Positions 1 through 64,000 of a stretch of 64,000 nucleotides of DNA are shown piece by piece. The stretch spans positions 92,738-156,737 of the forward strand of contig QHSL01000066.1 in the NCBI GenBank assembly GCA_003220435.1, written 5' to 3'. Position 1 is the first letter of the stretch, and each line of letters begins with the position of its first letter. Position numbers and translations under genes: made by a program. The notes below the pieces were generated by a model, which did no database searches, was not told the origin of the DNA, and saw only the letters and a list, made by a program, of their open reading frames with translations. This DNA is from Candidatus Rokuibacteriota bacterium. GTDB lineage: Bacteria > Methylomirabilota > Methylomirabilia > Rokubacteriales > CSP1-6.

Positions 1-767
1 CATTCCGCCAGGGCTACCCCGTGCGCGACTACATCGCCCGGATGTTCCCGCACACGTTCGTGCTGGTCATGGCGAGCGCGATCGTGGCCGCCCTGGTGGG
101 CATTCCGATCGGGATCGTGTCGGCGCTCAAGCGCCGGAATCCGCTCATCGACTATCCACTTCGCATCTTCGCGCTCCTGGGACTCTCCATGCCCGTCTTC
201 TGGCTTGGCATCCTGCTGCTCATCGTCTTCTCGCTCCGCCTGAACATCTTTCCACTGATCGGCGCCGGCGATCTGGACGGAGTGCTCGCCATGATCGGCT
301 CCGGCGAGGTCTTCCTCTATCCTCGCGACTTCCTGGTCGCGGTGGGCGACGTGCTCCACCACCTCACGCTGCCGGCCCTGGCGCTTGGCTTCACGCTGGC
401 GGCGACGGTCAGCCGATTGTCACGCTCGGCGATGCTGGAGGTGATCAGCCAGGATTACATCCGGACCGCCCGCGCCAAGGGTCACGTGGAGCGCGTGGTC
501 GTCTACAAGCATGCGCTGCGCAACATGCTGGTCCCGCTGCTCACGATCATCGGAATCTTCGTCGCCATCGCGCTCACCGGCACCGTGCTCACCGAAACGG
601 TCTTCACGCGGCCGGGGCTGGGCAAGATGCTCGTCGACGCGATCGGTGCTCGAGACTACCCGCTGGCCCAGGGCGCCATCACGGTCTTCACGATGATCAT
701 CATCGTGGTCAACCTGGTCGTCGACATGCTCTACGCCGTCGTCGACCCACGGATCACGTACCGCTAG
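1..767 (+). CDS. Dipeptide/oligopeptide-type ABC transporter permease (DppB-like), 5' end outside window
   Basis: Inner-membrane permease subunit of a peptide/nickel-type ABC importer. The reading frame is already open at base 3, and about 255 residues are visible against a usual 305-340, so the first membrane helix lies upstream. At least five hydrophobic segments can be seen. The EAA-type cytoplasmic loop that contacts the ATPase lies around bases 445-530 (VISQDYIRTARAKG, then HALRNMLVPLL), and the C-terminus DPRITYR is typical of DppB. The GTG at 21 is an internal codon rather than the start. The gene is followed after 11 bases by the DppC partner. Substrate cannot be deduced; the binding protein and ATPases must lie to the left. 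Confidence 0.93.
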   Translation, partial: FRQGYPVRDYIARMFPHTFVLVMASAIVAALVGIPIGIVSALKRRNPLIDYPLRIFALLGLSMPVFWLGILLLIVFSLRLNIFPLIGAGDLDGVLAMIGSGEVFLYPRDFLVAVGDVLHHLTLPALALGFTLAATVSRLSRSAMLEVISQDYIRTARAKGHVERVVVYKHALRNMLVPLLTIIGIFVAIALTGTVLTETVFTRPGLGKMLVDAIGARDYPLAQGAITVFTMIIIVVNLVVDMLYAVVDPRITYR

Positions 768-778
768 GCGGAGACCGT

Positions 779-1681
779 ATGGCGATCGTTCGACGCGCGG
801 ATCCGGTCGACCTGGCGATCGCCACCGCCGGTGAGGCGGCGCGAAGCGCGAGACGCGGCCGCCTGCGCCGGTGGCTCCCCATCAGCATCGGGATCGTGCT
901 GGCGGCGACCATGGTCGTGGTCGCGGCAGCGGCGCCGCTCATTGCTCCGCTGAGCCCGTCCGCGCAGTACGCCGACGCGGTGCTCAAGGGCCCGGGGGCG
1001 GCCGATCGTCACGTTCTCGGGACCGACGAGTTCGGACGGGACGTGCTCAGCCGCATCATCTGGGGGGCGCGCGTCTCGCTCGAAGTCGGGCTCGTGTCGG
1101 TGGTGTTCGCATTCGCGGTCGGAGTGCCGCTCGGCATCGTCGCCGGCGTGCTGGGCGGGCGGGTCGAGATGCTGATCATGCGCGGTGCGGACATGCTCAT
1201 GGCGTTCCCGACGCTGCTGCTGGCGCTGATCATCGTGACGGCGCTGGGCGGCTCGCTGAGCAACGAGATGCTGGCCATCGGTGTGGCGCTGACGCCGAAC
1301 TTCGTGCGGCTCTCGCGGAGTCTGGCCCTGACGATCCGCGAGCAAGACTACATTCTGGCCGCGCGCGCCCTCGGCAGCGGCCAGCTGCGGGTGATGGCGC
1401 GCCACGTCTTCCCCAACGCCCTCTACGCGCTGGTGGTCGTGGCCACGCTCTACATCGCCACCGCCATTCGCACGGAGGCGAGCCTGTCCTTCCTCGGGCT
1501 CGGCATTCCGCCGCCCACGCCGAGCTGGGGCAACATCCTCAGCGAGGGCCGTCAGTACATCAAGTGCTGCCCCTGGATCACCACGTTCTCGGGGCTCGCG
1601 ATCATGGTCGCGGTGCTGGCGTTCAACCTGGTGGGCGACGCCCTGCGCGACCTGCTCGATCCGCGGCTCAAGGGCGAATGA
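779..1681 (+). CDS. Dipeptide/oligopeptide-type ABC transporter permease (DppC-like)
   Basis: Second membrane subunit of the same importer, 300 aa, full length for the family. A cytoplasmic arginine-rich N-terminus (residues 1-35) is followed by the first helix at about 37-60. The conserved HVLGTDEFGRDVLSRIIWG stretch sits near residues 80-98, and the EAA loop (REQDYILAARALGSGQL) near 183-200. The ATG at 779 has the purine-rich AGGCGGAG 6 bases upstream. The stop overlaps the 3' end of the convergent thioredoxin-like gene by 14 bases. In many such operons ATPase genes follow DppC; here the operon ends. Confidence 0.95.
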   Translation: MAIVRRADPVDLAIATAGEAARSARRGRLRRWLPISIGIVLAATMVVVAAAAPLIAPLSPSAQYADAVLKGPGAADRHVLGTDEFGRDVLSRIIWGARVSLEVGLVSVVFAFAVGVPLGIVAGVLGGRVEMLIMRGADMLMAFPTLLLALIIVTALGGSLSNEMLAIGVALTPNFVRLSRSLALTIREQDYILAARALGSGQLRVMARHVFPNALYALVVVATLYIATAIRTEASLSFLGLGIPPPTPSWGNILSEGRQYIKCCPWITTFSGLAIMVAVLAFNLVGDALRDLLDPRLKGE

Positions 1682-2369
1682 CCAGCCGTTCGTGAAGCGC
1701 GCTGAGGATCTCCGCGATCCCGGCGTGGGCCCACACGTCGAAGAACGGCGACTCGAGCAGGGTCGCGATATCGCGGCCGCCGCGCGCCTTCACCTGATCG
1801 TCCGTCTCGCCCGCGCGCGGCGCGCGCAGGTGGCCGATCACCCGGTCTTTTTGGTAAATGGCCGGATACTCGACGTAGCGGTACAGCTCGACGAAGTCCT
1901 GCGTGAAGAAGACGGCGACGGGGATCGTCGCCCACTTCTGGCCCTTCTTCTCGTTGGCGTACTCCACCACCAAGTCGGCATTGCTGCCGGCCGTCGCGTC
2001 CGGCAGCCCCTTCATCAGCATCGCGTCCCCGTCGCGGGTGAAGATCCGCAGCTCGAGGCCGCCGGCCTCGGCCAGCCGCGCCAGGTACGGCACGTCGCGG
2101 CGGCAGTCGGACGACCAGTCCTCCGAGATGACCAGCACCTTCGCGGGCCCGCCCGGCTGGGCGGCCAGCCACGTGATGGCCGCAGCCTGCTCGCTGGTGA
2201 GACTCGCCTTCGCGTGACGCTCGCGCAAGAAGCCGCTCCAGTCGACGCGCGGGCGGACCAGGCTGAACCGCCGGATGTCGAACCCCTCGCGACCGAGATT
2301 CTCAGGCGAGCCGGTGAACTTCACGTAGTCGTCGAACGTCATGCCTCGAGCGAAGCGCTCCGGCGTCAT
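1668..2369 (-). CDS. Thioredoxin-fold protein with a single active-site cysteine (Thioredoxin_9-like)
   Basis: 233 aa, cytoplasmic. After an N-terminal region of about 80 residues comes a beta strand and the motif EDWSSDCRRDVP, with its only obvious redox cysteine at residue 89, at the position where thioredoxin-like proteins have WCxxC. A cis-proline-like TIPVAVFF segment follows further on. The layout resembles the Thioredoxin_9 family, in which the motif is usually WCxDC; here the first cysteine is Ser, so a monothiol or non-redox role is possible. It is the last gene of a minus-strand run, 27 bases after the amidohydrolase, and ends convergently inside the DppC gene. Function unknown. Confidence 0.75.
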   Translation of the reverse strand: MTPERFARGMTFDDYVKFTGSPENLGREGFDIRRFSLVRPRVDWSGFLRERHAKASLTSEQAAAITWLAAQPGGPAKVLVISEDWSSDCRRDVPYLARLAEAGGLELRIFTRDGDAMLMKGLPDATAGSNADLVVEYANEKKGQKWATIPVAVFFTQDFVELYRYVEYPAIYQKDRVIGHLRAPRAGETDDQVKARGGRDIATLLESPFFDVWAHAGIAEILSALHERLVIRP

Positions 2370-2396
2370 GCGAGCACCAACCTTTCGTGAGTGGTA

Positions 2397-3395
2397 TTAG
2401 AGCTTCAGCAGCGACTCGAGATTGCGCCAGAGGATCTTCTCTTTCTCGTCCTGGGTCACCGTCTTCATGGACTGCAGCCAGGTGACGGGCGAGGGGTGCC
2501 AGGGCACGAAGGGCCAATCGCTGCCGAGCACCACGCGGTCGGCGCCGACCTCGTCGAGCAAGAAACGGAGCGCCTTCTCACTGCCGACCACGGTGTCGTA
2601 GTAGAGGCGGCGCTGATAGGTGCTGGGCGCCTGCTTGATGACGCGATTGGCCTCGGGCGTGCCCTGCCAGCCGCGGTCGAGGCGGCCCATCGCGAAGCAC
2701 GCCGGGCCGCCGCCGTGGGCGATGCACACCTTGAGGTCGGGGCAGGCGTCGAAGACGCCGCCGAAGATCATGACCGAGAGGACGATCGCGTCCTCGACAA
2801 TGACGCCCAGGCTGTTGAAGAGCCCGTAGCGGGTCGTGCGCTGCATCATGAAGTTGTGCTGCGGCTGCGGGTGGAAGAACAGCACCGCGCCCATGGCCTC
2901 CGCGGCCTTGAAGAACGGCCGGAACTTCGGCTCGTCCCAGTTCTCGCCGTTCACCACGGTGTCGAGCTCGACGCCCTTGAGGCCGAGCACGTTCACCGCG
3001 CGCTCCAGCTCGTCGATCGACGCCTTGACGTCCTGCAGGGGGAGCGTGGCGAGGCCCGCGAAGCGCGTCGGCCACTGGCGGGCCATCCCGGCGATCTCGT
3101 CGTTGACCTCGCGGGCCAGCGCCAGTCCCTGCGGTGACTCGAGGTGGTAGCCGAAGAACGGCGTGTGGATCGAGACCACCTGGACGTCTACGCCCTGCGT
3201 GTCCATGTCCTTGATCCGCTCCTCCGGGGTGAAGCGCACCTTGGGCGAGTTGAACTGCGTGCGCTTTCCGTTTCCCACGACGGTGCCGAGCCCGTCGCCG
3301 GGCTCGTGACGGAAGCCGTACCACTCCCGGCGCGCCTCTGCGGCCTGCCACAGCGAGCGCGGCACCAGATGCGCGTGGATGTCGATGGTCTTCAT
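2397..3395 (-). CDS. Amidohydrolase family protein (ACMSD-like, Amidohydrolase_2)
   Basis: 332 aa TIM-barrel metal-dependent hydrolase or decarboxylase, related to 2-amino-3-carboxymuconate-6-semialdehyde decarboxylase. Metal ligands are visible: the HAH pair in IDIHAHL (residues 7 and 9), a histidine in FFHPQPQH, a histidine in IAHGGG and the aspartate in LGSDWP. The ATG at 3395 has a good GGGAGGA site 8 bases ahead, only 13 bases beyond the YqgE stop, so the two are probably co-transcribed. A close paralogue of identical length lies at 22766-23764. The substrate is unknown; members act on aromatic semialdehydes or carboxylates. Confidence 0.92.
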   Translation of the reverse strand: MKTIDIHAHLVPRSLWQAAEARREWYGFRHEPGDGLGTVVGNGKRTQFNSPKVRFTPEERIKDMDTQGVDVQVVSIHTPFFGYHLESPQGLALAREVNDEIAGMARQWPTRFAGLATLPLQDVKASIDELERAVNVLGLKGVELDTVVNGENWDEPKFRPFFKAAEAMGAVLFFHPQPQHNFMMQRTTRYGLFNSLGVIVEDAIVLSVMIFGGVFDACPDLKVCIAHGGGPACFAMGRLDRGWQGTPEANRVIKQAPSTYQRRLYYDTVVGSEKALRFLLDEVGADRVVLGSDWPFVPWHPSPVTWLQSMKTVTQDEKEKILWRNLESLLKL

Positions 3396-3408
3396 GAGCG
3401 CGTCCTCC

Positions 3409-4002
3409 CTAGAGGTCGAGAATCCGGCGGGTCATCGCCTCGATCCACTTCTGCTTCGGGTCCTCGTCGAACACGAGCCGCTCGTCGGCGGGGGCGACGC
3501 CCCACGCGCCGGTCTTCAGCTCGGCGTCGAGCTGACCCGGCGCCCATCCGGCGTAGCCCAGCATGAACAGCGCCCGCCGCGGACCCGCGCCTTTCGCCAT
3601 CGCCTGCAGCACCTTGGGATCCTCGGTGAGCGCGAAGTGATCGTCGACCACGGTCGTGCCCTCGCCCTTCCAGTCGGGCGTGTGGAGGACGAAGCCGCGC
3701 CTCTCCTGGACCGGCCCGCCGTAGTGGACCCGGACGTCACCGCTCTCGGATGGTGCCTCGAGCCCGAAGGGCCGCAGCGCGCGCTCGTAGGACACGTCGG
3801 TCAGCGGCCAGTTGACGACGAGCCCGAACGCACCGTCGGCGTTGTGCCGCACGATGTAGATGACCGTCCGGGCGAAGCGCGGGTCGCGAAGCACGTCGGT
3901 CGCGACCAGCAGGCGTCCGGCGAGCGATCGTCGGGTCGGCGTCTCTTCGCCGTCGGCTGCGGTCCCCAGGACGAGGATCACAGCAACGAGGAGTGCCGCC
4001 AC
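3409..4002 (-). CDS. YqgE/AlgH family protein with a possible N-terminal signal/anchor
   Basis: The core from about residue 22 (SLAGRLLVATDVLRDPRF), through YIVRHNADGAFGLVVNWPL and HYGGPVQ to ALFMLGYAGWAPGQLDAEL, matches the YqgE/AlgH (DUF179) fold; biochemical role poorly defined. I chose the GTG at 4002, which lies 7 bases beyond the upstream stop and gives a hydrophobic N-terminus (VAALLVAVILVLG) resembling a signal peptide. The longer ATG at 4080 would overlap the zinc-ribbon gene by 70 bases. Classical YqgE is cytoplasmic and lacks such a segment, so either export or a still later start is possible. It sits between the zinc-ribbon gene and the amidohydrolase in a tight operon. Confidence 0.85.
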   Translation of the reverse strand: MAALLVAVILVLGTAADGEETPTRRSLAGRLLVATDVLRDPRFARTVIYIVRHNADGAFGLVVNWPLTDVSYERALRPFGLEAPSESGDVRVHYGGPVQERRGFVLHTPDWKGEGTTVVDDHFALTEDPKVLQAMAKGAGPRRALFMLGYAGWAPGQLDAELKTGAWGVAPADERLVFDEDPKQKWIEAMTRRILDL

Positions 4003-4009
4003 CGCCCAG

Positions 4010-4420
4010 CTACTTCTTGAACAGGTTGTCGAAACCCCGGCGGATGTCGCCGGGGCGCGTCGAGTCGGGCGAGGCATCACGCTCGACGGTCACCCGGAGC
4101 GAGAACGAGGCACAGTCGTTGCGACCGTTCTTGTCCGCCACCCGCTCGGCGATGGGCTCTTCGCACTCGAAGCGCCGGCTCGTGTCGAAGTGGGTGCACT
4201 GGCGGCAGGCGCGGATGGCGGCGCGGCAGTTCGGACACTGCTCGAGCGCAGCGGTCGCGATCGGCAGCACCGCGCCGCATGCCCCGCATCGGGAGACCGT
4301 GCGCTTGGCGAGCATGCCGCCGCTTCGCGGCGCATCGGCCGGCGGCGGCTCTGGCCGGCGCTCCCCGGCGGGCTGGGAGCGATAGCCCTGCTGGCGATAC
4401 TTGCGGTCGCGGTCGGACAT
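4010..4420 (-). CDS. Small zinc-ribbon protein, hypothetical
   Basis: 136 aa. The N-terminal 40 residues are charged and proline-rich. Residues of about 44-100 carry four cysteine clusters (CGACG, CPNC, CRQC and two later single cysteines), which suggests one or two structural zinc ribbons. The C-terminal tail is charged and ends in DNLFKK. The ATG at 4420 follows a GGAGAG site. It heads the minus-strand run (zinc ribbon, YqgE/AlgH, amidohydrolase, thioredoxin-like) and its stop lies 7 bases before the next start. I do not recognise a specific function; such ribbons often mediate protein or nucleic-acid contacts. Confidence 0.75.
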   Translation of the reverse strand: MSDRDRKYRQQGYRSQPAGERRPEPPPADAPRSGGMLAKRTVSRCGACGAVLPIATAALEQCPNCRAAIRACRQCTHFDTSRRFECEEPIAERVADKNGRNDCASFSLRVTVERDASPDSTRPGDIRRGFDNLFKK

Positions 4421-4470
4421 GGTCTCTCCAGACCCTACTCTAGCCGATGGTAGTATCGCCTGCCTACCGG

Positions 4471-4488
4471 GAGGCGTCGTAACGCCTC
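4471..4488 (-). terminator. Perfect 7-bp hairpin at the end of the OsmC-like selenoprotein gene
   Basis: GAGGCGT and ACGCCTC pair perfectly around a 4-base loop, and the hairpin begins inside the TGA stop codon of the minus-strand OsmC-like gene. There is no U-tract, so it could be a weak intrinsic terminator or an mRNA-stabilising 3' hairpin separating this gene from the zinc-ribbon gene downstream. Confidence 0.4.
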
Positions 4489-4957
4489 ACACCTCTTCGA
4501 ACTCGGCGCTGTACTCGACGTTGATCCCACGGCGCACGCTCTGGCTGGCCGGGCAGCCCTTCTCGTGCACGCCGAGCGCGCGCTCGGCCTCGGCCCGCTT
4601 GCCCTTGGGGATCTTGCACGTGTAGCGGACGCGGATCGTGGTGATCAGCGCCACGCCGTCGACGTTCTCGATGATGCCCTCGACGTGGGCGACCAGATTG
4701 TCCGGAGCGCTCTTGATTCCGCGCGCATCCAGCGCGCTTCCCATATTCCCGGTGAGTCAGCCGGCGACGGCCATCACGAGATGGTCCAGCGTCGCGGGCC
4801 GCTCGACCTCCGGCTCCGTCTTGTAGAACTTCTTGATGCCCCCGTGGATGCCGTAGGGAACGGGGGTGTCGGGGAACGCGTCCAGGTACGCCGTCTTCAT
4901 GCCGCGTCCCGGCTCCTTGACGACCCGCGCCTTCGTCACGTGGATGATCTCACCCAT
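4487..4957 (-). CDS. OsmC-family peroxidase, predicted selenoprotein (Sec67 encoded by TGA)
   Basis: OsmC/Ohr-type proteins reduce organic hydroperoxides through a peroxidatic and a resolving thiol. The ATG at 4957 has a strong GAGGAGGTG site. Reading through the single in-frame TGA at 4757-4759 gives 156 aa, normal for the family. The TGA falls in HLVMAVAG-U-LTGNMGSALD, where OsmC proteins have the peroxidatic cysteine, and the frame continues without another lesion. A second cysteine, Cys135 in KGCPASQS, occupies the resolving position. A hairpin with a G-containing loop lies 25 nt after the TGA (4721-4737). It is divergent from the peroxiredoxin selenoprotein gene, with 68 bases between the starts. 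The alternative is a nonsense-mutated pseudogene, made unlikely by two further cases next door. Confidence 0.85.
4721..4737 (-). promoter_or_regulatory. Candidate bacterial SECIS hairpin of the first OsmC-like gene
   Basis: Six perfect pairs (GCGCGC with GCGCGC) close a TGGAT loop. Twenty-five nucleotides separate the TGA from the loop, and G is the second loop base. Bacterial SECIS elements lie inside the coding region, have a G among the first two loop bases and sit about 16-37 nt after the UGA. GCGCGC stems are easy to form in this GC-rich DNA, so this hairpin alone is the weakest of the three. Confidence 0.6.
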
Positions 4958-5025
4958 GGAACACCTCCTCACTCGGGGCGCATGATATACCGAGGGCGAC
5001 GCGAATTCCGCCCTTGGAGGTCCCA
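4958..5025. promoter_or_regulatory. Shared intergenic region of the divergent selenoprotein genes
   Basis: The 68 bases between the two divergent starts must carry both promoters. An inverted repeat CTCGG (4972-4976) / CCGAG (4990-4994) flanks the AT-rich GATATAC stretch, a plausible -10 region with an operator-like symmetry. No convincing -35 box is visible. Ribosome binding sites face outward at both ends (GAGGAGG on minus, GGAGG at 5016-5020 on plus). Confidence 0.4.
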
Positions 5026-5688
5026 ATGACACTTCGTGAAAGGCTCGACACGATGCGAGAGGCGTCCAAGGCGCGCATCCCGCCGGAGGCGCGCGCCGTC
5101 ATGGAGCGCAGCGTCGCAGATCTACGATCTTCCGGGATCATGACCCGGATCGCCGCCGTCGGCCAGAAGGCGCCCGACTTCGCGCTGCCCAACGCGGCCG
5201 GCCGCACCGTCAGCCTCGCCGAGCTGCGGGCCCGTGGACCCGTCGTGCTGTCGTTCTACCGCGGCCGCTGGTGACCGTACTGCAACGCAGAGCTGGAGGC
5301 TCTGCAACAGGCCCTGCCCGAGATCGCCGCGGCCGGCGGGGCGCTGGCCGTGATCTCGCCCCAGGTGGCCCGCACACCGCGTGAGACCGAGGAGCCGAAG
5401 CCCATGGAGTTCGCGCTGCTCCGCGACTTCGGCAACCGCGTGGCCGAGGCGTACGGCCTGGTCTTCACGCTGCCCGACGACCTGCGCGCGATCTATCTCA
5501 AGTTCGGCATCGACCTGGCGCGGGGCAACGGCGACGGCACCTGGCGGCTGCCGGTGCCGGCCCGCTTCGTGATCGACCGCGGGGGCGTGATCCGCGCCGT
5601 CGACGCCGACCCGGACTACACGCGGCGCCCGGAGCCGGCGCACACGGTCGAGATTTTGAAACGGCTCCGCGACGGAGGCGCGTCATGA
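5026..5688 (+). CDS. AhpC/TSA-family peroxiredoxin-like protein, predicted selenoprotein (Sec83 encoded by TGA)
   Basis: Peroxiredoxin-like protein of 220 aa when the TGA at 5272-5274 is read through. The thioredoxin-like fold begins near residue 45 (VGQKAPDFALPNAAG). The active site reads FYRGRW-U-PYCNAEL: relatives have RGxWCPYC, so selenocysteine replaces the peroxidatic cysteine and Cys86 remains as partner (a UxxC motif). Downstream sequence stays open to 5688 and keeps the rest of the fold (FALLRDFGNRVAEAYG, VPARFVIDRGGVIRAV). The ATG at 5026 has GGAGG 5 bases upstream. A perfect 7-bp hairpin follows the TGA. The stop overlaps the next selenoprotein start by 4 bases, so the two are translationally coupled. 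Likely role: reduction of peroxides with thiol donors. Confidence 0.92.
5287..5305 (+). promoter_or_regulatory. Candidate bacterial SECIS hairpin of the peroxiredoxin-like gene
   Basis: GCAGAGC (5287-5293) pairs perfectly with GCTCTGC (5299-5305) around the loop TGGAG. Nineteen nucleotides lie between the TGA and the loop, and G is the second loop base, as expected for the SelB-binding hairpin of bacterial selenoprotein mRNAs. The stem includes A and T pairs, so it is not just a GC-composition effect. Confidence 0.82.
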
Positions 5689-6191
5689 GCGCCGTGCCCG
5701 AAGGCCTCAACCCCCGGATCGAGAGCCGCGAGATCGTGTTCGACGCCAGCGTCGACCTGGTCACGCCGTTTCTCAAGCTCGCGACCGTCAGCCGGGGCGG
5801 CGCCGGCCACATGACGTTCGCCTCCGACGAGGGGCCGAGCCTCGGCGGGCTCGGCTCGGCGCCCACGCCGCTCATGTACTTCAGCGCCGCGCTCGCGTTC
5901 TGACTGATGACCCAGGTGTCCCGGTACGGGCACATGCTGAAGGTCACGGTGAACGGGATGCGGATGAAGGTGACGGCGCGCTACCGGGTCGACGGCTCGG
6001 TGCTCAACGACACGGTCCAGGGCCGGATGGTGGGCGCCGAGACCACGCTGGAGATCGACTCGCCGGATCCGCCCGAGCGCGTCGCCCGGGTCGTGCGCAA
6101 CGCCGAGCGCGGCTGCTTCGTTCTGCAGGCGTTGCAGAACCCGGTGCCGGTGACGGGGCGCACCCTGCTCAACGGCACGCCGCTCGAGTGA
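5685..6191 (+). CDS. OsmC-family peroxidase, predicted selenoprotein (Sec73 encoded by TGA)
   Basis: Second OsmC-like protein, 168 aa with the TGA at 5901-5903 read through. The TGA lies in PLMYFSAALAF-U-LMTQVSRYGH, again at the peroxidatic cysteine position. The C-terminal half continues (MLKVTVNGMRMKVTARY) to the second cysteine, Cys144 in AERGCFVLQAL, and the family-typical end with NPVPV. The ATG overlaps the TGA stop of the peroxiredoxin-like gene (ATGA). A hairpin with a bulged T and a GTA loop follows the TGA. It differs clearly in sequence from the minus-strand OsmC protein, so the pair is not a recent duplication. Probably acts on organic hydroperoxides with its operon partner. Confidence 0.87.
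5913..5939 (+). promoter_or_regulatory. Candidate bacterial SECIS hairpin with bulged U, second OsmC-like gene
   Basis: GTG (5916-5918) and CCCG (5920-5923) pair with CGGG (5927-5930) and CAC (5931-5933), leaving T5919 bulged and a GTA loop at 5924-5926. CAG/CTG can extend the base (5913-5915 with 5937-5939). Twenty nucleotides separate the TGA from the loop. A bulged U below a short helix and a G-U loop are the known recognition features of the E. coli fdhF SECIS, so this is the most diagnostic of the three hairpins. Confidence 0.82.
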
Positions 6192-6197
6192 GCGCGC

Positions 6198-6225
6198 TTG
6201 ACTCCCGATTGCCCATCGATAGTAT
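6198..6225 (+). promoter_or_regulatory. Sigma70-type promoter for the AbrB-like antitoxin gene
   Basis: TTGACT (6198-6203) and TAGTAT (6220-6225) are separated by 16 bases. Transcription would start near 6232, just before the ATG at 6238, giving a very short leader. This suggests the antitoxin gene is transcribed separately from the selenoprotein operon that ends at 6191. Confidence 0.6.
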
Positions 6226-6237
6226 CCGGGTAAGAGG

Positions 6238-6447
6238 ATGGAGACGGTGACGCTGTCCAGCAAGTATCGGCTCGTGGTGCCGCCCGGCGCGCGCGAGCGG
6301 CTGCGCCTCCGGCCGGGGATGCGGATCACCGTCCTCGACAAGGGGGGAGTGATCTTCCTGATCCCCGAACGGCCGCTGGCGACCTACCGAGGCATCGCCC
6401 GTGGGGTGAGCGCCAGGGGACTGCGCGAGAAGAAGGACCGCCTCTGA
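6238..6447 (+). CDS. AbrB/MazE/SpoVT-type antitoxin (orphan)
   Basis: 69 aa, with a swapped-hairpin AbrB DNA-binding domain: VTLSSKYRLVVPPGARERLRLRPGMRI at residues 4-30, followed by a hydrophobic strand (GGVIFLIPE) and a basic tail. Such proteins neutralise a VapC-type PIN nuclease encoded immediately downstream and autoregulate their operon. Here the toxin gene is reduced to a short fossil (6444-6552), so the antitoxin is orphaned. Start ATG 6238 lies right behind its own promoter; the AAGAGG is very close to the ATG. Confidence 0.85.
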   Translation: METVTLSSKYRLVVPPGARERLRLRPGMRITVLDKGGVIFLIPERPLATYRGIARGVSARGLREKKDRL

Positions 6448-6552
6448 CTCTCGTCGATTCGAGCGGGTGGATCCGCCAGGCGCTTCGGCGCGACCCTCGT
6501 CACCAGCGACGCCGACTTCGAAGGCCTCCCGGCCACCGTCGTAGTCAGCTGA
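6444..6552 (+). pseudogene. Collapsed VapC-type PIN-domain toxin
   Basis: The first 11 codons, starting from a CTG that overlaps the antitoxin TGA, read LTLVDSSGWIR, the typical first strand of a PIN nuclease with its metal-binding aspartate. After a frame change near 6482 the sequence continues as FGATLVTSDADFEGLPATVV and stops at 6550-6552, the typical PIN C-terminus. About 36 of the roughly 130 codons remain; the middle, including the other acidic residues, is lost. It cannot be an active toxin. Confidence 0.75.
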
Positions 6553-6583
6553 CGTCCATCGACGTATATAAAGGAGAGGACCG

Positions 6584-6892
6584 ATGGCCCAACCGGCACT
6601 GCCACCGTGGATCCAGGCCCTGCAGCAGCGCGATCCGAAGTTCGTCGAGACCTACATGACCCAGCGCGAGCACGTCCTGCGCGACGGCGCCATTCCGGCC
6701 AAGTACAAGCACCTCATGACGATGATCGTGGACGCGCTCCAGTCCCACCCGGACGGCGTGACGAACATCGCCAACCGCGCGCGCGGTGCTGGCGCCTCGG
6801 AGGCGGAGATCCAGGAGGCCGTCGAAGTCGCGTACCTGTTCGGCGGCACGCCGGCGCTGGTGACCGCGATGAACGCCTTCAAGAGCAGTTAG
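6584..6892 (+). CDS. Carboxymuconolactone decarboxylase (AhpD-like) fold protein lacking the CxxC
   Basis: 102 aa helical protein of the CMD family (YKHLMTMIVDALQSHPDGVTNIANRARGAGASEAEIQEAVEVAY). AhpD-type members use a CxxC to reduce peroxiredoxins; this protein has no cysteine, so it is not a thiol reductant in the AhpD sense. The ATG at 6584 follows a strong AAAGGAGAGG site, and TATATAA upstream could be a -10 box. Its position just behind peroxidase genes may be coincidental, or may reflect loss of an AhpD-like role. Function unknown. Confidence 0.8.
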   Translation: MAQPALPPWIQALQQRDPKFVETYMTQREHVLRDGAIPAKYKHLMTMIVDALQSHPDGVTNIANRARGAGASEAEIQEAVEVAYLFGGTPALVTAMNAFKSS

Positions 6893-7214
6893 GAACACGC
6901 CAGAGGGCGATCGAGGAACGTCACGGCTGCGCCGGGGGGCGCACCGAGACATCCTGTGTCAACCCCACCGTCAGGCGGCTGACCGGGCGGCACCTGGCGG
7001 CTGGCGTCGTCGGGTTCGTGAGCTTGCCGGCGGCACCGAGCAACGCGAGGTGCCGGCCGGAGCTGGGTGCCTGAGAATCGTCGCTTCATTGTCCGTCGTC
7101 CAGCTAACGCCTGCGCATCAGCGGCCGCGGTACTACTCGGCGAAGCTACCTCCGAGCGGCACGGTCAGGTCAAGGGCAGGAAGGTGACCCCGAAGCCCTT
7201 CTAGGCCCCCCATA
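6893..7214. other. 322-base intergenic region without a supportable gene
   Basis: No open frame here looks coding. The right part holds one copy of a dispersed 60-base repeat (7131-7190). The remainder is GC-rich without recognisable homology. Confidence 0.6.
7131..7190 (+). repeat. Dispersed 60-base repeat, copy 1 (copy 2 at 63021-63080)
   Basis: The segment from TACTACTCG to AGGAAGGTGACCC closely matches 63021-63080 in the same orientation, including the shared block CGAAGCTACCTCC. Both copies lie in non-coding DNA next to gene remnants. It may be part of a longer decayed mobile or coding element; two copies are too few to define its ends. Confidence 0.6.
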
Positions 7215-7871
7215 TCAACCAGCCACGAAGATCTGATGCGAAGCGCGTAGCTGTGTGTGATCGCGGAGGGCCAGCCCGGCCTCCGCGAGCAGCCAGCGCC
7301 AGTCGTCCGGCGTGTACTTGTTGTGGACGGGGAAGAGGCGAAAGCCCCGCCGCATCGCGTCGGGTCCGGTCTCCCCGATCACGTCTCGTCGGTACGCCAT
7401 GTAGGTCTCGAGCGGCTGGCGGACCCAGTCGTGCAGCAGGAAGATCCCGCGCGGCGCCAGCACGCGCCGGATCTCGGCGAGCACCGGCAGCGGCTCGTCG
7501 AAGACGTGCAGGACCGACGACATCGACACCAGATCGACGCTGCCGGCTGGGTGCCGCAGCGGCTTCGCGGTTACGTCGTGTAGCTCGAGCGTCAGCTTGG
7601 CGCCCGCCAGCTGCCGGCCGTAGGCGATCATCGCCGGCGTGATGTCGTAGCCGTGCAGAGACGCCGACGGATAGCGCAGCCCTAGATCGCGCAGCAAGAG
7701 TCCGGGACCACATCCCAGATCGACGATCACCGGCCGCGTCGGCAACGAGGGCGCGACGCGCGCGGTGAAGAACGCCCAGAACGTGTCCCCGTAGCGGTCC
7801 GCGTGGGTGTCGACCATGCGCCGGAGCAGCTCTTCATCCGTCGATCCCGCGAGCGATTGGTGGGTGGGCAT
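7215..7871 (-). CDS. Class I SAM-dependent methyltransferase
   Basis: 218 aa Rossmann-fold methyltransferase. Motif I is VIVDLGCGPGLLLRDLG near residue 50, with the acidic motif II residue in HGYDITP. The motif following SVDLVSMSSVLHVFDEP and RRVLAPRGIFLLHDW is typical of the UbiE/Methyltransf_11 group. The N-terminus has no membrane segment. It is transcribed away from the plus-strand lytic-transglycosylase-like gene. The methyl acceptor is unknown. Confidence 0.9.
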   Translation of the reverse strand: MPTHQSLAGSTDEELLRRMVDTHADRYGDTFWAFFTARVAPSLPTRPVIVDLGCGPGLLLRDLGLRYPSASLHGYDITPAMIAYGRQLAGAKLTLELHDVTAKPLRHPAGSVDLVSMSSVLHVFDEPLPVLAEIRRVLAPRGIFLLHDWVRQPLETYMAYRRDVIGETGPDAMRRGFRLFPVHNKYTPDDWRWLLAEAGLALRDHTQLRASHQIFVAG

Positions 7872-7956
7872 GACGTGGCTCCGAACTTACCACGGAGCGG
7901 TATCGCGCGGTTGGTTGGTGGGGGCGCGCCGGCTAGGGCATAGTGAAAGGACCGCC

Positions 7957-8832
7957 ATGGCCCACATGCGTGTCGTCAAAGCCACGACCACGGCGCGCCG
8001 GACGCGCACGCGTCCGGCGAGAGTCAGGACCAAGCTCGCGGCCGGGATGACGAAGGCCCGGAAGCTGTGGCGCCTGGCCCGCCGCGCCCTGCGGGCGTTC
8101 CGGGCGGCGCCGCTGGCGATCCGGCTCCTCGTGGGCGCCAGCGTCATCCTGACGGTGTGGTGGATCGTCAACTGGACCTACCAGGCGGTGCGCAAGCCGA
8201 CCGAGCTGTTCTTCCCGGTGAGCGGCGCGCTGTCGAAGACGCCCCCCGAGACGTGGCGCGAGTACGAGCGGCTGTTCCGCGCGCACTCCACGGCCGTGAT
8301 GACGCCGGAGCTCCTGGCGGCGCTGGCGCAGGTCGAGGGCTCGGGCAACCCGGTGGCCCGGACGTACTGGCGGTGGCGGTTGTCCTGGAATCCCTTCGAG
8401 CTCTATCGGCCCGCGTCGAGCGCGGTCGGGATGTACCAGATCACCGACCCGACGTTCCTCGAGGCCAAGCGCTATTGCATCCACGACCACGTGGTGGTGG
8501 AAGACGGCCCCTGGCACGACCTGCGATCGTGCTGGTTCAATATGGTCTACACGCGTGTGATCCCGAGCCACGCCGTCGAGATGACCGCCGCGCTCCTGGA
8601 TCGCAGCGTCTCGAGCACGCTGGCGCGCCAGCGGGTCGCCGCCGCCACGCTCCAGCAGAAGCAGGACCTGGCCGCGATCATCCACTTGTGCGGCGCCGGC
8701 CCGGGCGATGCCTACGCGCGCCGCGCGTTCCGGCTGACGGCTGGCCAGAAGTGCGGCGACCACGACGTCGCGAGCTACCTTTCGCGAGTCAATGGCCTGA
8801 AGCGACAATTCGCGCGAATGGCCGCCAGCTAG
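7957..8832 (+). CDS. Membrane-anchored lytic-transglycosylase-like (SLT) protein
   Basis: 291 aa. A highly basic N-terminus (residues 1-50) precedes one transmembrane helix at about 53-72. The soluble part then resembles an SLT lysozyme-like domain: a glutamate in LLAALAQVEGSGNP (Glu127) fits the catalytic acid, followed by SAVGMYQITDPTFLEAKRYC, the usual GxxQ-like glycine/glutamine segment, and four to five further cysteines suggesting periplasmic disulfides. The ATG at 7957 has AAAGG 6 bases upstream; the longer frame from 7807 would run into the divergent methyltransferase. Probably cleaves or remodels peptidoglycan at the membrane surface. Confidence 0.75.
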   Translation: MAHMRVVKATTTARRTRTRPARVRTKLAAGMTKARKLWRLARRALRAFRAAPLAIRLLVGASVILTVWWIVNWTYQAVRKPTELFFPVSGALSKTPPETWREYERLFRAHSTAVMTPELLAALAQVEGSGNPVARTYWRWRLSWNPFELYRPASSAVGMYQITDPTFLEAKRYCIHDHVVVEDGPWHDLRSCWFNMVYTRVIPSHAVEMTAALLDRSVSSTLARQRVAAATLQQKQDLAAIIHLCGAGPGDAYARRAFRLTAGQKCGDHDVASYLSRVNGLKRQFARMAAS

Positions 8833-8857
8833 GAGGCTGGCACAGTAGGGGACGGCT

Positions 8858-9949
8858 ATGGCACTTCCCCGCCACGTCGTCGTGTGCGGCGCCGGCGTCA
8901 TCGGCGCTTCCGTCGCTTACTTCCTGGCCCGACGCGGCATCCCCGTCACCGTGGTGGAGCGCTCGGGCGTCGCCTGCGCGGCGTCGGGAAAGTCGGGCGG
9001 ATTCCTGGCGCTGGACTGGTGCGACGGCTCGCCGCTCGGCGCGCTGGCGCGCGCGAGCTTCACCCTGCACGCCGAGCTGGCCCGCGAGCTCGCGACCGAC
9101 TACGGCTACCGTCGTGTCGACACGTTCATGCTGGCCGCGCGCGAGCGCGGGACGCCGAGCGGCGGCCATCGCATCGCGGCGCCGAGCTGGCTCGACGGCG
9201 CGGGTGTCGTCACCGCCGCGCTCGGATCGACCGCCACCACCGCCCAGGTCCAGCCGGCGCGCTTCACCGCCGCGCTGCTCGATGCGGCGCAGGCGCGCGG
9301 CGGCACGCTGCGCATCGGGCTCGTCGAGTCGCTGGTCCAGCACGGCGGCGCCGCGCGCGGCGTCAGAGTCGGCGGGGAGACCATCGACGCCGACGCCGTC
9401 GTCCTGGCGATGGGGCCGTGGACGGGGCGCCTGGGCGGCAGGGTGCCGTTGCCCAACATCTACGGGCTGAAGGGCTACAGCGTGACGCTGGTCGGCGCCG
9501 ACGTACCCGCCCACGCGCTGTTCGTCGACTACCGCGCGGCTGACGGCCGCGCGTTCGAGCCCGAGATCTTTCCGCGGCCCGACGGCGACGTCTACGTGTG
9601 CGGGATGGCGGATCCGGCGCCGCTGCCGGACTCGCCGGAGCGGGTCGAAGTGAGCGAGGCCGCATGCGACACGCTGGCCCGCGCGGCCGGCCGCGTGTCG
9701 ACCGCGCTGGCGGCGGCGCGGATCTCGCGACGCCAGGCGTGCTACCGACCCGTCACCGACGACGGGCTGCCGCTGATCGGCCGCGTCCCCGGAGTGGCCG
9801 CTGCCTACGTGGCCACGGGTCATGGGCCGTGGGGCATCCTCAACGCGCCCGCGACCGGCCGGGCCCTCGCCGAGCTGATCGCCGATGGCGCCGCATCGTC
9901 CATCGATCTTCGCCCCTTCGATCCCGTGCGCCTCCCGGCCGCGCGGTGA
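8858..9949 (+). CDS. FAD-dependent oxidoreductase of the DAO/glycine-oxidase type
   Basis: 363 aa. The N-terminal dinucleotide motif VVVCGAGVIGASVAYFLARRG (residues 6-26) binds FAD, followed by TVVERSG. The C-terminal block RRQACYRPVTDDGLPLIG and TGHGPWGILNAPATG is the signature of D-amino-acid oxidase-like enzymes such as DadA and glycine oxidase, which oxidise the CH-NH group of amines or amino acids. The ATG at 8858 is 25 bases behind the SLT-like gene. A methyltransferase and a flavin oxidoreductase follow in the same direction. Substrate unknown. Confidence 0.9.
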   Translation: MALPRHVVVCGAGVIGASVAYFLARRGIPVTVVERSGVACAASGKSGGFLALDWCDGSPLGALARASFTLHAELARELATDYGYRRVDTFMLAARERGTPSGGHRIAAPSWLDGAGVVTAALGSTATTAQVQPARFTAALLDAAQARGGTLRIGLVESLVQHGGAARGVRVGGETIDADAVVLAMGPWTGRLGGRVPLPNIYGLKGYSVTLVGADVPAHALFVDYRAADGRAFEPEIFPRPDGDVYVCGMADPAPLPDSPERVEVSEAACDTLARAAGRVSTALAAARISRRQACYRPVTDDGLPLIGRVPGVAAAYVATGHGPWGILNAPATGRALAELIADGAASSIDLRPFDPVRLPAAR

Positions 9950-9990
9950 GAAGAATTGACTCGCCGCGAGCGGGCGTGCAATCTGCAGCC

Positions 9991-10632
9991 ATGCTCTCCG
10001 AGCTGGTGCGCGGCGACGGCCTGTTTCCGCCCGCCGCTTATGCGCGTGACGACGAGTCTCCGGACGCCCACTTCTACGACGTCCCGCGCAAGGTCGTCCA
10101 CATCGACGACGGCGCCATCGCCGCGCTCGGCCGCCTGTACGCCGAGGTGCTGCCGGCCGCCGGACGCCTGCTCGACGTGATGAGCAGCTGGCGCAGCCAT
10201 CTGCCGCAGGATTTCCACGTCAAAGAGGTCGTGGGGCTCGGGCTCAACGCCGAGGAGATGGACGACAACCCGCAGCTGACGAGGTCGGTCGTGCACGACC
10301 TGAACCGTGACCCGCGGCTGCCGTTCGGCGACCGGGAGTTCGACGGCGCGATGTGCGCGGTCTCGATCCAGTACGTGCTCCATCCGGTGATGGTCCTGCG
10401 CGAGATGCGTCGGGTGTTGAGACCGGGCGCGCCCTTCGTGGTGTCCTTCTCGAATCGCTGCTTTCCCACCAAGGCGGTGGCGGTCTGGCTCGACACCGTC
10501 GACGAGCAGCACCTCCAGCTCGTGCGCGCCTACTTCGACGCCGCCGGCGGCTGGGTGGACGTGACGGGGGAGGACCGGTCGTCCGGGCGCGGCGCGGACC
10601 CGCTCTACGCAGTGTGGGCGCGCGCCTCGTGA
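9991..10632 (+). CDS. Methyltransferase-domain protein (Methyltransf_11-like)
   Basis: 213 aa. It retains the later methyltransferase motifs (FDGAMCAVSIQYVLHPVMVLREMRRVLRPGAPFVVSFSNRCFP) but the expected glycine-rich SAM motif reads GRLLDVMSSWRSHLP, lacking DxGxGxG, so SAM binding is uncertain. I chose the ATG at 9991, where HMM-like homology would begin. There is no Shine-Dalgarno sequence; TTGACT at 9956-9961 and CAATCT at 9979-9984 with 17-base spacing would give a nearly leaderless mRNA. The stop overlaps the next GTG by 4 bases. Confidence 0.8.
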   Translation: MLSELVRGDGLFPPAAYARDDESPDAHFYDVPRKVVHIDDGAIAALGRLYAEVLPAAGRLLDVMSSWRSHLPQDFHVKEVVGLGLNAEEMDDNPQLTRSVVHDLNRDPRLPFGDREFDGAMCAVSIQYVLHPVMVLREMRRVLRPGAPFVVSFSNRCFPTKAVAVWLDTVDEQHLQLVRAYFDAAGGWVDVTGEDRSSGRGADPLYAVWARAS

Positions 10633-11681
10633 CGCGATTCGGCCTGTTCTTCCAGGCGTCCGAAGCCCCCGGTCGCTCGCACGCCGAGCGGTTCGCCGAG
10701 ATGCTCGATCTCATCGAGCTCGGCGACTCGCTCGGCTTCGACGTGGCCTGGCTGGCGGAGATCCACTTCGGCGGCGCGTTCTCGCTGCTGTCGAGCCCGC
10801 TGATGGCGGTGCCGACGATCGCGCAGCGCACCCGGCGGATTCGCATCGGGACCGCCGTCGTCCTGCTGCCGCTCCATCACCCGCTGAGTTGCGCCGAGCA
10901 GGCCGCGACCGCCGATCTCCTGTCCGGCGGACGTCTCGAGTTCGGCGTCGGCCGGGGCTCGATCCCGAGCCAGTTCCACGGATTCGGCGTGCCGGTAGCG
11001 GAGAACCGCGCCCGGTTCGACGAGGCGCTCGACATCATTCGCCTGGCGTGGACGCAGGAGCGCTTCAGCTATCGCGGGAAGTTCTACCAGGTGGAGGACC
11101 TCGCGGTGGTGCCCAAGCCCGTGCAGCGGCCGCACCCGCCGATTCGTGTCGCGGTCCACACCGCCGAGAGCTTCGCCCACATCGGCGACAGGGGGTTGCC
11201 GATCTACTCCGGCACGACGACCACGCCGCTGCCGCAGCTGCGTGAGTGCATGGCGCTCTATCGCAAGCGTCTCGCGGCCGGCGGCCACCCGTGGCAGCGC
11301 GATCAGATGGCGCTGATGCTGCCGGTGCACGTCGGCGACAGCGGCGCCGCCGCGCGCGACGCCATGCGGCCGGGCGTGCTCCAGTACTACAAGAACCTCC
11401 GGACGATCTTCGCCCAGCTGCCCGAGTCCTACGCCGACCACTTGCCGCGGCTGCGGTCGATCGAGGAGACCATCGCCAATCTCCCGTTCGAGAGGTTCTG
11501 CCGCGATCAGGCGGTGTTCGGTGACGTCGCGGAGGTCGTCGACCGGCTGCAGGCGGCACGCGACGAGTTCGGGCTCTCGCAGATCATCTGCTGGTTCGAC
11601 CAGGGATCGCAGCTGCCGCGGGAGGAGGTCGAGCGCACGATGCGGCGATTCGCCGATCAAGTCATGCCGAAGCTCGCGTAA
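10629..11681 (+). CDS. LLM-class (luciferase-like) flavin-dependent oxidoreductase
   Basis: 350 aa, bacterial luciferase-like TIM barrel that uses reduced FMN or F420. Family features include FGLFFQASE at the start, DVAWLAEIHFGGAFSLLSSP, RIRIGTAVVLLPLHHPL, DLLSGGRLEFGVGRGSIPSQF and YRGKFYQVEDLAVVPKPVQRPHPPI. The GTG at 10629 overlaps the methyltransferase stop (GTGA), indicating coupling. The next gene begins 5 bases after the stop. The substrate cannot be deduced. Confidence 0.92.
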   Translation: MTRFGLFFQASEAPGRSHAERFAEMLDLIELGDSLGFDVAWLAEIHFGGAFSLLSSPLMAVPTIAQRTRRIRIGTAVVLLPLHHPLSCAEQAATADLLSGGRLEFGVGRGSIPSQFHGFGVPVAENRARFDEALDIIRLAWTQERFSYRGKFYQVEDLAVVPKPVQRPHPPIRVAVHTAESFAHIGDRGLPIYSGTTTTPLPQLRECMALYRKRLAAGGHPWQRDQMALMLPVHVGDSGAAARDAMRPGVLQYYKNLRTIFAQLPESYADHLPRLRSIEETIANLPFERFCRDQAVFGDVAEVVDRLQAARDEFGLSQIICWFDQGSQLPREEVERTMRRFADQVMPKLA

Positions 11682-11686
11682 CGCCG

Positions 11687-12671
11687 TTGGCGGCGACCCG
11701 CCCGCTGGCGCAGGGCTATCTGGTCCTCGCCGACATCTCCGGGTACACCTCGTTCCTGACGCACACTGAGCTCGAGCACGCCCATGGCATCGTGGCCGAG
11801 CTCACGTCTCTGGTCATCGCGCGCCTGGGCGACCCGCTGCGCTTCGTCGAGCTCGAGGGCGACGCCGTCTTCGCCTACGCGCCGGCCGCGGCGTTCGCCG
11901 ATCCCGAGCGGCTGCTCGACATGATCAAGGCGTGCTACGTCGCGTTCCAGCTGCGGCTCGACGAGATGCGCCGCGCCACCACGTGCACGTGCTCCGCGTG
12001 CGCCGCCATCGGCGCCCTCGATCTCAAGTTCATCGCCCACCTCGGCTGCTTCGTGCTCCAGGAGACGCCCACCGGCGCCAAGCCGATCGGGCCCGACGTG
12101 ATCCTGGTCCACCGCCTGCTCAAGAACCGGGTGATCGAGATGCTGGGGACGCGAGCGTACGCGCTGCTGACCGACGCGCTGCTCGAGCGTGCCGGCTCCA
12201 CGCTGGGTCCGCCCGCGCACGCCGAGCGCTCGACGACCTCGGTGAGGTGCACGGGCGCGTCACCCGCGCAAGCGGATGCGCTGGCAGCTCGACGCGCGCG
12301 AGATCGAGGCGCGGCCGAACGCCGCGGGTCGGGCCGGGGTGGGCTGGGAGAGCCACTGCGATCACGGCGGCTATACGCTCGTGCACCGGGCGGTGGACTG
12401 GCGCCCGTTCGAGTACCTCACGCTCGAGGGCACGCCTCTCATGCGTGGTGGGGTGAAGCTGCCGCGAAGCTACTCCACGTTCGAGTTCACCCAGGTCGGC
12501 GCCAGCCGCTGCGTGGTCGCGATGCGCGTGCGCGCGCGCGAGCGCGGCGTGCTCGGCCTGGTCAGGATCCCGCTCGGCGTCTGGGTCATCCGGCGGCAAT
12601 TCCGCGCGCACTACGCCGTGCTGGCGCGCGTTCTGGCCGAGGACGCCCAGGCGTGGCAGACCGCGCCCTGA
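11687..12671 (+). pseudogene. DUF2652 (cyclase-like) protein, frameshifted and internally deleted
   Basis: The first 180 codons encode a clear DUF2652 domain (GYLVLADISGYTSFLTHTEL, LEGDAVFAYA, TCTCSACAAI, DVILVHRLLKNRV). Near 12225 the frame shifts: HAER continues in another frame as DDLGEVHGRV. After a second shift the SRPBCC-like C-terminal part resumes in a third frame near 12264 (RWQLDAREIEARPNAAGRAGVG, VDWRPFEYLTLEG). Compared with the family pattern, the start of the SRPBCC domain, about 40-45 residues, is missing between these pieces. The nominal start is the TTG at 11687. Either a true pseudogene or an assembly defect. Confidence 0.75.
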
Positions 12672-12672
12672 C

Positions 12673-13830
12673 TCACCGGAGCTTCACGCCGTACTTCTCG
12701 AGCGTGTCCTCACGGAGCTCGAGACCGAGCCCCGGCGTCTCCGGTACCGCCATGAACCCATCGACGATCTTCGGCCGCTCGCGGAACAGCTCGAACCAGA
12801 GCGGATCGCGCGTCGGGTCGGCGAACGATTCGAGGATGAAGCCGGTCGGGCTGGCGGCCACCGCGTGCACGTGGATCTGCGGATCGTGGTGGGCGGCCAG
12901 TGGGATCTGATAGAGCTCGGTCATGACCGCGGCCTTGCGCCAGGTCGTGAGCCCTCCGGCCCACGTGGAGTCGATGATCAGGTAGTCGACGAGGCCCTCG
13001 GCCACCATCGTGCGCAGGCCGAACGGCGTGAACTCCGTCTCGCCGGCGGCAATCGGCACGTCGACCTCGTCCTTCAGCCGGCGCAGCGCATGGCGCTCGT
13101 CGTACCAGGGCATCGGGTCCTCGAGCCAGAAGAGGTTGTGCGGCTCGCAGAGCCTGGTCGCGCGGACGGCCGTGGGCAGGTCCCAGCCCTGATTGGCGTC
13201 GAGCATGATCGCGACGTCGTCACCCACCGCCTTGCGGATCACCCCGACACGCTCGGCATCGGCCTCCGGCGGCAACCCCGCCACCTTCACCTTCACGGTG
13301 CGATAGCCGTGCTCGAGGTACATCGCCGCCTCGCGCCGCAGGTCGTCCGGGCGCTCGCCCTCGCGGTAGTAGAAGCCGGTGACGTAGGCGGGCACACGCG
13401 AGCGCAGCGCGCCGCCGAGCAGCGCGTGCACCGGCCGGCCGGTCGCCTTGCCCGCGAGATCCCAGAGCGCGATGTCGATCGCGCTGATCGCCGTCACGAG
13501 CTGACGCCGCTGCGGCGCCAGCGTGGGGATGCCCCGCACGCTCGTGTAGGTCAGCGCGAAGAGGTCCTGCCAGATCCGCTCGATGCCGGACGGGTCCTGG
13601 CCGACGACGAGCGGGGTGACGCGCTCGAGGATCTGTCCGACCGCGCGCATGGCCTCGGGGCCGCCCTGCGACAGGAACGGGCCGTGCGCCTCGCCGATCC
13701 CGACGAGGCCCGCGTCCGTCGTGAGCTTGACGACGAGCTCGCTGACCCGGCTGATCGTCGAGGTGGACGTGCGGACCGGCTGCGGCAGCGTCGCGGACAG
13801 GAAGTACGTGTCGAGCGCCTTGATCTTCAT
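12673..13830 (-). CDS. Mandelate racemase/muconate lactonizing enzyme family protein
   Basis: 385 aa enolase-superfamily dehydratase or racemase. The N-terminal capping domain (residues 1-120) is followed by the barrel with the catalytic KxK in YRTVKVKVAG near residue 180, Mg ligands in MLDANQGW, FWLEDPMPWYDE and AAGETEF, and a histidine-rich HHDPQIH near the C-terminus. The ATG at 13830 has GGAGG 6 bases upstream. The stop is 1 base from the DUF2652 remnant, transcribed convergently. Acts on a sugar acid or related hydroxy acid, identity unknown. Confidence 0.92.
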   Translation of the reverse strand: MKIKALDTYFLSATLPQPVRTSTSTISRVSELVVKLTTDAGLVGIGEAHGPFLSQGGPEAMRAVGQILERVTPLVVGQDPSGIERIWQDLFALTYTSVRGIPTLAPQRRQLVTAISAIDIALWDLAGKATGRPVHALLGGALRSRVPAYVTGFYYREGERPDDLRREAAMYLEHGYRTVKVKVAGLPPEADAERVGVIRKAVGDDVAIMLDANQGWDLPTAVRATRLCEPHNLFWLEDPMPWYDERHALRRLKDEVDVPIAAGETEFTPFGLRTMVAEGLVDYLIIDSTWAGGLTTWRKAAVMTELYQIPLAAHHDPQIHVHAVAASPTGFILESFADPTRDPLWFELFRERPKIVDGFMAVPETPGLGLELREDTLEKYGVKLR

Positions 13831-13890
13831 CGGGGGCCTCCGGGGCCGATGATACCCTAGCGCCATGACGGGCGTATCCGCCGCCCGGCA

Positions 13891-13920
13891 TTGATCGGAC
13901 CGCGCAGAACGGTCTAGAGT
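13891..13920 (+). promoter_or_regulatory. Promoter of the Uma2 gene, leaderless
   Basis: TTGATC (13891-13896) and TAGAGT (13915-13920) with an 18-base spacer. Only 6 bases separate the -10 box from the ATG at 13927 and there is no Shine-Dalgarno sequence, so the transcript would begin at or next to the start codon. Confidence 0.55.
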
Positions 13921-13926
13921 GGGCAC

Positions 13927-14502
13927 ATGACGCAACCGCCGCTCACGGTACGCCGGTGGAAGCGAGCGGAGTACGATCGGCTCGTCGAGTTGGGCGTCTT
14001 CGACAGCGAGCCGATCGAGCTCATCGCTGGCCAGCTGGTCGTCGCCGAGCCGCAGCGCCCCTATCACGCGTCCGCGGTCAGCAGCACGGACTACGCGCTG
14101 AGAGCCGTGCTGCCGCCGGGCTGGATCGTGAGGACGCAGTCACCGGTGTGGCTCGACGACGAGTCGGAGCCGGAACCCGACCTCGTTGTCGTGCCGGGTC
14201 GTCCCGCCGACTATCGCCTGGCGCATCCTGGACGGCCCGTGCTCACGATCGAGGTGGCGGAGTCGAGTCTCGCCTTCGACCGCGAGGTCAAAGGGAGCCT
14301 CTATGCGCGCGCGGGAATTCAGGACTACTGGATCCTGAACCTCGTCGATCGAGCTCTCGAGGTCTACCGCGATCCCGTGCCCGACGCGGCGGCGCCGTAC
14401 GCGTGGCGGTATCAGGTCATGACGGCGATGACTCCGCCCGCCGTCGTCGCGCCACTCGCGTTCTCGGCCATTCGGATCGCCGTCGCCGATCTCTTGCCCT
14501 AA
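13927..14502 (+). CDS. Uma2-family (DUF820) restriction-endonuclease-like protein
   Basis: 191 aa protein with a PD-(D/E)xK-like fold. Visible motifs are YDRLVELGVFDSEPIELIAGQL, DESEPEPDLVVV (the acidic pair of the active site) and VLTIEVAESSLAFDREVKG (the ExK-like part), then YARAGIQDYWILNLVDRALEVYRDP. Such proteins are often multicopy and of unclear role, thought to be nucleases of mobile or TA-like nature. The 3' end overlaps the sigma-factor gene convergently by 4 bases. Confidence 0.88.
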   Translation: MTQPPLTVRRWKRAEYDRLVELGVFDSEPIELIAGQLVVAEPQRPYHASAVSSTDYALRAVLPPGWIVRTQSPVWLDDESEPEPDLVVVPGRPADYRLAHPGRPVLTIEVAESSLAFDREVKGSLYARAGIQDYWILNLVDRALEVYRDPVPDAAAPYAWRYQVMTAMTPPAVVAPLAFSAIRIAVADLLP

Positions 14503-15758
14503 CGCAGGTTCTTCTCGCACGCCGCGAGGCGCGCGGCCAGGAACTTCCGCTCGCTCGCGTTGTCGGCCATACCGAGGGCGCGGCGATACTCCTCGGCCGC
14601 CTCGGCCCAGCGCTCGAGGCGACGGAGGAAGTCGGCGCGGGCGGCCGGCAAGAGGTGATAGCTCCGCAGCGCGGAGGCGTCCACGGCGTCGAGCGCGGCG
14701 AGCCCGCGGGCCGGCCCGTACCCCAACCCGATCGCGACCGCGCGGTTCAACTCGACCACCGGCGACGGCGTCACCGCGATGAGCGCGTCGTAGTGGTCGA
14801 CGATCCGCGGCCAGTCCGTCTCCTCCCACGAGGCGGCGCGGGCGTGGCAGGCGGCGATGGCGGCCTGCAGCTGATAGGGGCCCGCGCCCGCGAGCGATCC
14901 GGCTCGGTCGAGATCGTCGAGCCCGCGCGCGATGCGCGTCCGGTCCCAGCGCGAGCGATCCTGGTCGGCGAGCAGGATCAGGTTCCCTTCGGCGTTGGCG
15001 CGCGTTGCGGCCCGTGAAGCCTGCAGCTCCATCAGCGCCAGGAGCCCGAGCCCCTCGGGCTCCTCGGGCATCAGCTCGGCGAGGATCCGCCCGAGGCGGA
15101 TCGCCTCCTCGCAGAGGTCGTGACGCACCAGGGTGTCGCCGGTGTGCGCCGAGTACCCTTCGTTGAACACCAGGTAGATGACCGCGAGCACAGCCGGCAG
15201 GCGCTCGGCCAGCTCGTCGCCCTCGGGCACCTCGTACGGTAGCGCGCGGTCCCGGATCGTCCGCTTGGCGCGCACGAGCCGCTGAGCGATCGTGGGCTCG
15301 GGCACCAGGAAGGCCCGCGCGATCTCCGCGGTCGAGAGGCCGCCGACCAGCTTGAGCGTGAGCGCGACGCGGCTGTCGGGCGGCAGCCCCGGGTGGCAGC
15401 AGGTGAAGATCAGCCGCAGCCGGTCGTCGGCGATCGCTTCGGGATCGCTCACGTCGGGGCCCTCATCGAGCGCGCCGAGCCCGGTCTCGTACGCGAGCGC
15501 GTCGGCGCGCGCCCCGGCCCGCCGGTCACGGCGCAGGCGGTCGAGCGCGCGGCGACGCGCGGTGGTGAGGAGCCAGGCGCCCGGCCGATCCGGTGTTCCG
15601 CCCGCGGGCCAGCGATCGAGCGCCTGGGTGAACGCCTCCTGGACGACTTCTTCGGCCGCATCGATGTCGCGCACGATCCGGACCACGGACGCGACGACGC
15701 GCGCGTACTCCTGGCGAAACACTTCCGCCACGCGCGAGTGCACGCCGCCGTCCGGCAC
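14499..15758 (-). CDS. ECF RNA polymerase sigma factor with C-terminal TPR/DUF6596 extension (ECF42-like)
   Basis: 419 aa. Sigma region 2 (EYARVVASVVRIVRDIDAAEEVVQEAFTQALDRWP) lies at about residues 15-50, followed by LLTTARRRALDRLRRDRR and region 4 (LSTAEIARAFLVPEPTIAQRLVRAKRTIRD) near 150-180. The C-terminal 220 residues (VLAVIYLVFNEGYSAHTGDTLVR, ELNRAVAIGLGYGPARGL) form the helical extension diagnostic of ECF42 factors, which are controlled without an anti-sigma factor. The DGPF partner gene lies 44 bases upstream on the same strand, as is usual for this group. Confidence 0.92.
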   Translation of the reverse strand: MPDGGVHSRVAEVFRQEYARVVASVVRIVRDIDAAEEVVQEAFTQALDRWPAGGTPDRPGAWLLTTARRRALDRLRRDRRAGARADALAYETGLGALDEGPDVSDPEAIADDRLRLIFTCCHPGLPPDSRVALTLKLVGGLSTAEIARAFLVPEPTIAQRLVRAKRTIRDRALPYEVPEGDELAERLPAVLAVIYLVFNEGYSAHTGDTLVRHDLCEEAIRLGRILAELMPEEPEGLGLLALMELQASRAATRANAEGNLILLADQDRSRWDRTRIARGLDDLDRAGSLAGAGPYQLQAAIAACHARAASWEETDWPRIVDHYDALIAVTPSPVVELNRAVAIGLGYGPARGLAALDAVDASALRSYHLLPAARADFLRRLERWAEAAEEYRRALGMADNASERKFLAARLAACEKNLR

Positions 15759-15802
15759 GCATCGATGTTACCCGAAGCGGGGAGCCCTCCTCGGGCGACC
15801 GT

Positions 15803-16150
15803 TCACATCGGCCAGATCGGCCGCACGTCGATGTAGCCGCCCTCGCGGAGCGGGATCTTCTTCGCCCACTCGACGGCTTCCTCCTTGGTGGCGCACTCGA
15901 TCAGGTAGAAGCCGCCCAGGGCCTCCTTGGTCTCGGCGAACGGGCCGTCCGTGACCTGCCGCTGGCCGGCCTTGATCCGGATGCGGCTGGCTTCGCTGTC
16001 GGGCCGCAGCCGCTCGCCGTGGACCATCTTTCCCGACGCCTGGAGCTCCTGGGCGAACCGCATGTGGCCCTGCAGGACCGCGGCCATTTCGGCTTGCGGC
16101 GCCTGGGCTTGAGCCTTCTCGTCACCGGAGATGAGCAGCATGTAGCGCAT
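15803..16150 (-). CDS. YciI/DGPF-domain protein, partner of the ECF sigma factor
   Basis: 115 aa. It starts MRYMLLISGDE, has DGPFAETKEALGGFYLIEC in the middle and ends DVRPIWPM, all hallmarks of the YCII-related DGPF family. These genes accompany ECF42 sigma factors, although the molecular role is unsettled. ATG 16150 follows AGGAGG. Two hairpin-repeat copies lie directly upstream (16167-16282). Confidence 0.92.
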   Translation of the reverse strand: MRYMLLISGDEKAQAQAPQAEMAAVLQGHMRFAQELQASGKMVHGERLRPDSEASRIRIKAGQRQVTDGPFAETKEALGGFYLIECATKEEAVEWAKKIPLREGGYIDVRPIWPM

Positions 16151-16166
16151 GGGATCCTCCTATTGA

Positions 16167-16282
16167 TAGCGGCGTCTCGGCCGACGGGGCCCCAGCCCCG
16201 CGACGGCCTGCGGCGCCTGCGGTGGTTATAGCGGCGCCTCAGCCGGCGGGGCCCCAGCCCCGCGACGGCCTGCGGCGCCTGC
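16167..16282. repeat. Two tandem copies of the GC-rich hairpin repeat
   Basis: Copies at 16167-16220 and 16229-16282 have a 62-base period. Each contains GCGGGGC (or ACGGGGC) and GCCCCGC around CCCA, flanked by pairing GGCC and GCGCC/GGCGC arms. They fill the space between the DGPF gene start (16150) and the metallo-hydrolase start (16379) and belong to the family described at 57796-57850. Confidence 0.9.
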
Positions 16283-16378
16283 TTCCATCTCAACCAGTAC
16301 GACGACGATGACCCGCCGAAATCGACAGGCTCCGTCTTCTCCGCCTCGGCCGCGGGAGCGTCCTGATAGGATACGCGC

Positions 16379-17338
16379 ATGCCCGGCGCCGTCGACCGCG
16401 TCCGCGTGACGACCGTCGTCGACAACTACATCGACAACCTGCGCCAGGACGACGCGGTGGCCCGCCGGTATAGCGCGTTCGTGGCCGGCAAGATGCCGGA
16501 TCTCCGCGCCGAGCACGGCCTGGCGCACCTGGTCGAGATCACCCGCGGCCGCGACCGGTTCACGATGGCCTTCGACTTCGGCCTCACGCCGGACACGCTG
16601 AACCACAACTTCCGCGAGCTGGCCATCGACCCGTCGGCGATCGACGCGCTCGCCCTCTCCCATGGGCATCGCGATCACTGGGGCGGGCTGACCGGCTTCC
16701 TGCACGCGTGGCGGCGGCGCCTGCGGCGCGACCTGCCCTTTTATGGCGGCATCGACCACTTCGAGCCACGCTGGCAGCAGCGCGGCGAGCGACGCGTCTA
16801 CAGCGGCCGCCTCAACCGCGACGAGATCGAGCGCTACGACGTACCGATCACGCTGGTGGCGAAGCCGACCGAGCTCGCCGAGGGCGTGTGGCTCTCCGGC
16901 GAGATGCACGCCGCCGAAGACTGGGAGACCATCCCGAGCAACCTGCGCGTCGAGCGTGGCGGCGAGCTGATCCAGGACACGTTCATCGGGGAGCAGACGC
17001 TGGTGGCCAACGTGCGCGACCTTGGCCTCGTCGTGATCACGTCGTGCTCGCACCGGGGCATCGTCGGCATCTGCCGCAACGCGGTGCGCGTCACCGGCGT
17101 TCCCCAAGTGCACGCGGTCATCGGCGGCTTCCACCTGAGCGGCCTCGACGAGGCGCGCGTCACCCGGGTGGTCGACGCGTTCCGCGACCTCGACGTCGAG
17201 CACATGGTGCCCCAGCACTGCACCGGCATCGAGGCCATCGCGAGCATCGCCCACCGGCTGCCCGGACGCTTCACCGCCAGTTCGGTGGGCACCACGTTCG
17301 AGTTCGCGGCGCCCGACGGAGCCGCGCCCTCACCCTGA
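16379..17338 (+). CDS. MBL-fold metallo-hydrolase
   Basis: 319 aa metallo-beta-lactamase fold protein. The metal-binding HxHxDH motif appears as LSHGHRDHWGG near residues 97-107; later ligands are in TSCSHRGI and IGGFHLSG, and MVPQHCTG near 280. The combination resembles the 7,8-dihydropterin-6-yl-methyl-4-(beta-D-ribofuranosyl)aminobenzene phosphate synthase-like group, but the substrate is unknown. The ATG at 16379 lacks a clear Shine-Dalgarno site; TAGGAT at 16367-16372 could act as a -10 box (leaderless) or a weak AGGA site. Acts in the cytoplasm. Confidence 0.9.
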   Translation: MPGAVDRVRVTTVVDNYIDNLRQDDAVARRYSAFVAGKMPDLRAEHGLAHLVEITRGRDRFTMAFDFGLTPDTLNHNFRELAIDPSAIDALALSHGHRDHWGGLTGFLHAWRRRLRRDLPFYGGIDHFEPRWQQRGERRVYSGRLNRDEIERYDVPITLVAKPTELAEGVWLSGEMHAAEDWETIPSNLRVERGGELIQDTFIGEQTLVANVRDLGLVVITSCSHRGIVGICRNAVRVTGVPQVHAVIGGFHLSGLDEARVTRVVDAFRDLDVEHMVPQHCTGIEAIASIAHRLPGRFTASSVGTTFEFAAPDGAAPSP

Positions 17339-17360
17339 CCATCCACAGGAGGCGACGACC

Positions 17361-17435
17361 ATGAGCGAGTCGAAGCAGCTGTTCAGCGCGAACCTGGCCA
17401 AGGACGCCGTGCACAAGACCGGGGCGGCGCGCTGA
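17361..17435 (+). CDS. 24-residue small ORF, possibly a truncated gene start
   Basis: ATG at 17361 preceded by a good AGGAGG (17346-17351 region), then 24 codons (MSESKQLFSANLAKDAVHKT...) ending in TGA at 17433. It is located between the metallo-hydrolase and the cupin gene with the same direction. No homology recognised. It may be the surviving N-terminus of a lost gene or a genuine short peptide. Sequence after the TGA does not look coding, so read-through is not suggested. Confidence 0.4.
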   Translation: MSESKQLFSANLAKDAVHKTGAAR

Positions 17436-17469
17436 GCGCCCGCGCCACCGCCGGAAAGGGTCACGAGCG

Positions 17470-17835
17470 ATGCCGAAGATGTTTCGCGTGTACAGCGGGA
17501 CCGACGGAAAGTCGCGCGTCGCCGAGGTGCCGTTCGATATGAAGCCGTTCAAGGACGTCGAGGGCGCGTACGGCGAGGGCACCGCGATGCAGAACGCCTC
17601 GGGCATCGCGTTTCGCGTCTCGCCACCCGGCTACGTGCTGAGCTGGCACTGCGCGCCCCGGCGCCAGTACTCGATCTCACTGTCAGGCCGCGCCGAGATC
17701 GAGGTGGGCGACGGCACGAAAGCCCAGGTCGGCCCGGGCGACGTGATTCTCGCCGAAGATCTCACCGGCCAGGGCCACGTCACGCGCGTGGTCGGCGACC
17801 AGCCCAGGTTTTACGCGATCATCCCGCTGACCTAG
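17470..17835 (+). CDS. Cupin-domain protein
   Basis: 121 aa small beta-barrel protein. Cupin-like motifs are YVLSWHCAPRRQYSISLSGRAEIEVGDG (motif 1) and VGPGDVILAEDLTGQGHVTRVVG (motif 2, G-D-x6-G-x-G-H type), giving His residues that could bind a metal. ATG 17470 follows GGAAAGG. Unknown substrate; a similar architecture is used in small stress or sugar-binding cupins. Confidence 0.82.
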   Translation: MPKMFRVYSGTDGKSRVAEVPFDMKPFKDVEGAYGEGTAMQNASGIAFRVSPPGYVLSWHCAPRRQYSISLSGRAEIEVGDGTKAQVGPGDVILAEDLTGQGHVTRVVGDQPRFYAIIPLT

Positions 17836-17996
17836 GCGGCCGAGAAGGGTCTAGCTGGGCCCTTATCGGCTGCCGCCACCACGCGTGAGGCGCTGGCGCT
17901 CTTCCGGGGTCCACGGGATCGACGCGTCCGGCGCCGCCCGCGCCCGCACCAATTGCGATCGAGGTCGCACGCGCGCAGATAGAGCGGGCGGGCGCG

Positions 17997-18161
17997 ATGG
18001 TGGCGTCCGCCTACCCGGTCTTGAAGACGGACGTGCCTTTCTACAAGGCGGTCGCGATCGTCACCGCCGCGAGCACCGTGGCCCTGCTCCACGCCGGAGA
18101 CGGGCAGGGGGAAGGCCCCTACGGGCTCGAGGTGTGGCAGCTGCAGTATGCGGCGAAGTAG
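17997..18161 (+). CDS. 54-residue ORF, probably the tail of a decayed gene
   Basis: In the 332-base stretch between the cupin and the LVIVD genes, one frame has protein-like composition: MVASAYPVLKTDVPFYKAVA, a hydrophobic VTAASTVALLHAG, then EGPYGLEVWQLQYAAK. The coding-like character extends upstream of the ATG to about 17955 without a start codon. I do not recognise the family. There is no ribosome binding site, so a remnant is more likely than an expressed gene. The rest of the stretch (17836-17950) shows nothing. Confidence 0.35.
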   Translation: MVASAYPVLKTDVPFYKAVAIVTAASTVALLHAGDGQGEGPYGLEVWQLQYAAK

Positions 18162-18167
18162 CGCGCC

Positions 18168-19628
18168 TCAGCGGGCGCCGACGATCTTCGCGGCCTCGCC
18201 GGCGAGCCGCACGATGTGCAGCCCGGTGTTGGCCCGGTCGGCGAGATAGACGAACCCGCGCTCGTCCGCCTCGACGTTGTTCGTCTGGATCGCGACCTTG
18301 CAGCTGCGCGTCCCGTTTTGCACGCAGCGCTCCGCCGTCCGCTCGGTCGTCGCCGGGATGTAGAACGCGGCCTCGCGCGGCGCATAGGGATCGCGCACGT
18401 CGACAGCCCGTACGCCGGCGTTGAAGTAGGCGACGAACACCATCTTCCTGTAGAAGATCGGCGCGAACGTCTCGCTGCTCGAGTGCGGCCCGAATCGCCC
18501 GCCGCGCCGGCAGAAGGCGCCCTTCGACTCCGGCACCTGGAACGTCGACACGGAGAACGGCTTGGTCTCGGCGGTGATGTCGACCAGGAAGCTTGCGTGC
18601 CGGGATTCGCGGCACTCGTTGGCGATGGCCTCGGAGACCAGGAAGACGAAGTCGCGCACCCGGTCCTTGGTGTTGGGCGCCCAGTCGCCGATCGTCACGC
18701 CCAGGATCGGGAACGAGGTGTGGCCGCCCCAGTTGGGCGACATGTAGAGCCGGCCGATCTCGGGATGATTCAGGTTCGCCGCGGTCGGCTCCTTGGGACC
18801 GGTGAGCAGCTTCTGCCGGTCGACGATCTGCAGCGCGCCCTCGCCGCTGGTCCCGTAGGCGAAGTAGACACGGTTGCCGAAGACGATCGGCCCGTGGACG
18901 CCGTGGGCGACCGTGATGGGCCCGGTCGAGCCGGGCTGCTGGCCGGCCAGCCCGAAGTCGCGGACGAACACCGGCTTCGCTGGATCGCTGAGGTCGTAGA
19001 TCTTCGTCATCCGCCACGTGCGCCAGCCCGAGGGGCCGAGCTGCAGCGGGTCTACCTTGACGAGATCGCCCGAGACCAGGTACGCGATGCCGGTGTCGCA
19101 CTCCCACCAGTTCTTGTGCGTCGACGTGAGGCCGGTGACGACGGTGCTCGTCTTCTGCGGCTTCGCCGGATCGGTGACGTCCCACACCTCGTGGCCCGAG
19201 TTCGGAACCGAGTTGCCGATGGTCCTCAGCAGATATGTCCGGCCCTGCCGGTCGCACACGCGGGCCATCTGCGCGCCGCCCTGTTCCCCGCCGCCGGGCA
19301 CGCCGGGAATGTGGAAGAGATAGCGCGGCTTCGCGGGATCGGTGACATCGACGATCGACGTGCCGTTGTCCTCCTCGGCACCGGTGAGCGGGTTGCGCGC
19401 GCGTCCGCCGTGATGGCCGACGTAGGCGATGAAGCGCCCGCGCTGCGGGTGGATCGTCGGCTGGTAGGCCGAGCGGCCCTGCAGGTCGTCGTGGCCGACC
19501 AGCTCCATATCGTGAGCCTCCGCGCCGTGGCCGCGTGCCGGCGTCTGCGTGGCGGCGGGCCCGGCCGCGAGCACCACCAGGGCGCAGCCGAGGAGGATCA
19601 GCCGGAGCGACCGTGAGAGGGACGTCAT
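18168..19628 (-). CDS. Secreted LVIVD-repeat beta-propeller protein
   Basis: 486 aa. The signal peptide is residues 1-27 (SLRLILLGCALVVLAAG). The mature part has repeated strands of the LVIVD type: TSIVDVTDPAKPRYLFHIPG, HEVWDVTDPAKPQKTSTVV, TKIYDLSDPAKPVFVRDFG, SFLVDITAETKPFSVSTFQ and RAVDVRDPYAPREAAFYIP, which would form a propeller. Such proteins are surface or periplasmic and of undefined function. ATG 19628 follows AAAGGAG. An operon with the alcohol dehydrogenase upstream (stop 19651) is possible. Confidence 0.88.
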   Translation of the reverse strand: MTSLSRSLRLILLGCALVVLAAGPAATQTPARGHGAEAHDMELVGHDDLQGRSAYQPTIHPQRGRFIAYVGHHGGRARNPLTGAEEDNGTSIVDVTDPAKPRYLFHIPGVPGGGEQGGAQMARVCDRQGRTYLLRTIGNSVPNSGHEVWDVTDPAKPQKTSTVVTGLTSTHKNWWECDTGIAYLVSGDLVKVDPLQLGPSGWRTWRMTKIYDLSDPAKPVFVRDFGLAGQQPGSTGPITVAHGVHGPIVFGNRVYFAYGTSGEGALQIVDRQKLLTGPKEPTAANLNHPEIGRLYMSPNWGGHTSFPILGVTIGDWAPNTKDRVRDFVFLVSEAIANECRESRHASFLVDITAETKPFSVSTFQVPESKGAFCRRGGRFGPHSSSETFAPIFYRKMVFVAYFNAGVRAVDVRDPYAPREAAFYIPATTERTAERCVQNGTRSCKVAIQTNNVEADERGFVYLADRANTGLHIVRLAGEAAKIVGAR

Positions 19629-19650
19629 GCGCGGCTCCTTTCCGCTCGGG

Positions 19651-20702
19651 TCAGCTTCTCCAGGGCTCGACGAGGACCTTGGCGTGACGCTCCGGCGAGC
19701 CCAGCTCCTCGAACGCGCCCGCGACGCCCTCGACGCCCACCTTGCCGGTGACGAGCGGCGCCGTCGCGATCGCGCCCGCCGCGATCGCACCCAGCGTCGC
19801 GGCGAACTCATCGGCGGTGTAGCCGAGGACGAACTGGAGGCTCAGCTCCTTCACGATCCCCAGCATCGGAGAGATCGCGTCCTGCTCCATGCACACGCCG
19901 ACGACTACGATGCGCGTACCGCGCGGTGCGGCGCCCATGATCTGATCGAGCACGCCCGGTACGCCCACGCACTCGAACACGACGGCGGGGCGCAGCGGCG
20001 GCCCCGGGATCCACGGCGGGAGCTTCGGCGCGCGGCTCGCGTCGCGCCAGACGGCGACCTCGCGCCAGCTCTGCCACGGCGTGGTCGCCTTCGGATCCAC
20101 GACGACGTCGGCGCCGAGCGTCGCCGCCAGCTCGCGCCGGCGCGGCGAGAAATCGGCACCGACTGCCGGCTCGGCGCTCGGCCTCGACGAACTTCTCGGC
20201 GTGCTTGAGCGCGTGCAGGTCCGAGCCGCAGATTCCGCACGCGAGCGTCTTCACCAGCACCTCGCCCGGCCCGGGCGCGGGCAGGGGTACGTCCGCGACG
20301 ACGAGTCGCTGCTTCCGCATCACGCTCGCGCGCATCGCCGGCAAGCCCTCCTGAGGTGTCGTTGGAGTAGCCCACCGTCCACACGCCGTCCGGGCGGACG
20401 AGCCCCGGTCGCGAGCAGACGCGCTCGCCGCGGGGGAGATGCCGGCGCGTCTCGGGACCGTGCTCGATGATCTCGGCGCAGAACTCGTGGCCCATCACGA
20501 TGTCGCGGCTCAGGTCCATCACGAACCGACTGCCGGCTCGGCGCTCGGCCTCGACGAACTTCTCGGCGTGCTTGAGCGCGTGCAGGTCCGAGCCGCAGAT
20601 TCCGCACGCGAGCGTCTTCACCAGCACCTCGCCCGGCCCGGGCGCGGGCAGGGGTACGTCCGCGACGACGAGTCGCTGCTTCCGCATCACGCTCGCGCGC
20701 AT
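19651..20702 (-). pseudogene. Zinc-dependent alcohol dehydrogenase, rearranged by an internal 199-base duplication
   Basis: Read from 20702, the N-terminus is normal for an MDR zinc dehydrogenase (VVADVPLPAPGPGEVLVKT, ACGICGSDLHALKHA, then DIVMGHEFCAEIIEHGP and VWTVGYSNDT). At 20356 the frame meets a perfect second copy of the gene's own first 199 bases. From 20157 the coding sequence resumes in the cofactor domain (RRRELAATLGADVVVDPKA, VVFECVGVPGVLDQI, KELSLQFVLGYTADEFAATL). The segment that should lie between, with GGYAEY-like and GxGPVG-like motifs, about 70 residues, is absent. The duplicate thus replaces the middle. It is either a real rearrangement or an assembly artefact. Confidence 0.8.
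20158..20356. repeat. 199-base direct repeat, copy A'
   Basis: Identical base for base to 20525-20723 (offset 367). It contains the start region of the alcohol dehydrogenase gene, including its ribosome binding site, embedded within the body of the same gene. Confidence 0.93.
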
Positions 20703-20723
20703 CGCCGGCAAGCCCTCCTGAGG
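20525..20723. repeat. 199-base direct repeat, copy A (true 5' end of the gene)
   Basis: Identical to 20158-20356. Here it forms the genuine beginning of the minus-strand alcohol dehydrogenase gene (ATG 20702, upstream AGGAGG). The 168 bases between the copies continue the coding frame from copy A. Confidence 0.93.
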
Positions 20724-20794
20724 GCATTCGCGGATCTGACCGAGTACGCGAGCCCACACGACGGCGCGCTCCCTTCGCGCCGTGCGCTCGACTC

Positions 20795-22213
20795 TTACGC
20801 CGCGGCGCGCGGCACCGCGGGACGCAGGCGCGACCCGATGACGAGCGCCGCCATCGGCGCCACCACGAAGCCGCCGAAGAGCCACGCGCCCGCGAGCGCC
20901 GCCGCCGTCCTCGAGGGGCCGCCCCCGAGCCCGGCGGCATTGGCGATGATGCCGGACAGCGCGGCGCCGAGCGAGACCGCAAAGAGCTGCGTGCTCGGGA
21001 TCATCGACGCCGTGACCGCGCCCTCGTCCGGCCGCCCTGCCGACAGGACGGCCGCGGCGACGTGCGCCCAGCACGTGCCGATCCCGAGACCGACCAGCGT
21101 CAGCGCCACCGCGATCGCCGCCACCGGACCCGAGCCGATCGTGAGGAAGAGGCCGATGAATCCCGATGCGGTCAGCAGCGGGCCGAGGGTCACGGCCCAC
21201 CGCACTCGCTTCGCAGCCACGGACGCGCTTGCCAGCGTGCCCGCCGTCCACGCGAGTGACTGGAGCGCGTAGAGATAGCCGGAGGCCGCCGGCGTCACGC
21301 CGTGCAGCACCTGGACCAGCAGCGGGAGGTAGATGCCGCCGGGCGTGGTCGACATGCCGAGCAGGAGGATCATCCAGAATCCCTTCCCGATGCGGTTCGC
21401 GGGGGAGAGCATACCCGTCGGGAAGAGCCGCTCCGGCGCCTTGCCGTCGAGCCGGAGCATGACGGCCACGAAGATGATCGCCGCGGCGAAGAGCGCGACG
21501 CGCGCCGCCGCGCCGCCGGCGTTCGCGATCGAGCCGACGCAGAGGACGCTCGTGCAGACGAGCGCCAGGCGTCCGAAGGGGACGCGCGCCGATTCGGTGC
21601 CCACGCTCGCCCTCGCGGGCAGGATGCGCCACGTGAGCACGCCGACCAGCACGGCGATCGGTGCCACCGCCCAGAACGCCGTGCGCCAGAGCCCGAGCCC
21701 CGCCAGTACGCCTCCGACCGCCGGCCCGCTCAGCGCCGGAATCGCCCACGTGCAGGAGATCGCGGTGAGCATGCGTGGCCACAGAACTTCGGGAAAGACC
21801 TCGCGCACCATGCTGTGGGCGCCGGCGATCAGCATCCCGCCACCGAGGCCCTGTAGCGCGCGGCCGGCGACCAGGACGGTCATGCTCGGCGCGGTGGCGC
21901 AGACGGCCGTGCCCACTACGAACACGGCGGCGGCGAGGACGAACGCGCGGCGCATCCCCGCCCGGCCGATGGCGACCGAGCTCCCGGCGCTTCCGAGCAT
22001 CGAGGCGATCGCATAGGCCGTCGAGGCCCATGCGTAGATCGCGAGACCGCCGATCTCGGCGATGGCCGAGGGCAGGACCGTCGCGGTGATGAACGCGCTG
22101 AACGCGGGCGCCAGGATGCAAAGCACGACGATGACCGCGGACAGCGTGTACGGAGGTTCGAGCAGCGCGGTCCAGGAGCCCTCGGGTTCGGCGAGGCGCG
22201 CATGAGGGGCCAT
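20795..22213 (-). CDS. MFS transporter, 14-TM drug-exporter-like
   Basis: 472 aa integral membrane protein with about 12-14 hydrophobic helices. Typical major-facilitator features: SMLGSAGSSVAIGRAGMRRA (motif A-like loop), VLVAGRALQGLGGGMLIAGAH (motif B, RxxQGxG) and WAIPALSGPAVGGVLAGLGLWRTAFW (motif C, exporter signature). It probably extrudes a drug or metabolite with proton antiport. I chose the ATG at 22213 because GAGGGG lies 7 bases upstream; the ATG at 22228 overlaps that site. A perfect 11-bp inverted repeat surrounds the start codon (22201-22229). Confidence 0.9.
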   Translation of the reverse strand: MAPHARLAEPEGSWTALLEPPYTLSAVIVVLCILAPAFSAFITATVLPSAIAEIGGLAIYAWASTAYAIASMLGSAGSSVAIGRAGMRRAFVLAAAVFVVGTAVCATAPSMTVLVAGRALQGLGGGMLIAGAHSMVREVFPEVLWPRMLTAISCTWAIPALSGPAVGGVLAGLGLWRTAFWAVAPIAVLVGVLTWRILPARASVGTESARVPFGRLALVCTSVLCVGSIANAGGAAARVALFAAAIIFVAVMLRLDGKAPERLFPTGMLSPANRIGKGFWMILLLGMSTTPGGIYLPLLVQVLHGVTPAASGYLYALQSLAWTAGTLASASVAAKRVRWAVTLGPLLTASGFIGLFLTIGSGPVAAIAVALTLVGLGIGTCWAHVAAAVLSAGRPDEGAVTASMIPSTQLFAVSLGAALSGIIANAAGLGGGPSRTAAALAGAWLFGGFVVAPMAALVIGSRLRPAVPRAAA

Positions 22214-22229
22214 GTCGGGGCCCCTCATG
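22201..22229 (-). promoter_or_regulatory. Perfect 11-bp hairpin spanning the MFS gene start codon
   Basis: On the minus strand CATGAGGGGCC pairs with GGCCCCTCATG across a 7-base loop. The 5' arm contains the GAGGGG ribosome binding site and the start codon lies at the loop/3'-arm boundary, so folding would hide the translation start. This suggests translational control of the exporter, or an operator for a dimeric repressor. Confidence 0.55.
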
Positions 22230-22293
22230 TTACTGCACTAGCTACCCCTCGGGTACCGGCCGGACCTCCTCGCCGACTCCTTGATGCCCTCCG

Positions 22294-22554
22294 TCACTGC
22301 CCGGAACGATTCGACACCGCGCTCAGCGTACGCTGTCCCGCTTGGAGCGCCGCGCTGACGTGCTCTTTCGTCCGGTCCAGCACATGCTCCGTCCGCTTCT
22401 CGACCGTCTGGAGCCTCTTCTCGAGCGCCTGGAGCGTGTCGATCGCCCCCACGCGAACGCCCCTGGTCTTGCTCTCGGCGAATTCTCGAACCTGATCGCC
22501 CCAGAACCAGACCGCGAGCCCGCCTGCCACCGCGCCCAGGATGAATCGAACCAT
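22294..22554 (-). CDS. Small membrane-anchored coiled-coil protein, hypothetical
   Basis: 86 aa. One N-terminal transmembrane helix with glycine zipper character (FILGAVAGGLAVWFWG, residues 3-18) is followed by a polar, heptad-like helix (DTLQALEKRLQTVEKRTEHVLDRTKEHV). It resembles small YtxH-like membrane proteins. The ATG at 22554 has AAAGGAG 7 bases upstream; the longer frame from 22629 has no such support. Unknown function; it may be envelope-associated. Confidence 0.75.
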   Translation of the reverse strand: MVRFILGAVAGGLAVWFWGDQVREFAESKTRGVRVGAIDTLQALEKRLQTVEKRTEHVLDRTKEHVSAALQAGQRTLSAVSNRSGQ

Positions 22555-22765
22555 GGTCGTTCTCCTTTCTTCGGTTACTGTTTTGCTCGCTGGGTGATCG
22601 GCTGCAGCAAGACGCATGCCGGCGGTCACCGGGCCGAAAAATCGCGGGAGAAGCGTGTGATGGGCGGTTCGGCGACGCCGGATGCGGCCGACTTGGTAAC
22701 TCTTGCCGTGTAAGAGTCCGTGTAAGAAATGGAGGGCGGCGTCGATCGCCCGACGGCGGCTCGGG

Positions 22766-23764
22766 CTAGAGGCCCAGCAGCGCCTCCAGGTTCTGCCAGA
22801 GGATCCTGTTCTTCTCGTCCTGGGTGAGGCTCGCGAGCCCCTGCACCCAGCCGACGGGTGAGGGGCTCCAGCCGACGAACGGCCAATCGCTTCCGAGCAC
22901 CACCCGGTCGGCGCCGACGTGATCGATCAAGTAACGCAGCCCCGGCTCGCTGTCGGTCACGCAGTCGTAGTAGAGACGGCGCTGGTAGGAGCTGGGAGGT
23001 TTGTGGATGTGCTCGCGCGCCTCGGTGCGGACCCGCCAGCCGTGGTCGAGGCGACCCATACCGAAGCACGCCGGTCCGCCGCCGTGGGCGATGCACACTT
23101 TGAGGGCGGGGCACGCGTCGAGGATTCCGCCGAACATGAGCGTCGCGACGATCAGCAAGTCCTCCACGATGACGCCGATGGAGTTCGGGATCCCGTAGCG
23201 ACCGCGGCTGGCGAAGAGCAGGTTGTGCTGCGGCTGCGGATGGAAGAACAGGACGGCGCCCATGCTCTCGGCGGCCTTGAACAGCGGCAAGAACCGCGGC
23301 TCGTCCCAGGTGGAGTCATTCACCACCGTGTCGAGCTCGGCGCCCTTGAGGCCGAGCACCGTCACCGCGCGCTCGAGCTCGCCGACGGCGGCGCCGACGT
23401 TCTGCAGCGGCAACGTCGCCAGGCCCGCGAAGCGCCGAGGCCACTGGCGTGTCATGCCGGCGATCTCGTCGTTGACGTCGCGGGCGAGCTGACGCCCCGG
23501 CGACGCGTCCAGGTGGTAGCCGAAGAGCGGCGTGTGGATCGACACGACCTGCACGTCGATGCCTTGCACGTCCATGTCCTGGAGCCGCTCTTCCGGCGTG
23601 AAGCGCAGCTTGGGCGTCTGGACGCGGCTGCGCCGGCCGCTGGTCACCGTGGTGCCCAGCCCTTCGCCGGGCTCGTACGTCGTCCCGTACCAGTCACGCC
23701 CAGCGTCGACGGCTCGCCACAGACACTGCGGCATCAGATGCGCGTGGATGTCGATGCTACGCAT
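22766..23764 (-). CDS. Amidohydrolase family protein (ACMSD-like), paralogue of 2397-3395
   Basis: 332 aa, same length and very similar sequence to the first amidohydrolase. It shares IDIHAHL at the N-terminus, FFHPQPQHN, VCIAHGGGPACFGMGRLDHGW and VVLGSDWPF as metal-ligand blocks. The ATG at 23764 has AAGGGA 9 bases upstream. No catabolic partner is adjacent: the ABC importer to the right is divergent. The near-identical catalytic core and different surroundings suggest duplication with change of substrate or regulation. Confidence 0.92.
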   Translation of the reverse strand: MRSIDIHAHLMPQCLWRAVDAGRDWYGTTYEPGEGLGTTVTSGRRSRVQTPKLRFTPEERLQDMDVQGIDVQVVSIHTPLFGYHLDASPGRQLARDVNDEIAGMTRQWPRRFAGLATLPLQNVGAAVGELERAVTVLGLKGAELDTVVNDSTWDEPRFLPLFKAAESMGAVLFFHPQPQHNLLFASRGRYGIPNSIGVIVEDLLIVATLMFGGILDACPALKVCIAHGGGPACFGMGRLDHGWRVRTEAREHIHKPPSSYQRRLYYDCVTDSEPGLRYLIDHVGADRVVLGSDWPFVGWSPSPVGWVQGLASLTQDEKNRILWQNLEALLGL

Positions 23765-23860
23765 CGACCGCGTTCCCTTTTTGCCTTGACACCTTCGTGA
23801 CCTCGCTGTTAGACGTGAGCCACTCGCTGCCCGGCCGCCATCATAACCGAGTTGTTGGGC

Positions 23861-23910
23861 GCGCCTCGGCTGGCGGGGCCCCGGCCCCGCGACGGCCTGC
23901 GGCGCGCGCA
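23861..23910 (+). repeat. GC-rich hairpin repeat in front of the ABC importer operon
   Basis: One copy of the family, with the arms GCGGGGC / GCCCCGC around CCCG. It ends 18 bases before the start codon of the substrate-binding protein gene and directly precedes its CAGGAGG ribosome binding site. Confidence 0.9.
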
Positions 23911-23928
23911 CTGCCACAGGAGGCTCAC

Positions 23929-25227
23929 ATGACGACGCTCGCGAAGATGCTCGGCGTCCTGATCGCGCTGCTCACCATCGCCGCCGTGCCCCTCCTCGAG
24001 CCCGCGTCCGCGGCGGGCAAACTGAGCCTCTGGCGCCTCAAGACCTACATCCCGCCCGCCGACAAGATCCTCGACGCGAACGCCCAGGAGTGCGCGAAGA
24101 AGGCCGGCATCGAGCTCGCGATCCAGACCTACACCTTCGACGACATGTGGACGAAGTTCACCGCGGCGATCGAGGCGAAGACGCTGCCGGACATCGCGGA
24201 GCTCGACGCCGTCGGGCCGGCGCGGCTGGCCAATCTCGGACGGCTCTCGGACGTGTCCGACGTGGTGGCGGCGGCCACCAAGGAGCTCGGCCCGATCCTG
24301 TCCAACGCCGACGGCGCGGTGAAGTTCGGCGGCAAGTACTACGCGGTGCCCCACTACGCGATCCCGCTCGTGCTGTTCTACCGCTCGGATATCCTCACCA
24401 AGGTCGGCGCCGAGCCGCCGGACACCTGGGAGGACATCCAGAAGGTCTCCGAGAAGGTGAAGAAGGCCGGCGTGCAGGACTTCCCCAACGGCTTTCCTTG
24501 GAACCGCACCGGCGACGGCTACGACCCGGCGATGAGCCTGCTGTGGAGCTACGGCGCCGCGTGGGTCGACAAGAGCGGGAAGTTCACGGGCATCCCGAAG
24601 GCCCAGGGCCTCGAAGCGCTCAAGGTCGTGACGCGCGCCTACCTCGCCGACAAGACCGCCGCCTTCGACTACCTCTCGTGGTCGGGCGCCACCAACAACG
24701 AGGCGTTCATGGCCGGCAAGATCACCTTCACCCCGAACGGGCCGAGTATTCTCTTCCAGGAGGAGTCGACCCAGCATCCGCTGCTGAAGGACACCGCGAT
24801 CAAGGTCATGCCGAAGGGTCCGGCGGGACGCAACCTGGCGCTCACCTTCGTGATGAACTGGGCGGTGCCGTCCGACGGCAAGCAGCAGAAGGAGGCCAAG
24901 GCGCTGATCGGGTGCGTGATGGCCCGCGAGAATTTCGTGAAGTACATGACCGGCTCGTTCCGCCAGATGGTGCCGCTCTTCGCCAAACCGCTCGACGACG
25001 CGTACTGGAACACGCCCTCCGGCAAGATCATCGTCGACACCGTGAAGCAGGGCCATCCCGTCGGCTGGCCGGGCCCGACGACGCCGGCGGCGGCGGAGGT
25101 CGTCTCCGGCAACGTGCTCACCGACATGATCACGCGCGTGATCGTCGACAAGGTGGCGCCGGAGGCGGCGATCGACGAGGCCAACAAGCGGATCAAGGAG
25201 ATCTACGATCGGCTCCCGGTAAAGTGA
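23929..25227 (+). CDS. Extracellular solute-binding protein, family 1 (sugar-type ABC importer)
   Basis: 432 aa periplasmic binding protein. The signal peptide is residues 1-26 (MLGVLIALLTIAAVPLLEPA, cleavage near ASA-AG). The mature protein has the MalE-like cluster: FTAAIEAKTLPDIAELDA, GGKYYAVPHYAIPLVLFYRSDILTK, PDTWEDIQKVSEKVKKAG and FMAGKITFTPNGPS. It probably binds a sugar or sugar-derivative. The ATG at 23929 follows CAGGAGG. Its stop overlaps the GTG of the first permease, so all three genes form one operon. The ATP-binding subunit is not encoded here and would be shared or distant. Confidence 0.93.
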   Translation: MTTLAKMLGVLIALLTIAAVPLLEPASAAGKLSLWRLKTYIPPADKILDANAQECAKKAGIELAIQTYTFDDMWTKFTAAIEAKTLPDIAELDAVGPARLANLGRLSDVSDVVAAATKELGPILSNADGAVKFGGKYYAVPHYAIPLVLFYRSDILTKVGAEPPDTWEDIQKVSEKVKKAGVQDFPNGFPWNRTGDGYDPAMSLLWSYGAAWVDKSGKFTGIPKAQGLEALKVVTRAYLADKTAAFDYLSWSGATNNEAFMAGKITFTPNGPSILFQEESTQHPLLKDTAIKVMPKGPAGRNLALTFVMNWAVPSDGKQQKEAKALIGCVMARENFVKYMTGSFRQMVPLFAKPLDDAYWNTPSGKIIVDTVKQGHPVGWPGPTTPAAAEVVSGNVLTDMITRVIVDKVAPEAAIDEANKRIKEIYDRLPVK

Positions 25228-26108
25228 ATGCGCTGACCGACCGCCACCGGGAGCGGCTGCTCGGCTACGCGCTCATCGCCCCGGTGGCGATCTTCCTCGC
25301 TGGCCTCGTCGCCTATCCGTTCCTCTCCGCCATCTATCTGAGCCTCACCGAGAAGATCGTGGGCTACCCGGCCCACTTCGTCGGGCTCAAGAACTACGAA
25401 TCGCTCCTGGAGAGCGGGCGCTTCCGGATCGTGGCGTGGAACAGCGCGGCCTTCACGGTGGGCTCGATCGTCGTAAAGCTCGTCATCGGCATGGCCATGG
25501 CGCTGGCGCTCCACCACGTGGTGCGCGGCAACCAGTTCATCCGGGGGATTTTGCTGCTGCCGTGGGTCATCCCCACCGTGGTCATCGCGCTCACCTGGAA
25601 GTGGCTGATGGATCTGTTCCGCGGGCTCATCAACGTGGCGCTGATCGACGTGGGCGTGGTGCGGAGCGGCGTGCACTGGCTCGGCGATCCCACGCTGGCG
25701 ATGGTCTCGGTGATCATGGCCAACGTCTGGCGCGGCTTTCCGTTCTTCGGCGTCTCGTTCCTGGCGGCCATGCAGACCGTGCCCCAGGAACTGTACGACG
25801 CCGCCGCGGTCGACGGCGCCGGCGGCTGGCACAAGTTCTGGCAGATCACGCTGCCCAGCATCAAGGGCGTCGTCGCGGTGGTGACGCTCCTGAGCACGAT
25901 CGTCACGCTGAACGACTTCAACATCGTCTACATCATGACCCGCGGCGGCCCCGGCGCCGCCACCCACATCTTCGCGACCTACAGCTACGAGCTCGGGATC
26001 ATGTCGCAGCGCTGGGGGCTGGCGATGGCGGCATCGCTGGCCTCGCTGCCGCTGGTGGCGTTGCTCATCGTGGCGGTCGTGCGGTACCTGCACCGGGAGG
26101 AGGAGTGA
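25224..26108 (+). CDS. Sugar ABC transporter permease (MalF-like)
   Basis: 294 aa with six predicted transmembrane helices (first: LGYALIAPVAIFLAGLVAYPF). The cytoplasmic EAA loop reads VPQELYDAAAVDGAGGWHKFWQITLPSI near residues 190-217, typical of the MalF/UgpA group. The GTG at 25224 overlaps the binding-protein stop (GTGA) and gives the family-typical N-terminus. Works with the MalG-like gene three bases downstream. Confidence 0.93.
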   Translation: MNALTDRHRERLLGYALIAPVAIFLAGLVAYPFLSAIYLSLTEKIVGYPAHFVGLKNYESLLESGRFRIVAWNSAAFTVGSIVVKLVIGMAMALALHHVVRGNQFIRGILLLPWVIPTVVIALTWKWLMDLFRGLINVALIDVGVVRSGVHWLGDPTLAMVSVIMANVWRGFPFFGVSFLAAMQTVPQELYDAAAVDGAGGWHKFWQITLPSIKGVVAVVTLLSTIVTLNDFNIVYIMTRGGPGAATHIFATYSYELGIMSQRWGLAMAASLASLPLVALLIVAVVRYLHREEE

Positions 26109-26110
26109 CG

Positions 26111-26932
26111 ATGCGCCCGGCGACGCTCGCGCGCTGGATCGTGCTCGCCCTGATCGTGTTGGTCGTGTTCGTGCCGATGTACTGGATCCTGGTGACCTCG
26201 TTCAAGACCGGGCGGCAGATCCTCCTCTCCGAGCGCATCTACGTGCCGTGGCCGTTCACGATCGACAACTACGTCTATCTGTTCCAGGAGAGCCGCTTCG
26301 CGCTGTGGATCCGCAACAGCGCGATCACCGCCACCGCCAGCACCCTGCTCTCGCTGGTGATCGGCGCCGCCGGCGCCTATTCGCTGACGCGGCTGTCGTT
26401 CCCCGGGCGCCGGACCTTCGGCGGAATCGTGCTCATCACGTACCTGGTGCCGCCGGGACTCATGTTCATCCCGCTCTACCGCACCTTCATCCAGATGGGC
26501 TACACGGATTCGCTCGGCACCCTGATCCTCGCCTATCCGACCTTCCTGGTGCCGTTTGTGACGTGGCTGCTCATGGGCTTCTTCCGCTCGATCCCGCGTG
26601 AGCTCGAGGAGGCGGCGCTGGTGGACGGTGCCACGCGCCTGCAGGCGATGGTGCGGGTGGTCCTGCCGCTGGCGGCCCCGGGACTGCTGGCGGCCGGCCT
26701 CTTCTGCTTCACGCTCTCGTGGAACGAGTTCCTCTACGCGCTGATCTTCATCGGCGACGACAGTCTGAAGACGCTACCGGTCGGCCTCTCGGAGTTCGTG
26801 GTCTCCGACTTCGCGTTCTGGGGCCAGCTCATGGCGGCGGCGGCGCTGGCCTCGCTGCCGGTGATCGTGGTTTACATTTACCTGCACAAGTACATGGTGC
26901 AGGGGCTGACGGCGGGCGCGGTGAAGGGGTAG
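26111..26932 (+). CDS. Sugar ABC transporter permease (MalG-like)
   Basis: 273 aa, six helices, beginning WIVLALIVLVVFVPMYWILVTSFK as in MalG/UgpE proteins. The EAA loop IPRELEEAALVDGATRLQAMVRVVLPLAAPGL lies near residues 163-195. The ATG at 26111 follows GGAGGAGTGACG and is 2 bases after the previous stop. The last gene of the importer operon; the C-terminus (VQGLTAGAVKG) is the usual family ending. Confidence 0.94.
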   Translation: MRPATLARWIVLALIVLVVFVPMYWILVTSFKTGRQILLSERIYVPWPFTIDNYVYLFQESRFALWIRNSAITATASTLLSLVIGAAGAYSLTRLSFPGRRTFGGIVLITYLVPPGLMFIPLYRTFIQMGYTDSLGTLILAYPTFLVPFVTWLLMGFFRSIPRELEEAALVDGATRLQAMVRVVLPLAAPGLLAAGLFCFTLSWNEFLYALIFIGDDSLKTLPVGLSEFVVSDFAFWGQLMAAAALASLPVIVVYIYLHKYMVQGLTAGAVKG

Positions 26933-26969
26933 ACGGACCGAGGCGCCGAACGCGCTACACTGGCGCGCG

Positions 26970-27425
26970 ATGAGGAAGATGGCCCCCTTGGTGCTCGGCG
27001 TGCTGGTCCTGCCGGCGGCGTGCGCGGGCCGAACGCCGGGGGAGCCCGTGGCCTTCGCCACCGTGGAGCGCGGAGCGGCCAGCGGAATCCGCGAACCGAG
27101 CCAGATCGTCGTTCGAGCCTCTCGCGAGTGGGTCCTGGTCTGGGCGCGCCACGCGCGGTCCGTCGGCACCGTTGTGGCGCCGCCGGTGGATTTCTCGCGC
27201 GAGATGGTCGTGGGTGTCTTCATGGGGGAGCGCGAGACGGGCGGCTACCGGATCGAGATTTCCGGAATCGAGCGGACGGAATCGGGGATTCGCGTTCGGT
27301 ATGTGACGAGGGCGCCCGAGCCCGGCGCCGTGCTCACCCAGGCGTTGACCCAGCCATTTCATTTGATCCGCCTCGCTCGCGACGAGCGCCCCGTGACGTT
27401 CCTTCGCGAGGAGCCCGCCCGGTGA
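26970..27425 (+). CDS. PrcB-C-terminal-like secreted protein
   Basis: 151 aa. Residues 1-19 form a signal peptide with a possible lipobox (LPAACAG, Cys18). The remaining sequence, IREPSQIVVRASREWVLVWARHA, VDFSREMVVGVFMGERETGGYRIEI and ...PFHLIRLARDERPVTF, matches the PrcB C-terminal domain first seen in a spirochaete protease complex. Its position directly in front of, and overlapping by 4 bases, a secreted subtilase supports a role as accessory or inhibitor of that protease. The ATG at 26970 has no Shine-Dalgarno; TACACT at 26956-26961 suggests a leaderless transcript. Confidence 0.8.
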   Translation: MRKMAPLVLGVLVLPAACAGRTPGEPVAFATVERGAASGIREPSQIVVRASREWVLVWARHARSVGTVVAPPVDFSREMVVGVFMGERETGGYRIEISGIERTESGIRVRYVTRAPEPGAVLTQALTQPFHLIRLARDERPVTFLREEPAR

Positions 27426-30400
27426 GCCGGCGGCGCGCGGGGGTGCGGGTCGGGCTGGTCCTCGGTGTGTCGTTCCTGCTGCTCGGTGCGTCGAGCGTCG
27501 CGGCGCAGCCGCTTCCCCGCCATGCGCCGGATACCGTGCTCGTGAGGTTCGCCCCCTCGACGCCGCCGTCCGAGCAGGCCCTCGCCCACGCGCTGGTGGG
27601 CGCCCGCGTCTTGAAGAGCTTCACGATCGTCGAGGGGCTGCACGTGGTGCGGCTGCCGCCCGGGATGCGCGTCAAGGCGGCTCTCGAGGCGTATCGCCGC
27701 CATCCCGCGGTCGTCTACGCCGAGCCCGACTGGATCGTCGAGCGCCAGACGACGCCCAATGATCCTAGCTTCGGCGAGCTGTGGGGGCTCAACAACACGG
27801 GTCAGAGCGGCGGAGTCCCCGACGCGGACATCGACGCCGTGGAGGCGTGGAACATCACCACCGGCAGCAGCGACGTCGTCGTGGCGGTGATCGACACCGG
27901 GGTCGATTACAACCATCAGGACCTGTCCGCGAACATGTACCGGAGCGCGCGCGACTGCGTCATCAACGGGATCGACGACGACGGCAACGGCCAGATCGAC
28001 GACTGCTTCGGCATCGACACCGCGAACAACGATTCGGACCCGATGGACGACCATGGGCACGGCACGCACGTCTCCGGCACGATCGGCGCCGTCGGCAACA
28101 ACGGGGTCGGCGTCGTCGGCGTCAACTGGACCGTTCGGATCATGGCGTGCAAGTTCCTGAACGCCAGCGGCTCCGGCACCACCAGCGACGCCATCGACTG
28201 CCTCGAGTACGTCAAGCTCATGAAGGACCGGGGCGTGAACATCGTCGCGACCAACAACAGCTGGGGCGGCGGCGGATTCTCCCAGGCCCTCCTCGATGCC
28301 ATCGAGGCGCACCTGCAACGGGGGATCCTCTTCATCGCCGCGGCCGGGAACAACTCGAGCGACAACGACGTCACGCCCGCCTATCCGGCCGGCTACAACC
28401 TCCCAAACATCCTCGCGGTCGCGGCGACGACCCGTACGGACGCGCTGGCGTCCTTCTCCAACTTCGGCCGGCGGACCGTCCATCTCGGCGCCCCCGGCCA
28501 GGAGATCCTGAGCACCACGCCGGGGAACACCTACTCGGTGTTCAGCGGGACCTCGATGGCGACGCCCCACGTCACGGGCGTGGCGGCGCTGCTGAAGGCA
28601 CAGGATCCATCGCGCGACTGGCGCGCGCTCAAGAACCTGATCCTGGCCGGCGGCGACCCGAACTTCTCGCTGACGAACACCATCACGCAGAGGCGGCTCA
28701 ATGCCCGCGGCGCGCTCGCCTGCGCCAACACCACGGTCCTGTCGCGTCTGCTGCCGGCCGGCGGCGCGATCACCGGCGCGGTCGGGACGCCGGTCGTTCT
28801 GGCGGCGCTGCACATCAACTGCGCCATCCCGAACGGGAACCTCACCGTGACCGTCGACCCGGGCGGCCAGAGCGTCGTCCTCACCGACGACGGGCTCGGT
28901 GCCGATCGCGCCGCCGGCGACGGGATCTATTCCGGCCAGTGGACGCCGACGGCCACCGGGACCTACTTCCTCACGTTTCCGGGTGGCGACACGGTGACGG
29001 TTCAGGTCCTCTCGAGCTACACCGTGACGCCGACGGCGTTCAGCTACCGGACGATCAGCGGAAGCAACTTGAACCTGGACGACGATTCCTCCGTCGGGAT
29101 CGGCCTGCCGTTCCCGATCGCCTTCGCCGGCGGGAGCTTCAGCGTGGTCTTCGTCGGGAGCAACGGGAACGTGAGCTTCACCGCGCCGTTCATCGCCTAC
29201 CTCAACGAGCCGATCCCGACCACACAGATCGCCACGCTCGTCGCGCCCTGGTGGGACGATCTCTTACCGCTCGTCGGGACGAGCCAGAACGTCTTCTGGG
29301 CCGTGACCGGAACCGCGCCCAACCGGGAGCTGGTCGTCGAATGGAGGGACGTGCCGCACTACGAATGCGGGCCGAGCGCCGCCACCACGGTCAAGTTTCA
29401 GGCGGTGTTCTTCGAGGGGAGCAGCAACATCCTGTTCAACTACGCGGACGCCACCTTTGGCGGAGGCTGCGCCTTCGACGACCGGGGCGCCTCGGCGACG
29501 GTCGGCGTGCAGACGGGCGCGGGTCTCGGGACCTCGTTCAGCTTCAACACGCAGAGCCTGAGCAGCGGCCTGGCGCTGCTGTGGACGACCACGGCGGGAT
29601 CGCCGGCGCTCAATGTGAGTCCGAGCTCCCGGAGCTTCGGCAACGTTCCCCTGGGCGGCTCGGAGGACCGGAGCTTCACGGTGCAGAACGTCGGCGGCGG
29701 CACGATCACGGGGAGCGCGACGACGAGCCCGCCGTTCGCGGTCGTCGCCGGAGGCGCCTACGCCCTCACCATCGGCCAGAGCCAGCAGGTGACCGTCCGC
29801 TTCGCGCCGACCTCGGTCGCCACGTTCACCGGCAGCGTGACCTTCGGCGGAGGGGCGGGGACCACCAGGAGCGTGAGCGGGAGCGGCATCTCGGTGTCGC
29901 CGGTGGCTCCGGCCGCCCTGACCGCGACGGCGGTGTCGCCGAGCCAGATCGACCTCGCGTGGCTGGACAACAACGGCAACGAGACGGAGATTCGGATCGA
30001 GCGCAAGACGGGCGCCGGGGGGACGTTCGGTCAGATCGCCGTGACCGGCGCGAACTCGACGATGTACTCGGACGCCGGACGGAGTCCGGCGACCACCTAC
30101 GTCTACCGGGTCCGGGCCTGCAACACCGTCGGATGCTCCGACTATTCGGCCGAGGCGACGGCGACCACCCCGGCGCTCCCGGTCGTCGTCTCGCTCAGCG
30201 TGGTCGTCAACGGCTCGGCCGCCGGCACGGTGACGAGCGTCCCGGTCGGGATCAGCTGCGCGCCGAGCTGTGCCGCCGGCTTCACCGCCGGGACGACCGT
30301 GACGCTCACGACGGCGCCGGGGGCCAGGGCGCGCTTCAAGAGCTGGGGCGGGGCGTGCAGCGGCTCGACGGCGACGTGCACCCTGACGCTGAACGACGTC

Positions 30401-30700
30401 GCGTCGGTGACGGCGACGTTCCAGGTGATCTTCACCGATGCGGCCGGCGACGATCGGCTGCCGGCGGGGACGCCGATCAAGCTCGCGCACTTCACCGAGC
30501 TCCTCGACGCGATCAACGCCGTGCAGCCCGGGACGAACTTGAGTTGGTCTATCCCCGCGCCGACGGGCGGCGGCGCGGTGCTCCTGGCCCACATCAACGC
30601 GCTCCGGCTGCCGCTCGGCCTGCCGGCCGTCGATGCCGGGAGCGTGATCCGGGCGGCGCACATCGACGACGTCCGTCTGCGTATTCGGGCGCTCGAGTAG
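27422..30700 (+). CDS. Secreted multidomain subtilisin-like serine protease (S8)
   Basis: 1092 aa. The GTG at 27422 overlaps the previous stop and starts a signal peptide (LVLGVSFLLLGASSVAAQ). A fervidolysin-like propeptide (residues 35-105) precedes the S8 domain with the triad Asp158 (VIDTG), His213 (HGHGTHVSG) and Ser378 (GTSMATPHV), plus AAAGNN for the oxyanion hole. Downstream are a jelly-roll region, a choice-of-anchor/ASH-like domain (VSPSSRSFGNVPLGGSEDRSF), a fibronectin III domain (PAALTATAVSPSQIDLAWLD), a cysteine-bearing Listeria-type bacterial repeat and a C-terminal domain with paired H(I/F)xxLR/LLDAI motifs (from IKLAHFTELLDAIN to IRAAHIDDVRLRIRALE). Exported; probably degrades proteins for nutrition. 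Confidence 0.93.
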   Translation: MSRRRAGVRVGLVLGVSFLLLGASSVAAQPLPRHAPDTVLVRFAPSTPPSEQALAHALVGARVLKSFTIVEGLHVVRLPPGMRVKAALEAYRRHPAVVYAEPDWIVERQTTPNDPSFGELWGLNNTGQSGGVPDADIDAVEAWNITTGSSDVVVAVIDTGVDYNHQDLSANMYRSARDCVINGIDDDGNGQIDDCFGIDTANNDSDPMDDHGHGTHVSGTIGAVGNNGVGVVGVNWTVRIMACKFLNASGSGTTSDAIDCLEYVKLMKDRGVNIVATNNSWGGGGFSQALLDAIEAHLQRGILFIAAAGNNSSDNDVTPAYPAGYNLPNILAVAATTRTDALASFSNFGRRTVHLGAPGQEILSTTPGNTYSVFSGTSMATPHVTGVAALLKAQDPSRDWRALKNLILAGGDPNFSLTNTITQRRLNARGALACANTTVLSRLLPAGGAITGAVGTPVVLAALHINCAIPNGNLTVTVDPGGQSVVLTDDGLGADRAAGDGIYSGQWTPTATGTYFLTFPGGDTVTVQVLSSYTVTPTAFSYRTISGSNLNLDDDSSVGIGLPFPIAFAGGSFSVVFVGSNGNVSFTAPFIAYLNEPIPTTQIATLVAPWWDDLLPLVGTSQNVFWAVTGTAPNRELVVEWRDVPHYECGPSAATTVKFQAVFFEGSSNILFNYADATFGGGCAFDDRGASATVGVQTGAGLGTSFSFNTQSLSSGLALLWTTTAGSPALNVSPSSRSFGNVPLGGSEDRSFTVQNVGGGTITGSATTSPPFAVVAGGAYALTIGQSQQVTVRFAPTSVATFTGSVTFGGGAGTTRSVSGSGISVSPVAPAALTATAVSPSQIDLAWLDNNGNETEIRIERKTGAGGTFGQIAVTGANSTMYSDAGRSPATTYVYRVRACNTVGCSDYSAEATATTPALPVVVSLSVVVNGSAAGTVTSVPVGISCAPSCAAGFTAGTTVTLTTAPGARARFKSWGGACSGSTATCTLTLNDVASVTATFQVIFTDAAGDDRLPAGTPIKLAHFTELLDAINAVQPGTNLSWSIPAPTGGGAVLLAHINALRLPLGLPAVDAGSVIRAAHIDDVRLRIRALE

Positions 30701-30750
30701 GCGGATCGGGGGCGCGGGGGCGGGTCACCGAACCACGGAGGCCGGAACGC

Positions 30751-31845
30751 ATGAAGATCACCAGGGTCGAGACGATGGTCCTCAACCTGCCGATGCTGAT
30801 CGACGGCGCGACCCCGATGCTGGGCGGGCGCGCGCGGACCAGCATCGACATGCTGCTGGTCCGCGTCGACACCGACGGAGGCGTCACCGGGTGGGGCGAG
30901 GCGTTCGGCCACCGCATCTTCCCGGCGACGCGCGCCACGATCGACACGCTGCTCGGGCCGATGTGCGTCGGCCGGGACCCGAGCCAGATCGCTCAGCTCA
31001 ACGACGAGATCCAGCGGCTGCTACACGGGATCGGCCGCAGCGGGCCCGCGATCTACGCGCTGTCCGGCATCGACATCGCGCTCTGGGACATCGCGGGCAA
31101 GGTGGCCGGCGCCCCGCTCTACCGGTTGCTGGGCGGGAGCAGCCGCGCGGATCTCCCGGCGTACGCGAGCCTGCTGCGCTACGGCACCGCGGCCGCCGTG
31201 AGCCACTACACGGAGCAGGCGCTGACCCGCGGCTATCGGCTCGTCAAGGTGCACGAGATCACCGTGCCGGAGATCAAGGCGGCGCGCGACGTCATGGGCG
31301 CGTCCATGCCGCTGATGGTCGACACGAACTGCCCGTGGACAGTGGCGCAGGCCGTCGAGATGGCCCGCCGGCTGGTGCCGCTCGGCCTGCACTGGCTCGA
31401 GGAGCCCGTGTGGCCACCGGAGAACCTCCAGGGGCTCGCGGAGGTCCGGTCGCAGGGCGGCGTCGCGACCGCCGCCGGCGAGAACTACGGCACGGTCTGG
31501 GAGTTCCGGCGCGCGCTCGAAGCCGGCGCCCTCACGTACGCGCAGCCGAGCGTGACCAAGATCGGCGGCGTGACCGAGATGCGCCGGGTCATGACGCTGG
31601 CCGAGATGTTCGGGGTTCAGGTGGTGCCGCACTCGGCGTACTTCGGGCCAGGACTGCTGGCGTCGATCCACTGCATCGCGGCGCTGCCGACCGAATCACC
31701 GGTCGAGCGCTTTTACTGCGATTTCGCCGACAATCCTCTGGGGGACGCGATCCATCCGAGGGGCGGACGCATCGCGGTGCCCCAGGGGCCGGGCCTCGGG
31801 GTCGACCCCGACCCGCGGCTGCTCGAGAAGCTTCGGCGGAGCTGA
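30751..31845 (+). CDS. Mandelate racemase/muconate lactonizing enzyme family protein
   Basis: 364 aa enolase-superfamily enzyme. Capping domain includes VDTDGGVTGWGEAFGH; barrel residues are YRLVKVHEI (a KxH in place of the usual KxK) near 165-175, the Mg ligands in LMVDTNCPW, HWLEEPVWPPE and AAGENYGT, and VVPHSAYFGPG for the histidine. The altered second catalytic residue means the reaction may differ from mandelate racemase. The ATG at 30751 follows a GGAGG-containing leader (CACGGAGGCCGGAACGC). Another family member starts 34 bases downstream. Confidence 0.9.
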   Translation: MKITRVETMVLNLPMLIDGATPMLGGRARTSIDMLLVRVDTDGGVTGWGEAFGHRIFPATRATIDTLLGPMCVGRDPSQIAQLNDEIQRLLHGIGRSGPAIYALSGIDIALWDIAGKVAGAPLYRLLGGSSRADLPAYASLLRYGTAAAVSHYTEQALTRGYRLVKVHEITVPEIKAARDVMGASMPLMVDTNCPWTVAQAVEMARRLVPLGLHWLEEPVWPPENLQGLAEVRSQGGVATAAGENYGTVWEFRRALEAGALTYAQPSVTKIGGVTEMRRVMTLAEMFGVQVVPHSAYFGPGLLASIHCIAALPTESPVERFYCDFADNPLGDAIHPRGGRIAVPQGPGLGVDPDPRLLEKLRRS

Positions 31846-31879
31846 GCGAGGTCGCCGAGCCAAGCGAAGGAGACGAACG

Positions 31880-33118
31880 ATGAAGATCGCGCGTGTGGAG
31901 GCGCTGCACTGTGACGCCGGATGGCGGCCGTGGACGTTCGTGCGCATCGAGACCGACGACGGGCTGGTCGGGTGGGGCGAGTGCAGCGACAACCGGAGCC
32001 CGCACGGCCTCGCCGGCTGCGTCCGCGATCTCGCCGATCTCCTGGTCGGACAGGACCCGCGGCCGGTCGAGCGGATTTACTGGGACATGCTGCGCCGGGT
32101 CCGCCAGAACAGCGGCGGCGTCTCGCACAAGGCCATGGCCGGGATCGAGCTGGCGCTGTGGGATATCAAGGCCAAAGCGCTCGGTGTGCCGGTCTACGAG
32201 CTGTTCGGCGGACCGCTGCGCGACCGGGTGCGCCTCTACTGGTCGCACTGCGGGACGACGCGCGCGCGGATGGGCGCCGTGCTGGGGACTCCGCCGCTGC
32301 GCACCTACGACGACATCGCGGCGCTGGGGCGTGAGGTGGTCGCGCGCGGGTTCACGGCGCTGAAGACCAACATGGTCATCCCCGGGGATCCGGCGACCGT
32401 CTACTTCCCGGGGTTCGCCAGCGGCATCAACACCACGGACGGCGCCCCCTCCGTGGAGATCCTCGACGCGATCGATCGCCTCATCGGCACCTTCCGCGAC
32501 GCCGTGGGCCCGCAGGTCGGCCTGTGCCTCGACCTGAACTACAACTTCCGCACCGAGGGCGTGCTGCGGATCGCCAAGCTCCTCGAGCGCTACGACATGC
32601 AGTGGCTCGAGTACGACAACTGGGACCCGGACGCGCTGCTCCAGATCAAGCAGTCGACCACCACGCGCCTGGCCTCGTGCGAGAGCCTGGTGACGCTGCG
32701 CCAGTACCGCCCGTTCCTCGAGCGCCACGCGGTGGACGTGGCGATCATCGACGTGCCGTGGAACGGGTTCTCGCAGTCCGTGCAGATCGGGCGGCTCGCC
32801 GAGTCGTGCGAGATCAACATCGCCCCGCACAACTACTACAGCCACCTGGCCGATCTCCACTCGCTGCACCTCTGCGCCGTGCTGCCCAACGTGCGCATCA
32901 TGGAGATCGACATCGACGACGTGCCGTGGAAGGGCTCGCTCGTCACCAAGCCGCCCCTGATCCGTGACGGCGCCATCTGGCTCAGCGACGCGCCGGGCTG
33001 GGGGGCCGACATCAACGAGAGCGTGCTGCGCGAGCATCCCTGGCCGCGCCCGGGTGACGGCGGCGCTCCGCTGTTCTACGGCATGGATCCGTCGCAGATG
33101 TCGGCGCGCCCACGGTGA
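31880..33118 (+). CDS. Mandelate racemase/muconate lactonizing enzyme family protein, KxN type
   Basis: 412 aa. The catalytic segment reads FTALKTNMVIPG (KxN), as in D-galactonate-dehydratase-like members, and is followed by an insertion (YFPGFASGINTTDG). Mg ligands: LCLDLNYNF, QWLEYDNWDP (Asp-bearing instead of LEEP) and ASCESL; the acid/base histidine is likely in APHNYYSHLADLHSL. It is longer than its neighbour by about 50 residues and only distantly related, so it is not a recent duplicate. The ATG at 31880 follows AAGGAGACG. The stop overlaps the next gene's GTG by 4 bases. Confidence 0.9.
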   Translation: MKIARVEALHCDAGWRPWTFVRIETDDGLVGWGECSDNRSPHGLAGCVRDLADLLVGQDPRPVERIYWDMLRRVRQNSGGVSHKAMAGIELALWDIKAKALGVPVYELFGGPLRDRVRLYWSHCGTTRARMGAVLGTPPLRTYDDIAALGREVVARGFTALKTNMVIPGDPATVYFPGFASGINTTDGAPSVEILDAIDRLIGTFRDAVGPQVGLCLDLNYNFRTEGVLRIAKLLERYDMQWLEYDNWDPDALLQIKQSTTTRLASCESLVTLRQYRPFLERHAVDVAIIDVPWNGFSQSVQIGRLAESCEINIAPHNYYSHLADLHSLHLCAVLPNVRIMEIDIDDVPWKGSLVTKPPLIRDGAIWLSDAPGWGADINESVLREHPWPRPGDGGAPLFYGMDPSQMSARPR

Positions 33119-33693
33119 CCGGGAGGCGGCGGGCCTGCCGCCTCGCCATCCTCGTCGGTGTCGTCCTCGTCGGCGCCGTCGCGTGCTCGTATCCCGGGGC
33201 GGACGTGCCGTACGTCCAGACGCCCCACGAGGTGGTGGCCGAGATGCTGCGCCTGGCCGGCGTAGGGCGCGACGACGTCGTCTACGACCTCGGCTCCGGC
33301 GACGGGCGGCTGGTGATCGCGGCCGCGCGCGACTTCGGCGCGCGGGGCGCCGGCGTCGAGATCGATCCGAAGCTCGTCGCGCTCAGCATCGAGAATGCCC
33401 GGCGCGCCGGCGTGGGCGACCGGGTGACGTTCCGGGAGGGCGACCTCTTCCAGACGGATCTCTCGCCCGCCACCGTGGTGACGCTCTACCTCTCGCCCGA
33501 GCTGAATCTGCGCCTACGCCCGAAATTCGAGCGTGAGCTCTGGGCGGGTGCGCGGATCGTCTCGCACGACTACGGGATGGGTGACTGGGCGCCGGAGCGC
33601 ACCGTCCGCATGGAGGTGCGCGGGCGCGTCAGCTACATCCACCTCTGGACCGTGCCGCCCACGCCGGCGATCCCAAGCCACCTAGCGCGCTAA
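33115..33693 (+). CDS. Exported SAM-dependent methyltransferase-fold protein
   Basis: 192 aa. The N-terminus looks like a secretion signal (RLAILVGVVLVGAVAC, with Cys24 as possible lipid site) followed by the methyltransferase fold: VPYVQTPHEVVAEMLRLAGV, VVYDLGSGDGRLVIAAARDFG (motif I), GVEIDPKLVALSIENARRAG (motif II), and VVTLYLSPELNLRLRPKF. Proteins with this exact pattern are common in environmental bacteria; how a periplasmic enzyme would find SAM is unclear. It overlaps the dehydratase stop (GTGA) and converges with the alanine racemase gene. Confidence 0.82.
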   Translation: MTGRRRACRLAILVGVVLVGAVACSYPGADVPYVQTPHEVVAEMLRLAGVGRDDVVYDLGSGDGRLVIAAARDFGARGAGVEIDPKLVALSIENARRAGVGDRVTFREGDLFQTDLSPATVVTLYLSPELNLRLRPKFERELWAGARIVSHDYGMGDWAPERTVRMEVRGRVSYIHLWTVPPTPAIPSHLAR

Positions 33694-33698
33694 CGCGC

Positions 33699-34844
33699 TC
33701 AGCCGTAGACGCGCTCGATCCGCGTCCCGACGCGGCAGACGATCTCCCACGGGATCGACCCGATGGCAGCCGCCATCTCGCGCGCGTCGATCTTGTCGTT
33801 GCCCTGGCGGCCGATGATGACGACCTCGTCGCCGGGTGAGGCGTCCATCCCGGTCACGTCTGCGATCAGCATGTCCATGCACACGGAGCCCACGATCGGC
33901 GCGCGGCGACCGCGGATCAGCACGGCGCCGCGACCAGCCAAGCGCAGATCCAGACCGTCGGCGTAGCCGGCCGGCACGATCGCGATCGTCGTCGGCGTCG
34001 GGGCGGTGAACCGACCGCCGTAGCCGGTGATCTCGCCGGCACGCATGCCCTTGACCGCCACCACGCGGCTCGTCAGCGTCATCACCGGGTTCAGCGGGAT
34101 CGCCGATTCCAGCGGCGGCGGCACGATGCCGTAGAGCAAGAGGCCCGGGCGCACGCGATCGAACCAGACGCGCGGATCGCGCACGGTCGCTGCGCTGTTG
34201 GCGGCGTGGCGATAGCGCGGGCGCGCGCCGAGCGCGGCCACGTCGGCCAGCGCCAGCTCGAACCGGCGGCGCTGCTCGTCGAAGAGCGCCGAGCCCGGGT
34301 CGTCGGCGGTCGCGAAATGCGTGAACACCGCGTCGAGCTCGAGGTTGGGGCTGCCCAGCACCTCGGGCAGCGTGCGGCGCAGGTTGTCGAACCGGAAGCC
34401 CAGCCGGTTCATCCCGGTGTCGATCTTCAGGTGATAGCGGACGCGTTGCTTGTAGCGCGCGGCCGCCGCCTGCACGGCGCGCGCGGCGCCGGGCGTGGAG
34501 ATCGTCGGGGTCAACCGCCCATCGAAGAGGCCGTCGAGATCGCTGACGCTGAGCGCGCCGAAGACCAGGATCTCCGCGCGCACCCCGGCGGCCCGGAGCA
34601 CCGCGCCCTCCTCGATGTCGGCGCACGCCAGCAGGTCGGCGCCGGCGTCTTCGAGCGCCCGCGCGACCTCCGCGGCGCCGTGGCCGTACGCATTGGCCTT
34701 CACGACACCGATCACTCGCGGGGGCTTCGCCGGCTGCTCGCGGGCGAGGTGCTCGGCGATCGCTCGGTAGTTGGACTTGAGCGCGTCGAGATCAACGCGC
34801 GCGACGGTGGGCCGGACCCGGGCTGGCGGATACGACGATCTCAC
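33699..34844 (-). CDS. alr: Alanine racemase
   Basis: 381 aa PLP-dependent fold-type III enzyme, converting L- to D-alanine for peptidoglycan. The PLP lysine is Lys49 in VIGVVKANAYGHG. Other features are YHLKIDTGMNRLGF, FTHFATADDPG, HAANSAATVRDPRVWFDRVRPGLLLYG (PLP phosphate site) and the catalytic tyrosine near ITGYGGRF. The GTG at 34844 lies 4 bases after the SDR stop. It is the last of five genes in a minus-strand run, unusual company for a housekeeping cell-wall gene, so it might instead act on another amino acid. Confidence 0.93.
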   Translation of the reverse strand: MRSSYPPARVRPTVARVDLDALKSNYRAIAEHLAREQPAKPPRVIGVVKANAYGHGAAEVARALEDAGADLLACADIEEGAVLRAAGVRAEILVFGALSVSDLDGLFDGRLTPTISTPGAARAVQAAAARYKQRVRYHLKIDTGMNRLGFRFDNLRRTLPEVLGSPNLELDAVFTHFATADDPGSALFDEQRRRFELALADVAALGARPRYRHAANSAATVRDPRVWFDRVRPGLLLYGIVPPPLESAIPLNPVMTLTSRVVAVKGMRAGEITGYGGRFTAPTPTTIAIVPAGYADGLDLRLAGRGAVLIRGRRAPIVGSVCMDMLIADVTGMDASPGDEVVIIGRQGNDKIDAREMAAAIGSIPWEIVCRVGTRIERVYG

Positions 34845-34848
34845 CCGT

Positions 34849-35601
34849 TCAGTATGACGTGAGCCCGCCGTCCAGGAGAAGTGTTTGGCCGGTGATGTAG
34901 GCCGCCCGCGGCCCGGCCAGATAGCACACCGCGTCCGCGACCTCTTCTTCCTTGCCGAAGCGTTTCAGCGGGATCCGATCGATCATGAACTGGCGGCGCT
35001 GCGGGTTCGCCGCGAAGACCGCGGCGCGGGAGCGCGTCTCGACCGTTCCCGGAGCGACGGCGTTCACGCGGATGTTGTGAGGGGCCCACTCGATCGCCAG
35101 CATACGCGTCATGTGGCTCACGCCGGCCTTCGAGATGCCGTACACCGCTTGGCCGGCCAGCGCGGCCACGCCGTGGGTCGAGGCGATGCTGACGATCGCT
35201 CCGGGGCGCCCGGCGCCGATCAGATGCCGGCCCATCTGCTGGCTCATGAAGAACACGCCCTTGAGATTCACGTCGATGACCGCGTCCCACTCGGCCTCGG
35301 TGATGTCGACCACGGGGCGGGTGAGGGGCACGCCGGCGTTGTTCACGAGCACGTCGAGCTGACCGAAGGCCGCGACCACCTCGCGTATCGCGCGCTCGAT
35401 GTTCGGCATCGAGCGGACGTCAAGGGCCACCGGCACCGCGTGGGCGCCGGCCTTGCCGAGCGCCGCGAGGGTCTCGGCCAGATCGTCCGGGCGCAGCTCG
35501 GACACCGCCACGTCGTAGCCGTCGCGGGCGAGCGCCAGCGCGCTGGCCGCGCCGATCCCGTAGGCGGCGCCGGTGACGAACGCGCGGCGTCGCTCCGTCA
35601 G
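34849..35601 (-). CDS. SDR-family oxidoreductase initiated at CTG
   Basis: 250 aa NAD(P)-dependent short-chain dehydrogenase. The cofactor motif FVTGAAYGIGAASALALARDG lies at residues 8-28 and LVNNAG near 90. The catalytic Ser-Tyr-Lys are in IVSIASTHG and VYGISKAG, followed by VNAVAPGTVETRS. The first ATG/GTG/TTG (35511) would delete the cofactor motif. The only workable start is CTG 35601, which overlaps the CoA-transferase TGA (CTGA) and is preceded 6 bases upstream by GGAGGG. Part of a catabolic run with the CoA-transferase, TPP enzyme and dehydratase. Confidence 0.88.
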   Translation of the reverse strand: MTERRRAFVTGAAYGIGAASALALARDGYDVAVSELRPDDLAETLAALGKAGAHAVPVALDVRSMPNIERAIREVVAAFGQLDVLVNNAGVPLTRPVVDITEAEWDAVIDVNLKGVFFMSQQMGRHLIGAGRPGAIVSIASTHGVAALAGQAVYGISKAGVSHMTRMLAIEWAPHNIRVNAVAPGTVETRSRAAVFAANPQRRQFMIDRIPLKRFGKEEEVADAVCYLAGPRAAYITGQTLLLDGGLTSY

Positions 35602-36788
35602 ATCGAGCCCTCCGACTCCAGTGCGTCAATCTCGGCCTGGCCATAGCCGAGCTCCTTCAAGACCTCGCGGCGATGCTGGCCGAGGAGCGGCGCCGCCGAG
35701 ATCTTCGTGGGCGACGCCGAGAGCTTCACCGGGTTGCCGGCGGTGATGTAGCGCCCGCGGACGGGATGCTCGACCTCGACGATCATCTCGCGCGCCTGCA
35801 GGTGCGGATCGCTCATGACCTCGCCGGTGTCGAGGCACGCGCCGCACGGCACGCCGGCGCCCGCCAGGATCCTCATGACCTCGTGCTTCGAGCGCTCCAT
35901 GGTCCACGCCTCGACCATGGCGTTGACCTCGTCACGGTGGCGCCAGCGGGCGTCACCGCTCTCGTAGCGCGCGTCGCCGATCAGGTCCTCGCGGCCCATG
36001 GCGCGGAGGAAGGGATGCCACATCTGCTGCTGCGTGAAGATGAACACGTAGTCGTTGGGTCCGCCGGGATGGCAGCGATACGTGTTGCCGGGCACCGCCG
36101 TGCCGAGCTGATTTCCGTTTCGCTCCGGCGGCTTGCCCATCCGCTGGTGATCACGCAGGCTCACGCGGCAGAGGTTCACCACCGCGTCCTGCATCGACAC
36201 CTCGACCTGCTGGCCCTCGCCGGTCGCGTGACGCTGCATGAGCGCGGCGAGGATCCCGATCACGCAGTGCATGCCGGTGCCCGAGTCGCCGATGGACGGC
36301 CAGACGTAGGTGGGCGGGCTGTCGGGGAAGCCCGTCACGCTCATCGCCCCGCCCATCGCCTGAGCGATGGGCTCGTAGCTCTTGTAGTCGCTGTACGGCC
36401 CGTGCGAGCCGAACCCCTTGATGCTCGCGTACACCAGGCGAGGGTTGAGCTGCCTGAGCGCCGGATAGCCGAAGCCCAGACGATCGAGCACGCCCGGGCC
36501 GAAGTTCTCCAGCAGCACGTCGGCGGTCGTGAGGAGCTTGCGGAACACGTCCTTGCCGCGCGGGCTCTTCAGGTTGATCGTGAGGCTGCGCTTGTTACCG
36601 TTGAACGACAGATAGAACAGGCTGTCGGAGTCGGGACGATCCTTGTGAGTCGTCCGGGCGGGGTCACCCTTGCCCGGCTCCTCGACCTTGACCACGTCCG
36701 CGCCCAGCCACGCCAGCATCTGGCCGCACGACGGGCCGGCTTGATTGTTGGTGACGTCGACGACGCGAATGCCGGAGAGAGCGCTCAT
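35598..36788 (-). CDS. Class III (CaiB/BaiF-type) CoA-transferase
   Basis: 396 aa. Starts MSALSGIRVVDVTNNQAGPSCGQMLAWLGADVVKVEEPGKGDPAR as in formyl-CoA transferase/CaiB proteins. The catalytic aspartate is expected in the GPYSDYKSYEPIAQAMGGAM region or nearby, and SMQDAVVNLC and GVPCGACLDTGEVMSDPHLQ are further family blocks. It moves CoA between carboxylic acids. It lies 11 bases from the TPP-enzyme stop upstream and overlaps the SDR start. The pair of a CoA-transferase and a TPP enzyme recalls oxalate degradation, but the TPP enzyme does not clearly belong to that type. Confidence 0.92.
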   Translation of the reverse strand: MSALSGIRVVDVTNNQAGPSCGQMLAWLGADVVKVEEPGKGDPARTTHKDRPDSDSLFYLSFNGNKRSLTINLKSPRGKDVFRKLLTTADVLLENFGPGVLDRLGFGYPALRQLNPRLVYASIKGFGSHGPYSDYKSYEPIAQAMGGAMSVTGFPDSPPTYVWPSIGDSGTGMHCVIGILAALMQRHATGEGQQVEVSMQDAVVNLCRVSLRDHQRMGKPPERNGNQLGTAVPGNTYRCHPGGPNDYVFIFTQQQMWHPFLRAMGREDLIGDARYESGDARWRHRDEVNAMVEAWTMERSKHEVMRILAGAGVPCGACLDTGEVMSDPHLQAREMIVEVEHPVRGRYITAGNPVKLSASPTKISAAPLLGQHRREVLKELGYGQAEIDALESEGSI

Positions 36789-36799
36789 GGGTCTGGCTC

Positions 36800-38464
36800 C
36801 TAGTGCCCGCCGCCCGTCCCCGGCCGGACCCAGCCGCCGTGAACCGGATGGTGCGAGCAGATGAACTCCAGGAAGGCCGGACGGCCCTTGGCGTTCTCGT
36901 CGAAGGCGCGCTTGAGCGCCGGGATGATCTCGGACGGGCTCGTCACGTCTTCGCCGTGGAAGCCCACCGACCGCGCCATCGACGCCATGCACGCCGACCC
37001 GTGATCGGACACCTTCCACGTGTACGGATCGTGTCCCGGGCCCCAGAAGCCTTGGCCGTAGCCCGAGTAGCCGCCGTTGTTGATGTGGAGGGTCGTCACG
37101 CCGATCTTGTAGCGCGCCACCGCCTCGAAGTTGCCCATCATGTAGCAGACGCCCGCATCGCCGGTGACGTGGACGCATTGTCTGTTGGGGAATGCGAGCT
37201 TCGCCGCGATCGCGCCGGCCAGGCTGAAGCCGAGTGTCGAGACGTTGCCCCAGCCAAGGTAGCCGCGCGGGATCTGCGCCTCGTACACCGTGCTGGTCTG
37301 ATCGCGCGTGTTGCCGGAGTCGGCGGTGACGAACGAGCTCTTCGGATCGAGCACCTTCATGAGGTCGCCGAACACCCGGTACGGGTTCATCGGCGTCTCC
37401 GTCGACTCCATCAGCGGGCGGAACTTCGCCAGGAACGCCGCCTTGGCCCCCTTGATCTCCTCGATCAGCTCCGGCCGCTTGCGCGCGCCGCGCGCCGAGA
37501 CCTCGGCGATCAGCGCCTCCAGCGTCAGCTTCGCATCGCCGATCACCGCGTGGCGCGTCTCGTAGCTCCGGTTGATGTCCAGGGTGTCGACCGTGCACTG
37601 GATGATCGTCTTCTTCTCGGCGTCGGGGATCGAGTGGCTGAAGCGATTCGGGAACAGGCTCGAGCCGATCGAGAAGAGGACGTCGGCCTTGCGCAGAAAG
37701 TGGTCGGCGTGCGAGCCGCGAACCCCGACCGACAGCGGATGGTTCTCCGGGAAGGTCCCCTTCGCCTTCAGCGTCGTCAGCACCGGCACCTGCGCCAGCT
37801 CGGCGAACTTCAGGAGCTCGCCGGTCGCGTCCGCGTAGTAGACGCCCTCGCCGACGTACAGCAGCGGGTCCTTCGCGGCCAGCAACGTGCGGACCGCGGC
37901 CTTCACGTCGTCGGGGTCGGGGCCGGATCGCCAGCCCTTCACCGGCGTATACGGATGCTCGGCGTCGTCGTACTCGCCGAGATCGCGCGGCACCACGAGC
38001 AGGACGGGGCCCGGCCGGCCGGAGCGCAGGTGAGTGAAGGCGCGGCGGACGTAGTCCGGCACCAGGTCGGCGCGATCGATCTTGCCGACCCACTTGGTGA
38101 CCGACTTGAACGCCTCGGCCATGTCGTAGTGGGTGTGACGGCTCGCGCCCACGCCGACGCCCTCGGCGATGACGAGCAGGGGCGACGAGTCCTCCCACGC
38201 CTGGCCGACGGCGCCGTAGGCCATCTGGATGCCGGCCGCGTTCAGATTGGCCATGACCGTGCACACGCCGATCTGCTTGCCGGCGGTCACGCGCGAGAAC
38301 GCATCGGCGACGGCGACCGCGAAGCGCTCCTCGCCCATCATGAGAATGGGCACGCCCTCTTCGCCGAGCGCGTTGTTCACGTGGTTGGTGGGATAGCAGC
38401 TCACCCACGGGATGCCTTCCGTCTTGAGGATGCGCGCGAAGCCGTTCGCCGCTTTGACCTTCAT
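36800..38464 (-). CDS. Thiamine-pyrophosphate-dependent enzyme (acetolactate-synthase-like)
   Basis: 554 aa with three domains: TPP_N (residues 1-165, cofactor glutamate in MGEERFAVAVADAFSRV), a central domain (185-320) and TPP_C with the GDAGV...NN cofactor motif (VTGDAGVCYMMGNFEAVARY to LHINNGG, near 430-460). It probably decarboxylates a 2-oxo or acyl substrate or ligates aldehydes. Ends HHPVHGGWVRPGTGGGH. The ATG at 38464 has GGAGGAGAGGAC upstream. Neighbours: dehydratase upstream, CoA-transferase downstream. A role as an oxalyl-CoA decarboxylase is possible but not supported by clear motifs. Confidence 0.9.
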   Translation of the reverse strand: MKVKAANGFARILKTEGIPWVSCYPTNHVNNALGEEGVPILMMGEERFAVAVADAFSRVTAGKQIGVCTVMANLNAAGIQMAYGAVGQAWEDSSPLLVIAEGVGVGASRHTHYDMAEAFKSVTKWVGKIDRADLVPDYVRRAFTHLRSGRPGPVLLVVPRDLGEYDDAEHPYTPVKGWRSGPDPDDVKAAVRTLLAAKDPLLYVGEGVYYADATGELLKFAELAQVPVLTTLKAKGTFPENHPLSVGVRGSHADHFLRKADVLFSIGSSLFPNRFSHSIPDAEKKTIIQCTVDTLDINRSYETRHAVIGDAKLTLEALIAEVSARGARKRPELIEEIKGAKAAFLAKFRPLMESTETPMNPYRVFGDLMKVLDPKSSFVTADSGNTRDQTSTVYEAQIPRGYLGWGNVSTLGFSLAGAIAAKLAFPNRQCVHVTGDAGVCYMMGNFEAVARYKIGVTTLHINNGGYSGYGQGFWGPGHDPYTWKVSDHGSACMASMARSVGFHGEDVTSPSEIIPALKRAFDENAKGRPAFLEFICSHHPVHGGWVRPGTGGGH

Positions 38465-38480
38465 GTCCTCTCCTCCTGTT

Positions 38481-38536
38481 GTAGCCGCGCCTCGGCCGGC
38501 GGGCCCCAGCCCCGCGACGGCCTGCGGCGCGCACCA
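38481..38536. repeat. GC-rich hairpin repeat between dehydratase and TPP-enzyme genes
   Basis: A family copy 17 bases upstream of the TPP-enzyme start on the minus strand, inverted relative to the gene. It falls inside the operon, just after the dehydratase stop (38543). Confidence 0.9.
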
Positions 38537-38542
38537 CCTCGC

Positions 38543-39709
38543 TCATTCGCGCGCGTGACGGCGCACGAAGTCCTCGTCGACGGTGATCCCGAGCCCCGGC
38601 CGGTCCGGGATCTCGAGCTGACCGTTCACCACCTCGAACTTCTCGTGCACCAGCTCGTGCAGCAGCGGGTTCGCCCCCAGCGAATACTCGAGGATGAACC
38701 CGGCGCTCTGGCTGGCGGCCACCGCCATGCCGGCCGCGAAGGCCGGCGCGCCGGACCAGAGGTGCGGGGCCAGGCGCAGGTTGAACGCCGACGCGATCGC
38801 GCCGATGCGCACGCCCTCGCTGATGCCGCCGGCGATCGCCAGGTCGGGCTGGAGTACGTCGGCGCCCCGGAGCTCGGCGATCTCGCGGAAGTCGTGGCGG
38901 GTGAACTCGCTCTCGCCGGTCGAGATCGGGATCGACGAGGCGCGCCGCACCTCGGCGAGGCCGGTCTTGTCGTCGGCCGTCACCGGCTCCTCGAGCCAGT
39001 AGAGATCGCAGTCCTCGACCATCCGGCAGAACGCCTTCGCCTCCGCCACCGTCCAGGTGCCGTGGGCGTCGGCCATCAGCTTGACGTCGCTCCCGAGCGC
39101 CCTGCGCGCGGCGCGCACACGCGCCGCCGAGCGATGGGGCTCGCCGTCCATCACGCCCACGCGCATCTTGACGGCGCGGAATCCGCCCTTCTCGACGTAG
39201 CCGAGCAGCTGCTCGCCGATGTGCGCCTCGTCGGCCCAGCCGCCGGACGCGTACGCGTCCATCCGCTCGAAGCGGCGGCCGCCGAGCAGTCGCCACACCG
39301 GAGCGTCGAGCGACTTGCCGAGCAAATCCCAGAGGGCCAGATCGACGCCGGCGATCGCCGAGATCGAGAGCCCGCGGCGTCCGAGCTGGGGCAGGACGTG
39401 GCCGCGGTCGACGGCGTAGCCCTCGCGCGGCGTGTTGTACATGACGTCCCACAGCCGGCTCACGTCGCGCGGATCCTGGCCGAACAGCAACGGCGCGTAG
39501 TCGGCGTTGATGATCGCGGCGAGACCGGACGCGGAGGCCGCGCTGCCGACGCCGGCCTTGGCCTCGCCCCAGCCCACCAGGCCCTCGTCGCTCTCGATCT
39601 TCACGATCACCGAATCGAAGGACGCGGCGCGCCCGAAGTCGCTCACGTGCTGCCGCTCGTACGGGATCGGCACGTGAACCCAGGTGGCCCGGACGCCCGT
39701 GATCTTCAC
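38543..39709 (-). CDS. Mandelate racemase/muconate lactonizing enzyme family protein, KxR type
   Basis: 388 aa. Catalytic segment FRAVKMRVGVMDGEP (KxR) near residue 180, Mg ligands in KLMADAHGTWTV, LYWLEEPVTADD and STGESEFTRHDF, and a likely histidine in LAPHLWSGAPAFAAG. The GTG at 39709 gives the family-typical MKITGVRATWVHVPIPY start and overlaps the stop of a tiny upstream frame. First intact gene of the minus-strand catabolic run: a dehydratase would generate a 2-oxo-3-deoxy acid for the following enzymes. Confidence 0.9.
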   Translation of the reverse strand: MKITGVRATWVHVPIPYERQHVSDFGRAASFDSVIVKIESDEGLVGWGEAKAGVGSAASASGLAAIINADYAPLLFGQDPRDVSRLWDVMYNTPREGYAVDRGHVLPQLGRRGLSISAIAGVDLALWDLLGKSLDAPVWRLLGGRRFERMDAYASGGWADEAHIGEQLLGYVEKGGFRAVKMRVGVMDGEPHRSAARVRAARRALGSDVKLMADAHGTWTVAEAKAFCRMVEDCDLYWLEEPVTADDKTGLAEVRRASSIPISTGESEFTRHDFREIAELRGADVLQPDLAIAGGISEGVRIGAIASAFNLRLAPHLWSGAPAFAAGMAVAASQSAGFILEYSLGANPLLHELVHEKFEVVNGQLEIPDRPGLGITVDEDFVRRHARE

Positions 39710-39768
39710 GCGCGGCGACCACCTCGACGCCGACGCCCTGCCCGGGGAAGCGCCACGACGGTCTTCAT
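39706..39768 (-). pseudogene. Remnant of an isocitrate/isopropylmalate-dehydrogenase-like gene start
   Basis: An ATG at 39768 with a strong AGGAGG upstream opens a 20-codon frame that begins MKTVVALP. In the +1 frame the DNA continues GQGVGVEVVAAR, which fits the N-terminal GDGVGPEV motif of isopropylmalate or tartrate dehydrogenases. A one-base shift within a C/G run and a deletion would leave this stub. It still provides the ribosome binding site and GTGA overlap for the dehydratase and may act as a leader peptide. Confidence 0.4.
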
Positions 39769-39909
39769 ACCGAGCGATCCTCCTGTGTCCATAGCCGCGA
39801 CGTGGGACCCGGCCAGTGTACAGCAAGCGTACGGACGAACCCATCCCACGAGCCACACATCAGTTATCATCGGCGCCGCGGTTACGACCCCCTGGGGAGG
39901 ATTCTCAGC

Positions 39910-40216
39910 ATGCCGATGCGAAGTCGTTTCCGGCCGTGGATGGTCCTCGTGGTCGGGTGCATCGCCTGGGGGCTCGGCGCTCCGGGGGCGAGCTCGGGGG
40001 CTCCATGCCTGAGCCCCGTCGTGCTGGAGCAAAAGTTCCCCACGAGCGGACCCGAGGAGACCCGCTGGTCCGTCTCGGTATGCGACGTCTCGACCTACGA
40101 ATCCGTCCGAGAGCGTGACCGACGCTGACATCGTGGTCTGGTACACCGGTAGCGTCCATCACATCCCGCGGGACGAGGACGATGGCGTGTTCGATGCCTC
40201 GCCCCTTCACCCGTGA
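39910..40216 (+). pseudogene. Remnant of a secreted copper-amine-oxidase-like protein, middle deleted
   Basis: The ATG at 39910 with GGGGAGG 9 bases upstream begins a signal peptide (WMVLVVGCIAWGLGAPGASSG) and a mature start CLSPVVLEQKFPTSGPEETRW, as in the environmental copper amine oxidase-like proteins. The frame stops at 40128. From about 40085 another frame encodes a family-like C-terminus, TDADIVVWYTGSVHHIPRDED, ending at TGA 40216. Several hundred codons with the TPQ and copper sites are missing. The stop overlaps the next gene's GTG, so the original operon order was retained. Confidence 0.7.
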
Positions 40217-41073
40217 ACCACGGCATCGTGGTCCTGATCGGGGCCGCGCTTCTCGCCGGCTGTGCAGGCGCGGCCTCGGAGCTGTCCATCGCGACGACGT
40301 CGCCCACCGGCGCCGCGGAGCATATTGCGAGCACGCTTTCGAAGCCGGAGGGGCCGGGGCCGTTCCCGGCGGTCGTGATCATGCACGACTGCAGCGGGCT
40401 CGGTCCGCGCTCGAGCGGCGCGCCGGACCGGTGGGCGAAAGAGCTGGTGGAACGCGGATACGTGACGCTCGTCCCGGACAGCTTCACGGCGCGAGGCTTT
40501 CCCAATGGCGTGTGCACCGACCCGTCGCCCCGCCGCGCCGACGTCAGCCCCCTTCGGCGAAACCGCGACGCGTATGCGGCGCTCGCCCATCTCCGGACCC
40601 TGCCCTTCGTCGATGGACGGCGCGTCGGTCTCATGGGCGGCTCCCACGGCGGCTCGACGACGCTGACCACGATGGCCGCGCCGGACAACGATCAATCGCC
40701 CCAGGCCCGCGAGCGGCTCGCGGGCTTCGCCGCCGCCGTCGCACTCTACCCCGGTTGCGCGGGGCTGGCGGCCCGCGGGTATCGACCGGTCGCCCCCGTG
40801 CTGATCCTGATCGGCGAGAAGGATGACTGGACCCCGGCGGAGCCCTGCCGCGTGCTGACCGAAGCCGCCCAGCAGGCCGAGCATCCCGTGACGATCAAGA
40901 TTTACCCGGGAGCCTACCACTCGTTCGACAGCCACAACCCGGTGCGTTACGTCGCGACCCGGGTCAACTCGAACGCTCCCGGCGGGCGCGGTGCCACGAC
41001 CGGCGGAGATCCTGCGGCCTGGGCGGACAGCATCCGCCAGGTCGTCGCGTTCTTCGACCGCTATCTCAAGTAG
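40213..41073 (+). CDS. Dienelactone-hydrolase-like lipoprotein (alpha/beta hydrolase)
   Basis: 286 aa. Residues 1-17 form a lipoprotein signal peptide with the lipobox LLAGC. The alpha/beta-hydrolase core shows VVIMHDCSGLGP (oxyanion region), the nucleophile serine in VGLMGGSHGGST near residue 142, the acid in LIGEKDDWTPAEPC and the histidine in YPGAYHSFDSH. The GTG at 40213 overlaps the upstream remnant stop. Probably membrane-attached in the periplasm, hydrolysing esters or lactones. Confidence 0.88.
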   Translation: MNHGIVVLIGAALLAGCAGAASELSIATTSPTGAAEHIASTLSKPEGPGPFPAVVIMHDCSGLGPRSSGAPDRWAKELVERGYVTLVPDSFTARGFPNGVCTDPSPRRADVSPLRRNRDAYAALAHLRTLPFVDGRRVGLMGGSHGGSTTLTTMAAPDNDQSPQARERLAGFAAAVALYPGCAGLAARGYRPVAPVLILIGEKDDWTPAEPCRVLTEAAQQAEHPVTIKIYPGAYHSFDSHNPVRYVATRVNSNAPGGRGATTGGDPAAWADSIRQVVAFFDRYLK

Positions 41074-41566
41074 GCCGCCGGGCCTTCTCGGTGGTACGGC
41101 GGGCGGAGAGCTTCGTCGCGCCGCTGTTCGTGTGGAGGTGCTTCAGGTTGCCCAGCTCCTGGAGCGCTTCTTTCATCGCGGCCGGAATCGCCTCGGAGCT
41201 CAGCGTGCCGTCCTCGTTGATGCGCGCGTACACGCGGGTGGCTCGCCCCTCGCTGACGGGCGCGCCCGTCACGGCGTTCTTCGCGACGCAGTTCCAGTGC
41301 AGGGTGTGGACGCCGATCTCGGCGAGCGTGATCGTGGTCAAGATCCGGTCGCCGTACGCCGCCGGACCGATGAACCGGAAGTGGATCTCGCCCATCACGA
41401 AGGTCGTCCGGTCGTTCTTGATCATCTGCTCGATCGGGTAGCCGATGATGCGGAACAGCTCGTGCTCGGTGTCGTTGAACCACGCCACGATCCGGGGGTA
41501 GTAGACCAGGCCGAAGGGGTCGGATTCGCCCCAGTTGACGGTGATCTCCTTCCAGTACATGGCCAT
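41066..41566 (-). CDS. Acyl-CoA thioesterase (4HBT hot-dog fold)
   Basis: 166 aa hot-dog protein. The 4-hydroxybenzoyl-CoA thioesterase signature WGESDPFGLVYYPRIVAWFNDTEHELF lies at residues 11-37 with the catalytic Asp in ESDPFG. IHFRFIGPAAYGDRI and VARNA-like strands follow. It hydrolyses acyl- or aroyl-CoA thioesters in the cytoplasm. ATG 41566 is preceded by AGGAAGG. Its 3' end overlaps the convergent dienelactone-hydrolase-like gene by 8 bases. Confidence 0.9.
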   Translation of the reverse strand: MAMYWKEITVNWGESDPFGLVYYPRIVAWFNDTEHELFRIIGYPIEQMIKNDRTTFVMGEIHFRFIGPAAYGDRILTTITLAEIGVHTLHWNCVAKNAVTGAPVSEGRATRVYARINEDGTLSSEAIPAAMKEALQELGNLKHLHTNSGATKLSARRTTEKARRPT

Positions 41567-41709
41567 GGCGCCCTTCCTCCCGTCGCTCCCGGTTCGCCCC
41601 GGTATACGGGATGGGCACCTGGCCGTCAAGCCACCGACCCCTGGCGCCCGGCAGCCGGATGGCCTATCCTCGGCCAACCGCCGTGCACGTGACCGACACG
41701 GAGGACAGC

Positions 41710-42585
41710 ATGCCGACGGACAACCTCGACGCTGAGGTTCGGAGCCTCATGCCGCCGACGCACTTTTCGCGCCGCGGGTTCCTGACGACGACCCTCATCG
41801 CCGGGTTCACGGCGGTCGCCGGCCCCGTGAACGCTCAGAGCGTGATCACCACTGACGCGGCCGGCCTCACCGCCGGCGAGGTGAAGGTCCCGGTCCCCGA
41901 CGGCCAGCTGCCCGCCTACCGGGCGATGCCGTCGACCGGCGGGCCGTTCCCGACGGTGCTGGTCGTGCAGGAGATCTTCGGGGTCCACGAGCACATCAAG
42001 GACGTCTGCCGCCGCTTCGCCAAGCTGGGGTACTACGCGGTGGCGCCGGAGCTCTTCGCGCGGGTCGCCGACGTCACGAAGCTCACGACCCTCGACGAGG
42101 GCCGCGCCGCGGCCGGCAAGGCGCCGGACAAGCAGGTGATGGCCGACCTGGACTCGGCGGCGGCGTTCGCGAAGACGGAGAAGGGCGACACCGCGCGGCT
42201 CGGCATCACCGGCTTCTGCTACGGCGGCCGAGTCGCCTGGCTCTACTCGGCGCACAGCCCCCAGCTCAAAGCCGGTGTCGCATGGTACGGCGGGATCACG
42301 GGCCCGACCAACGACGGGCGTCCCAAGCACCCGCTCGATCTGGTCGACAGCCTGAAGGCGCCCGTGCTCGGGCTCTACGCCGGCGCCGACCAGGGCATCC
42401 CGAACACGGACGTCGAGAAGATGCGGGCGGCGCTGAAGGCGGCCAACAAGCCGTCGGAGATCGTGCTCTACGACGGCGTGCCTCACGGCTTCCACGCCGA
42501 CTACCGGCCGAGCTATCGCGAGAAGGAAGCCAAGGACGGCTGGCAGCGCCTCCAGGCGTGGTTCCAGAAGAACGGAGCCGCCTGA
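41710..42585 (+). CDS. Dienelactone hydrolase family protein with Tat-type signal
   Basis: 291 aa. The N-terminus contains SRRGFLTTTLIAGFTAVAG, a twin-arginine export signal. The mature enzyme has QEIFGVHEHIKDVCRRFAKLGYYAVAPELFAR, the cysteine nucleophile in GITGFCYGGRVAW, the aspartate in LYAGADQGIP and the histidine in VPHGFHADYR, the Cys-Asp-His triad of dienelactone hydrolases. ATG 41710 has GGAGGAC upstream. The stop overlaps the next start by one base (TGATG), so it is coupled to the flavin oxidoreductase. Possible role: hydrolysis of cyclic esters in aromatic breakdown. Confidence 0.92.
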   Translation: MPTDNLDAEVRSLMPPTHFSRRGFLTTTLIAGFTAVAGPVNAQSVITTDAAGLTAGEVKVPVPDGQLPAYRAMPSTGGPFPTVLVVQEIFGVHEHIKDVCRRFAKLGYYAVAPELFARVADVTKLTTLDEGRAAAGKAPDKQVMADLDSAAAFAKTEKGDTARLGITGFCYGGRVAWLYSAHSPQLKAGVAWYGGITGPTNDGRPKHPLDLVDSLKAPVLGLYAGADQGIPNTDVEKMRAALKAANKPSEIVLYDGVPHGFHADYRPSYREKEAKDGWQRLQAWFQKNGAA

Positions 42586-43601
42586 TGCGCTTCGGGATTT
42601 TCGGCAGCGCGCAGGCGCGCCGCGGCGTCCCCGACGTCGACAGCGGCGCAGGGTTCAAGGACTTTGTCGAGTACAACGTTCAGGCCGAGGCGCTCGGCTA
42701 CCAGAGCTCCTTCGTCGTCGAGCACCATTTCACCGGCTTCGGCCAGATCTCGGCGACGCTGAACCTCCTGACGTGGGTCGGTGCGCGGACCTCGACGCTG
42801 CGCCTGGGCACCGCGGTCATGGTGCTCCCCTGGCACAACCCGGTGCTGCTGGCCGAGCAGGTCGCGACCATGGACCTTCTGTCGAACGGCCGCGTCGATC
42901 TCGGCATCGGCCCGGGCTACCGCCACAACGAGTTCGCCGGCTTCTGCGTCCCGATGGAGGAAGCCGAGGAGCGCTTCGACGAGTCGGTCGGGCTACTGAT
43001 CCGGGCCTGGACGTCGGACGTGCCGTGGTCCCATCGAGGCAAGTACTGGCAGTTCGAAAATGTCGTGGTCGAGCCGCCGACCGCGCAGAAGCCGCATCCG
43101 CCCCTCTGGATGGGCGCCGGACGTCCGGAGTCGATCAAGAAGGTCGCGGCGCGCGGCTACAACCTCTTGCTCGACCAGTTCGCGCCTTTCGACCAGACCA
43201 TCGACCGCTTCAAGCTCTTCAAGTCCGAGGTGCAGGCGCTCGGCCGTCCGTTCGACCCGTCGACCGTCGCGGTGGCGCGGTCGGTGAACGTGGTGTTGAC
43301 CGATGCCGAGCGGCAGAAGGCGATCGAGGCGCGGCTGGCCGCGCGGCGGCGGACCGAGCGGCTCGCACAGCGGCCCGACGGCCAGAACAAGGCGAGCATC
43401 ATGTCCTACGCCTCGACCCTCGAAGCGGCCGAAGCCGGCACGCTCTACGGCTCGCCGGACGAGATCGCCGCCAAGCTCCAGACGCTGCGCGAGGCCGGGA
43501 TCGAGTACGTCCTCCTCAACAGCGTGGGCGGGCTCGAGACCCTGCGTCGCTTCGCGCGCGAGGTGCTACCGGCGTTCGCCGGGGCGTCCGTCACGGCCTG
43601 A
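42585..43601 (+). CDS. LLM-class flavin-dependent oxidoreductase
   Basis: 338 aa luciferase-like protein. Motifs: QSSFVVEHHFTGFGQISATLNLL, LRLGTAVMVLPWHNPVLLAEQ, DLLSNGRVDLGIGPGYRHNEF, YWQFENVVVEPPTAQKPHPPLWMGAG. Near the C-terminus LYGSPDEIAAKLQTLREAGIEYVLLNS. It uses reduced flavin and probably oxygen to monooxygenate an unknown substrate. Its end overlaps the convergent quinone reductase by 11 bases. Confidence 0.92.
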   Translation: MRFGIFGSAQARRGVPDVDSGAGFKDFVEYNVQAEALGYQSSFVVEHHFTGFGQISATLNLLTWVGARTSTLRLGTAVMVLPWHNPVLLAEQVATMDLLSNGRVDLGIGPGYRHNEFAGFCVPMEEAEERFDESVGLLIRAWTSDVPWSHRGKYWQFENVVVEPPTAQKPHPPLWMGAGRPESIKKVAARGYNLLLDQFAPFDQTIDRFKLFKSEVQALGRPFDPSTVAVARSVNVVLTDAERQKAIEARLAARRRTERLAQRPDGQNKASIMSYASTLEAAEAGTLYGSPDEIAAKLQTLREAGIEYVLLNSVGGLETLRRFAREVLPAFAGASVTA

Positions 43602-44580
43602 GCAGGAGCCTTCCCATCACCGCCCCGCTCTCCAAGAGCGTGTGGGCGCGCGCGGCCTCGGCCAGCGGCACACGCTCGTGGATCGCGGGGCGGATCGTGC
43701 CGTTCCGCAGCATCTCGAGCAATGCGTTCGTCGCGGCGCGGCGCGGCCCCGGGTCGTCGTCGAACGTATGCATCGAGAAGCAGCGCAGGGCAGGGCTCCC
43801 GCCCGATTTCCGCATCGCCGGCAACACCTCGGGCCCCGGCCAGCCGGCCAGGGACCCGTAGAGGATCACCAGCCCGAGTGGGGCCAGGTGAGCGAAGAGC
43901 TCGGCGAAGCGCGGGCCGCCGACCGGGTCGAGGATGAGATCCACCCCTTTGCCCTCGGTGGCCGCCCAGATCTGCTCGTTCAGTGTCGCCGCGTGGTAGT
44001 TGATCGCGGCGGTCGCGCCCTGGCGCAGCGCAAACGCGGCCTTCGTGTCCGACCCGGCGAGCGCGATCACGCGCTTCCCGGCCGCGCGCGCGAGCTGCAC
44101 GATCGCGGAGCCGATCCCGCCGGCCGCCGCCTGCACCAGCACCGACTCGTAGCCGAACCCACGCGTGGCGCTGTGGAGCAGGTGATAGGCGACCTGGTAG
44201 CCCGAAAGGGTCGCGACGGCGTCGAGGTCGACGCCGGGCGGAACGGCGTAGACGGCGCGCTCGGCCACCGCGATGTACTCCGCGTAGCAGCCGCCGCGGT
44301 GGACCAGCTCCCGCGCCGACACGTAGACCGGCTGGCCCACCTGCAGCGTGCGAACGGAAGCGCCGGCCGCGACGACCACGCCGCTCATCTCGATCCCGGG
44401 GATCGCGGGGAGCGGCGGCATCCACCCGTAGGTGCCGCGGCGCACGAGCACCTCGGGCATGTTCACGCCGATCGCGTGCGCCTTCACCAGCACGTCGTCG
44501 GGCCCGCCCACCGGCGTCGGCAGCTCCACGAAGCTCAGAACTTCGGGGCCCCCGGTCGTCTCGATGCGAATCGCCTTCAT
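43591..44580 (-). CDS. Zinc-free MDR quinone oxidoreductase
   Basis: 329 aa NADPH:quinone reductase-like enzyme. It starts MKAIRIETTGGPEVLSFVELPTP, has the substrate-domain block GVNMPEVLVRRGTYGWMPPLPAIPGIEMSGVV and the cofactor motif VLVQAAAGGIGSAIVQLARAAG near residues 145-165. There is no zinc-binding cysteine cluster. ATG 44580; a hairpin repeat begins 11 bases upstream. Reduces quinones or enones in the cytoplasm. Confidence 0.92.
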   Translation of the reverse strand: MKAIRIETTGGPEVLSFVELPTPVGGPDDVLVKAHAIGVNMPEVLVRRGTYGWMPPLPAIPGIEMSGVVVAAGASVRTLQVGQPVYVSARELVHRGGCYAEYIAVAERAVYAVPPGVDLDAVATLSGYQVAYHLLHSATRGFGYESVLVQAAAGGIGSAIVQLARAAGKRVIALAGSDTKAAFALRQGATAAINYHAATLNEQIWAATEGKGVDLILDPVGGPRFAELFAHLAPLGLVILYGSLAGWPGPEVLPAMRKSGGSPALRCFSMHTFDDDPGPRRAATNALLEMLRNGTIRPAIHERVPLAEAARAHTLLESGAVMGRLLLRP

Positions 44581-44590
44581 GTCCGGAGTG

Positions 44591-44642
44591 GTGCGCGCCG
44601 CAGGCCGTCACGGGGCTGGGCCCCGCCGGCCGAGGCGCGGCT
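44591..44642. repeat. GC-rich hairpin repeat upstream of the quinone oxidoreductase gene
   Basis: Family copy in reverse orientation on the plus strand (so forward relative to the minus-strand gene). It fills most of the 5' leader of the quinone oxidoreductase. Confidence 0.9.
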
Positions 44643-44722
44643 CGTATCGAGGATTCTAGCTCCGTTCTTCGCTTGACGGCTCGGCGGCCGGGGCGGTATG
44701 CCTTCGACGGGGGAGATATCTC

Positions 44723-45523
44723 GTGAGCGACGCCCGCACGACGAACGCCTACTGGGGACGCGACGGTCTCGAGCGCCGGATCCTCGACGCGCTGACGGCC
44801 GCCGGCAAGGACGTCGGCGCGCTGACGATCGACGATCTGGCGCCGGCGGACCAGTTCCACAGCGGTGGGAAGAGCGCGACCCAGCGGCTGGCGCGCCTGG
44901 CGCGGCTCGAGCCCGGTACGCGCGTCCTCGACGTCGGCGGCGGGCTCGGCGGTCCCGCGCGCACGCTGGCCCTCGAGTTCGGGTGTCGGGTGACCGTGTT
45001 CGACCTCACCGAGTCCTACGTGCGGACGGGCGAAGCGCTCACCGCGCGGCTGGGGCTGGCCGATCGCGTCACGCACCGGGTCGGCGACGCTCTCGCGCTC
45101 GAGCCGGGCGACTGGGACGTGGTGTGGACGCAGAACAGCGGGATGAACATCGCCGACAAGGAGGCCCTCTACGCCGGCTTCGCGCGCGCGCTGCGCTCCG
45201 GCGCAACCCTCGCGATCCAGGAGCCGATGGCCGGGCCCGTCCAGCCGCCCGCGTTCCCGCTGATGTGGGCGCGCGACGCCTCGGCGAGCTTCCTGCGCAC
45301 GCCGGACGAGATGCGATCGGTCGTCGAGGCGGCGGGGTTTCGGGTGGAGCGCTGGGACGACGTCTCCGCGGAGGTCGCGGGGCCGAGCGTCGCCGCTCCC
45401 GCCCACAGCATCCAGCGCATCGTGATGGGTGACGCGCTCGAGGCGATCGCGCGATCCGGCGAGCGCAACCGCGAGGAGAAGCGGATCGTGATGGTCCAGG
45501 CGGTCCTGAGGAGAATGCCATGA
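44723..45523 (+). CDS. SAM-dependent methyltransferase (sarcosine/dimethylglycine or UbiE-like)
   Basis: 266 aa. SAM motif [26 protein letters not shown] near residues 60-85 and [14 protein letters not shown], followed by [25 protein letters not shown] and [23 protein letters not shown]. The pattern resembles the glycine/sarcosine N-methyltransferase-like group, but the acceptor is not certain. The GTG at 44723 is the best start before the family block; GGGGGAGATATCTC lies upstream. It overlaps msrB by 4 bases (ATGA). Confidence 0.88.
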
Positions 45524-45966
45524 CCTACAAGAAACCGACGGATTCGGAGATCAAGGCGAAGCTCACGCCGGCGCAGTACGAGGTCACCCAGTGCAGCGCC
45601 ACCGAGCCACCGTTCCGCAACGAGTTCTGGAACCACCACGAGCCTGGGATCTACGTCGACGTCGTGACGGGCGAGCCGCTGTTCGCGTCGACCGACAAGT
45701 TCGATTCGGGCACTGGCTGGCCGAGCTTCGTGCGGCCCCTGGAGGAGGCCAACGTCACGGAGCACACCGACACCTCGCACGGGATGCGGCGCGTCGAGGT
45801 GCGCTCCGCGGACGGCGACTCCCATCTGGGCCACCTGTTCGACGACGGCCCGGCGCCGACCGGTCTTCGCTACTGCATCAACTCGGCCGCGCTGCGCTTC
45901 ATCCCCCTCGCGAAGCTCGACGAGGCGGGCTACGGCAAGTACAAGGCGCTGTTCAAATCGTCATGA
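45520..45966 (+). CDS. msrB: Peptide-methionine (R)-S-oxide reductase
   Basis: 148 aa repair enzyme for oxidised methionine. [53 protein letters not shown] and the active-site [12 protein letters not shown] are diagnostic; the catalytic cysteine is Cys119. The two CxxC zinc pairs of many MsrB proteins are absent. Cys25 is a candidate recycling residue. It is coupled to the methyltransferase (ATGA). The stop codon overlaps the convergent histidine kinase by 6 bases. Confidence 0.95.
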
Positions 45967-48243
45967 GGTCGGCGGGAACCGCAGCCTGAACCGGCTGCCG
46001 CGTCCGACCTCGCTCTCGAGCTCGACGTCGCCACCGTTGAGAGCGGTGAGCTGCTTGACGATCGGCAGCCCCAGGCCGAAGCCCTTGGCCTTCGTGGTGT
46101 AGAGGGGCTCGAAGATCCGCTCGAAATCCTCGCGTGGGATCCCGCCGCCCGTGTCCGACACCGCGAGCTCGAGGCTCCCATCGGCACGCCGGCAGGTTTC
46201 GACGGTGAGTCGGCCTTCGTCGGGCATGGCCTGCTCGGCGTTGCGCACGAGGTTGCCGAGGATCAGCGTGAGCTGGTGCGGATCGGCGTGGAGATCCGAC
46301 GACTCGTCCATCAATCGCAGCACCCGCTCGACGCCGTCCGGCGCGCCGTTGCGCTCGAAATAGTCGGCGACGATCCGGTTCAGGCTCGTCGCCACCGGGC
46401 GAGAATCCGGCACGCGCGCGAAGTCGAGCAGCTCGGTGATGATGCGATTCGATGTGGCGACTTCCCGCTCGAGGATCGCGAGATGCCGGGCCATCCGCTC
46501 GTCTTCGGCCGCCTGCATCCGGATGTAGTAGACGGAGTTCTTGATCACGCCCAGCGGGTTGCGCAGCTCGTGCGCCACGCTGCCGGCGAGCTGGCCCAGC
46601 GTCGCGAGCCGCTCCTTGCGCACCAGCTCCTCGCGCGCCGCCTCCAGCGCGGCCGTGCGCACCCGCACCTGGTCCTCGAGCTCCTCGGCGTGGTGCTTCA
46701 CGCGCTCCTGGAGCCGCGTCTGCACGATCGCGATCGCGAGCTGGGTCGCCGCCTCGCGGGCGATACCCACCTGCTCGGGCGGGAACTCTCCGCTCGGTCC
46801 CCCGAAGCTGACCGAGCCGATCAGCTCGCCGTGGGCGATCATGGGGACGACCATGTACATGCGGACGTCCGAGGCCAGCAACGCCTCCGCCTCGGGGCTC
46901 TGGGCCAGCGAACGGACGTCGATGATCTGCGGCTCGCCCCGTCGGAGACCCTCCAGATCTCCGGCCAGCGCCAGCGGATAGCGGACGCCGGGGCCGAGGT
47001 GGAAGCGGCGGCGCCCGACCGCCGCGAGCCACTCCACCTCGCCCTTTTCCAGATCGAACAGGTTGACGATCGCGCGCGGCACGTCCAGCAGGTCGCGGAG
47101 CCTGCGCAACACCGCCTCGGCGATCGTCACGGGCGGTTGCCCGGAGATGATCAGGCGGTCGATCTCGTGCAGGATGTCGAGCCGCTCGGCGTACTTGCTG
47201 CGCTCGGCCTCGGCGCGCGCGTGCTCGCGGCTGGCTCCGACCAGCGCCGTCGACAGCGCGGCGATCTCGGTGACGCCCGACGCGACCGGCTCGATGCTCT
47301 GGCCTCGGCCGATCTGCTCGGCGGCGCGCGCGAGCGCTTCGATGGGCCGGCTGATCCGACGGCTGGCCCACAGGGCGACGCCGAGGCCAACGAGCAGGAG
47401 TGCGGCGCCGGCGCCGAGGACCGCGCGGAACGGTTGTCCGAAGACTCCGCCCGCGAGGGGGACCGTGATCGCCGCGGTCCAGCCGAACGTGCGCGAGCGG
47501 CTGAACGCGGTCAGCGCCGGCGTTCCCTCCGCGGTGGGGCCGCGGAACGTTCCCTCGGCCACGCCCCTCGCCGCCTCGACGAGTCGCGGCGCGACGGGCT
47601 CGCCGATGGGTGACTGGCCGCCGGCGCCCGCGACGACGCGGTGGCTACGGTCCACGATGGTGGCCGTCCAGTCCGAGAGGACCCGCGGTCCGGTGACGAG
47701 CTTTCCGATCGCGTCTGGGTTCAGCGCGGCCGAGAGAACCCAGCGGACCTCACCGCCGCGCACGACGGGGACGCCGACGCTCACAGCGTGTCGCTTGGTC
47801 AGCGGAGACTGGAACAGGTCCGACACGTTGGGCGCCCGGCCTTCGATCAATCGCTGGAACGGCTCGGTCATGGCCGGCGGCGGCCCGGGCAGCGCGGACC
47901 CGAAGGGCTCCGTGGTGATCAACAGTCGCCGGCCGGTGACGTCGAAGAGGCTGATCGCCCGCCACTCGTCGCGAGCCGCGAGCGCTCGGATGCACTGCCG
48001 GTGAAACGCGGCCAGATTGCCGGCGTCCAGGTGCTCGGACGTGCCCAGCACCGCGAGCGCGGTGATCGTGGCCTCGAAGTGTCGGTCGAGGGCCACGCCG
48101 AGCGTGCGCGCAGCGTCCAGGAGCGCCTGCTCCGCAGCGGCGTTCTGGTCGCGGTCGTGCCGGTAGACCGCGACGGCGGAGAATGCAAGGAGCGGGGCGA
48201 GCGTGACGAGGACGAGCAGGGCGAGTGATCGCCTGAACCCCAT
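45961..48243 (-). CDS. Sensor histidine kinase with CACHE, HAMP and GAF domains
   Basis: 760 aa membrane sensor. TM1 lies at residues 5-24 ([20 protein letters not shown]), then a periplasmic CACHE-like domain (25-260), TM2 near 275-295, HAMP ([21 protein letters not shown]), a GAF domain (about 355-500; [20 protein letters not shown]), a coiled-coil and the kinase core. The phosphoacceptor is His558 in [12 protein letters not shown]; the ATP-binding boxes are [23 protein letters not shown] and [12 protein letters not shown]. There is no receiver domain and no adjacent response regulator, so the partner is elsewhere. I chose the ATG at 48243 because the promoter at 48260-48289 would cover the alternative GTG. 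Confidence 0.92.
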
Positions 48244-48259
48244 AGGTTCTGCGTCACCC

Positions 48260-48289
48260 ACTATAGACCGTGCAGACCGGTCAGCCCAA
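48260..48289 (-). promoter_or_regulatory. Sigma70-type promoter of the histidine kinase gene
   Basis: On the minus strand TTGGGC (48289-48284) and TATAGT (48265-48260) are separated by 18 bases. Transcription would begin near 48253, about 10 bases before the ATG at 48243, implying a very short leader. Confidence 0.55.
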
Positions 48290-48316
48290 GAAACGGGCAG
48301 GGCCCGCCCTGAACCC

Positions 48317-48865
48317 TTACGACGTCTTCAGCACCTCGGCGCCCTGGCCGGCCTCGAGCTCGCAGGCGTTGACCGTCATGCAGAGCATGCTGTAGTAACC
48401 GATCGCGCCGGTGAGCTGGATCAGCCCGTCGTTGCCGAAGCGCGTGACCAGCGCCTTGAACGTTGCGTCGTCGACCCGGTGCTTGCGCAGGAGCTGGCGC
48501 GTGAAGTCGACGATCTGGGCGTCCTCGGGGGGCAGGCCGCGGCTCGAATTTTCGCGGATGGACGTGATGGTCGACTCCGGCACGTTGAGGCGCCTGGCCC
48601 CGCCGGTCTGCGCGCCCCAGACGTAGAGCGCCTCGTACTCACGCGCCACCGTCATCGCGGCGAGCACGCGCACGCGCATATCCAGCGAGCCCTCGAACCG
48701 CACGTAGGCGCCGAGGTGCGCGAGGCGGCCGGCCAGCTCCGGTGAGTGCAGGAACATCGTGAACGGGCCCTGCAGCGCGCCGCGGCTCGCCACGATGGAG
48801 TCGACGATCGCCTGATCCTTGGCGGCGACCTGGTCCTTGCGGGTGATCGGTGTCAGCCTTGCCAT
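48317..48865 (-). CDS. Carboxymuconolactone decarboxylase family protein
   Basis: 182 aa. Helical CMD-fold protein: GPFTMFLHSPELAGRLAHLGAYVRFEGSLDMRVRVLAAMTVAREYEALYVW and a C-terminal repeat-like ...LVTRFGNDGLIQLTGAIGYYSMLCMTVNACEL. The peroxidase-type CxxC is not present, matching the decarboxylase or uncharacterised subgroup. ATG 48865 follows AGGAGGAGCTC. A truncated hairpin-repeat end lies upstream at 48882-48894. Confidence 0.85.
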   Translation of the reverse strand: MARLTPITRKDQVAAKDQAIVDSIVASRGALQGPFTMFLHSPELAGRLAHLGAYVRFEGSLDMRVRVLAAMTVAREYEALYVWGAQTGGARRLNVPESTITSIRENSSRGLPPEDAQIVDFTRQLLRKHRVDDATFKALVTRFGNDGLIQLTGAIGYYSMLCMTVNACELEAGQGAEVLKTS

Positions 48866-48881
48866 GAGCTCCTCCTCTGTT

Positions 48882-48894
48882 TAGCCGCGCCTCG
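48882..48894. repeat. Truncated end of the hairpin repeat
   Basis: TAGCCGCGCCTCG matches the first 13 bases of the repeat consensus and then diverges. It lies 16 bases upstream of the CMD-family start. Too short to be certain, but it sits at the same location relative to a start codon as the full copies. Confidence 0.4.
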
Positions 48895-48897
48895 TGT

Positions 48898-51246
48898 TTA
48901 TCGCCGCGCGCGGTCGGGCGTCGTGCCCGCCGCGCGGATCGACGTGTAGACCGCGAACGGGGTCAGCGCCGGGCTCTTGACCTCGAGCCGTCCCTCGAAG
49001 GCATCGGCCACCGCGTTGGCGATCGCCGCTGCCGGCGGCCCGGTGGCGCCCTCGCCGACGCCGCGAACGCCCAGCGGGTTGTGGTCGGTCGCGAACTGGA
49101 GATGCTCCATCACGAGCGGCGGCATGTCGTCCGCTCGCGGCACCGGGTAGTCCATCAGCGTATTCGTCAGCAGCTGGCCGTCGTCGCCGTAGACGACTTG
49201 CTCGCCGAGCGGGACGCCGAGCCCCTGGGCGAAGCCGCCGACGATCTGACCGTCGACGATCACGGGATGCAGCTGCCGGCCGCAGTCGTGCACGATGACG
49301 TAGCGCAACACGGTGAACCGCCCGGTCTCCGCGTCGACCTCCACGACCGCGGCGTGGACGCCGCTCGACCACGTCACCGTGGGCGGCGCATAGAAGTTCG
49401 TGGCCCAGAGCCCAGGGCCGCCGACCTCGATCAGGCTCTTGTCGCGCAGCGCTACCCGCGCGAGCTGGCCGAGCGAGATCGCGCGTGACGGCGCGCCCAC
49501 CACGAACGCCTGGCCGGCCTCGATCCGCACGTCGTCCGGCGCGCACTCGAGCAGGCCCGCGGCGACGCGGCACGCCTTGACCTTCACGGCCGCGGCGGCC
49601 ACGGCCACCGCGTTGCCGGTGTTCACGGCGACGCGGCTGGCGCCGGTCCCATAGCCGTACGGCACCAGCGTGGTGTCGCCGCCGCGTACGCGGATGTCGT
49701 CGAACGCCGCGCCGAGGTACTCGGCGCACACCTGAGCGAACACCGTCTCGTGCCCCTGGCCCGAGCCCGAGACGCCGATGAGGACCTCGACGTGCCCGCG
49801 ATCGTCGACCTTCACGGTGGCCCACTCGCCGGGACGAACGCTGCCGCCCGCCTCGAGGTAGCCCGCGATCCCGAGGCCGATGCGCCGTCCCTGCGCGCGC
49901 ATCTCCGTCTGCCGCTTCCGCCAGCCGGCGTAGTCCAGCAGATCGAGCGCGTGCCGAAGCTCGAGCGGATAATCGCCGCCGTCGTAGCTCACCGCGACGC
50001 CGTCGCGGTACACGAGGCCCGGGCGGTACGGCATCTCCTCGGCGGGGATCAGGTTCTTCGCGCGGACCTCGGCCGGGTCGAGGCCGAGCGCCGCCGCGAG
50101 ACGATCGAGCAGCCGCTCGATGACCAGAATCGCCTCGGGCCGGCCGGCGCCACGATACGGCGCGCTCGGCGTCTTGTTGGTGAGCACCGAGAAGCCCTCG
50201 GCGCGAAAGGCCGGGACCTTGTACTGCGAGGGCAGGTGGTTGATCGTGTTCGTCGGCTCGTGAACGGAGAAGGAGTGGTAGGCGCCCACGTCCTTCACGA
50301 TTCGCACGTCGAGGCCGAGGATGCGCCCGTCGCGCGTGGCCGCGAGCCGCGCGTGGTGCGACTGCTCGCGCGCCAGGTGCGTGCTCGAGATGAACTCGGT
50401 GCGCGTCTGGATCCACTTCACCGGGCGCCCCAGACGCCGGGCCAGGATCGGGACGAGCACGTCCTCCGGGTACACGCCTTCCTTCGGGCCGAACCCGCCG
50501 CCGGTGTCGGGCGCGATCACGCGCACGCTCTCGACGGGCAGCCCGAGCCGAGCCGCGACGGCGGCGCGCAGGTTGTACGGCCCCTGGTGAGGCGCCCAGA
50601 CGGTCATGCTCTGCGTGGCGGCGTCGAACTGGGCGCACAGGCCGCGCGTCTCGATCGCCATCGACGACACACGTCCGTGGGCGGGATGGTCCTCGACCAC
50701 CACGGCTGCCTCGGCGAATGCGCGATCGACGTCGCCGATGACCTTGCTGACCCGGCCGACGACGTTGCTCGCTCCCTCGTGGACCAGCGCCGATTCAGCG
50801 CGCATCGCGGCCTCGGCAGCCACCACGGCGGGCAATGCTTCGTACTCGATGCGGACCATCTCGGCCGCGTCCGCCGCCTGGTACGGATCCGGCGCGACGA
50901 CGGCGGCGATCGGCTCGCCGACGTAGCGCGCTTCACCGGAGGCCAGCGGCCGCTCCGGGCGCGGGGTGTCCAGGCGCACGTAGGGATTCGTCCGATCCGC
51001 GTGGGCCGCTGGCAGCGGGTCGGCCAGCTCGGGCAGGTCGCCGGCGACGAAGACGGTCACGCCGGGAAGCGTCCGGGCCGCCACCGCGTCGATCGCGGCG
51101 ATCCGTGCCCGCGCGTGGGTCGAGCGCACCAGTACCAGATGGAACAGGCCGGGCAGGACGACGTCGTCGATGAAACGCCCACGCCCGGTGATGAGGCGCT
51201 CGTCCTCCTTGCGTCGCGGCGACTGGCCGATCACGGGCCGGATCAT
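48898..51246 (-). CDS. Xanthine-dehydrogenase-type molybdenum-binding large subunit (CoxL-like)
   Basis: 782 aa. Aldehyde oxidase/xanthine dehydrogenase a/b hammerhead domain at 20-130 (GRGRFIDDVVLPGLFHLVLVRSTHARARI), then the Mo-cofactor domain: APDTGGGFGPKEG, SAPYRGAGRPEA (usually AYRGAGRPE), GVSGSGQGHETVFAQ, and the catalytic glutamate in GVRGVGEGATGPP. CoxL's active-site cysteine loop (VAYRCSFR) is not found, so CO oxidation is not indicated. The FAD-binding and iron-sulfur subunits that normally accompany it are absent from the neighbourhood. Hydroxylates an unknown heterocycle or aldehyde. Confidence 0.9.
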   Translation of the reverse strand: MIRPVIGQSPRRKEDERLITGRGRFIDDVVLPGLFHLVLVRSTHARARIAAIDAVAARTLPGVTVFVAGDLPELADPLPAAHADRTNPYVRLDTPRPERPLASGEARYVGEPIAAVVAPDPYQAADAAEMVRIEYEALPAVVAAEAAMRAESALVHEGASNVVGRVSKVIGDVDRAFAEAAVVVEDHPAHGRVSSMAIETRGLCAQFDAATQSMTVWAPHQGPYNLRAAVAARLGLPVESVRVIAPDTGGGFGPKEGVYPEDVLVPILARRLGRPVKWIQTRTEFISSTHLAREQSHHARLAATRDGRILGLDVRIVKDVGAYHSFSVHEPTNTINHLPSQYKVPAFRAEGFSVLTNKTPSAPYRGAGRPEAILVIERLLDRLAAALGLDPAEVRAKNLIPAEEMPYRPGLVYRDGVAVSYDGGDYPLELRHALDLLDYAGWRKRQTEMRAQGRRIGLGIAGYLEAGGSVRPGEWATVKVDDRGHVEVLIGVSGSGQGHETVFAQVCAEYLGAAFDDIRVRGGDTTLVPYGYGTGASRVAVNTGNAVAVAAAAVKVKACRVAAGLLECAPDDVRIEAGQAFVVGAPSRAISLGQLARVALRDKSLIEVGGPGLWATNFYAPPTVTWSSGVHAAVVEVDAETGRFTVLRYVIVHDCGRQLHPVIVDGQIVGGFAQGLGVPLGEQVVYGDDGQLLTNTLMDYPVPRADDMPPLVMEHLQFATDHNPLGVRGVGEGATGPPAAAIANAVADAFEGRLEVKSPALTPFAVYTSIRAAGTTPDRARR

Positions 51247-51341
51247 ACACGGCGCGGCAATCTGGCGCAGGGAGACCTGGCCGAAGGTCGATCATGCGTT
51301 TCCGCTCGAGCCCCGCCCAGACGGGCTCCCCGGAGTCCAAG

Positions 51342-51413
51342 TTACTGGACGACGGTCAGGAACTTGTCGAGCTTGCCCAGGTAGATCTCGTCAAAGCAAC
51401 GTATGCGGAACAT
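51342..51413 (-). other. 23-codon frame, possible C-terminal gene stub
   Basis: Within the 223-base gap between the Mo-subunit and CHRD genes one short frame reads MFRIRCFDEIYLGKLDKFLTVV and stops at 51342. It has amphipathic, protein-like character but no ribosome binding site; it may be the last part of a lost gene. The family is not recognised. Confidence 0.25.
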
Positions 51414-51419
51414 GCGGCA

Positions 51420-51446
51420 CCGGCGGCCGCGAGGGGCGGCCGCCGG
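51420..51446 (-). terminator. 11-bp GC hairpin downstream of the CHRD gene
   Basis: The sequences 51420-51430 and 51436-51446 are perfectly complementary around a GAGGG loop, 24 bases past the CHRD stop (51470) on the minus strand. Very stable, but with no U-tract, so it is a probable terminator or 3' stabiliser. Confidence 0.5.
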
Positions 51447-51469
51447 CGCTTGGTGAAGCGGCGCGAAGT

Positions 51470-52018
51470 TTAGTCGTCGTCGTTCGCGCGGATCTGGCCG
51501 CGGATCTCGCCGCCCGTTGACAGGTTCGTGTGGACATTCGCGTAGGCGACACCGGCACGAATGGCGCGGATCACCTCATTGAATTCACCGGCCGCGAGTT
51601 GCTGGCTCGCAATGCTGCCGGCCACCACATCGGCGGCGGCGACCGTTCTCGGACCAACGGTGCCGGACTGCGGGCAGGTGGGAGTCCCGGCAGGTCCGGC
51701 GAACCCCGCCGTCCCGCAGAGCCAGATGACGATGCTGCCGTTCACGGAGCGCTGCGCGACATGGATGTGGGCCTGCTGCACGGTCCCCTGGAGGCCGCTG
51801 TACGTGAGTTCGTACTCGATGCTCTGGTCGTCGTCAGCGATCGTTGCCTTGAAATCGCCGCTCGCGACGGTGGAGACCGCGGGTACCTCTTGAAACCCGA
51901 TGAGCTTGGCGCGAAGGTGGCGACCGTCATGATGGTCGTCGCCGGCCATGGCCGGCACTGCCGCCAGTGGCAGGATGAAGAGTAGAGGAAGGAGCCGCAT
52001 TCGTCTCGCGTGTGGCAT
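51470..52018 (-). CDS. Secreted CHRD-domain protein
   Basis: 182 aa. The signal peptide is residues 1-24 (MRLLPLLFILPLAAVPAMA), followed by a His/Asp-rich stretch (GDDHHDGRH). The CHRD domain starts RAKLIGFQEVPAVSTVASGDFKATI and includes the typical QQAHIHVAQRSVNGSIVIWLCG and AYANVHTNLSTGGEIRGQI. CHRD domains occur in extracellular proteins of unclear function. ATG 52018 follows AAAGGAGG; that site is paired with an upstream CCTCC (52024-52037). Confidence 0.92.
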   Translation of the reverse strand: MPHARRMRLLPLLFILPLAAVPAMAGDDHHDGRHLRAKLIGFQEVPAVSTVASGDFKATIADDDQSIEYELTYSGLQGTVQQAHIHVAQRSVNGSIVIWLCGTAGFAGPAGTPTCPQSGTVGPRTVAAADVVAGSIASQQLAAGEFNEVIRAIRAGVAYANVHTNLSTGGEIRGQIRANDDD

Positions 52019-52023
52019 CGTGG

Positions 52024-52037
52024 CCTCCTTTTGGAGG
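52024..52037 (-). promoter_or_regulatory. Hairpin sequestering the CHRD ribosome binding site
   Basis: On the minus strand CCTCC-AAAA-GGAGG forms a 5-bp hairpin whose 3' arm is the Shine-Dalgarno sequence of the CHRD gene. It could lower translation until opened. Small, so moderate confidence. Confidence 0.4.
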
Positions 52038-52042
52038 GGGAC

Positions 52043-52072
52043 AGGTAAGGGGTAACGCATCGCGCCTTACCT
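52043..52072. promoter_or_regulatory. 8-bp inverted repeat upstream of the CHRD gene
   Basis: AGGTAAGG (52043-52050) and CCTTACCT (52065-52072) are perfect inverted repeats with a 14-base spacer, 25 bases upstream of the CHRD start. Candidate operator for a dimeric regulator. The remaining sequence up to 52183 shows nothing. Confidence 0.4.
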
Positions 52073-52183
52073 CCAATCGGGTTGAACGACGGTTGCGTTG
52101 CCTACGGCCGGAACCACCCCATCAACGCGCGAGCCGCCCGCAGGGTTCCCGTGGAGATGGCGCGCGAGAGAGAGGCTCGTCCG

Positions 52184-53173
52184 TCACACCGGCCCGTTCG
52201 GCGCGACCAGGATTTTCCCGCTGCGCTCGCCGCGCTGTGCGTGCGCCACGGCCGCCTTGATCTCCTCGATCGGGTAGACCTTCTCGACCGGCGCCGCGAG
52301 GATGCCCTTGCTGACTTGCTCGCCGAGATCGGCATAGATCGTCCGGATCTGGTCGAGCGAGCGGGTGCCGAGCGCCCGGCCGAGGATGAACCCGACCAGC
52401 GTCTGCGCGCCGGAGATCAGCGCGTTGCGGGACATGACCGGATCCTCGCCGGTCATCGAGCCATAGTTGCAGATGACGCCGCCCTCGCCCACGCACGCCG
52501 AGAGGCGCGCCGTCGCCTGGCCGGAGACCGCGTCGAGGCCCAGGCGGATCGGAGCGCCGCGCGTGTGGGCCTTCACCGCCTCGCCGAGGTCGGCGCCGTC
52601 GACAACACAGGCGCCGGCGCCGAGCGTCTTCAGCTCGCCGAACAGCGACTCGCGCCGCACCACGTTCAGCGTCTTCACGCCGCGCGCCCGGGCTAGGCGG
52701 ATCACCAGGCGGCCGACCGCCGAGTTCGCGACGTTCTGGATCACCCAGTCGCCCGGCTGGAGATCGACAATGTCGGTGAGCAGCAGCAGCGCGGTCGGCG
52801 GGTTGATCCGCAGCATGGCCGCCTGGCGAAGCTCGAGTCCCGACGGCACCACGATGAGGTGGTCGCTCTTGACGCGCCGTCGCTGGGCCCAGTTCTCGCG
52901 CTGCAGGTTGATGACGAGGTCCCCGGGCTTGACGTGCGACACCCCGACGCCGACGGCCGTGACGCGACCGACGCACTCGGCGCCCGGCGTCGCCGGCAGC
53001 GTGGGCTTCAGTCGGTAGTTGCCGCGGCACATCGAGATGTCGGCCGGGTTGATCGGGAACGCGAGAACGTCGAACACGACCTCACCCGCGCCCGGCGCGC
53101 CAACGTCCGCCACCTCCGCGCAGCGCACGCCCTCCTCGGGCTGACCGTACCGCTCGAGCAGGACCTGTTTCAT
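52184..53173 (-). CDS. MDR-family enoyl reductase-like protein (MECR/ETR type)
   Basis: 329 aa zinc-free medium-chain dehydrogenase. Starts MKQVLLERYGQPEEGVRC, then INPADISMCRGNYRLKPTLPATPGAECVG, RINPPTALLLLTDIVDLQPGDWVIQNVANSAVGRLVIRLARARG (cofactor motif AxxxxxG near residue 150), and the ETR-like MSRNALISGAQTLVGFILGR. It resembles mitochondrial trans-2-enoyl-CoA reductases. ATG 53173; no strong ribosome binding site (GGCGAGCG). NADPH-dependent reduction of an enoyl substrate is the best guess. Confidence 0.88.
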   Translation of the reverse strand: MKQVLLERYGQPEEGVRCAEVADVGAPGAGEVVFDVLAFPINPADISMCRGNYRLKPTLPATPGAECVGRVTAVGVGVSHVKPGDLVINLQRENWAQRRRVKSDHLIVVPSGLELRQAAMLRINPPTALLLLTDIVDLQPGDWVIQNVANSAVGRLVIRLARARGVKTLNVVRRESLFGELKTLGAGACVVDGADLGEAVKAHTRGAPIRLGLDAVSGQATARLSACVGEGGVICNYGSMTGEDPVMSRNALISGAQTLVGFILGRALGTRSLDQIRTIYADLGEQVSKGILAAPVEKVYPIEEIKAAVAHAQRGERSGKILVAPNGPV

Positions 53174-53186
53174 CGCTCGCCTCCCG

Positions 53187-53389
53187 CTATAACTTCCAGT
53201 CGAGCCAATCGCAGATGGCGCGTCCCATGACGAGCTCCCGGTCCCGCGCACTGAGCCACGGCAGCTCCTCGGTGAACAGCGTCACGCACTGGCGCCACGA
53301 GCACGGTATCCGTGTGCGTCCATTTCCTTCAGCAGCTCGTCTTTCGTGAAGGCGGCGACCTGGCGGTGTCGCGCATTCGTCCTCCCGCG
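53187..53389 (-). pseudogene. C-terminal fragment of an Amidohydrolase_2-type protein and other debris
   Basis: The last about 36 codons (53187-53297) read WRQCVTLFTEELPWLSARDR then ELVMGRAICDWLDWKL, similar to the C-termini of environmental amidohydrolases. Upstream, in another frame, AAFTKDELLKEMDAHGYRA is another protein-like scrap. Neither has a start or a ribosome binding site. The match to amidohydrolases is from memory and weak. Confidence 0.35.
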
Positions 53390-53707
53390 CTATTCGGCGG
53401 TCACGATCGGCTTGGTCATCGATGCGAGACGGAAGATCGTGTCCGGCGTCATCGGCGTTCCGGCGGCCTTGTCCTTGAAACCGACCGCCTGCAGATACGC
53501 GACGCGGCCCTTGCGGGCAACGACCACGACGGCGCCGGCGATTCGGCCGCGCTCCACGTCGGCGTGGAGCGCTTGCCCGATTCGGTCGAGGCGCTCCGAG
53601 GACAGGCCGACCTGCTCGGGCTTGGCGGTCGGCAGGCCGCTGGCGGAGACGATCGGGGCCGCCACCAGCGAGAGGATCAACGCGAGAACGATCGAGCGCC
53701 GCTTCAT
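53390..53707 (-). pseudogene. Truncated serine hydrolase (class C beta-lactamase/S12 family) N-terminus
   Basis: The ATG at 53707 opens a signal peptide (RRSIVLALILSLVAAPIVSA) and the beginning of an S12 hydrolase: VGLSSERLDRIGQALHADVERGRIAGAVVVVARKG and TPMTPDTIFRLASMTKPI, with the catalytic SxxK (Ser-Met-Thr-Lys). The frame ends at TAG 53390 after 105 aa, four residues after SMTKPI; a complete enzyme needs about 400 residues and a YxN. The rest of the gene is gone. Inactive. Confidence 0.8.
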
Positions 53708-53751
53708 CGACGCCTCCGTGGTCAACGTTTGGGTTGATCTCGGCCCCCTCA

Positions 53752-55023
53752 TCATGTCTTCTCGAAGTCGATGCGCTCGTACACGGGCAAGCCCTGCAGA
53801 TGGCGACGCAGACAATCCAGCCCCATCTCGCAGGCGCCCAGCCGCACCCACTCGCGCCCGCCGAGGATCCGGCTGCGCCGGGAGTCGACGCCCTGTTCGG
53901 TGGCGATCGCCAGGCAAATGGTGCCGCCGAAGTCGATCCGGTCGGGACCGTCGTCGAGATCAATGAGGACCGCCAGCGCGTGCGAGGCGCCGGTGCGGCG
54001 ACGCGCCGCGGCCGCCACCGCCTCGGCGGTCTCGCGGGTCAGCTCGCCCGTCGCTGGCGCGCCTTCCAGGCCGACTCCGGCGAAGACCTCGGCGAGGTCG
54101 CGCGACGCGACGCCGCGGCGGAAGATCTTCTCAGCGCCGGGCAGGTGGCCGAGGCGGGCGGCGATCTGGCCACTCGTGAACGTCTCGGCGATCGCCAGCG
54201 AGCCGCCGCGGCTCGCGAGCTCCTTGAGGATCACGCCCTCGAGCGTCTGCTCGTCCTCGGCCATGATGAAGTTGCCGAGCCGCTTGCGGACCTCTTGCTC
54301 GATCGGCGCCACTTTGGCGCGGACGTCGTCCATGTCCCGGCCGCGCACCGTGAGCTTGGTCTCGAGCTGCGGGTAGTGGGCCCGGAAGCCGAGCTTCACG
54401 CTCCGGTCGGGCGACATCTCTTCAAGCCCGGTCAGCAGCGCGTCGACGTGCGACTCGCCGAGCCCGTAGGAGTGGAACCGCTTCAGGAAGATCGCGGTCT
54501 GCAGGCCGCTCTTCGCGAGCAGCCGTGGGATGACCTGCTCCTCGAGCATGCGGCGGAGCTCGCGCGGGACGCCCGGCGTGAAGAAGAACCGGGCGCGGCC
54601 GATATCGATGGCGAAGCCGCAGGCGGTGCCGATCGGGTTGTCGATCACCTCGGCCGTCGTGGGCAGCATCGCCTGCTTCTTGTTGTTCGCGGGCATCACG
54701 CGGCTGCGCTTGCGGAAGAACTCCTCCATCGTGGTCAGCCATTGCTCGTTCAGCGCGAGCTCGACGCCCGCGGCCTGCGCGGCGATCTCCTGGGACAGGT
54801 CGTCGACGGTGGGGCCGAGGCCGCCGTTGACGATGACCGCGTCGGCGCGCTGGCCCGCGAGCTGAAACGCCTTCAGGAGGTTCTCGCGGTCGTCACCGAC
54901 CGTGGTCTCCCACTGGACCGCCAGCCCCACGTCCTCCAGCTTCTGGCTGATGTAGCTGAAGTTCGTGTTGACGATCTTGCCCGTCAGGACCTCGTCGCCG
55001 GTGCAGATGACCTCGATGCGCAT
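53752..55023 (-). CDS. CinA-like protein (molybdopterin-binding domain plus PncC domain)
   Basis: 423 aa. The N-terminal MoCF-like domain includes EVICTGDEVLTGKIVNTNFSYIS, VIVNGGLGPTVDDLSQEIAA and FFTPGVPRELRRML (residues 5-160). Residues about 270-410 form the CinA C-terminal amidase-like domain, but the signature AESCTGG reads AETFTSG, so the active-site serine is replaced by threonine and amidase activity may be lost. ATG 55023; 9 bases separate it from the alpha/beta hydrolase upstream. Pyrophosphatase activity on ADP-ribose or NMN metabolism is the family role. Confidence 0.92.
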   Translation of the reverse strand: MRIEVICTGDEVLTGKIVNTNFSYISQKLEDVGLAVQWETTVGDDRENLLKAFQLAGQRADAVIVNGGLGPTVDDLSQEIAAQAAGVELALNEQWLTTMEEFFRKRSRVMPANNKKQAMLPTTAEVIDNPIGTACGFAIDIGRARFFFTPGVPRELRRMLEEQVIPRLLAKSGLQTAIFLKRFHSYGLGESHVDALLTGLEEMSPDRSVKLGFRAHYPQLETKLTVRGRDMDDVRAKVAPIEQEVRKRLGNFIMAEDEQTLEGVILKELASRGGSLAIAETFTSGQIAARLGHLPGAEKIFRRGVASRDLAEVFAGVGLEGAPATGELTRETAEAVAAAARRRTGASHALAVLIDLDDGPDRIDFGGTICLAIATEQGVDSRRSRILGGREWVRLGACEMGLDCLRRHLQGLPVYERIDFEKT

Positions 55024-55032
55024 GGGGGCTCC

Positions 55033-55929
55033 TCAGTGAAGGACTTTCAGCAGCGCGTCCACCACGACGGCGGGCTCCTCGCGCGGCATGAAGTGGCCGA
55101 CGCGTGGGACGACGCGCCGCTCGGTGCCTGGCGGAAATTGGGACAGCTCGCTTTCGGAGCGCCGGGGCGACGACACCGCGTCGTCCGCGCCGTGGAGGAT
55201 CACGGTGGGCACCGTGATCGGTGGCCGTGCGGCGAGGCGCTGTTCGATCGCGTCGAAGCGCGGATCGCTCGGCGCGTTGCGGTGCCGCACGCGATACGAG
55301 TGGATCACGACCTCGACGAAGTCGGGATTGTCGAAGGACACCGCGGTGCGCTCGAACTCGGCGTCGTCGAAGCGCCACGTCGGCGACCACTCCTGCCACA
55401 GGAGCCGGCAGAGCTCGCGACGATGGCGCTCGAGGCCGAGTCGACCGCGCTCGGTGTTGAAGTACCACTGGTACCAGTACGCGCGCTCGGCCGCCGGCGG
55501 GGCCGGCTGGGGCTCACGCTGGGGGTTCTGCACGTTGTAGCCACCGATCGTGACGAGCCCGCGCACGCGCTCGGGGGCCAAGATCGCCGCGATGCACGCG
55601 GCCCGACCGCCCCAATCGTAGCCGGCGACGCCGACCGAGCGCAGCTCGAGCGCGTTCATCAGGTCGAGCAAGTCCTGACCGATTGCCGCCTGCTGCGCCA
55701 TCCGTGGCGCGGCCGGGTCGAGGAATCGCGTGGGCCCGTAGCCGCGCAGGTACGGAACCAGGACCCGATAGCCGGCGGCGGCGAGGGGCGACGACACGCC
55801 ATCAAACGCGCGCGCGTCGTCGGGAAACCCGTGGAGCAGAATTATTGGGAAGGCCCGCGGGTCACCGTGGGCCTCGTAGGCGATCTCCAGCTCGGCCGTG
55901 CGCACGCGGAGGATTTCGGGGGTGCTCAT
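55033..55929 (-). CDS. Alpha/beta hydrolase, epoxide-hydrolase/haloalkane-dehalogenase-like
   Basis: 298 aa. Oxyanion motif LLHGFPDDARAFDG near residue 32, nucleophile aspartate in VGVAGYDWGGRAACIAAIL, lid with RAYWYQWYFNTERGR, acid in LHGADDAVSSPRR and histidine in PRVGHFMPREEP. An aspartate nucleophile points to epoxide hydrolase or dehalogenase. ATG 55929 lacks a strong ribosome binding site. It appears co-transcribed with the CinA-like gene. Confidence 0.9.
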   Translation of the reverse strand: MSTPEILRVRTAELEIAYEAHGDPRAFPIILLHGFPDDARAFDGVSSPLAAAGYRVLVPYLRGYGPTRFLDPAAPRMAQQAAIGQDLLDLMNALELRSVGVAGYDWGGRAACIAAILAPERVRGLVTIGGYNVQNPQREPQPAPPAAERAYWYQWYFNTERGRLGLERHRRELCRLLWQEWSPTWRFDDAEFERTAVSFDNPDFVEVVIHSYRVRHRNAPSDPRFDAIEQRLAARPPITVPTVILHGADDAVSSPRRSESELSQFPPGTERRVVPRVGHFMPREEPAVVVDALLKVLH

Positions 55930-56042
55930 CGGCCCCTGATCATACGCCAGGCGGTGGCGGCGCGGGGCGGGCCGGCTGACGGCGACGAGCTTGACGAGAT
56001 GACGCGGAAGCCGCAGGCTCGTGCGCGCAGTCAGCGATTTTC

Positions 56043-56098
56043 AGCTGCGCCTCGGCCAGCGGGGCCTCCGCTCCGCGATGGCGTGCGGCGCGCACTAC
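56043..56098 (+). repeat. Divergent copy of the hairpin repeat upstream of an SDR gene
   Basis: Matches the family (GCGCCTCGGCC at the left arm, GCGGCGCGCAC at the right) with several changes in the central stem. It ends 19 bases before the start of the SDR gene at 56118. Confidence 0.85.
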
Positions 56099-56117
56099 GA
56101 AGCAAAGGAGTCATTTC

Positions 56118-56903
56118 ATGGCTGGACGGGTCGAGGGAAAGGTGGCGCTGATCACCGGGGGCGGTAGCGGGATCGGCCGGGCGTGCGCGGTGCGCTTCGC
56201 GAAGGAGGGCGCGAACGTCTGCGCCGCCGATCTGGATCTGAACGGGGCGCAGGAGACGGCGCGGCTGGTCGAGGGCGAGGGGCGCAAGGCGCTCGCTTTA
56301 CAGGTCGATACCACGGACGAGGCGGCGAACGACGCGATGGTCCGGCGCTGTGTCGAGGCGCTCGGGGCGGTGGACGTCCTGGTGGCTGCGGCAGGCGTCG
56401 GCGCCGCGCGCGTGCCGGGGGCGACGTCCTATCTGCCGTACACGATGCTCAACATTCCGATGGACCAGTTCCGGCGCATCATCGACGTCAATCTCTACGG
56501 CGTGCTGTTCTCGAACCGCGCGGTGGCCCGCTGGATGACCGACAAAGGAAGACCGGGGAGCATCATCAACCTCGCGTCGATCATGTCCCGGATGCCCTCG
56601 ACGAGCGGCGCCTACAGCGTGAGCAAGGCGGGGGTGTGGATGGTGACGAAATGTCTGGCCCAGGAGCTCGCTGCCGCCGGGATCCGCGTCAACGCGATCG
56701 GGCCGGGCTTCATCGAGACGCCCATGACCGCGGCGATGCGCGAGGATCCGGCGCGGTCGCGCTGGGCGATGAGCGTCACGCCCATGGGCCGCTACGGCAA
56801 GCCAGAAGAGGTCGCGGCGACCGCGCTGTTCCTGGCGTCGGACGATGCTTCTTACTTCACAGGCGAGCTGCTGCACCCGTCGGGCGGCGTGTTCGTGGGC
56901 TGA
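56118..56903 (+). CDS. SDR-family oxidoreductase
   Basis: 261 aa classical short-chain dehydrogenase. Cofactor motif ALITGGGSGIGRACAVRFA (residues 10-28), LDLNGAQE after a strand suggests NAD preference (CAADLD), catalytic block NLASIMSRMPSTSGAYSVSKAG with Ser-Tyr-Lys, and VNAIGPGFIETPMT. ATG 56118 has AAAGGAG upstream. Convergent with another SDR six bases beyond the stop. Substrate unknown. Confidence 0.93.
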   Translation: MAGRVEGKVALITGGGSGIGRACAVRFAKEGANVCAADLDLNGAQETARLVEGEGRKALALQVDTTDEAANDAMVRRCVEALGAVDVLVAAAGVGAARVPGATSYLPYTMLNIPMDQFRRIIDVNLYGVLFSNRAVARWMTDKGRPGSIINLASIMSRMPSTSGAYSVSKAGVWMVTKCLAQELAAAGIRVNAIGPGFIETPMTAAMREDPARSRWAMSVTPMGRYGKPEEVAATALFLASDDASYFTGELLHPSGGVFVG

Positions 56904-56909
56904 GCGGGC

Positions 56910-57674
56910 TCAGGTCGCGGCGAGCGCGCCGCCGTCCACGACGATCTGGGTGCCGCTGATCCACGCCGAGTCGGCGGACGCCAGGAACAGCGCGCAGCGC
57001 GCGATGTCCTCGGGCTCGCCGACGCGCCCGAGCGGGATCAGCCGCGCCACGTCGCGCTCGACGCGGTCGATGATGTCGGCGGTGAGCCGCGTCCGGACCG
57101 TGCCCGGACAAATCGCGTTGACCCGGATGCGGTCCCGCCCGTAGGACGCCGCCATCGCGCGCGTGAGTGAGAGCACCGCGCCCTTCGACGCGGCGTAGGC
57201 GTGGCTCGGGCGCTCCATCGACCCGCGAAACGCGCTCACCGAGGCGGTGTTGATGATCGAGCCGCCGCCGGCCGCGCGCAGCGCCGGCACCGCGGCGCGG
57301 CTGGTGAGATAGATCGCGCGCACGTTGACGTCGAGGGCCAGATCCCACCGGTCGAGGTCGATCGTCTCGACGGTACCGCCCACGACCATGGTGCCGACGC
57401 CCGCGTTGTTGAAGAGTACGTCGAGCCGGCCGGCGGCGCGCACCGCGGCAGCTACCACCGCGGCGCAGTCCTCGGGGCGTGCGAGGTCGGCGGTCTGCGC
57501 GAGGGCGTCGCCGCCGGCGGCGCGTACCTCGGCCGCGGTTCGCTCGAGCTCGTCGCCGCGCACGTCCGCCAGGACCAGCCGCGCGCCGGCCTGGGCAAAG
57601 AGTCGAGCGGTCGCGCGGCCGATACCGGTAGCGGCGCCGGTGACGATCGCGACCCTTCCGTCGAGTGCTCCCAT
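56910..57674 (-). CDS. SDR-family oxidoreductase
   Basis: 254 aa. Cofactor motif AIVTGAATGIGRATARLFAQAG (residues 9-30), VLADVRG for cofactor choice (NAD-type Asp), LFNNAGVG, the catalytic SIINTASVSAFRGSM with HAYAASKGAV, and VNAICPGTVRTRLT. ATG 57674. It ends WISGTQIVVDGGALAAT. A hairpin repeat lies 9 bases upstream of the start. Differs substantially from the SDR at 56118. Confidence 0.93.
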   Translation of the reverse strand: MGALDGRVAIVTGAATGIGRATARLFAQAGARLVLADVRGDELERTAAEVRAAGGDALAQTADLARPEDCAAVVAAAVRAAGRLDVLFNNAGVGTMVVGGTVETIDLDRWDLALDVNVRAIYLTSRAAVPALRAAGGGSIINTASVSAFRGSMERPSHAYAASKGAVLSLTRAMAASYGRDRIRVNAICPGTVRTRLTADIIDRVERDVARLIPLGRVGEPEDIARCALFLASADSAWISGTQIVVDGGALAAT

Positions 57675-57682
57675 TTTCTTTA

Positions 57683-57739
57683 TAGCCGCGCCCCGGCCGG
57701 CGGGGCCCCAGCCCCGCGACGGCCTGCAGCGCGCACCAC
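57683..57739. repeat. GC-rich hairpin repeat, copy in front of the SDR gene (minus)
   Basis: Full copy, inverted relative to the minus-strand SDR gene. Together with the copy at 57796 it frames the divergent intergenic region of 205 bases. Confidence 0.92.
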
Positions 57740-57787
57740 GGGGCCACCAGGGTACAGGAGGCGCGCGACTTCTGCGCGCAGATCCGA

Positions 57788-57793
57788 TATAAT
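57788..57793 (+). promoter_or_regulatory. Consensus -10 box of the zinc dehydrogenase gene
   Basis: TATAAT, perfect, directly followed by the hairpin repeat at 57796. No clear -35 box at the right distance (GACTTC at 57768 is too close). If used, the transcript begins near 57800, inside the first bases of the repeat, so the hairpin would occupy the 5' untranslated leader. Confidence 0.5.
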
Positions 57794-57795
57794 CA

Positions 57796-57850
57796 CGCGC
57801 CTCGGCCGGCGGGGACCCCAGCCCCGCGACGGCCTGCGGCGCGCACCACC
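57796..57850 (+). repeat. GC-rich hairpin repeat, reference copy
   Basis: About 55 bases. The inner stem GCGGGG / CCCCGC closes a short loop; GGCCG/CGGCC and GCGCC/GGCGC extend it, giving an imperfect hairpin of about 17 pairs. Other copies: 16167-16220, 16229-16282, 23861-23910, 38481-38536, 44591-44642, 56043-56098, 57683-57739 and a fragment at 48882. All lie between genes within about 10-70 bases of a start codon, except the farther tandem pair. Confidence 0.92.
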
Positions 57851-57879
57851 ACTAGGATCGTGGCCGAGGAGGAACGAAC

Positions 57880-58998
57880 GTGCCCAAGGGATTGACTGTC
57901 GTGCTCAACCAGCCCGGGAAACCGCTCGAGCTCGAGACGCTGCCGACTCCGGAAATCGATCCCGGAGGCATCCTGATCAAGAACACCGCCGCCGCGATCT
58001 GCGGGTCCGACCTCCATTACTGGCGTAACGACGGGGACTACAGCGGCCCGGACCTGCGCCGCGTGCCGGGCCACGAGTTCACGGGCGTCGTGCACTCGCT
58101 CGGGCGCGGCGTCGACACCGACTCGCTGCGGCGCCCGCTGAAGGAAGGCGATCGCGTCGCGTTTCCGTTCTTCAACCCGTGCAACCGCTGCTACTGGTGC
58201 GTCCGCGGCGAGCATCACGCGTGCCCGCACCGGCATCGTCGGAGCATGCAGTTCAACCTCGACACGTACAACTACTGCGACGGCGGCTACGCCGAATACT
58301 ACTACCTGCCGCCCGGGCACTACGTGTTCAAGGTCCCGGACATCCTGCCCGACGAGGCGATCCCGCCGGTGAACTGCGCGCTGTGCCAGGTGCTGCACGG
58401 CCTCGAGTACGCGGACATGAAGTTCGGGGACGTCGTGGTGATCCAGGGCGCCGGCGGGCTCGGCATCTACGCCGCCGCCATCGCCGCCGAGAAGGGCGCC
58501 TCGAAAGTTGTCTCGATCGACAAGCAGCCGAACCGCCTGGAGTTCGCGCGCAAGTGCGGCGCGACCGACGTCATCGACATGAACGAGCTCGCGACGCCGG
58601 AAGCCCGGGTGCAGCGCGTGAAGGATCTCACCGACGGCCGCGGGGCCGACGTGGTCGTCGAGGTCGTGGGGATCGCCGCCGCGACGGTCGAGGGCCTCGA
58701 CATGGTGCGCTTCAACGGCAAGTTCATCGACATCGGCAACATCGTCCCGCAGGCGGTGAGCTTCCCGGCCATCAAGGTGATCCAGCAGCAGATCCACTGG
58801 ACCGGCCTCATGCACTACAACCCGTGGATCATGCCGGCCGCGCTCGAGTTCCTGGTGCGGACGCGCGACAAGTACCCGCTCTCGAAGGTCGTCTCGCACA
58901 GCTTCCCGCTGGCCGACGTCAACAGGGCCTTCGCGTTCGCGGAGTGGCAGGGCAAGAACGCCGGCACCGCCGCGACGCGGGTGATCCTGAAGCCGTAG
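57880..58998 (+). CDS. Zinc-dependent alcohol/sorbitol-type dehydrogenase (MDR)
   Basis: 372 aa. Catalytic zinc site AAICGSDLHYWRNDG (Cys near residue 40) and PGHEFTGVV; structural zinc cysteines in NPCNRCYWCVRGEHHACPHR. The cofactor motif VVIQGAGGLGIYAAAIAAEKGA is at about residues 187-208 with VSIDKQP for NAD. The GTG at 57880 has GAGGAGGAACGAAC upstream. Oxidises an alcohol or polyol. Contrast with the damaged MDR at 19651-20702. Confidence 0.93.
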   Translation: MPKGLTVVLNQPGKPLELETLPTPEIDPGGILIKNTAAAICGSDLHYWRNDGDYSGPDLRRVPGHEFTGVVHSLGRGVDTDSLRRPLKEGDRVAFPFFNPCNRCYWCVRGEHHACPHRHRRSMQFNLDTYNYCDGGYAEYYYLPPGHYVFKVPDILPDEAIPPVNCALCQVLHGLEYADMKFGDVVVIQGAGGLGIYAAAIAAEKGASKVVSIDKQPNRLEFARKCGATDVIDMNELATPEARVQRVKDLTDGRGADVVVEVVGIAAATVEGLDMVRFNGKFIDIGNIVPQAVSFPAIKVIQQQIHWTGLMHYNPWIMPAALEFLVRTRDKYPLSKVVSHSFPLADVNRAFAFAEWQGKNAGTAATRVILKP

Positions 58999-59004
58999 CG
59001 CGCG

Positions 59005-60003
59005 CTACACGCGGACCGGGGCGGGGCTCGCGGTGAGCCCCGCCATCGCCCCGAAGGCGCGGAGCTCGCGCGGGATGTTCGGCCCCTTGGGTTGGAACGC
59101 GATCTCCGTCACGCCCTTCGCGGCCAGCTCGCCCACGCGCGCGCGGAGCGCGGCCGCCTCGCCGGTGAACGTGAACGCCTTGATCATCTCGCCGGTGACG
59201 ACCGGCCGGTCGAGCGCGTTCAGGAACGTCAGGTGGCCCTCGTGCGTGTGCAGGTGACGCTCCCGCTCGGGGATCGCCTCGATCGCTTTCCGCCACGCCT
59301 GCCCGCCGGGCAGCCTGGCGAGCTCGCCGGCGTCTCCGGGGAACTCCCACGCGCGATGGAGCACGATCGATGCCCCGGCGCCGGCGGCCGCCATCACGCG
59401 GGGCGAGTCGAAGGGCTCGCCGGGCTCGAGCACGGTGCCGTGGATCATGAGCGCCGACCACGCGAAGCCGCTCGTCGGCGTCACCGAGAGAATGCCCTGG
59501 CCGAGCTCGCGCGCCACCGCGTGAGCCTTTGGCCCGCGGACGGCGAACAGGAACGGCACGCGGATCGGCCGCGCCGGCGCCTGTCCCGGACCGTGCAGCA
59601 GCCGGGTCGCCGCGCCGTCGACTTCGACGATTTCTCCCGCGAGCAGCGCGCGGAGCTGGCGCGTGTACTGGCCCACGAACGCCCACGAGTTCGGGCGCTG
59701 GCCCATCGCCAGCCGCCCGGTGAAGCCGGACCCGATGCCGACGTTCACGCGGCCAGGTGCCAGGTCCACGAGCGTCGCGATCGCCGCGGCGGTGACCATC
59801 ACGTGACGGAGACTCGGGATGAGCACGCCGGAGCCGAGCTCGATGCGCGAGGTCCGGTCGGCTGCGCGGGCCAGCGTCATCCACACGTCGAGCTGCAGGG
59901 CCGGGGTGTCGAACACCCACGCGCGCCGGTAGCCGAGCTTCTCGGCCAGCGCGATGTGGTCGGGGGTCTCGGGAACCGGCGGGAACGCGCACGAGAAGTC
60001 CAT
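59005..60003 (-). CDS. LLM-class flavin-dependent oxidoreductase
   Basis: 332 aa luciferase-like barrel. It starts MDFSCAFPPVPETPDHIALAEKLGYRRAWVFDTPALQLDVWMTLARAADRT, then IELGSGVLIPSLRHVMVTAAAIATLVDLAPGRVNVGIGSGFTGRLAMGQRP, in the style of F420-dependent tetrahydromethanopterin-reductase-like members. Flavin or F420 use cannot be decided. ATG 60003; the alpha/beta hydrolase stop is 12 bases upstream, so the two genes are likely one unit. Confidence 0.9.
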   Translation of the reverse strand: MDFSCAFPPVPETPDHIALAEKLGYRRAWVFDTPALQLDVWMTLARAADRTSRIELGSGVLIPSLRHVMVTAAAIATLVDLAPGRVNVGIGSGFTGRLAMGQRPNSWAFVGQYTRQLRALLAGEIVEVDGAATRLLHGPGQAPARPIRVPFLFAVRGPKAHAVARELGQGILSVTPTSGFAWSALMIHGTVLEPGEPFDSPRVMAAAGAGASIVLHRAWEFPGDAGELARLPGGQAWRKAIEAIPERERHLHTHEGHLTFLNALDRPVVTGEMIKAFTFTGEAAALRARVGELAAKGVTEIAFQPKGPNIPRELRAFGAMAGLTASPAPVRV

Positions 60004-60014
60004 GATCGTCGTCC

Positions 60015-61115
60015 TCAGTGATCGGCCATCAGCCAGTCGAGAATCTTGGGGTTTTCGTCGCGCGGGTACGTGTGGGACAGGTCCTCGATCTCGCGATAGA
60101 CCACATGCGCCCCAGCCGCTTTCAACGCGTCACGCGTGAGGTGCGCGGTGTAGACGGGAAACATCCAGTCGAGCGCGCCGTGGACCAGATAGACCGGACG
60201 GCCGGGAGCCCGGGCCAGCCCGCCGGGCGCCAACAAGAAAGGATGGAGCACACCGCAGAGCGGCGCCAGGTGAGTGAACGGCATGCCCTCGCGGAGACCG
60301 CAGAGCATCGCGTACGTCGCGCCGTCGGACATCCCGGTCAGGAGCACGCGCGTGGTGTCGATCGGATAGCGCGCGGCCACCGACGCGATCATCTCCAGCA
60401 GCGGCTCGGCGTCGACGTCGCCGCCGCCCATGATCGACCACGTGCGGTCGCGTGAGGTCGGCGCGAGCACCAGCACCGCGCGCGAGCGCGCGTCGCGCAG
60501 CCAGCTCCACAGGAAGTCGCGTCCATGGCCGTGGCCGCCGTGGAGCGCCACCACCAGCGGAGCGGGCGTGATCCCGTCCCACTGCTCGGGGACGTAGAGC
60601 GAGAACCCGCCGCGGGCGTCGCGCTCGTTCTTCGCGTGCAGGACACCTGCGCGGACGTGGTCGTCGCGCAGGCCGCCGTCGCGTAGGTGCCTGACCAGGT
60701 CGTCGTCGTCGCGGCGCGCCGGCTCGAGGAACCAGCGGCTCACCGGCTCGAAGACCGGCGCCAGCGGATAGAGCGTCTCCTGGATGCGCGCGAACCGACG
60801 CAGTGCCCGGTAGAGGCCGATCATGTCGTCCGGCGACTTCGCGGCATCGACGAACGCCGAGACCAGCTCGAGGGTCTGCCGCGCGACGTCGACGAGGCGG
60901 TCTCTCATGAAGTGGAGGTCGTCCGGCCACGCCAGCGCCTCGAGGGCGCGCAGCGGCTCCGCGAGCGCATCGTGGCCGGGGGCGAGCTCCTCGGCGAGCT
61001 TCGGCGCGAGCGGAGGGTAGAGGTGACGCTGGACCCAGCCCACCCGCTCGAGCGTTCCCAGGAGCGGCGACAGAAGCCGGCCGATCGCGTCGGTGACGTC
61101 GGGAGAGGGCGACAT
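60015..61115 (-). CDS. PHB-depolymerase/phospholipase-like alpha/beta hydrolase with N-terminal helical extension
   Basis: 366 aa. Residues 1-150 form a helical region without recognised family (LLSPLLGTLERVGWVQRHLYPP). Residues 165-366 form an alpha/beta hydrolase: PAPLVVALHGGHGHGRDFLWSWL, nucleophile in VLLTGMSDGATYAML, acid in LVHGALDWMFPV and the histidine in IEDLSHTYPRDENP. The ATG at 61115 gives the shortest full version. Polyester depolymerase or carboxylesterase function is possible. Confidence 0.82.
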   Translation of the reverse strand: MSPSPDVTDAIGRLLSPLLGTLERVGWVQRHLYPPLAPKLAEELAPGHDALAEPLRALEALAWPDDLHFMRDRLVDVARQTLELVSAFVDAAKSPDDMIGLYRALRRFARIQETLYPLAPVFEPVSRWFLEPARRDDDDLVRHLRDGGLRDDHVRAGVLHAKNERDARGGFSLYVPEQWDGITPAPLVVALHGGHGHGRDFLWSWLRDARSRAVLVLAPTSRDRTWSIMGGGDVDAEPLLEMIASVAARYPIDTTRVLLTGMSDGATYAMLCGLREGMPFTHLAPLCGVLHPFLLAPGGLARAPGRPVYLVHGALDWMFPVYTAHLTRDALKAAGAHVVYREIEDLSHTYPRDENPKILDWLMADH

Positions 61116-61203
61116 GGTCGCCGCGATCTTACGACGGCCGTGGTAGCCTACGCTCTCCCTTATGCTCATCCCTGGATCGGGGAACCACACCAAGGAGGGG
61201 CCC

Positions 61204-62220
61204 GTGACCACCTTCCGACTCGCATCCGGATTGCTCATCCTCTGCATGGCGGCCGCAGGCAGCGGCGCGGCAGCGGCGGAGCGCGCTGCTGGCATCGAGT
61301 ACGAATTCGTCGCTCGTCCGCCCGTCGTGCCCGCCGAATATGATGCGCCGGCCGGCACCAGCCTGCGGTTCCTCGACATCAAGGCGATCGACGACTCCCG
61401 GGTGGAGGCGGCGCTATGGCAGCCCGGCGACCGATCGGTCAACGCCACTCCCCTCGTCATCAGCGTGCACGGCAGTGGCGGGACCTTTCACGGAAATCCC
61501 AACGGATTTCTGGCCAAGGGGCTCGCCGCCAAACGCTACGGCGTGCTCGGCATCAATACCAGGCAGTCGGGCAAGCTCGTGAACACCGACAACTTCCTCG
61601 ACGTCAGGCGCGACCTCGAGGCCGCAGTGTACACGGCGCGCGCGCTCGGCTATCGGACGCTTGTGCTCCATGGCCACAGCCTGGGCAATATCCAGGTGCA
61701 GTTCTACGCGGCGGCCAACTGGGAGAAGGACATCAAGGCCGTGATCCTCACTGGCATGTTCGGCAACCTGCCGTGGAAGTCGCGTCATCTCCTGGTGCAG
61801 GACGAGAAGAACTGGAGAGAGCTGCTCGAGACCGCGATGCAAGCGCTGCGCGACGCCAGGACCGAGGAGGTGATGCCGGTGCAGATGTTCTGGATCACCG
61901 GCGAGAAGGTGCCGATGACCAGCCGCCACTTTCTCACCTACCGTTCAGAAAGCACGAGTGTGGCCGACGGCACCTACCGGATCCGTCGGGTGCCGTATCC
62001 GCTCCTCATGGTGCGCGACGAAGGAGACGCCGTCGTCCAGGCATTCGAGCCCTATATGCTGCTGTCGGCGGCGACCACGGCCGGCTCGCTCGTCCCGGCC
62101 ATCAAGTACGTGGTGCTGCCGAACAAGGCCCGCGGCCCGGCGGAGCATTCCTTCGCCAATAACCGCGAGCCGCTGGTAGACACGGTGGCCGGCTGGCTCG
62201 TCGAGCGAGGGCTGCGGTGA
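61204..62220 (+). CDS. Secreted alpha/beta hydrolase-like protein
   Basis: 338 aa. Signal peptide at residues 1-26 (LASGLLILCMAAAGSGAAAAE). The core has LVISVHGSGGTFHGNPNGFL (oxyanion), a possible nucleophile serine in RTLVLHGHSLGNIQVQFYA and VILTGMFGN, and an acid in MVRDEGDAVVQAFE; a histidine near PAEHSFANNREP completes a triad. The GTG at 61204 follows AAGGAGGGG; the earlier ATG at 61162 would add an unsupported extension. Probable periplasmic esterase. Confidence 0.82.
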   Translation: MTTFRLASGLLILCMAAAGSGAAAAERAAGIEYEFVARPPVVPAEYDAPAGTSLRFLDIKAIDDSRVEAALWQPGDRSVNATPLVISVHGSGGTFHGNPNGFLAKGLAAKRYGVLGINTRQSGKLVNTDNFLDVRRDLEAAVYTARALGYRTLVLHGHSLGNIQVQFYAAANWEKDIKAVILTGMFGNLPWKSRHLLVQDEKNWRELLETAMQALRDARTEEVMPVQMFWITGEKVPMTSRHFLTYRSESTSVADGTYRIRRVPYPLLMVRDEGDAVVQAFEPYMLLSAATTAGSLVPAIKYVVLPNKARGPAEHSFANNREPLVDTVAGWLVERGLR

Positions 62221-62293
62221 TGCCAGGCCGGCGCTGGCTGCTGTGCGGGTGGGTGCTTCTTGTGTATGGGCTAGGTGTCTGGTAGGTCTCCCG

Positions 62294-62353
62294 CTGGACC
62301 TTGTCGATTCGTACCGGCGGGCCGCGACCCACGTGGACAAGATCCTGAAGTGA
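62294..62353 (+). pseudogene. C-terminal fragment of an ABC substrate-binding protein (ABC_sub_bind type)
   Basis: Twenty codons reading LDLVDSYRRAATHVDKILK then TGA. This matches the motif (D-x-Y-R-R-A-A-x-Y-V-D-K-I-L-K-G) near the end of a large family of environmental substrate-binding proteins, but here it stops where the proteins usually continue GAKPADLP. No start, so non-functional. The other 150 bases in the 62221-62435 gap carry nothing recognisable. Confidence 0.5.
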
Positions 62354-62435
62354 TCCAGTAGGGATCGTTGGGAATGCGCCGGGCGCACGGAGATCCGCTT
62401 GCTCGGCGTCCCCGATCAGCGCCGGTGGATCTGAG

Positions 62436-62744
62436 TTAGTCGGTGAGGGAGCGGAAGATCTCGACTTCGGCCTTGCCCTCGGTGAGGCCTTCGCGCTCGC
62501 GGCGCTCGCGATACGCGGCCAGGTGCGGCGCCTTGCGGTGGACGTCGAAGGCGGCGTCGTCCTTGTACTGCTCGTAGAAGACGAAGACGTCCGGATCCTT
62601 GGTGGACCGGTGCGGGCGATACACGATGCAGCCTGGCTCCGCCTTCATCACCGCCGCCACCTGCTCCTTGAGCAGCGCCGCCAGCGCGTCGCCCTTGCCC
62701 TTGGGTGCCCGGATCTTCGCCACCACCGTCAGCACGTTCGCCAT
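62436..62744 (-). CDS. Antibiotic biosynthesis monooxygenase (ABM) domain protein
   Basis: 102 aa ferredoxin-like fold dimer. The pattern LTVVAKIRAPKGKGDALAALLKEQVAAVMKAEPGCIVYRPHRSTKDPDVFVFYEQYKDDAAFDVHRKAPHL is typical of the YgiN/quinol monooxygenase type, which needs no cofactor. ATG 62744 follows AGGAGAGC. Possible role in quinol oxidation or small aromatic monooxygenation. Confidence 0.92.
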   Translation of the reverse strand: MANVLTVVAKIRAPKGKGDALAALLKEQVAAVMKAEPGCIVYRPHRSTKDPDVFVFYEQYKDDAAFDVHRKAPHLAAYRERREREGLTEGKAEVEIFRSLTD

Positions 62745-62856
62745 CGCTCTTGCTCTCCTTCGTTCAGGGATTATCGGCGTGTTCCGGGCATGATGCCAGG
62801 CGGCAGCGACTTGTCAACCCGGGTAAACGAGGTTCTCTGCCAGCTCGATGGCCTTG

Positions 62857-63000
62857 TTAAGTAGCTGACCCGTCAATGACACGTCTGTTCTCGTCTACCT
62901 GTAGAGAACCCTTGGACGCATCGAGGATGACGAGCTCATTGTCCCAGGGGTCGGACACTATAGCGCAGAGACCGATCTCAATCTCTCGAACGGGCCTGCC
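62857..63000 (-). pseudogene. C-terminal fragment of a VOC (glyoxalase-like) protein
   Basis: One frame reads PGRPVREIEIGLCAIVSDPW then DNELVILDASKGSLQVDEN. The segment resembles the last strand of VOC-superfamily proteins (xxxDPDGNxLxIHE). There is no start or upstream domain. It borders the dispersed 60-base repeat. Low confidence. Confidence 0.35.
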
Positions 63001-63020
63001 AGGAGTTGGGGACGGCGCAG

Positions 63021-63080
63021 TACGACTCGTCGAAGCTACCTCCAAACGGCACCCGTCAGGTCAGGGGCAGGAAGGGGACC
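63021..63080 (+). repeat. Dispersed 60-base repeat, copy 2
   Basis: Same orientation as 7131-7190, sharing CGAAGCTACCTCC, GTCAGGTCA and GGGCAGGAAGG. Found between the VOC fragment and thioredoxin stop, again in non-coding DNA. Confidence 0.6.
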
Positions 63081-63083
63081 CTA

Positions 63084-63407
63084 TCAATCTCGAATCGCGT
63101 CCAGGCGCTTCACGATCTCGCGCTTGGGCACGAGGCCGATGACCTTGTCCCGCAGCGCGCCATCCTTGAAGAACATGAGCTGCGGGATCGCCTGCACGCC
63201 GTAGCGCGAGGCGAGCATCGGGTGCTCGTCCACGTTGACCTTGCCGATCGTTACGGCGTCGCCCAGCTCTCGGGCGATCTCGTCTAGCATCGGCGCGATC
63301 GCCCGGCACGGACCGCACCACGGCGCCCAGAAGTCGATAATCACCGGGCGCTCGCTGGTCACCACGCCGTCGAAGTTCGCGTCCGTCACCTTCACGAAGG
63401 TTTCCAT
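63084..63407 (-). CDS. trxA: Thioredoxin
   Basis: 107 aa. Canonical active site FWAPWCGPCRAIAP with Cys31 and Cys34, DEHPMLASRYGVQAIPQLMFFKDG with the cis-proline, and GLVPKREIVKRLD. Cytoplasmic disulfide reductase, potential electron donor to the peroxidases of the selenoprotein cluster and MsrB. The ATG at 63407 follows AGGAGGTCGTTTCG. Its stop lies 60 bases from the VOC fragment. Confidence 0.96.
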   Translation of the reverse strand: METFVKVTDANFDGVVTSERPVIIDFWAPWCGPCRAIAPMLDEIARELGDAVTIGKVNVDEHPMLASRYGVQAIPQLMFFKDGALRDKVIGLVPKREIVKRLDAIRD

Positions 63408-63470
63408 CGAAACGACCTCCTCAGGCCTTGAGATGTCGCGAGTCCCATCCGGGATTCGCGACGGCCCGCC

Positions 63471-64000
63471 TCACTTCCAGAGCCGCTTGGTGGCCAGGTC
63501 GGCGCCGTCGCGCAGCGCGCGGAGCTTGGTCCACACCACGCTCTCTTCGACGAGCTGGGAGCCGGCGAAGGTGCCGAAGCCGCAGTCGACCGAGGCCAGC
63601 ACGCGTGTCCGGTCGCCGATCGCCTCGGCCGCCGCGACGATGCGGTCGGCGACGACCTCGGGATGTTCCACAACGTTCGTGGTCGAGTCGATCACGCCGG
63701 GCACGAACAGCATGCCCGCCGGCAGGGGATGGCGCCGGAACGCCTTCAGCTCGTGCTGGTGGCGCGGGCTCGCCAGCGGCAGCGAGAGCGCGCCCACCTT
63801 TGCGCGATAGATGACGGGCAGGAGCGGCTCCAGCGGGACGTCGTGGGTGTGCGGTCCGTCGTAGTTGCCCCAGCAGAGGTGCAGGCGGACGCGATCGGGC
63901 GGGATCGCCGCCACCGCCTCGTTGATCGCGTCGATGTGGAGAGCGACCGCGTCGAGGAAGCGGTCCATCGGCTCGTCCTGGAAGAAGCGCACGCGCTCCA
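63471..64000 (-). CDS. Cobalamin-independent methionine-synthase-like protein (MetE C-terminal), 5' end outside window
   Basis: 176 visible residues of the C-terminal barrel. RVRLHLCWGNYDGPHTHDVPLEPLL carries the zinc-type histidine/cysteine region, then ASPRHQHELKAF, LFVPGVIDSTTNVVEHPEVVADRIV, and VLASVDCGFGTFAG with the second cysteine ligand. These are the hallmarks of the MetE-related family of short proteins, which may transfer methyl groups from a substrate other than methyltetrahydrofolate. The reading frame stays open to the window edge at base 64000, so the start is missing. Confidence 0.9.
   Translation of the reverse strand, partial: ERVRFFQDEPMDRFLDAVALHIDAINEAVAAIPPDRVRLHLCWGNYDGPHTHDVPLEPLLPVIYRAKVGALSLPLASPRHQHELKAFRRHPLPAGMLFVPGVIDSTTNVVEHPEVVADRIVAAAEAIGDRTRVLASVDCGFGTFAGSQLVEESVVWTKLRALRDGADLATKRLWK

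Follow-up and report, generated by a model that had tools for sequence, protein, structure and literature searches.

What do three neighbouring genes encode when each carries an in-frame TGA codon at the column of a redox cysteine? This question is raised by a divergent locus within the window, the whole stretch of 64 kb of Candidatus Rokuibacteriota DNA that was analysed here. Two of the genes belong to the OsmC family (OsmC1 and OsmC2) and the third is peroxiredoxin-like (Prx-like). An earlier sequence-only reading had proposed selenocysteine (Sec) at the three codons, pointing to the conserved cysteine column, a second cysteine in each protein and an open frame behind each TGA, and direct reading of the DNA confirmed these features. 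The locus is laid out as follows.

4487..4957, minus strand: OsmC1, predicted Sec-OsmC (156 aa; U67, C135) that ends in TGA at 4489-4487
4721..4737, minus strand: OsmC1 hairpin, SECIS-like, with a stem of 6 bp and TGGAT as its loop
4757..4759, minus strand: predicted Sec codon 67 of OsmC1, an in-frame TGA, read directly
4958..5025: divergent intergenic region of 68 bp between OsmC1 and the Prx-like gene
4964..4969, minus strand: likely ribosome-binding site of OsmC1, AGGAGG, seen directly
5016..5020, plus strand: GGAGG, seen directly, which likely serves the Prx-like gene as ribosome-binding site
5026..5688, plus strand: Prx-like gene, predicted selenoprotein of 220 aa with U83-P-Y-C86; stop TGA at 5686-5688
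5272..5274, plus strand: in-frame TGA, read directly, at codon 83 in the Prx-like gene, where Sec is predicted
5287..5305, plus strand: hairpin in the Prx-like gene, SECIS-like, with a stem of 7 bp and TGGAG as its loop
5685..6191, plus strand: OsmC2, predicted Sec-OsmC of 168 aa with U73 and C144; stop TGA
5901..5903, plus strand: predicted Sec codon 73 of OsmC2, an in-frame TGA, read directly
5916..5933, plus strand: OsmC2 hairpin, SECIS-like, with a bulge in the stem and GTA as its loop

Each gene has a single in-frame TGA ahead of its terminal TGA. The predicted Sec residues lie in the contexts AVAGULTGNMG (OsmC1 U67), FYRGRWUPYCNAE (Prx-like U83) and ALAFULMTQVS (OsmC2 U73), and the second cysteine is C135 in OsmC1, C86 in the Prx-like protein (forming UxxC) and C144 in OsmC2. 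The start of OsmC2 overlaps the stop of the Prx-like gene as ATGA, an overlap through which the two proteins may be translated together. A scan of the 68-bp divergent region revealed no sigma-70-like site, and ARAGORN and Rfam (gathering cut-offs) found no tRNA and no RNA family in the 64-kb window.

The genome is equipped to insert Sec. A search for selA, selB, selC and selD had been suggested as a check of the Sec proposal, and all four are present: selA (568 bits), selB (351 bits, encoded on the contig that carries the trio), selC (a tRNA-Sec of 69.8 bits, cut-off 47) and selD (341 bits), which has a TGA of its own inside the motif CAGUASKM. Because the genome contains these Sec-insertion genes and the TGAs occupy cysteine columns, the trio is predicted to encode selenium-containing redox enzymes. 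An organism-wide change of the code, with TGA read as an amino acid everywhere, might be suspected from the many genes that contain TGA and from the tryptophan found at the column in some database homologues. However, all three genes also terminate in TGA, which argues that the code is unchanged, and the internal TGAs fall at redox-cysteine columns with hairpins behind them; a global change was accordingly rejected as vanishingly improbable.

An in-frame TGA normally means a stop, and so the genes could instead be decayed, or the TGAs could be sequencing errors. Damaged copies do exist among relatives: in one genome (G004) the Prx-like and OsmC2 genes run together through a deletion or an assembly join, in another (G005) OsmC2 is reduced to a scrap, and a lower-ranked truncated OsmC1 copy (G084) has TGC at the column and no homology behind it. 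Against this, the TGA is present in every one of the best-scoring loci fetched, which come from separate genomes and include the window's own copy in each count: 28/28 for the Prx-like gene (L018-L045), 22/22 for OsmC2 (L052-L073) and 30/30 for OsmC1 (L082-L111). Values of dN/dS are 0.01-0.28 before the TGA and 0.03-0.20 behind it, indicating purifying selection on both sides, and the Sec machinery is present in the genome. Decay or error was therefore rejected for the window as extremely unlikely, and the earlier view that the three genes are intact holds.

If these codons specify Sec, cysteine might be expected in their place in some relatives, and such an exchange had been named as a further check. 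It was found, strongly for two of the genes and thinly for the third. Among the 120 matches listed for each protein, cysteine occupies the column in 92 of the 99 Prx-like homologues that cover it (other residues in 7), in 18 of 22 for OsmC1 (other residues in 4), and in just 1 of the 8 that reach it for OsmC2 (other residues in 5, gaps in 2). The non-cysteine residues at the columns include Trp, Gly, Leu and Ser. Other cysteine-containing relatives of OsmC2 (L076-L081) are only 25-29% identical. Eight Prx-like loci at 38-52% identity (L116-L123), from MAGs not named Rokubacteria, have cysteine in seven cases and TGA in one.

Many database entries never reach the column: among the 120 matches listed for each, 96 OsmC1 and 112 OsmC2 homologues begin behind the TGA, showing that gene calling by standard means breaks these genes. 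The same entries could be taken as signs of a selenium-dependent switch, in which restarts downstream of the UGA would yield short regulatory OsmC fragments when selenium is lacking; ATGs do lie 3 nt behind the TGA in OsmC2 (ATG 5907) and 12 nt behind it in OsmC1 (ATG 4744). Gene callers facing a TGA would produce such entries too, however, and the frame before the TGA is also under purifying selection, making a switch very unlikely.

Sec insertion in bacteria depends on a SECIS hairpin, expected about 16-37 nt behind the UGA. The three hairpins of the window are GCGCGC-TGGAT-GCGCGC (OsmC1), GCAGAGC-TGGAG-GCTCTGC (Prx-like) and GTGtCCCG-GTA-CGGGCAC (OsmC2), and all of them show the bacterial geometry, including a G within the first two loop bases. 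The earlier description of these hairpins had noted the G and put the loop 19-25 nt downstream; taking the hairpin that folds best in each gene, the distance from the UGA to the start of the loop is 26 (OsmC1), 21 (Prx-like) and 21 (OsmC2) nt. The G is conserved in 27/28, 25/29 and 19/19 distinct sequences of OsmC1, the Prx-like gene and OsmC2, respectively.

Folding energy proved a poor witness. In the window, the 39 nt after the UGA are ordinary when compared with synonymous recodings (ranks 0.19 for OsmC1, 0.475 for the Prx-like gene and 0.075 for OsmC2) and with other stretches of the same gene (36th of 130, 61st of 194 and 19th of 142, in the same order). The homologues give a weak signal against synonymous recoding, with mean z of -0.75 (OsmC1), -1.22 (Prx-like) and -1.11 (OsmC2); p<=0.05 is reached by 21% of 28, 38% of 29 and 0/19 sequences. 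Folding energy was thus dropped as proof of SECIS elements, and the RNA case was built on conservation, on paired change in the Prx-like stem and on rare codons. One pair of that stem is CG in 20 sequences, TA in 8 and mismatched in 1 (n=29). The stem keeps GCT in 29/29 sequences, though GCT makes up only 2.4% of 630 Ala codons, and CTA, absent from the 514 Leu codons of 13 window ORFs, is nevertheless found in 8/29 stems. In OsmC1, the rare CTA occurs at one site in 16/22 sequences across the class. Judged from these codon patterns, the rare codons appear to be kept for the sake of the stem.

The proteins were also compared with known families. OsmC1 matches PF02566 (48.5 bits) but passes no NCBIfam cut-off and is absent among the matches to NF041052, the OsmC-related (seleno)protein family (cut-off 95); a 61% identical relative, L089, scores 22.3 bits against that family, far under the cut-off. 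Because OsmC1 had no match among PDB sequences, a structure model was made (pLDDT 94) and searched with Foldseek; the search matched it to OsmC and Ohr structures, and the model places U67 in a long helix (56-77) and C135 between two helices. OsmC2 scores 164.4 bits against NF041052, well above the curated cut-off, and also matches PF02566; a PDB sequence match is an OsmC-like protein, and its model is weaker (pLDDT 72.7). Both proteins thus combine the OsmC fold with two redox residues. The Prx-like protein combines an AhpC/TSA domain (PF00578, 96.5 bits) with UxxC.

Whether these selenoproteins are peroxidases, as the sequence-only reading had called them, is less certain. The Prx-like alignment reads WUPYC, so that it lacks the PxxxT/SxxC(U) active-site motif of typical peroxiredoxins; its best PDB sequence match is a thioredoxin-family protein. 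A 2026 review classes UxxC proteins as 'Prx-like thiol:disulfide oxidoreductase' (PMC13188914). The catalytic residues of X. fastidiosa Ohr include Arg19 and Glu51; the homologue alignments of OsmC1 and OsmC2 show no invariant Arg before Sec, although the latter includes truncated and distant rows. With neither an invariant Arg in these alignments nor a TxxC/U motif in the Prx-like protein, assignment of peroxidase activity may be wrong. On that view the Prx-like protein might work as a thiol-disulfide oxidoreductase, with some other substrate for the two OsmC-like proteins, a reading that we consider unlikely but not negligible. It must contend with membership in PF00578 and PF02566, with the OsmC and Ohr folds matched by OsmC1, and with the two redox residues of each protein. 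Overall, it is highly probable that SelA, SelB, SelC and SelD insert Sec at the three UGAs, likely giving selenoenzymes that would reduce peroxides or related oxidants.

In the proposed mechanism, SelB would read the hairpins behind the UGAs, and the selenol of each enzyme would attack the oxidant, with the second cysteine resolving the product as a selenenylsulfide. Thioredoxin had been suggested as the common reductant, but this was not adopted: Ohr is reported to receive its electrons from lipoylated proteins, whereas peroxiredoxins are fed by thioredoxin (PMC5962072). For the OsmC proteins here, too, a lipoylated protein or another dithiol may restore the reduced state.

The selenoprotein types of the trio are already known. 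OsmC2, a member of NF041052, shares the U-x-x-T motif with OsmC-like selenoproteins reported from the Sargasso Sea (PMC1088965), and the Prx-like protein shares its AhpC/TSA domain and UxxC with a published Prx-like selenoprotein (PMC1088965, PMC2398784). The difference lies in the surroundings: OsmC2 here overlaps a Sec-Prx-like gene, and the latter adjoins Sec-OsmC genes. Compared with the Ohr/OsmC organic hydroperoxide peroxidases, OsmC1 shares the fold but Sec replaces one cysteine. The sequence-only reading had found a cluster of two Sec-OsmC types with a Sec-Prx unfamiliar, and in the open-licence PMC literature searched, neither the divergent arrangement nor any account of the OsmC family in these genomes was found.

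All three OsmC-domain matches in the genome carry a TGA. Sec in peroxidases usually sits at the attacking position, as predicted for the cluster pair. In the third OsmC, however, the TGA is at the second (resolving) cysteine, in the motif U-P-L-Y, and this holds in 30/30 loci of the order and in three loci outside it. By alignment its two redox residues match the places seen in Ohr/OsmC peroxidases. Like L089, the relative of OsmC1 (U-L-T-G), the third OsmC scores far under the NF041052 cut-off of 95. Four further loci of the census (L215, L217-L219) have no TGA. Nature would thus offer OsmC proteins with Sec at the attacking cysteine, others with Sec at the resolving cysteine, and cysteine versions of both; comparing them could reveal directly what selenium adds to each catalytic step, a point relevant to the question of why Sec is retained at all.

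The earlier notion of a complete unit has to be narrowed. Within the genus, the trio is present in four genomes, although a contig end cuts it in one of these, and it is broken in a fifth; the Prx-like gene lies beside some OsmC in 12/28 loci but has no whole OsmC neighbour in 16/28. In two relatives a TetR gene lies between the divergent genes, which suggests that these may be under common regulation. We tentatively propose, at somewhat less than even confidence, that the OsmC/Ohr family of this lineage turned to selenium at either catalytic position (peroxidatic in the cluster pair, resolving in the third) and that the trio is a TetR-regulated, selenium-dependent oxidant-defence unit whose neighbours share one task.

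Candidatus Rokuibacteriota belongs to Methylomirabilota in GTDB. The window's genome probably shares its phylum with a selenoprotein-rich Methylomirabilota MAG, for which 63 selenoproteins have been predicted (Deng et al. 2026, as cited in PMC13188914). The nearest named relatives are Candidatus Rokuibacteriota MAGs, with scaffold names that resemble soil depths.

Three neighbouring genes of the window each carry one in-frame TGA, a predicted selenocysteine (Sec, U) codon, and direct reading bears out the positions at which the sequence-only reading had placed them:

4487-4957, minus strand: OsmC1, 156 aa, start at 4957 with AGGAGG upstream; TGA at 4759-4757 (U67)
5026-5688, plus strand: peroxiredoxin-like (Prx-like) gene, 220 aa, start at 5026 with GGAGG upstream; TGA at 5272-5274 (U83)
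5685-6191, plus strand: OsmC2, 168 aa, start at 5685, inside the Prx-like stop (ATGA overlap); TGA at 5901-5903 (U73)

The OsmC1 and Prx-like starts are divergent and 68 bp apart. All three genes also end in a TGA stop, so that the codon would have both meanings inside one gene. In a Pfam profile search, OsmC1 and OsmC2 matched OsmC (48.5 and 58.3 bits) and the Prx-like protein matched AhpC-TSA (96.5 bits). OsmC2 belongs to NCBIfam NF041052, 'OsmC-related (seleno)protein' (164.4 bits vs a cut-off of 95), a family already catalogued as selenoprotein-containing; the other two proteins passed no cut-off in the NCBIfam profile search. A 2005 paper reports Sec-OsmC (UxxT) and lists Sec-Prx-like proteins (UxxC) as already known then (PMC1088965), and no mention of the OsmC1-type family was found in the accessible portions of the open-licence PMC papers searched.

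All four components of the machinery for Sec insertion are present in the assembly from which the window comes, which is 95.5% complete and spans 5.4 Mb in 147 contigs; its nearest named relatives are Candidatus Rokuibacteriota MAGs. The tRNA-Sec gene (selC) scored 69.8 bits against a cut-off of 47, with ten weaker rows below the cut-off; the same contig carries selB (351 bits) at a distance of 2.7 kb, with selA (568 bits) between the two. The selD gene (341 bits; L048, G000:C100:66727) has a TGA of its own, in the motif CAGUASKM.

Searches for each of the three genes covered 119 genomes and read through stop codons, and the best loci, among them the window's own copy, were then inspected at the TGA column. 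All of the 28/28 Prx loci (one from each genome; L018-L045), 22/22 OsmC2 loci (L052-L073) and 30/30 OsmC1 loci (L082-L111) have TGA there. This codon-level reading covers the fetched loci plus one further row, the OsmC1 of G084 (L307, G084:C204), where the column is TGC, there is no TGA and homology ends directly behind the column; that copy would be either a broken gene or an assembly join. TGA-bearing OsmC1 genes, 45-61% identical, are also present in further families of the class. In comparisons of the window with four relatives per gene, dN/dS was 0.01-0.28 before the TGA and 0.03-0.20 behind it.

Exchange of Cys and Sec at the TGA column is strong for Prx and OsmC1 but thin for OsmC2. Among the 120 database homologues listed for each protein (of 1923 Prx, 268 OsmC1 and 761 OsmC2 found), Cys fills the column in 92/99 of those that extend to it for Prx, 18/22 for OsmC1 and 1/8 for OsmC2 (two of the eight being gaps); the column is unreached in 21, 98 and 112, respectively, nearly all matches starting behind the TGA. 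Six distant OsmC relatives (L076-L081, 25-29% identity) do have Cys at the OsmC2 column. Among MAGs without a Rokubacteria name, the eight best Prx loci (L116-L123, 38-52%) have Cys in seven and TGA in one, a Prx of the same type from a Gammaproteobacteria MAG (L117, 50% identity).

The hairpin proposed behind each TGA is supported by its loop G and by pairing kept in relatives, but hardly by folding energy. The comparison used distinct sequences down to 44% identity, 29 of them for Prx with the Gammaproteobacteria copy included. The best hairpin has a G at loop base one or two in 27/28 OsmC1, 25/29 Prx and 19/19 OsmC2 sequences. One pair of the Prx stem is CG in 20 sequences and TA in 8, with a mismatch in the remaining one; the other six core pairs are kept in 26 to 29 of the 29, and the next pair outward in only 5. 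Pairing holds in 128/133 cells for OsmC2 and 146/154 for class-wide OsmC1, and in both the changes that keep it are one-sided only. The hairpin forces rare codons on these genes: GCT stands in 29/29 Prx sequences vs 2.4% of 630 Ala codons, and CTA, which none of 514 Leu codons in 13 ORFs of the window uses, is present in 8/29 Prx sequences and, for class-wide OsmC1, at a single site in 16/22. The OsmC1 stem of the window's genus, with its loop at nt 26, is unlike that of the greater part of the class, where nt 18 is the usual loop position, so that the element was altered while the TGA was retained. Folding energy is only a little better than that of synonymous recodings; the three segments of the window itself are unexceptional against both such recodings and other stretches of the same genes.

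Gene neighbourhoods were read in fetched flanks of ~1.5 kb where the contig permits, some ending at contig ends. An OsmC gene lies near Prx in 12/28 loci, with none or only a scrap in 16/28 (scraps in L022, L031 and L044). The whole trio is found in the window's genome, G003 and G007, and in G001, whose OsmC2 is cut short by the contig end. In G004 OsmC1 is present, and Prx (L042) continues in frame from residue 151 into an OsmC2 remnant (residues 113-167), which may reflect either a deletion or an assembly join. Prx and OsmC2 are paired in G002, G006, G067 and, ~1 kb apart, G015; in G041, G066 and G059 a more distant Sec-OsmC (35-40% to OsmC1) stands directly behind Prx. This recurrence with differing OsmC types supports a shared task, which we infer for Prx and its neighbouring Sec-OsmC. 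Clusters of this kind with OsmC went unmentioned in the accessible portions of the open-licence PMC papers searched. A regulator (TetR_N plus TetR_C_13) lies between OsmC1 and Prx in G001 and G007:

L113:1601-2206: TetR-family regulator, contains Cys (RGCLVTNSA)
L114:3338-3922: TetR-family regulator, likewise

The window gave no match to this regulator. On the 3' side of OsmC2 the window encodes an AbrB-like antitoxin domain protein (6238-6447, TIGR01439), then no plus-strand ORF of at least 60 aa up to 6584, and at 6584-6892, 0.4 kb behind OsmC2, a carboxymuconolactone decarboxylase/AhpD-like protein (PF02627) without any Cys.

With Sec predicted to be inserted at the TGA, the selenol would, by analogy, attack a hydroperoxide and the Cys would then resolve it. 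In the OsmC1 model (pLDDT 94), whose structural matches are OsmC and Ohr, U67 is part of the long helix, and two helices flank C135. The thioredoxin-served unit of the sequence-only reading would not be the default, because lipoylated proteins are reported to recharge Ohr, whereas peroxiredoxins are fed by thioredoxin (PMC5962072). The Prx-like protein has UxxC in place of TxxU and could be a thiol-disulfide oxidoreductase. Since, in addition, no invariant Arg precedes Sec in the OsmC1 or OsmC2 alignments (a weak test for OsmC2, whose alignment includes truncated and distant rows), enzymatic function is the soft part of the claim.

Predicted selenoproteins of both families extend beyond the trio. 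All 3/3 OsmC-domain matches of the window's genome have one TGA each, and by hand count 109/150 OsmC rows listed, out of a larger total from 71 related genomes, have exactly one and 41 none. The third OsmC has its TGA at the second position:

L194, G000:C109:30264-30677: third OsmC; the first position keeps its Cys, and the second (resolving) one is TGA (YRGRUPLYRT)

The Cys-then-TGA pattern recurs in 21/21 loci of a set in which 20 had been selected for carrying TGA, and in 20/21 the TGA is followed by a hairpin whose loop lies at nt 21. In an unselected set, one TGA is present in 40/40 rows from the same order (one also with TAA) and in 3/7 from elsewhere, but not in the other 4/7. Of 37 loci of this set examined, 35 were alignable; 33 of these have Cys then TGA (30 in the order, 3 outside), and L302 and L305, both outside, have Cys then Cys, which amounts to Cys/Sec exchange at the resolving position. 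The column falls on the conserved second Cys of Ohr in PDB alignments; Sec at the resolving Cys of OsmC found no mention in what was accessible of the open-licence PMC papers searched. Another Sec-OsmC type (e.g. AALGSUTSIT), with TGA at the first position, occurs in related genomes (L231, L234, L235, L239 and L249). One TGA is also present in 11/25 AhpC/TSA rows of the window's genome, each beside or within a redox motif, and together with the three OsmC rows this makes the genome look very rich in selenoproteins. A 2026 review cites a Methylomirabilota MAG with 63 predicted selenoproteins (PMC13188914).
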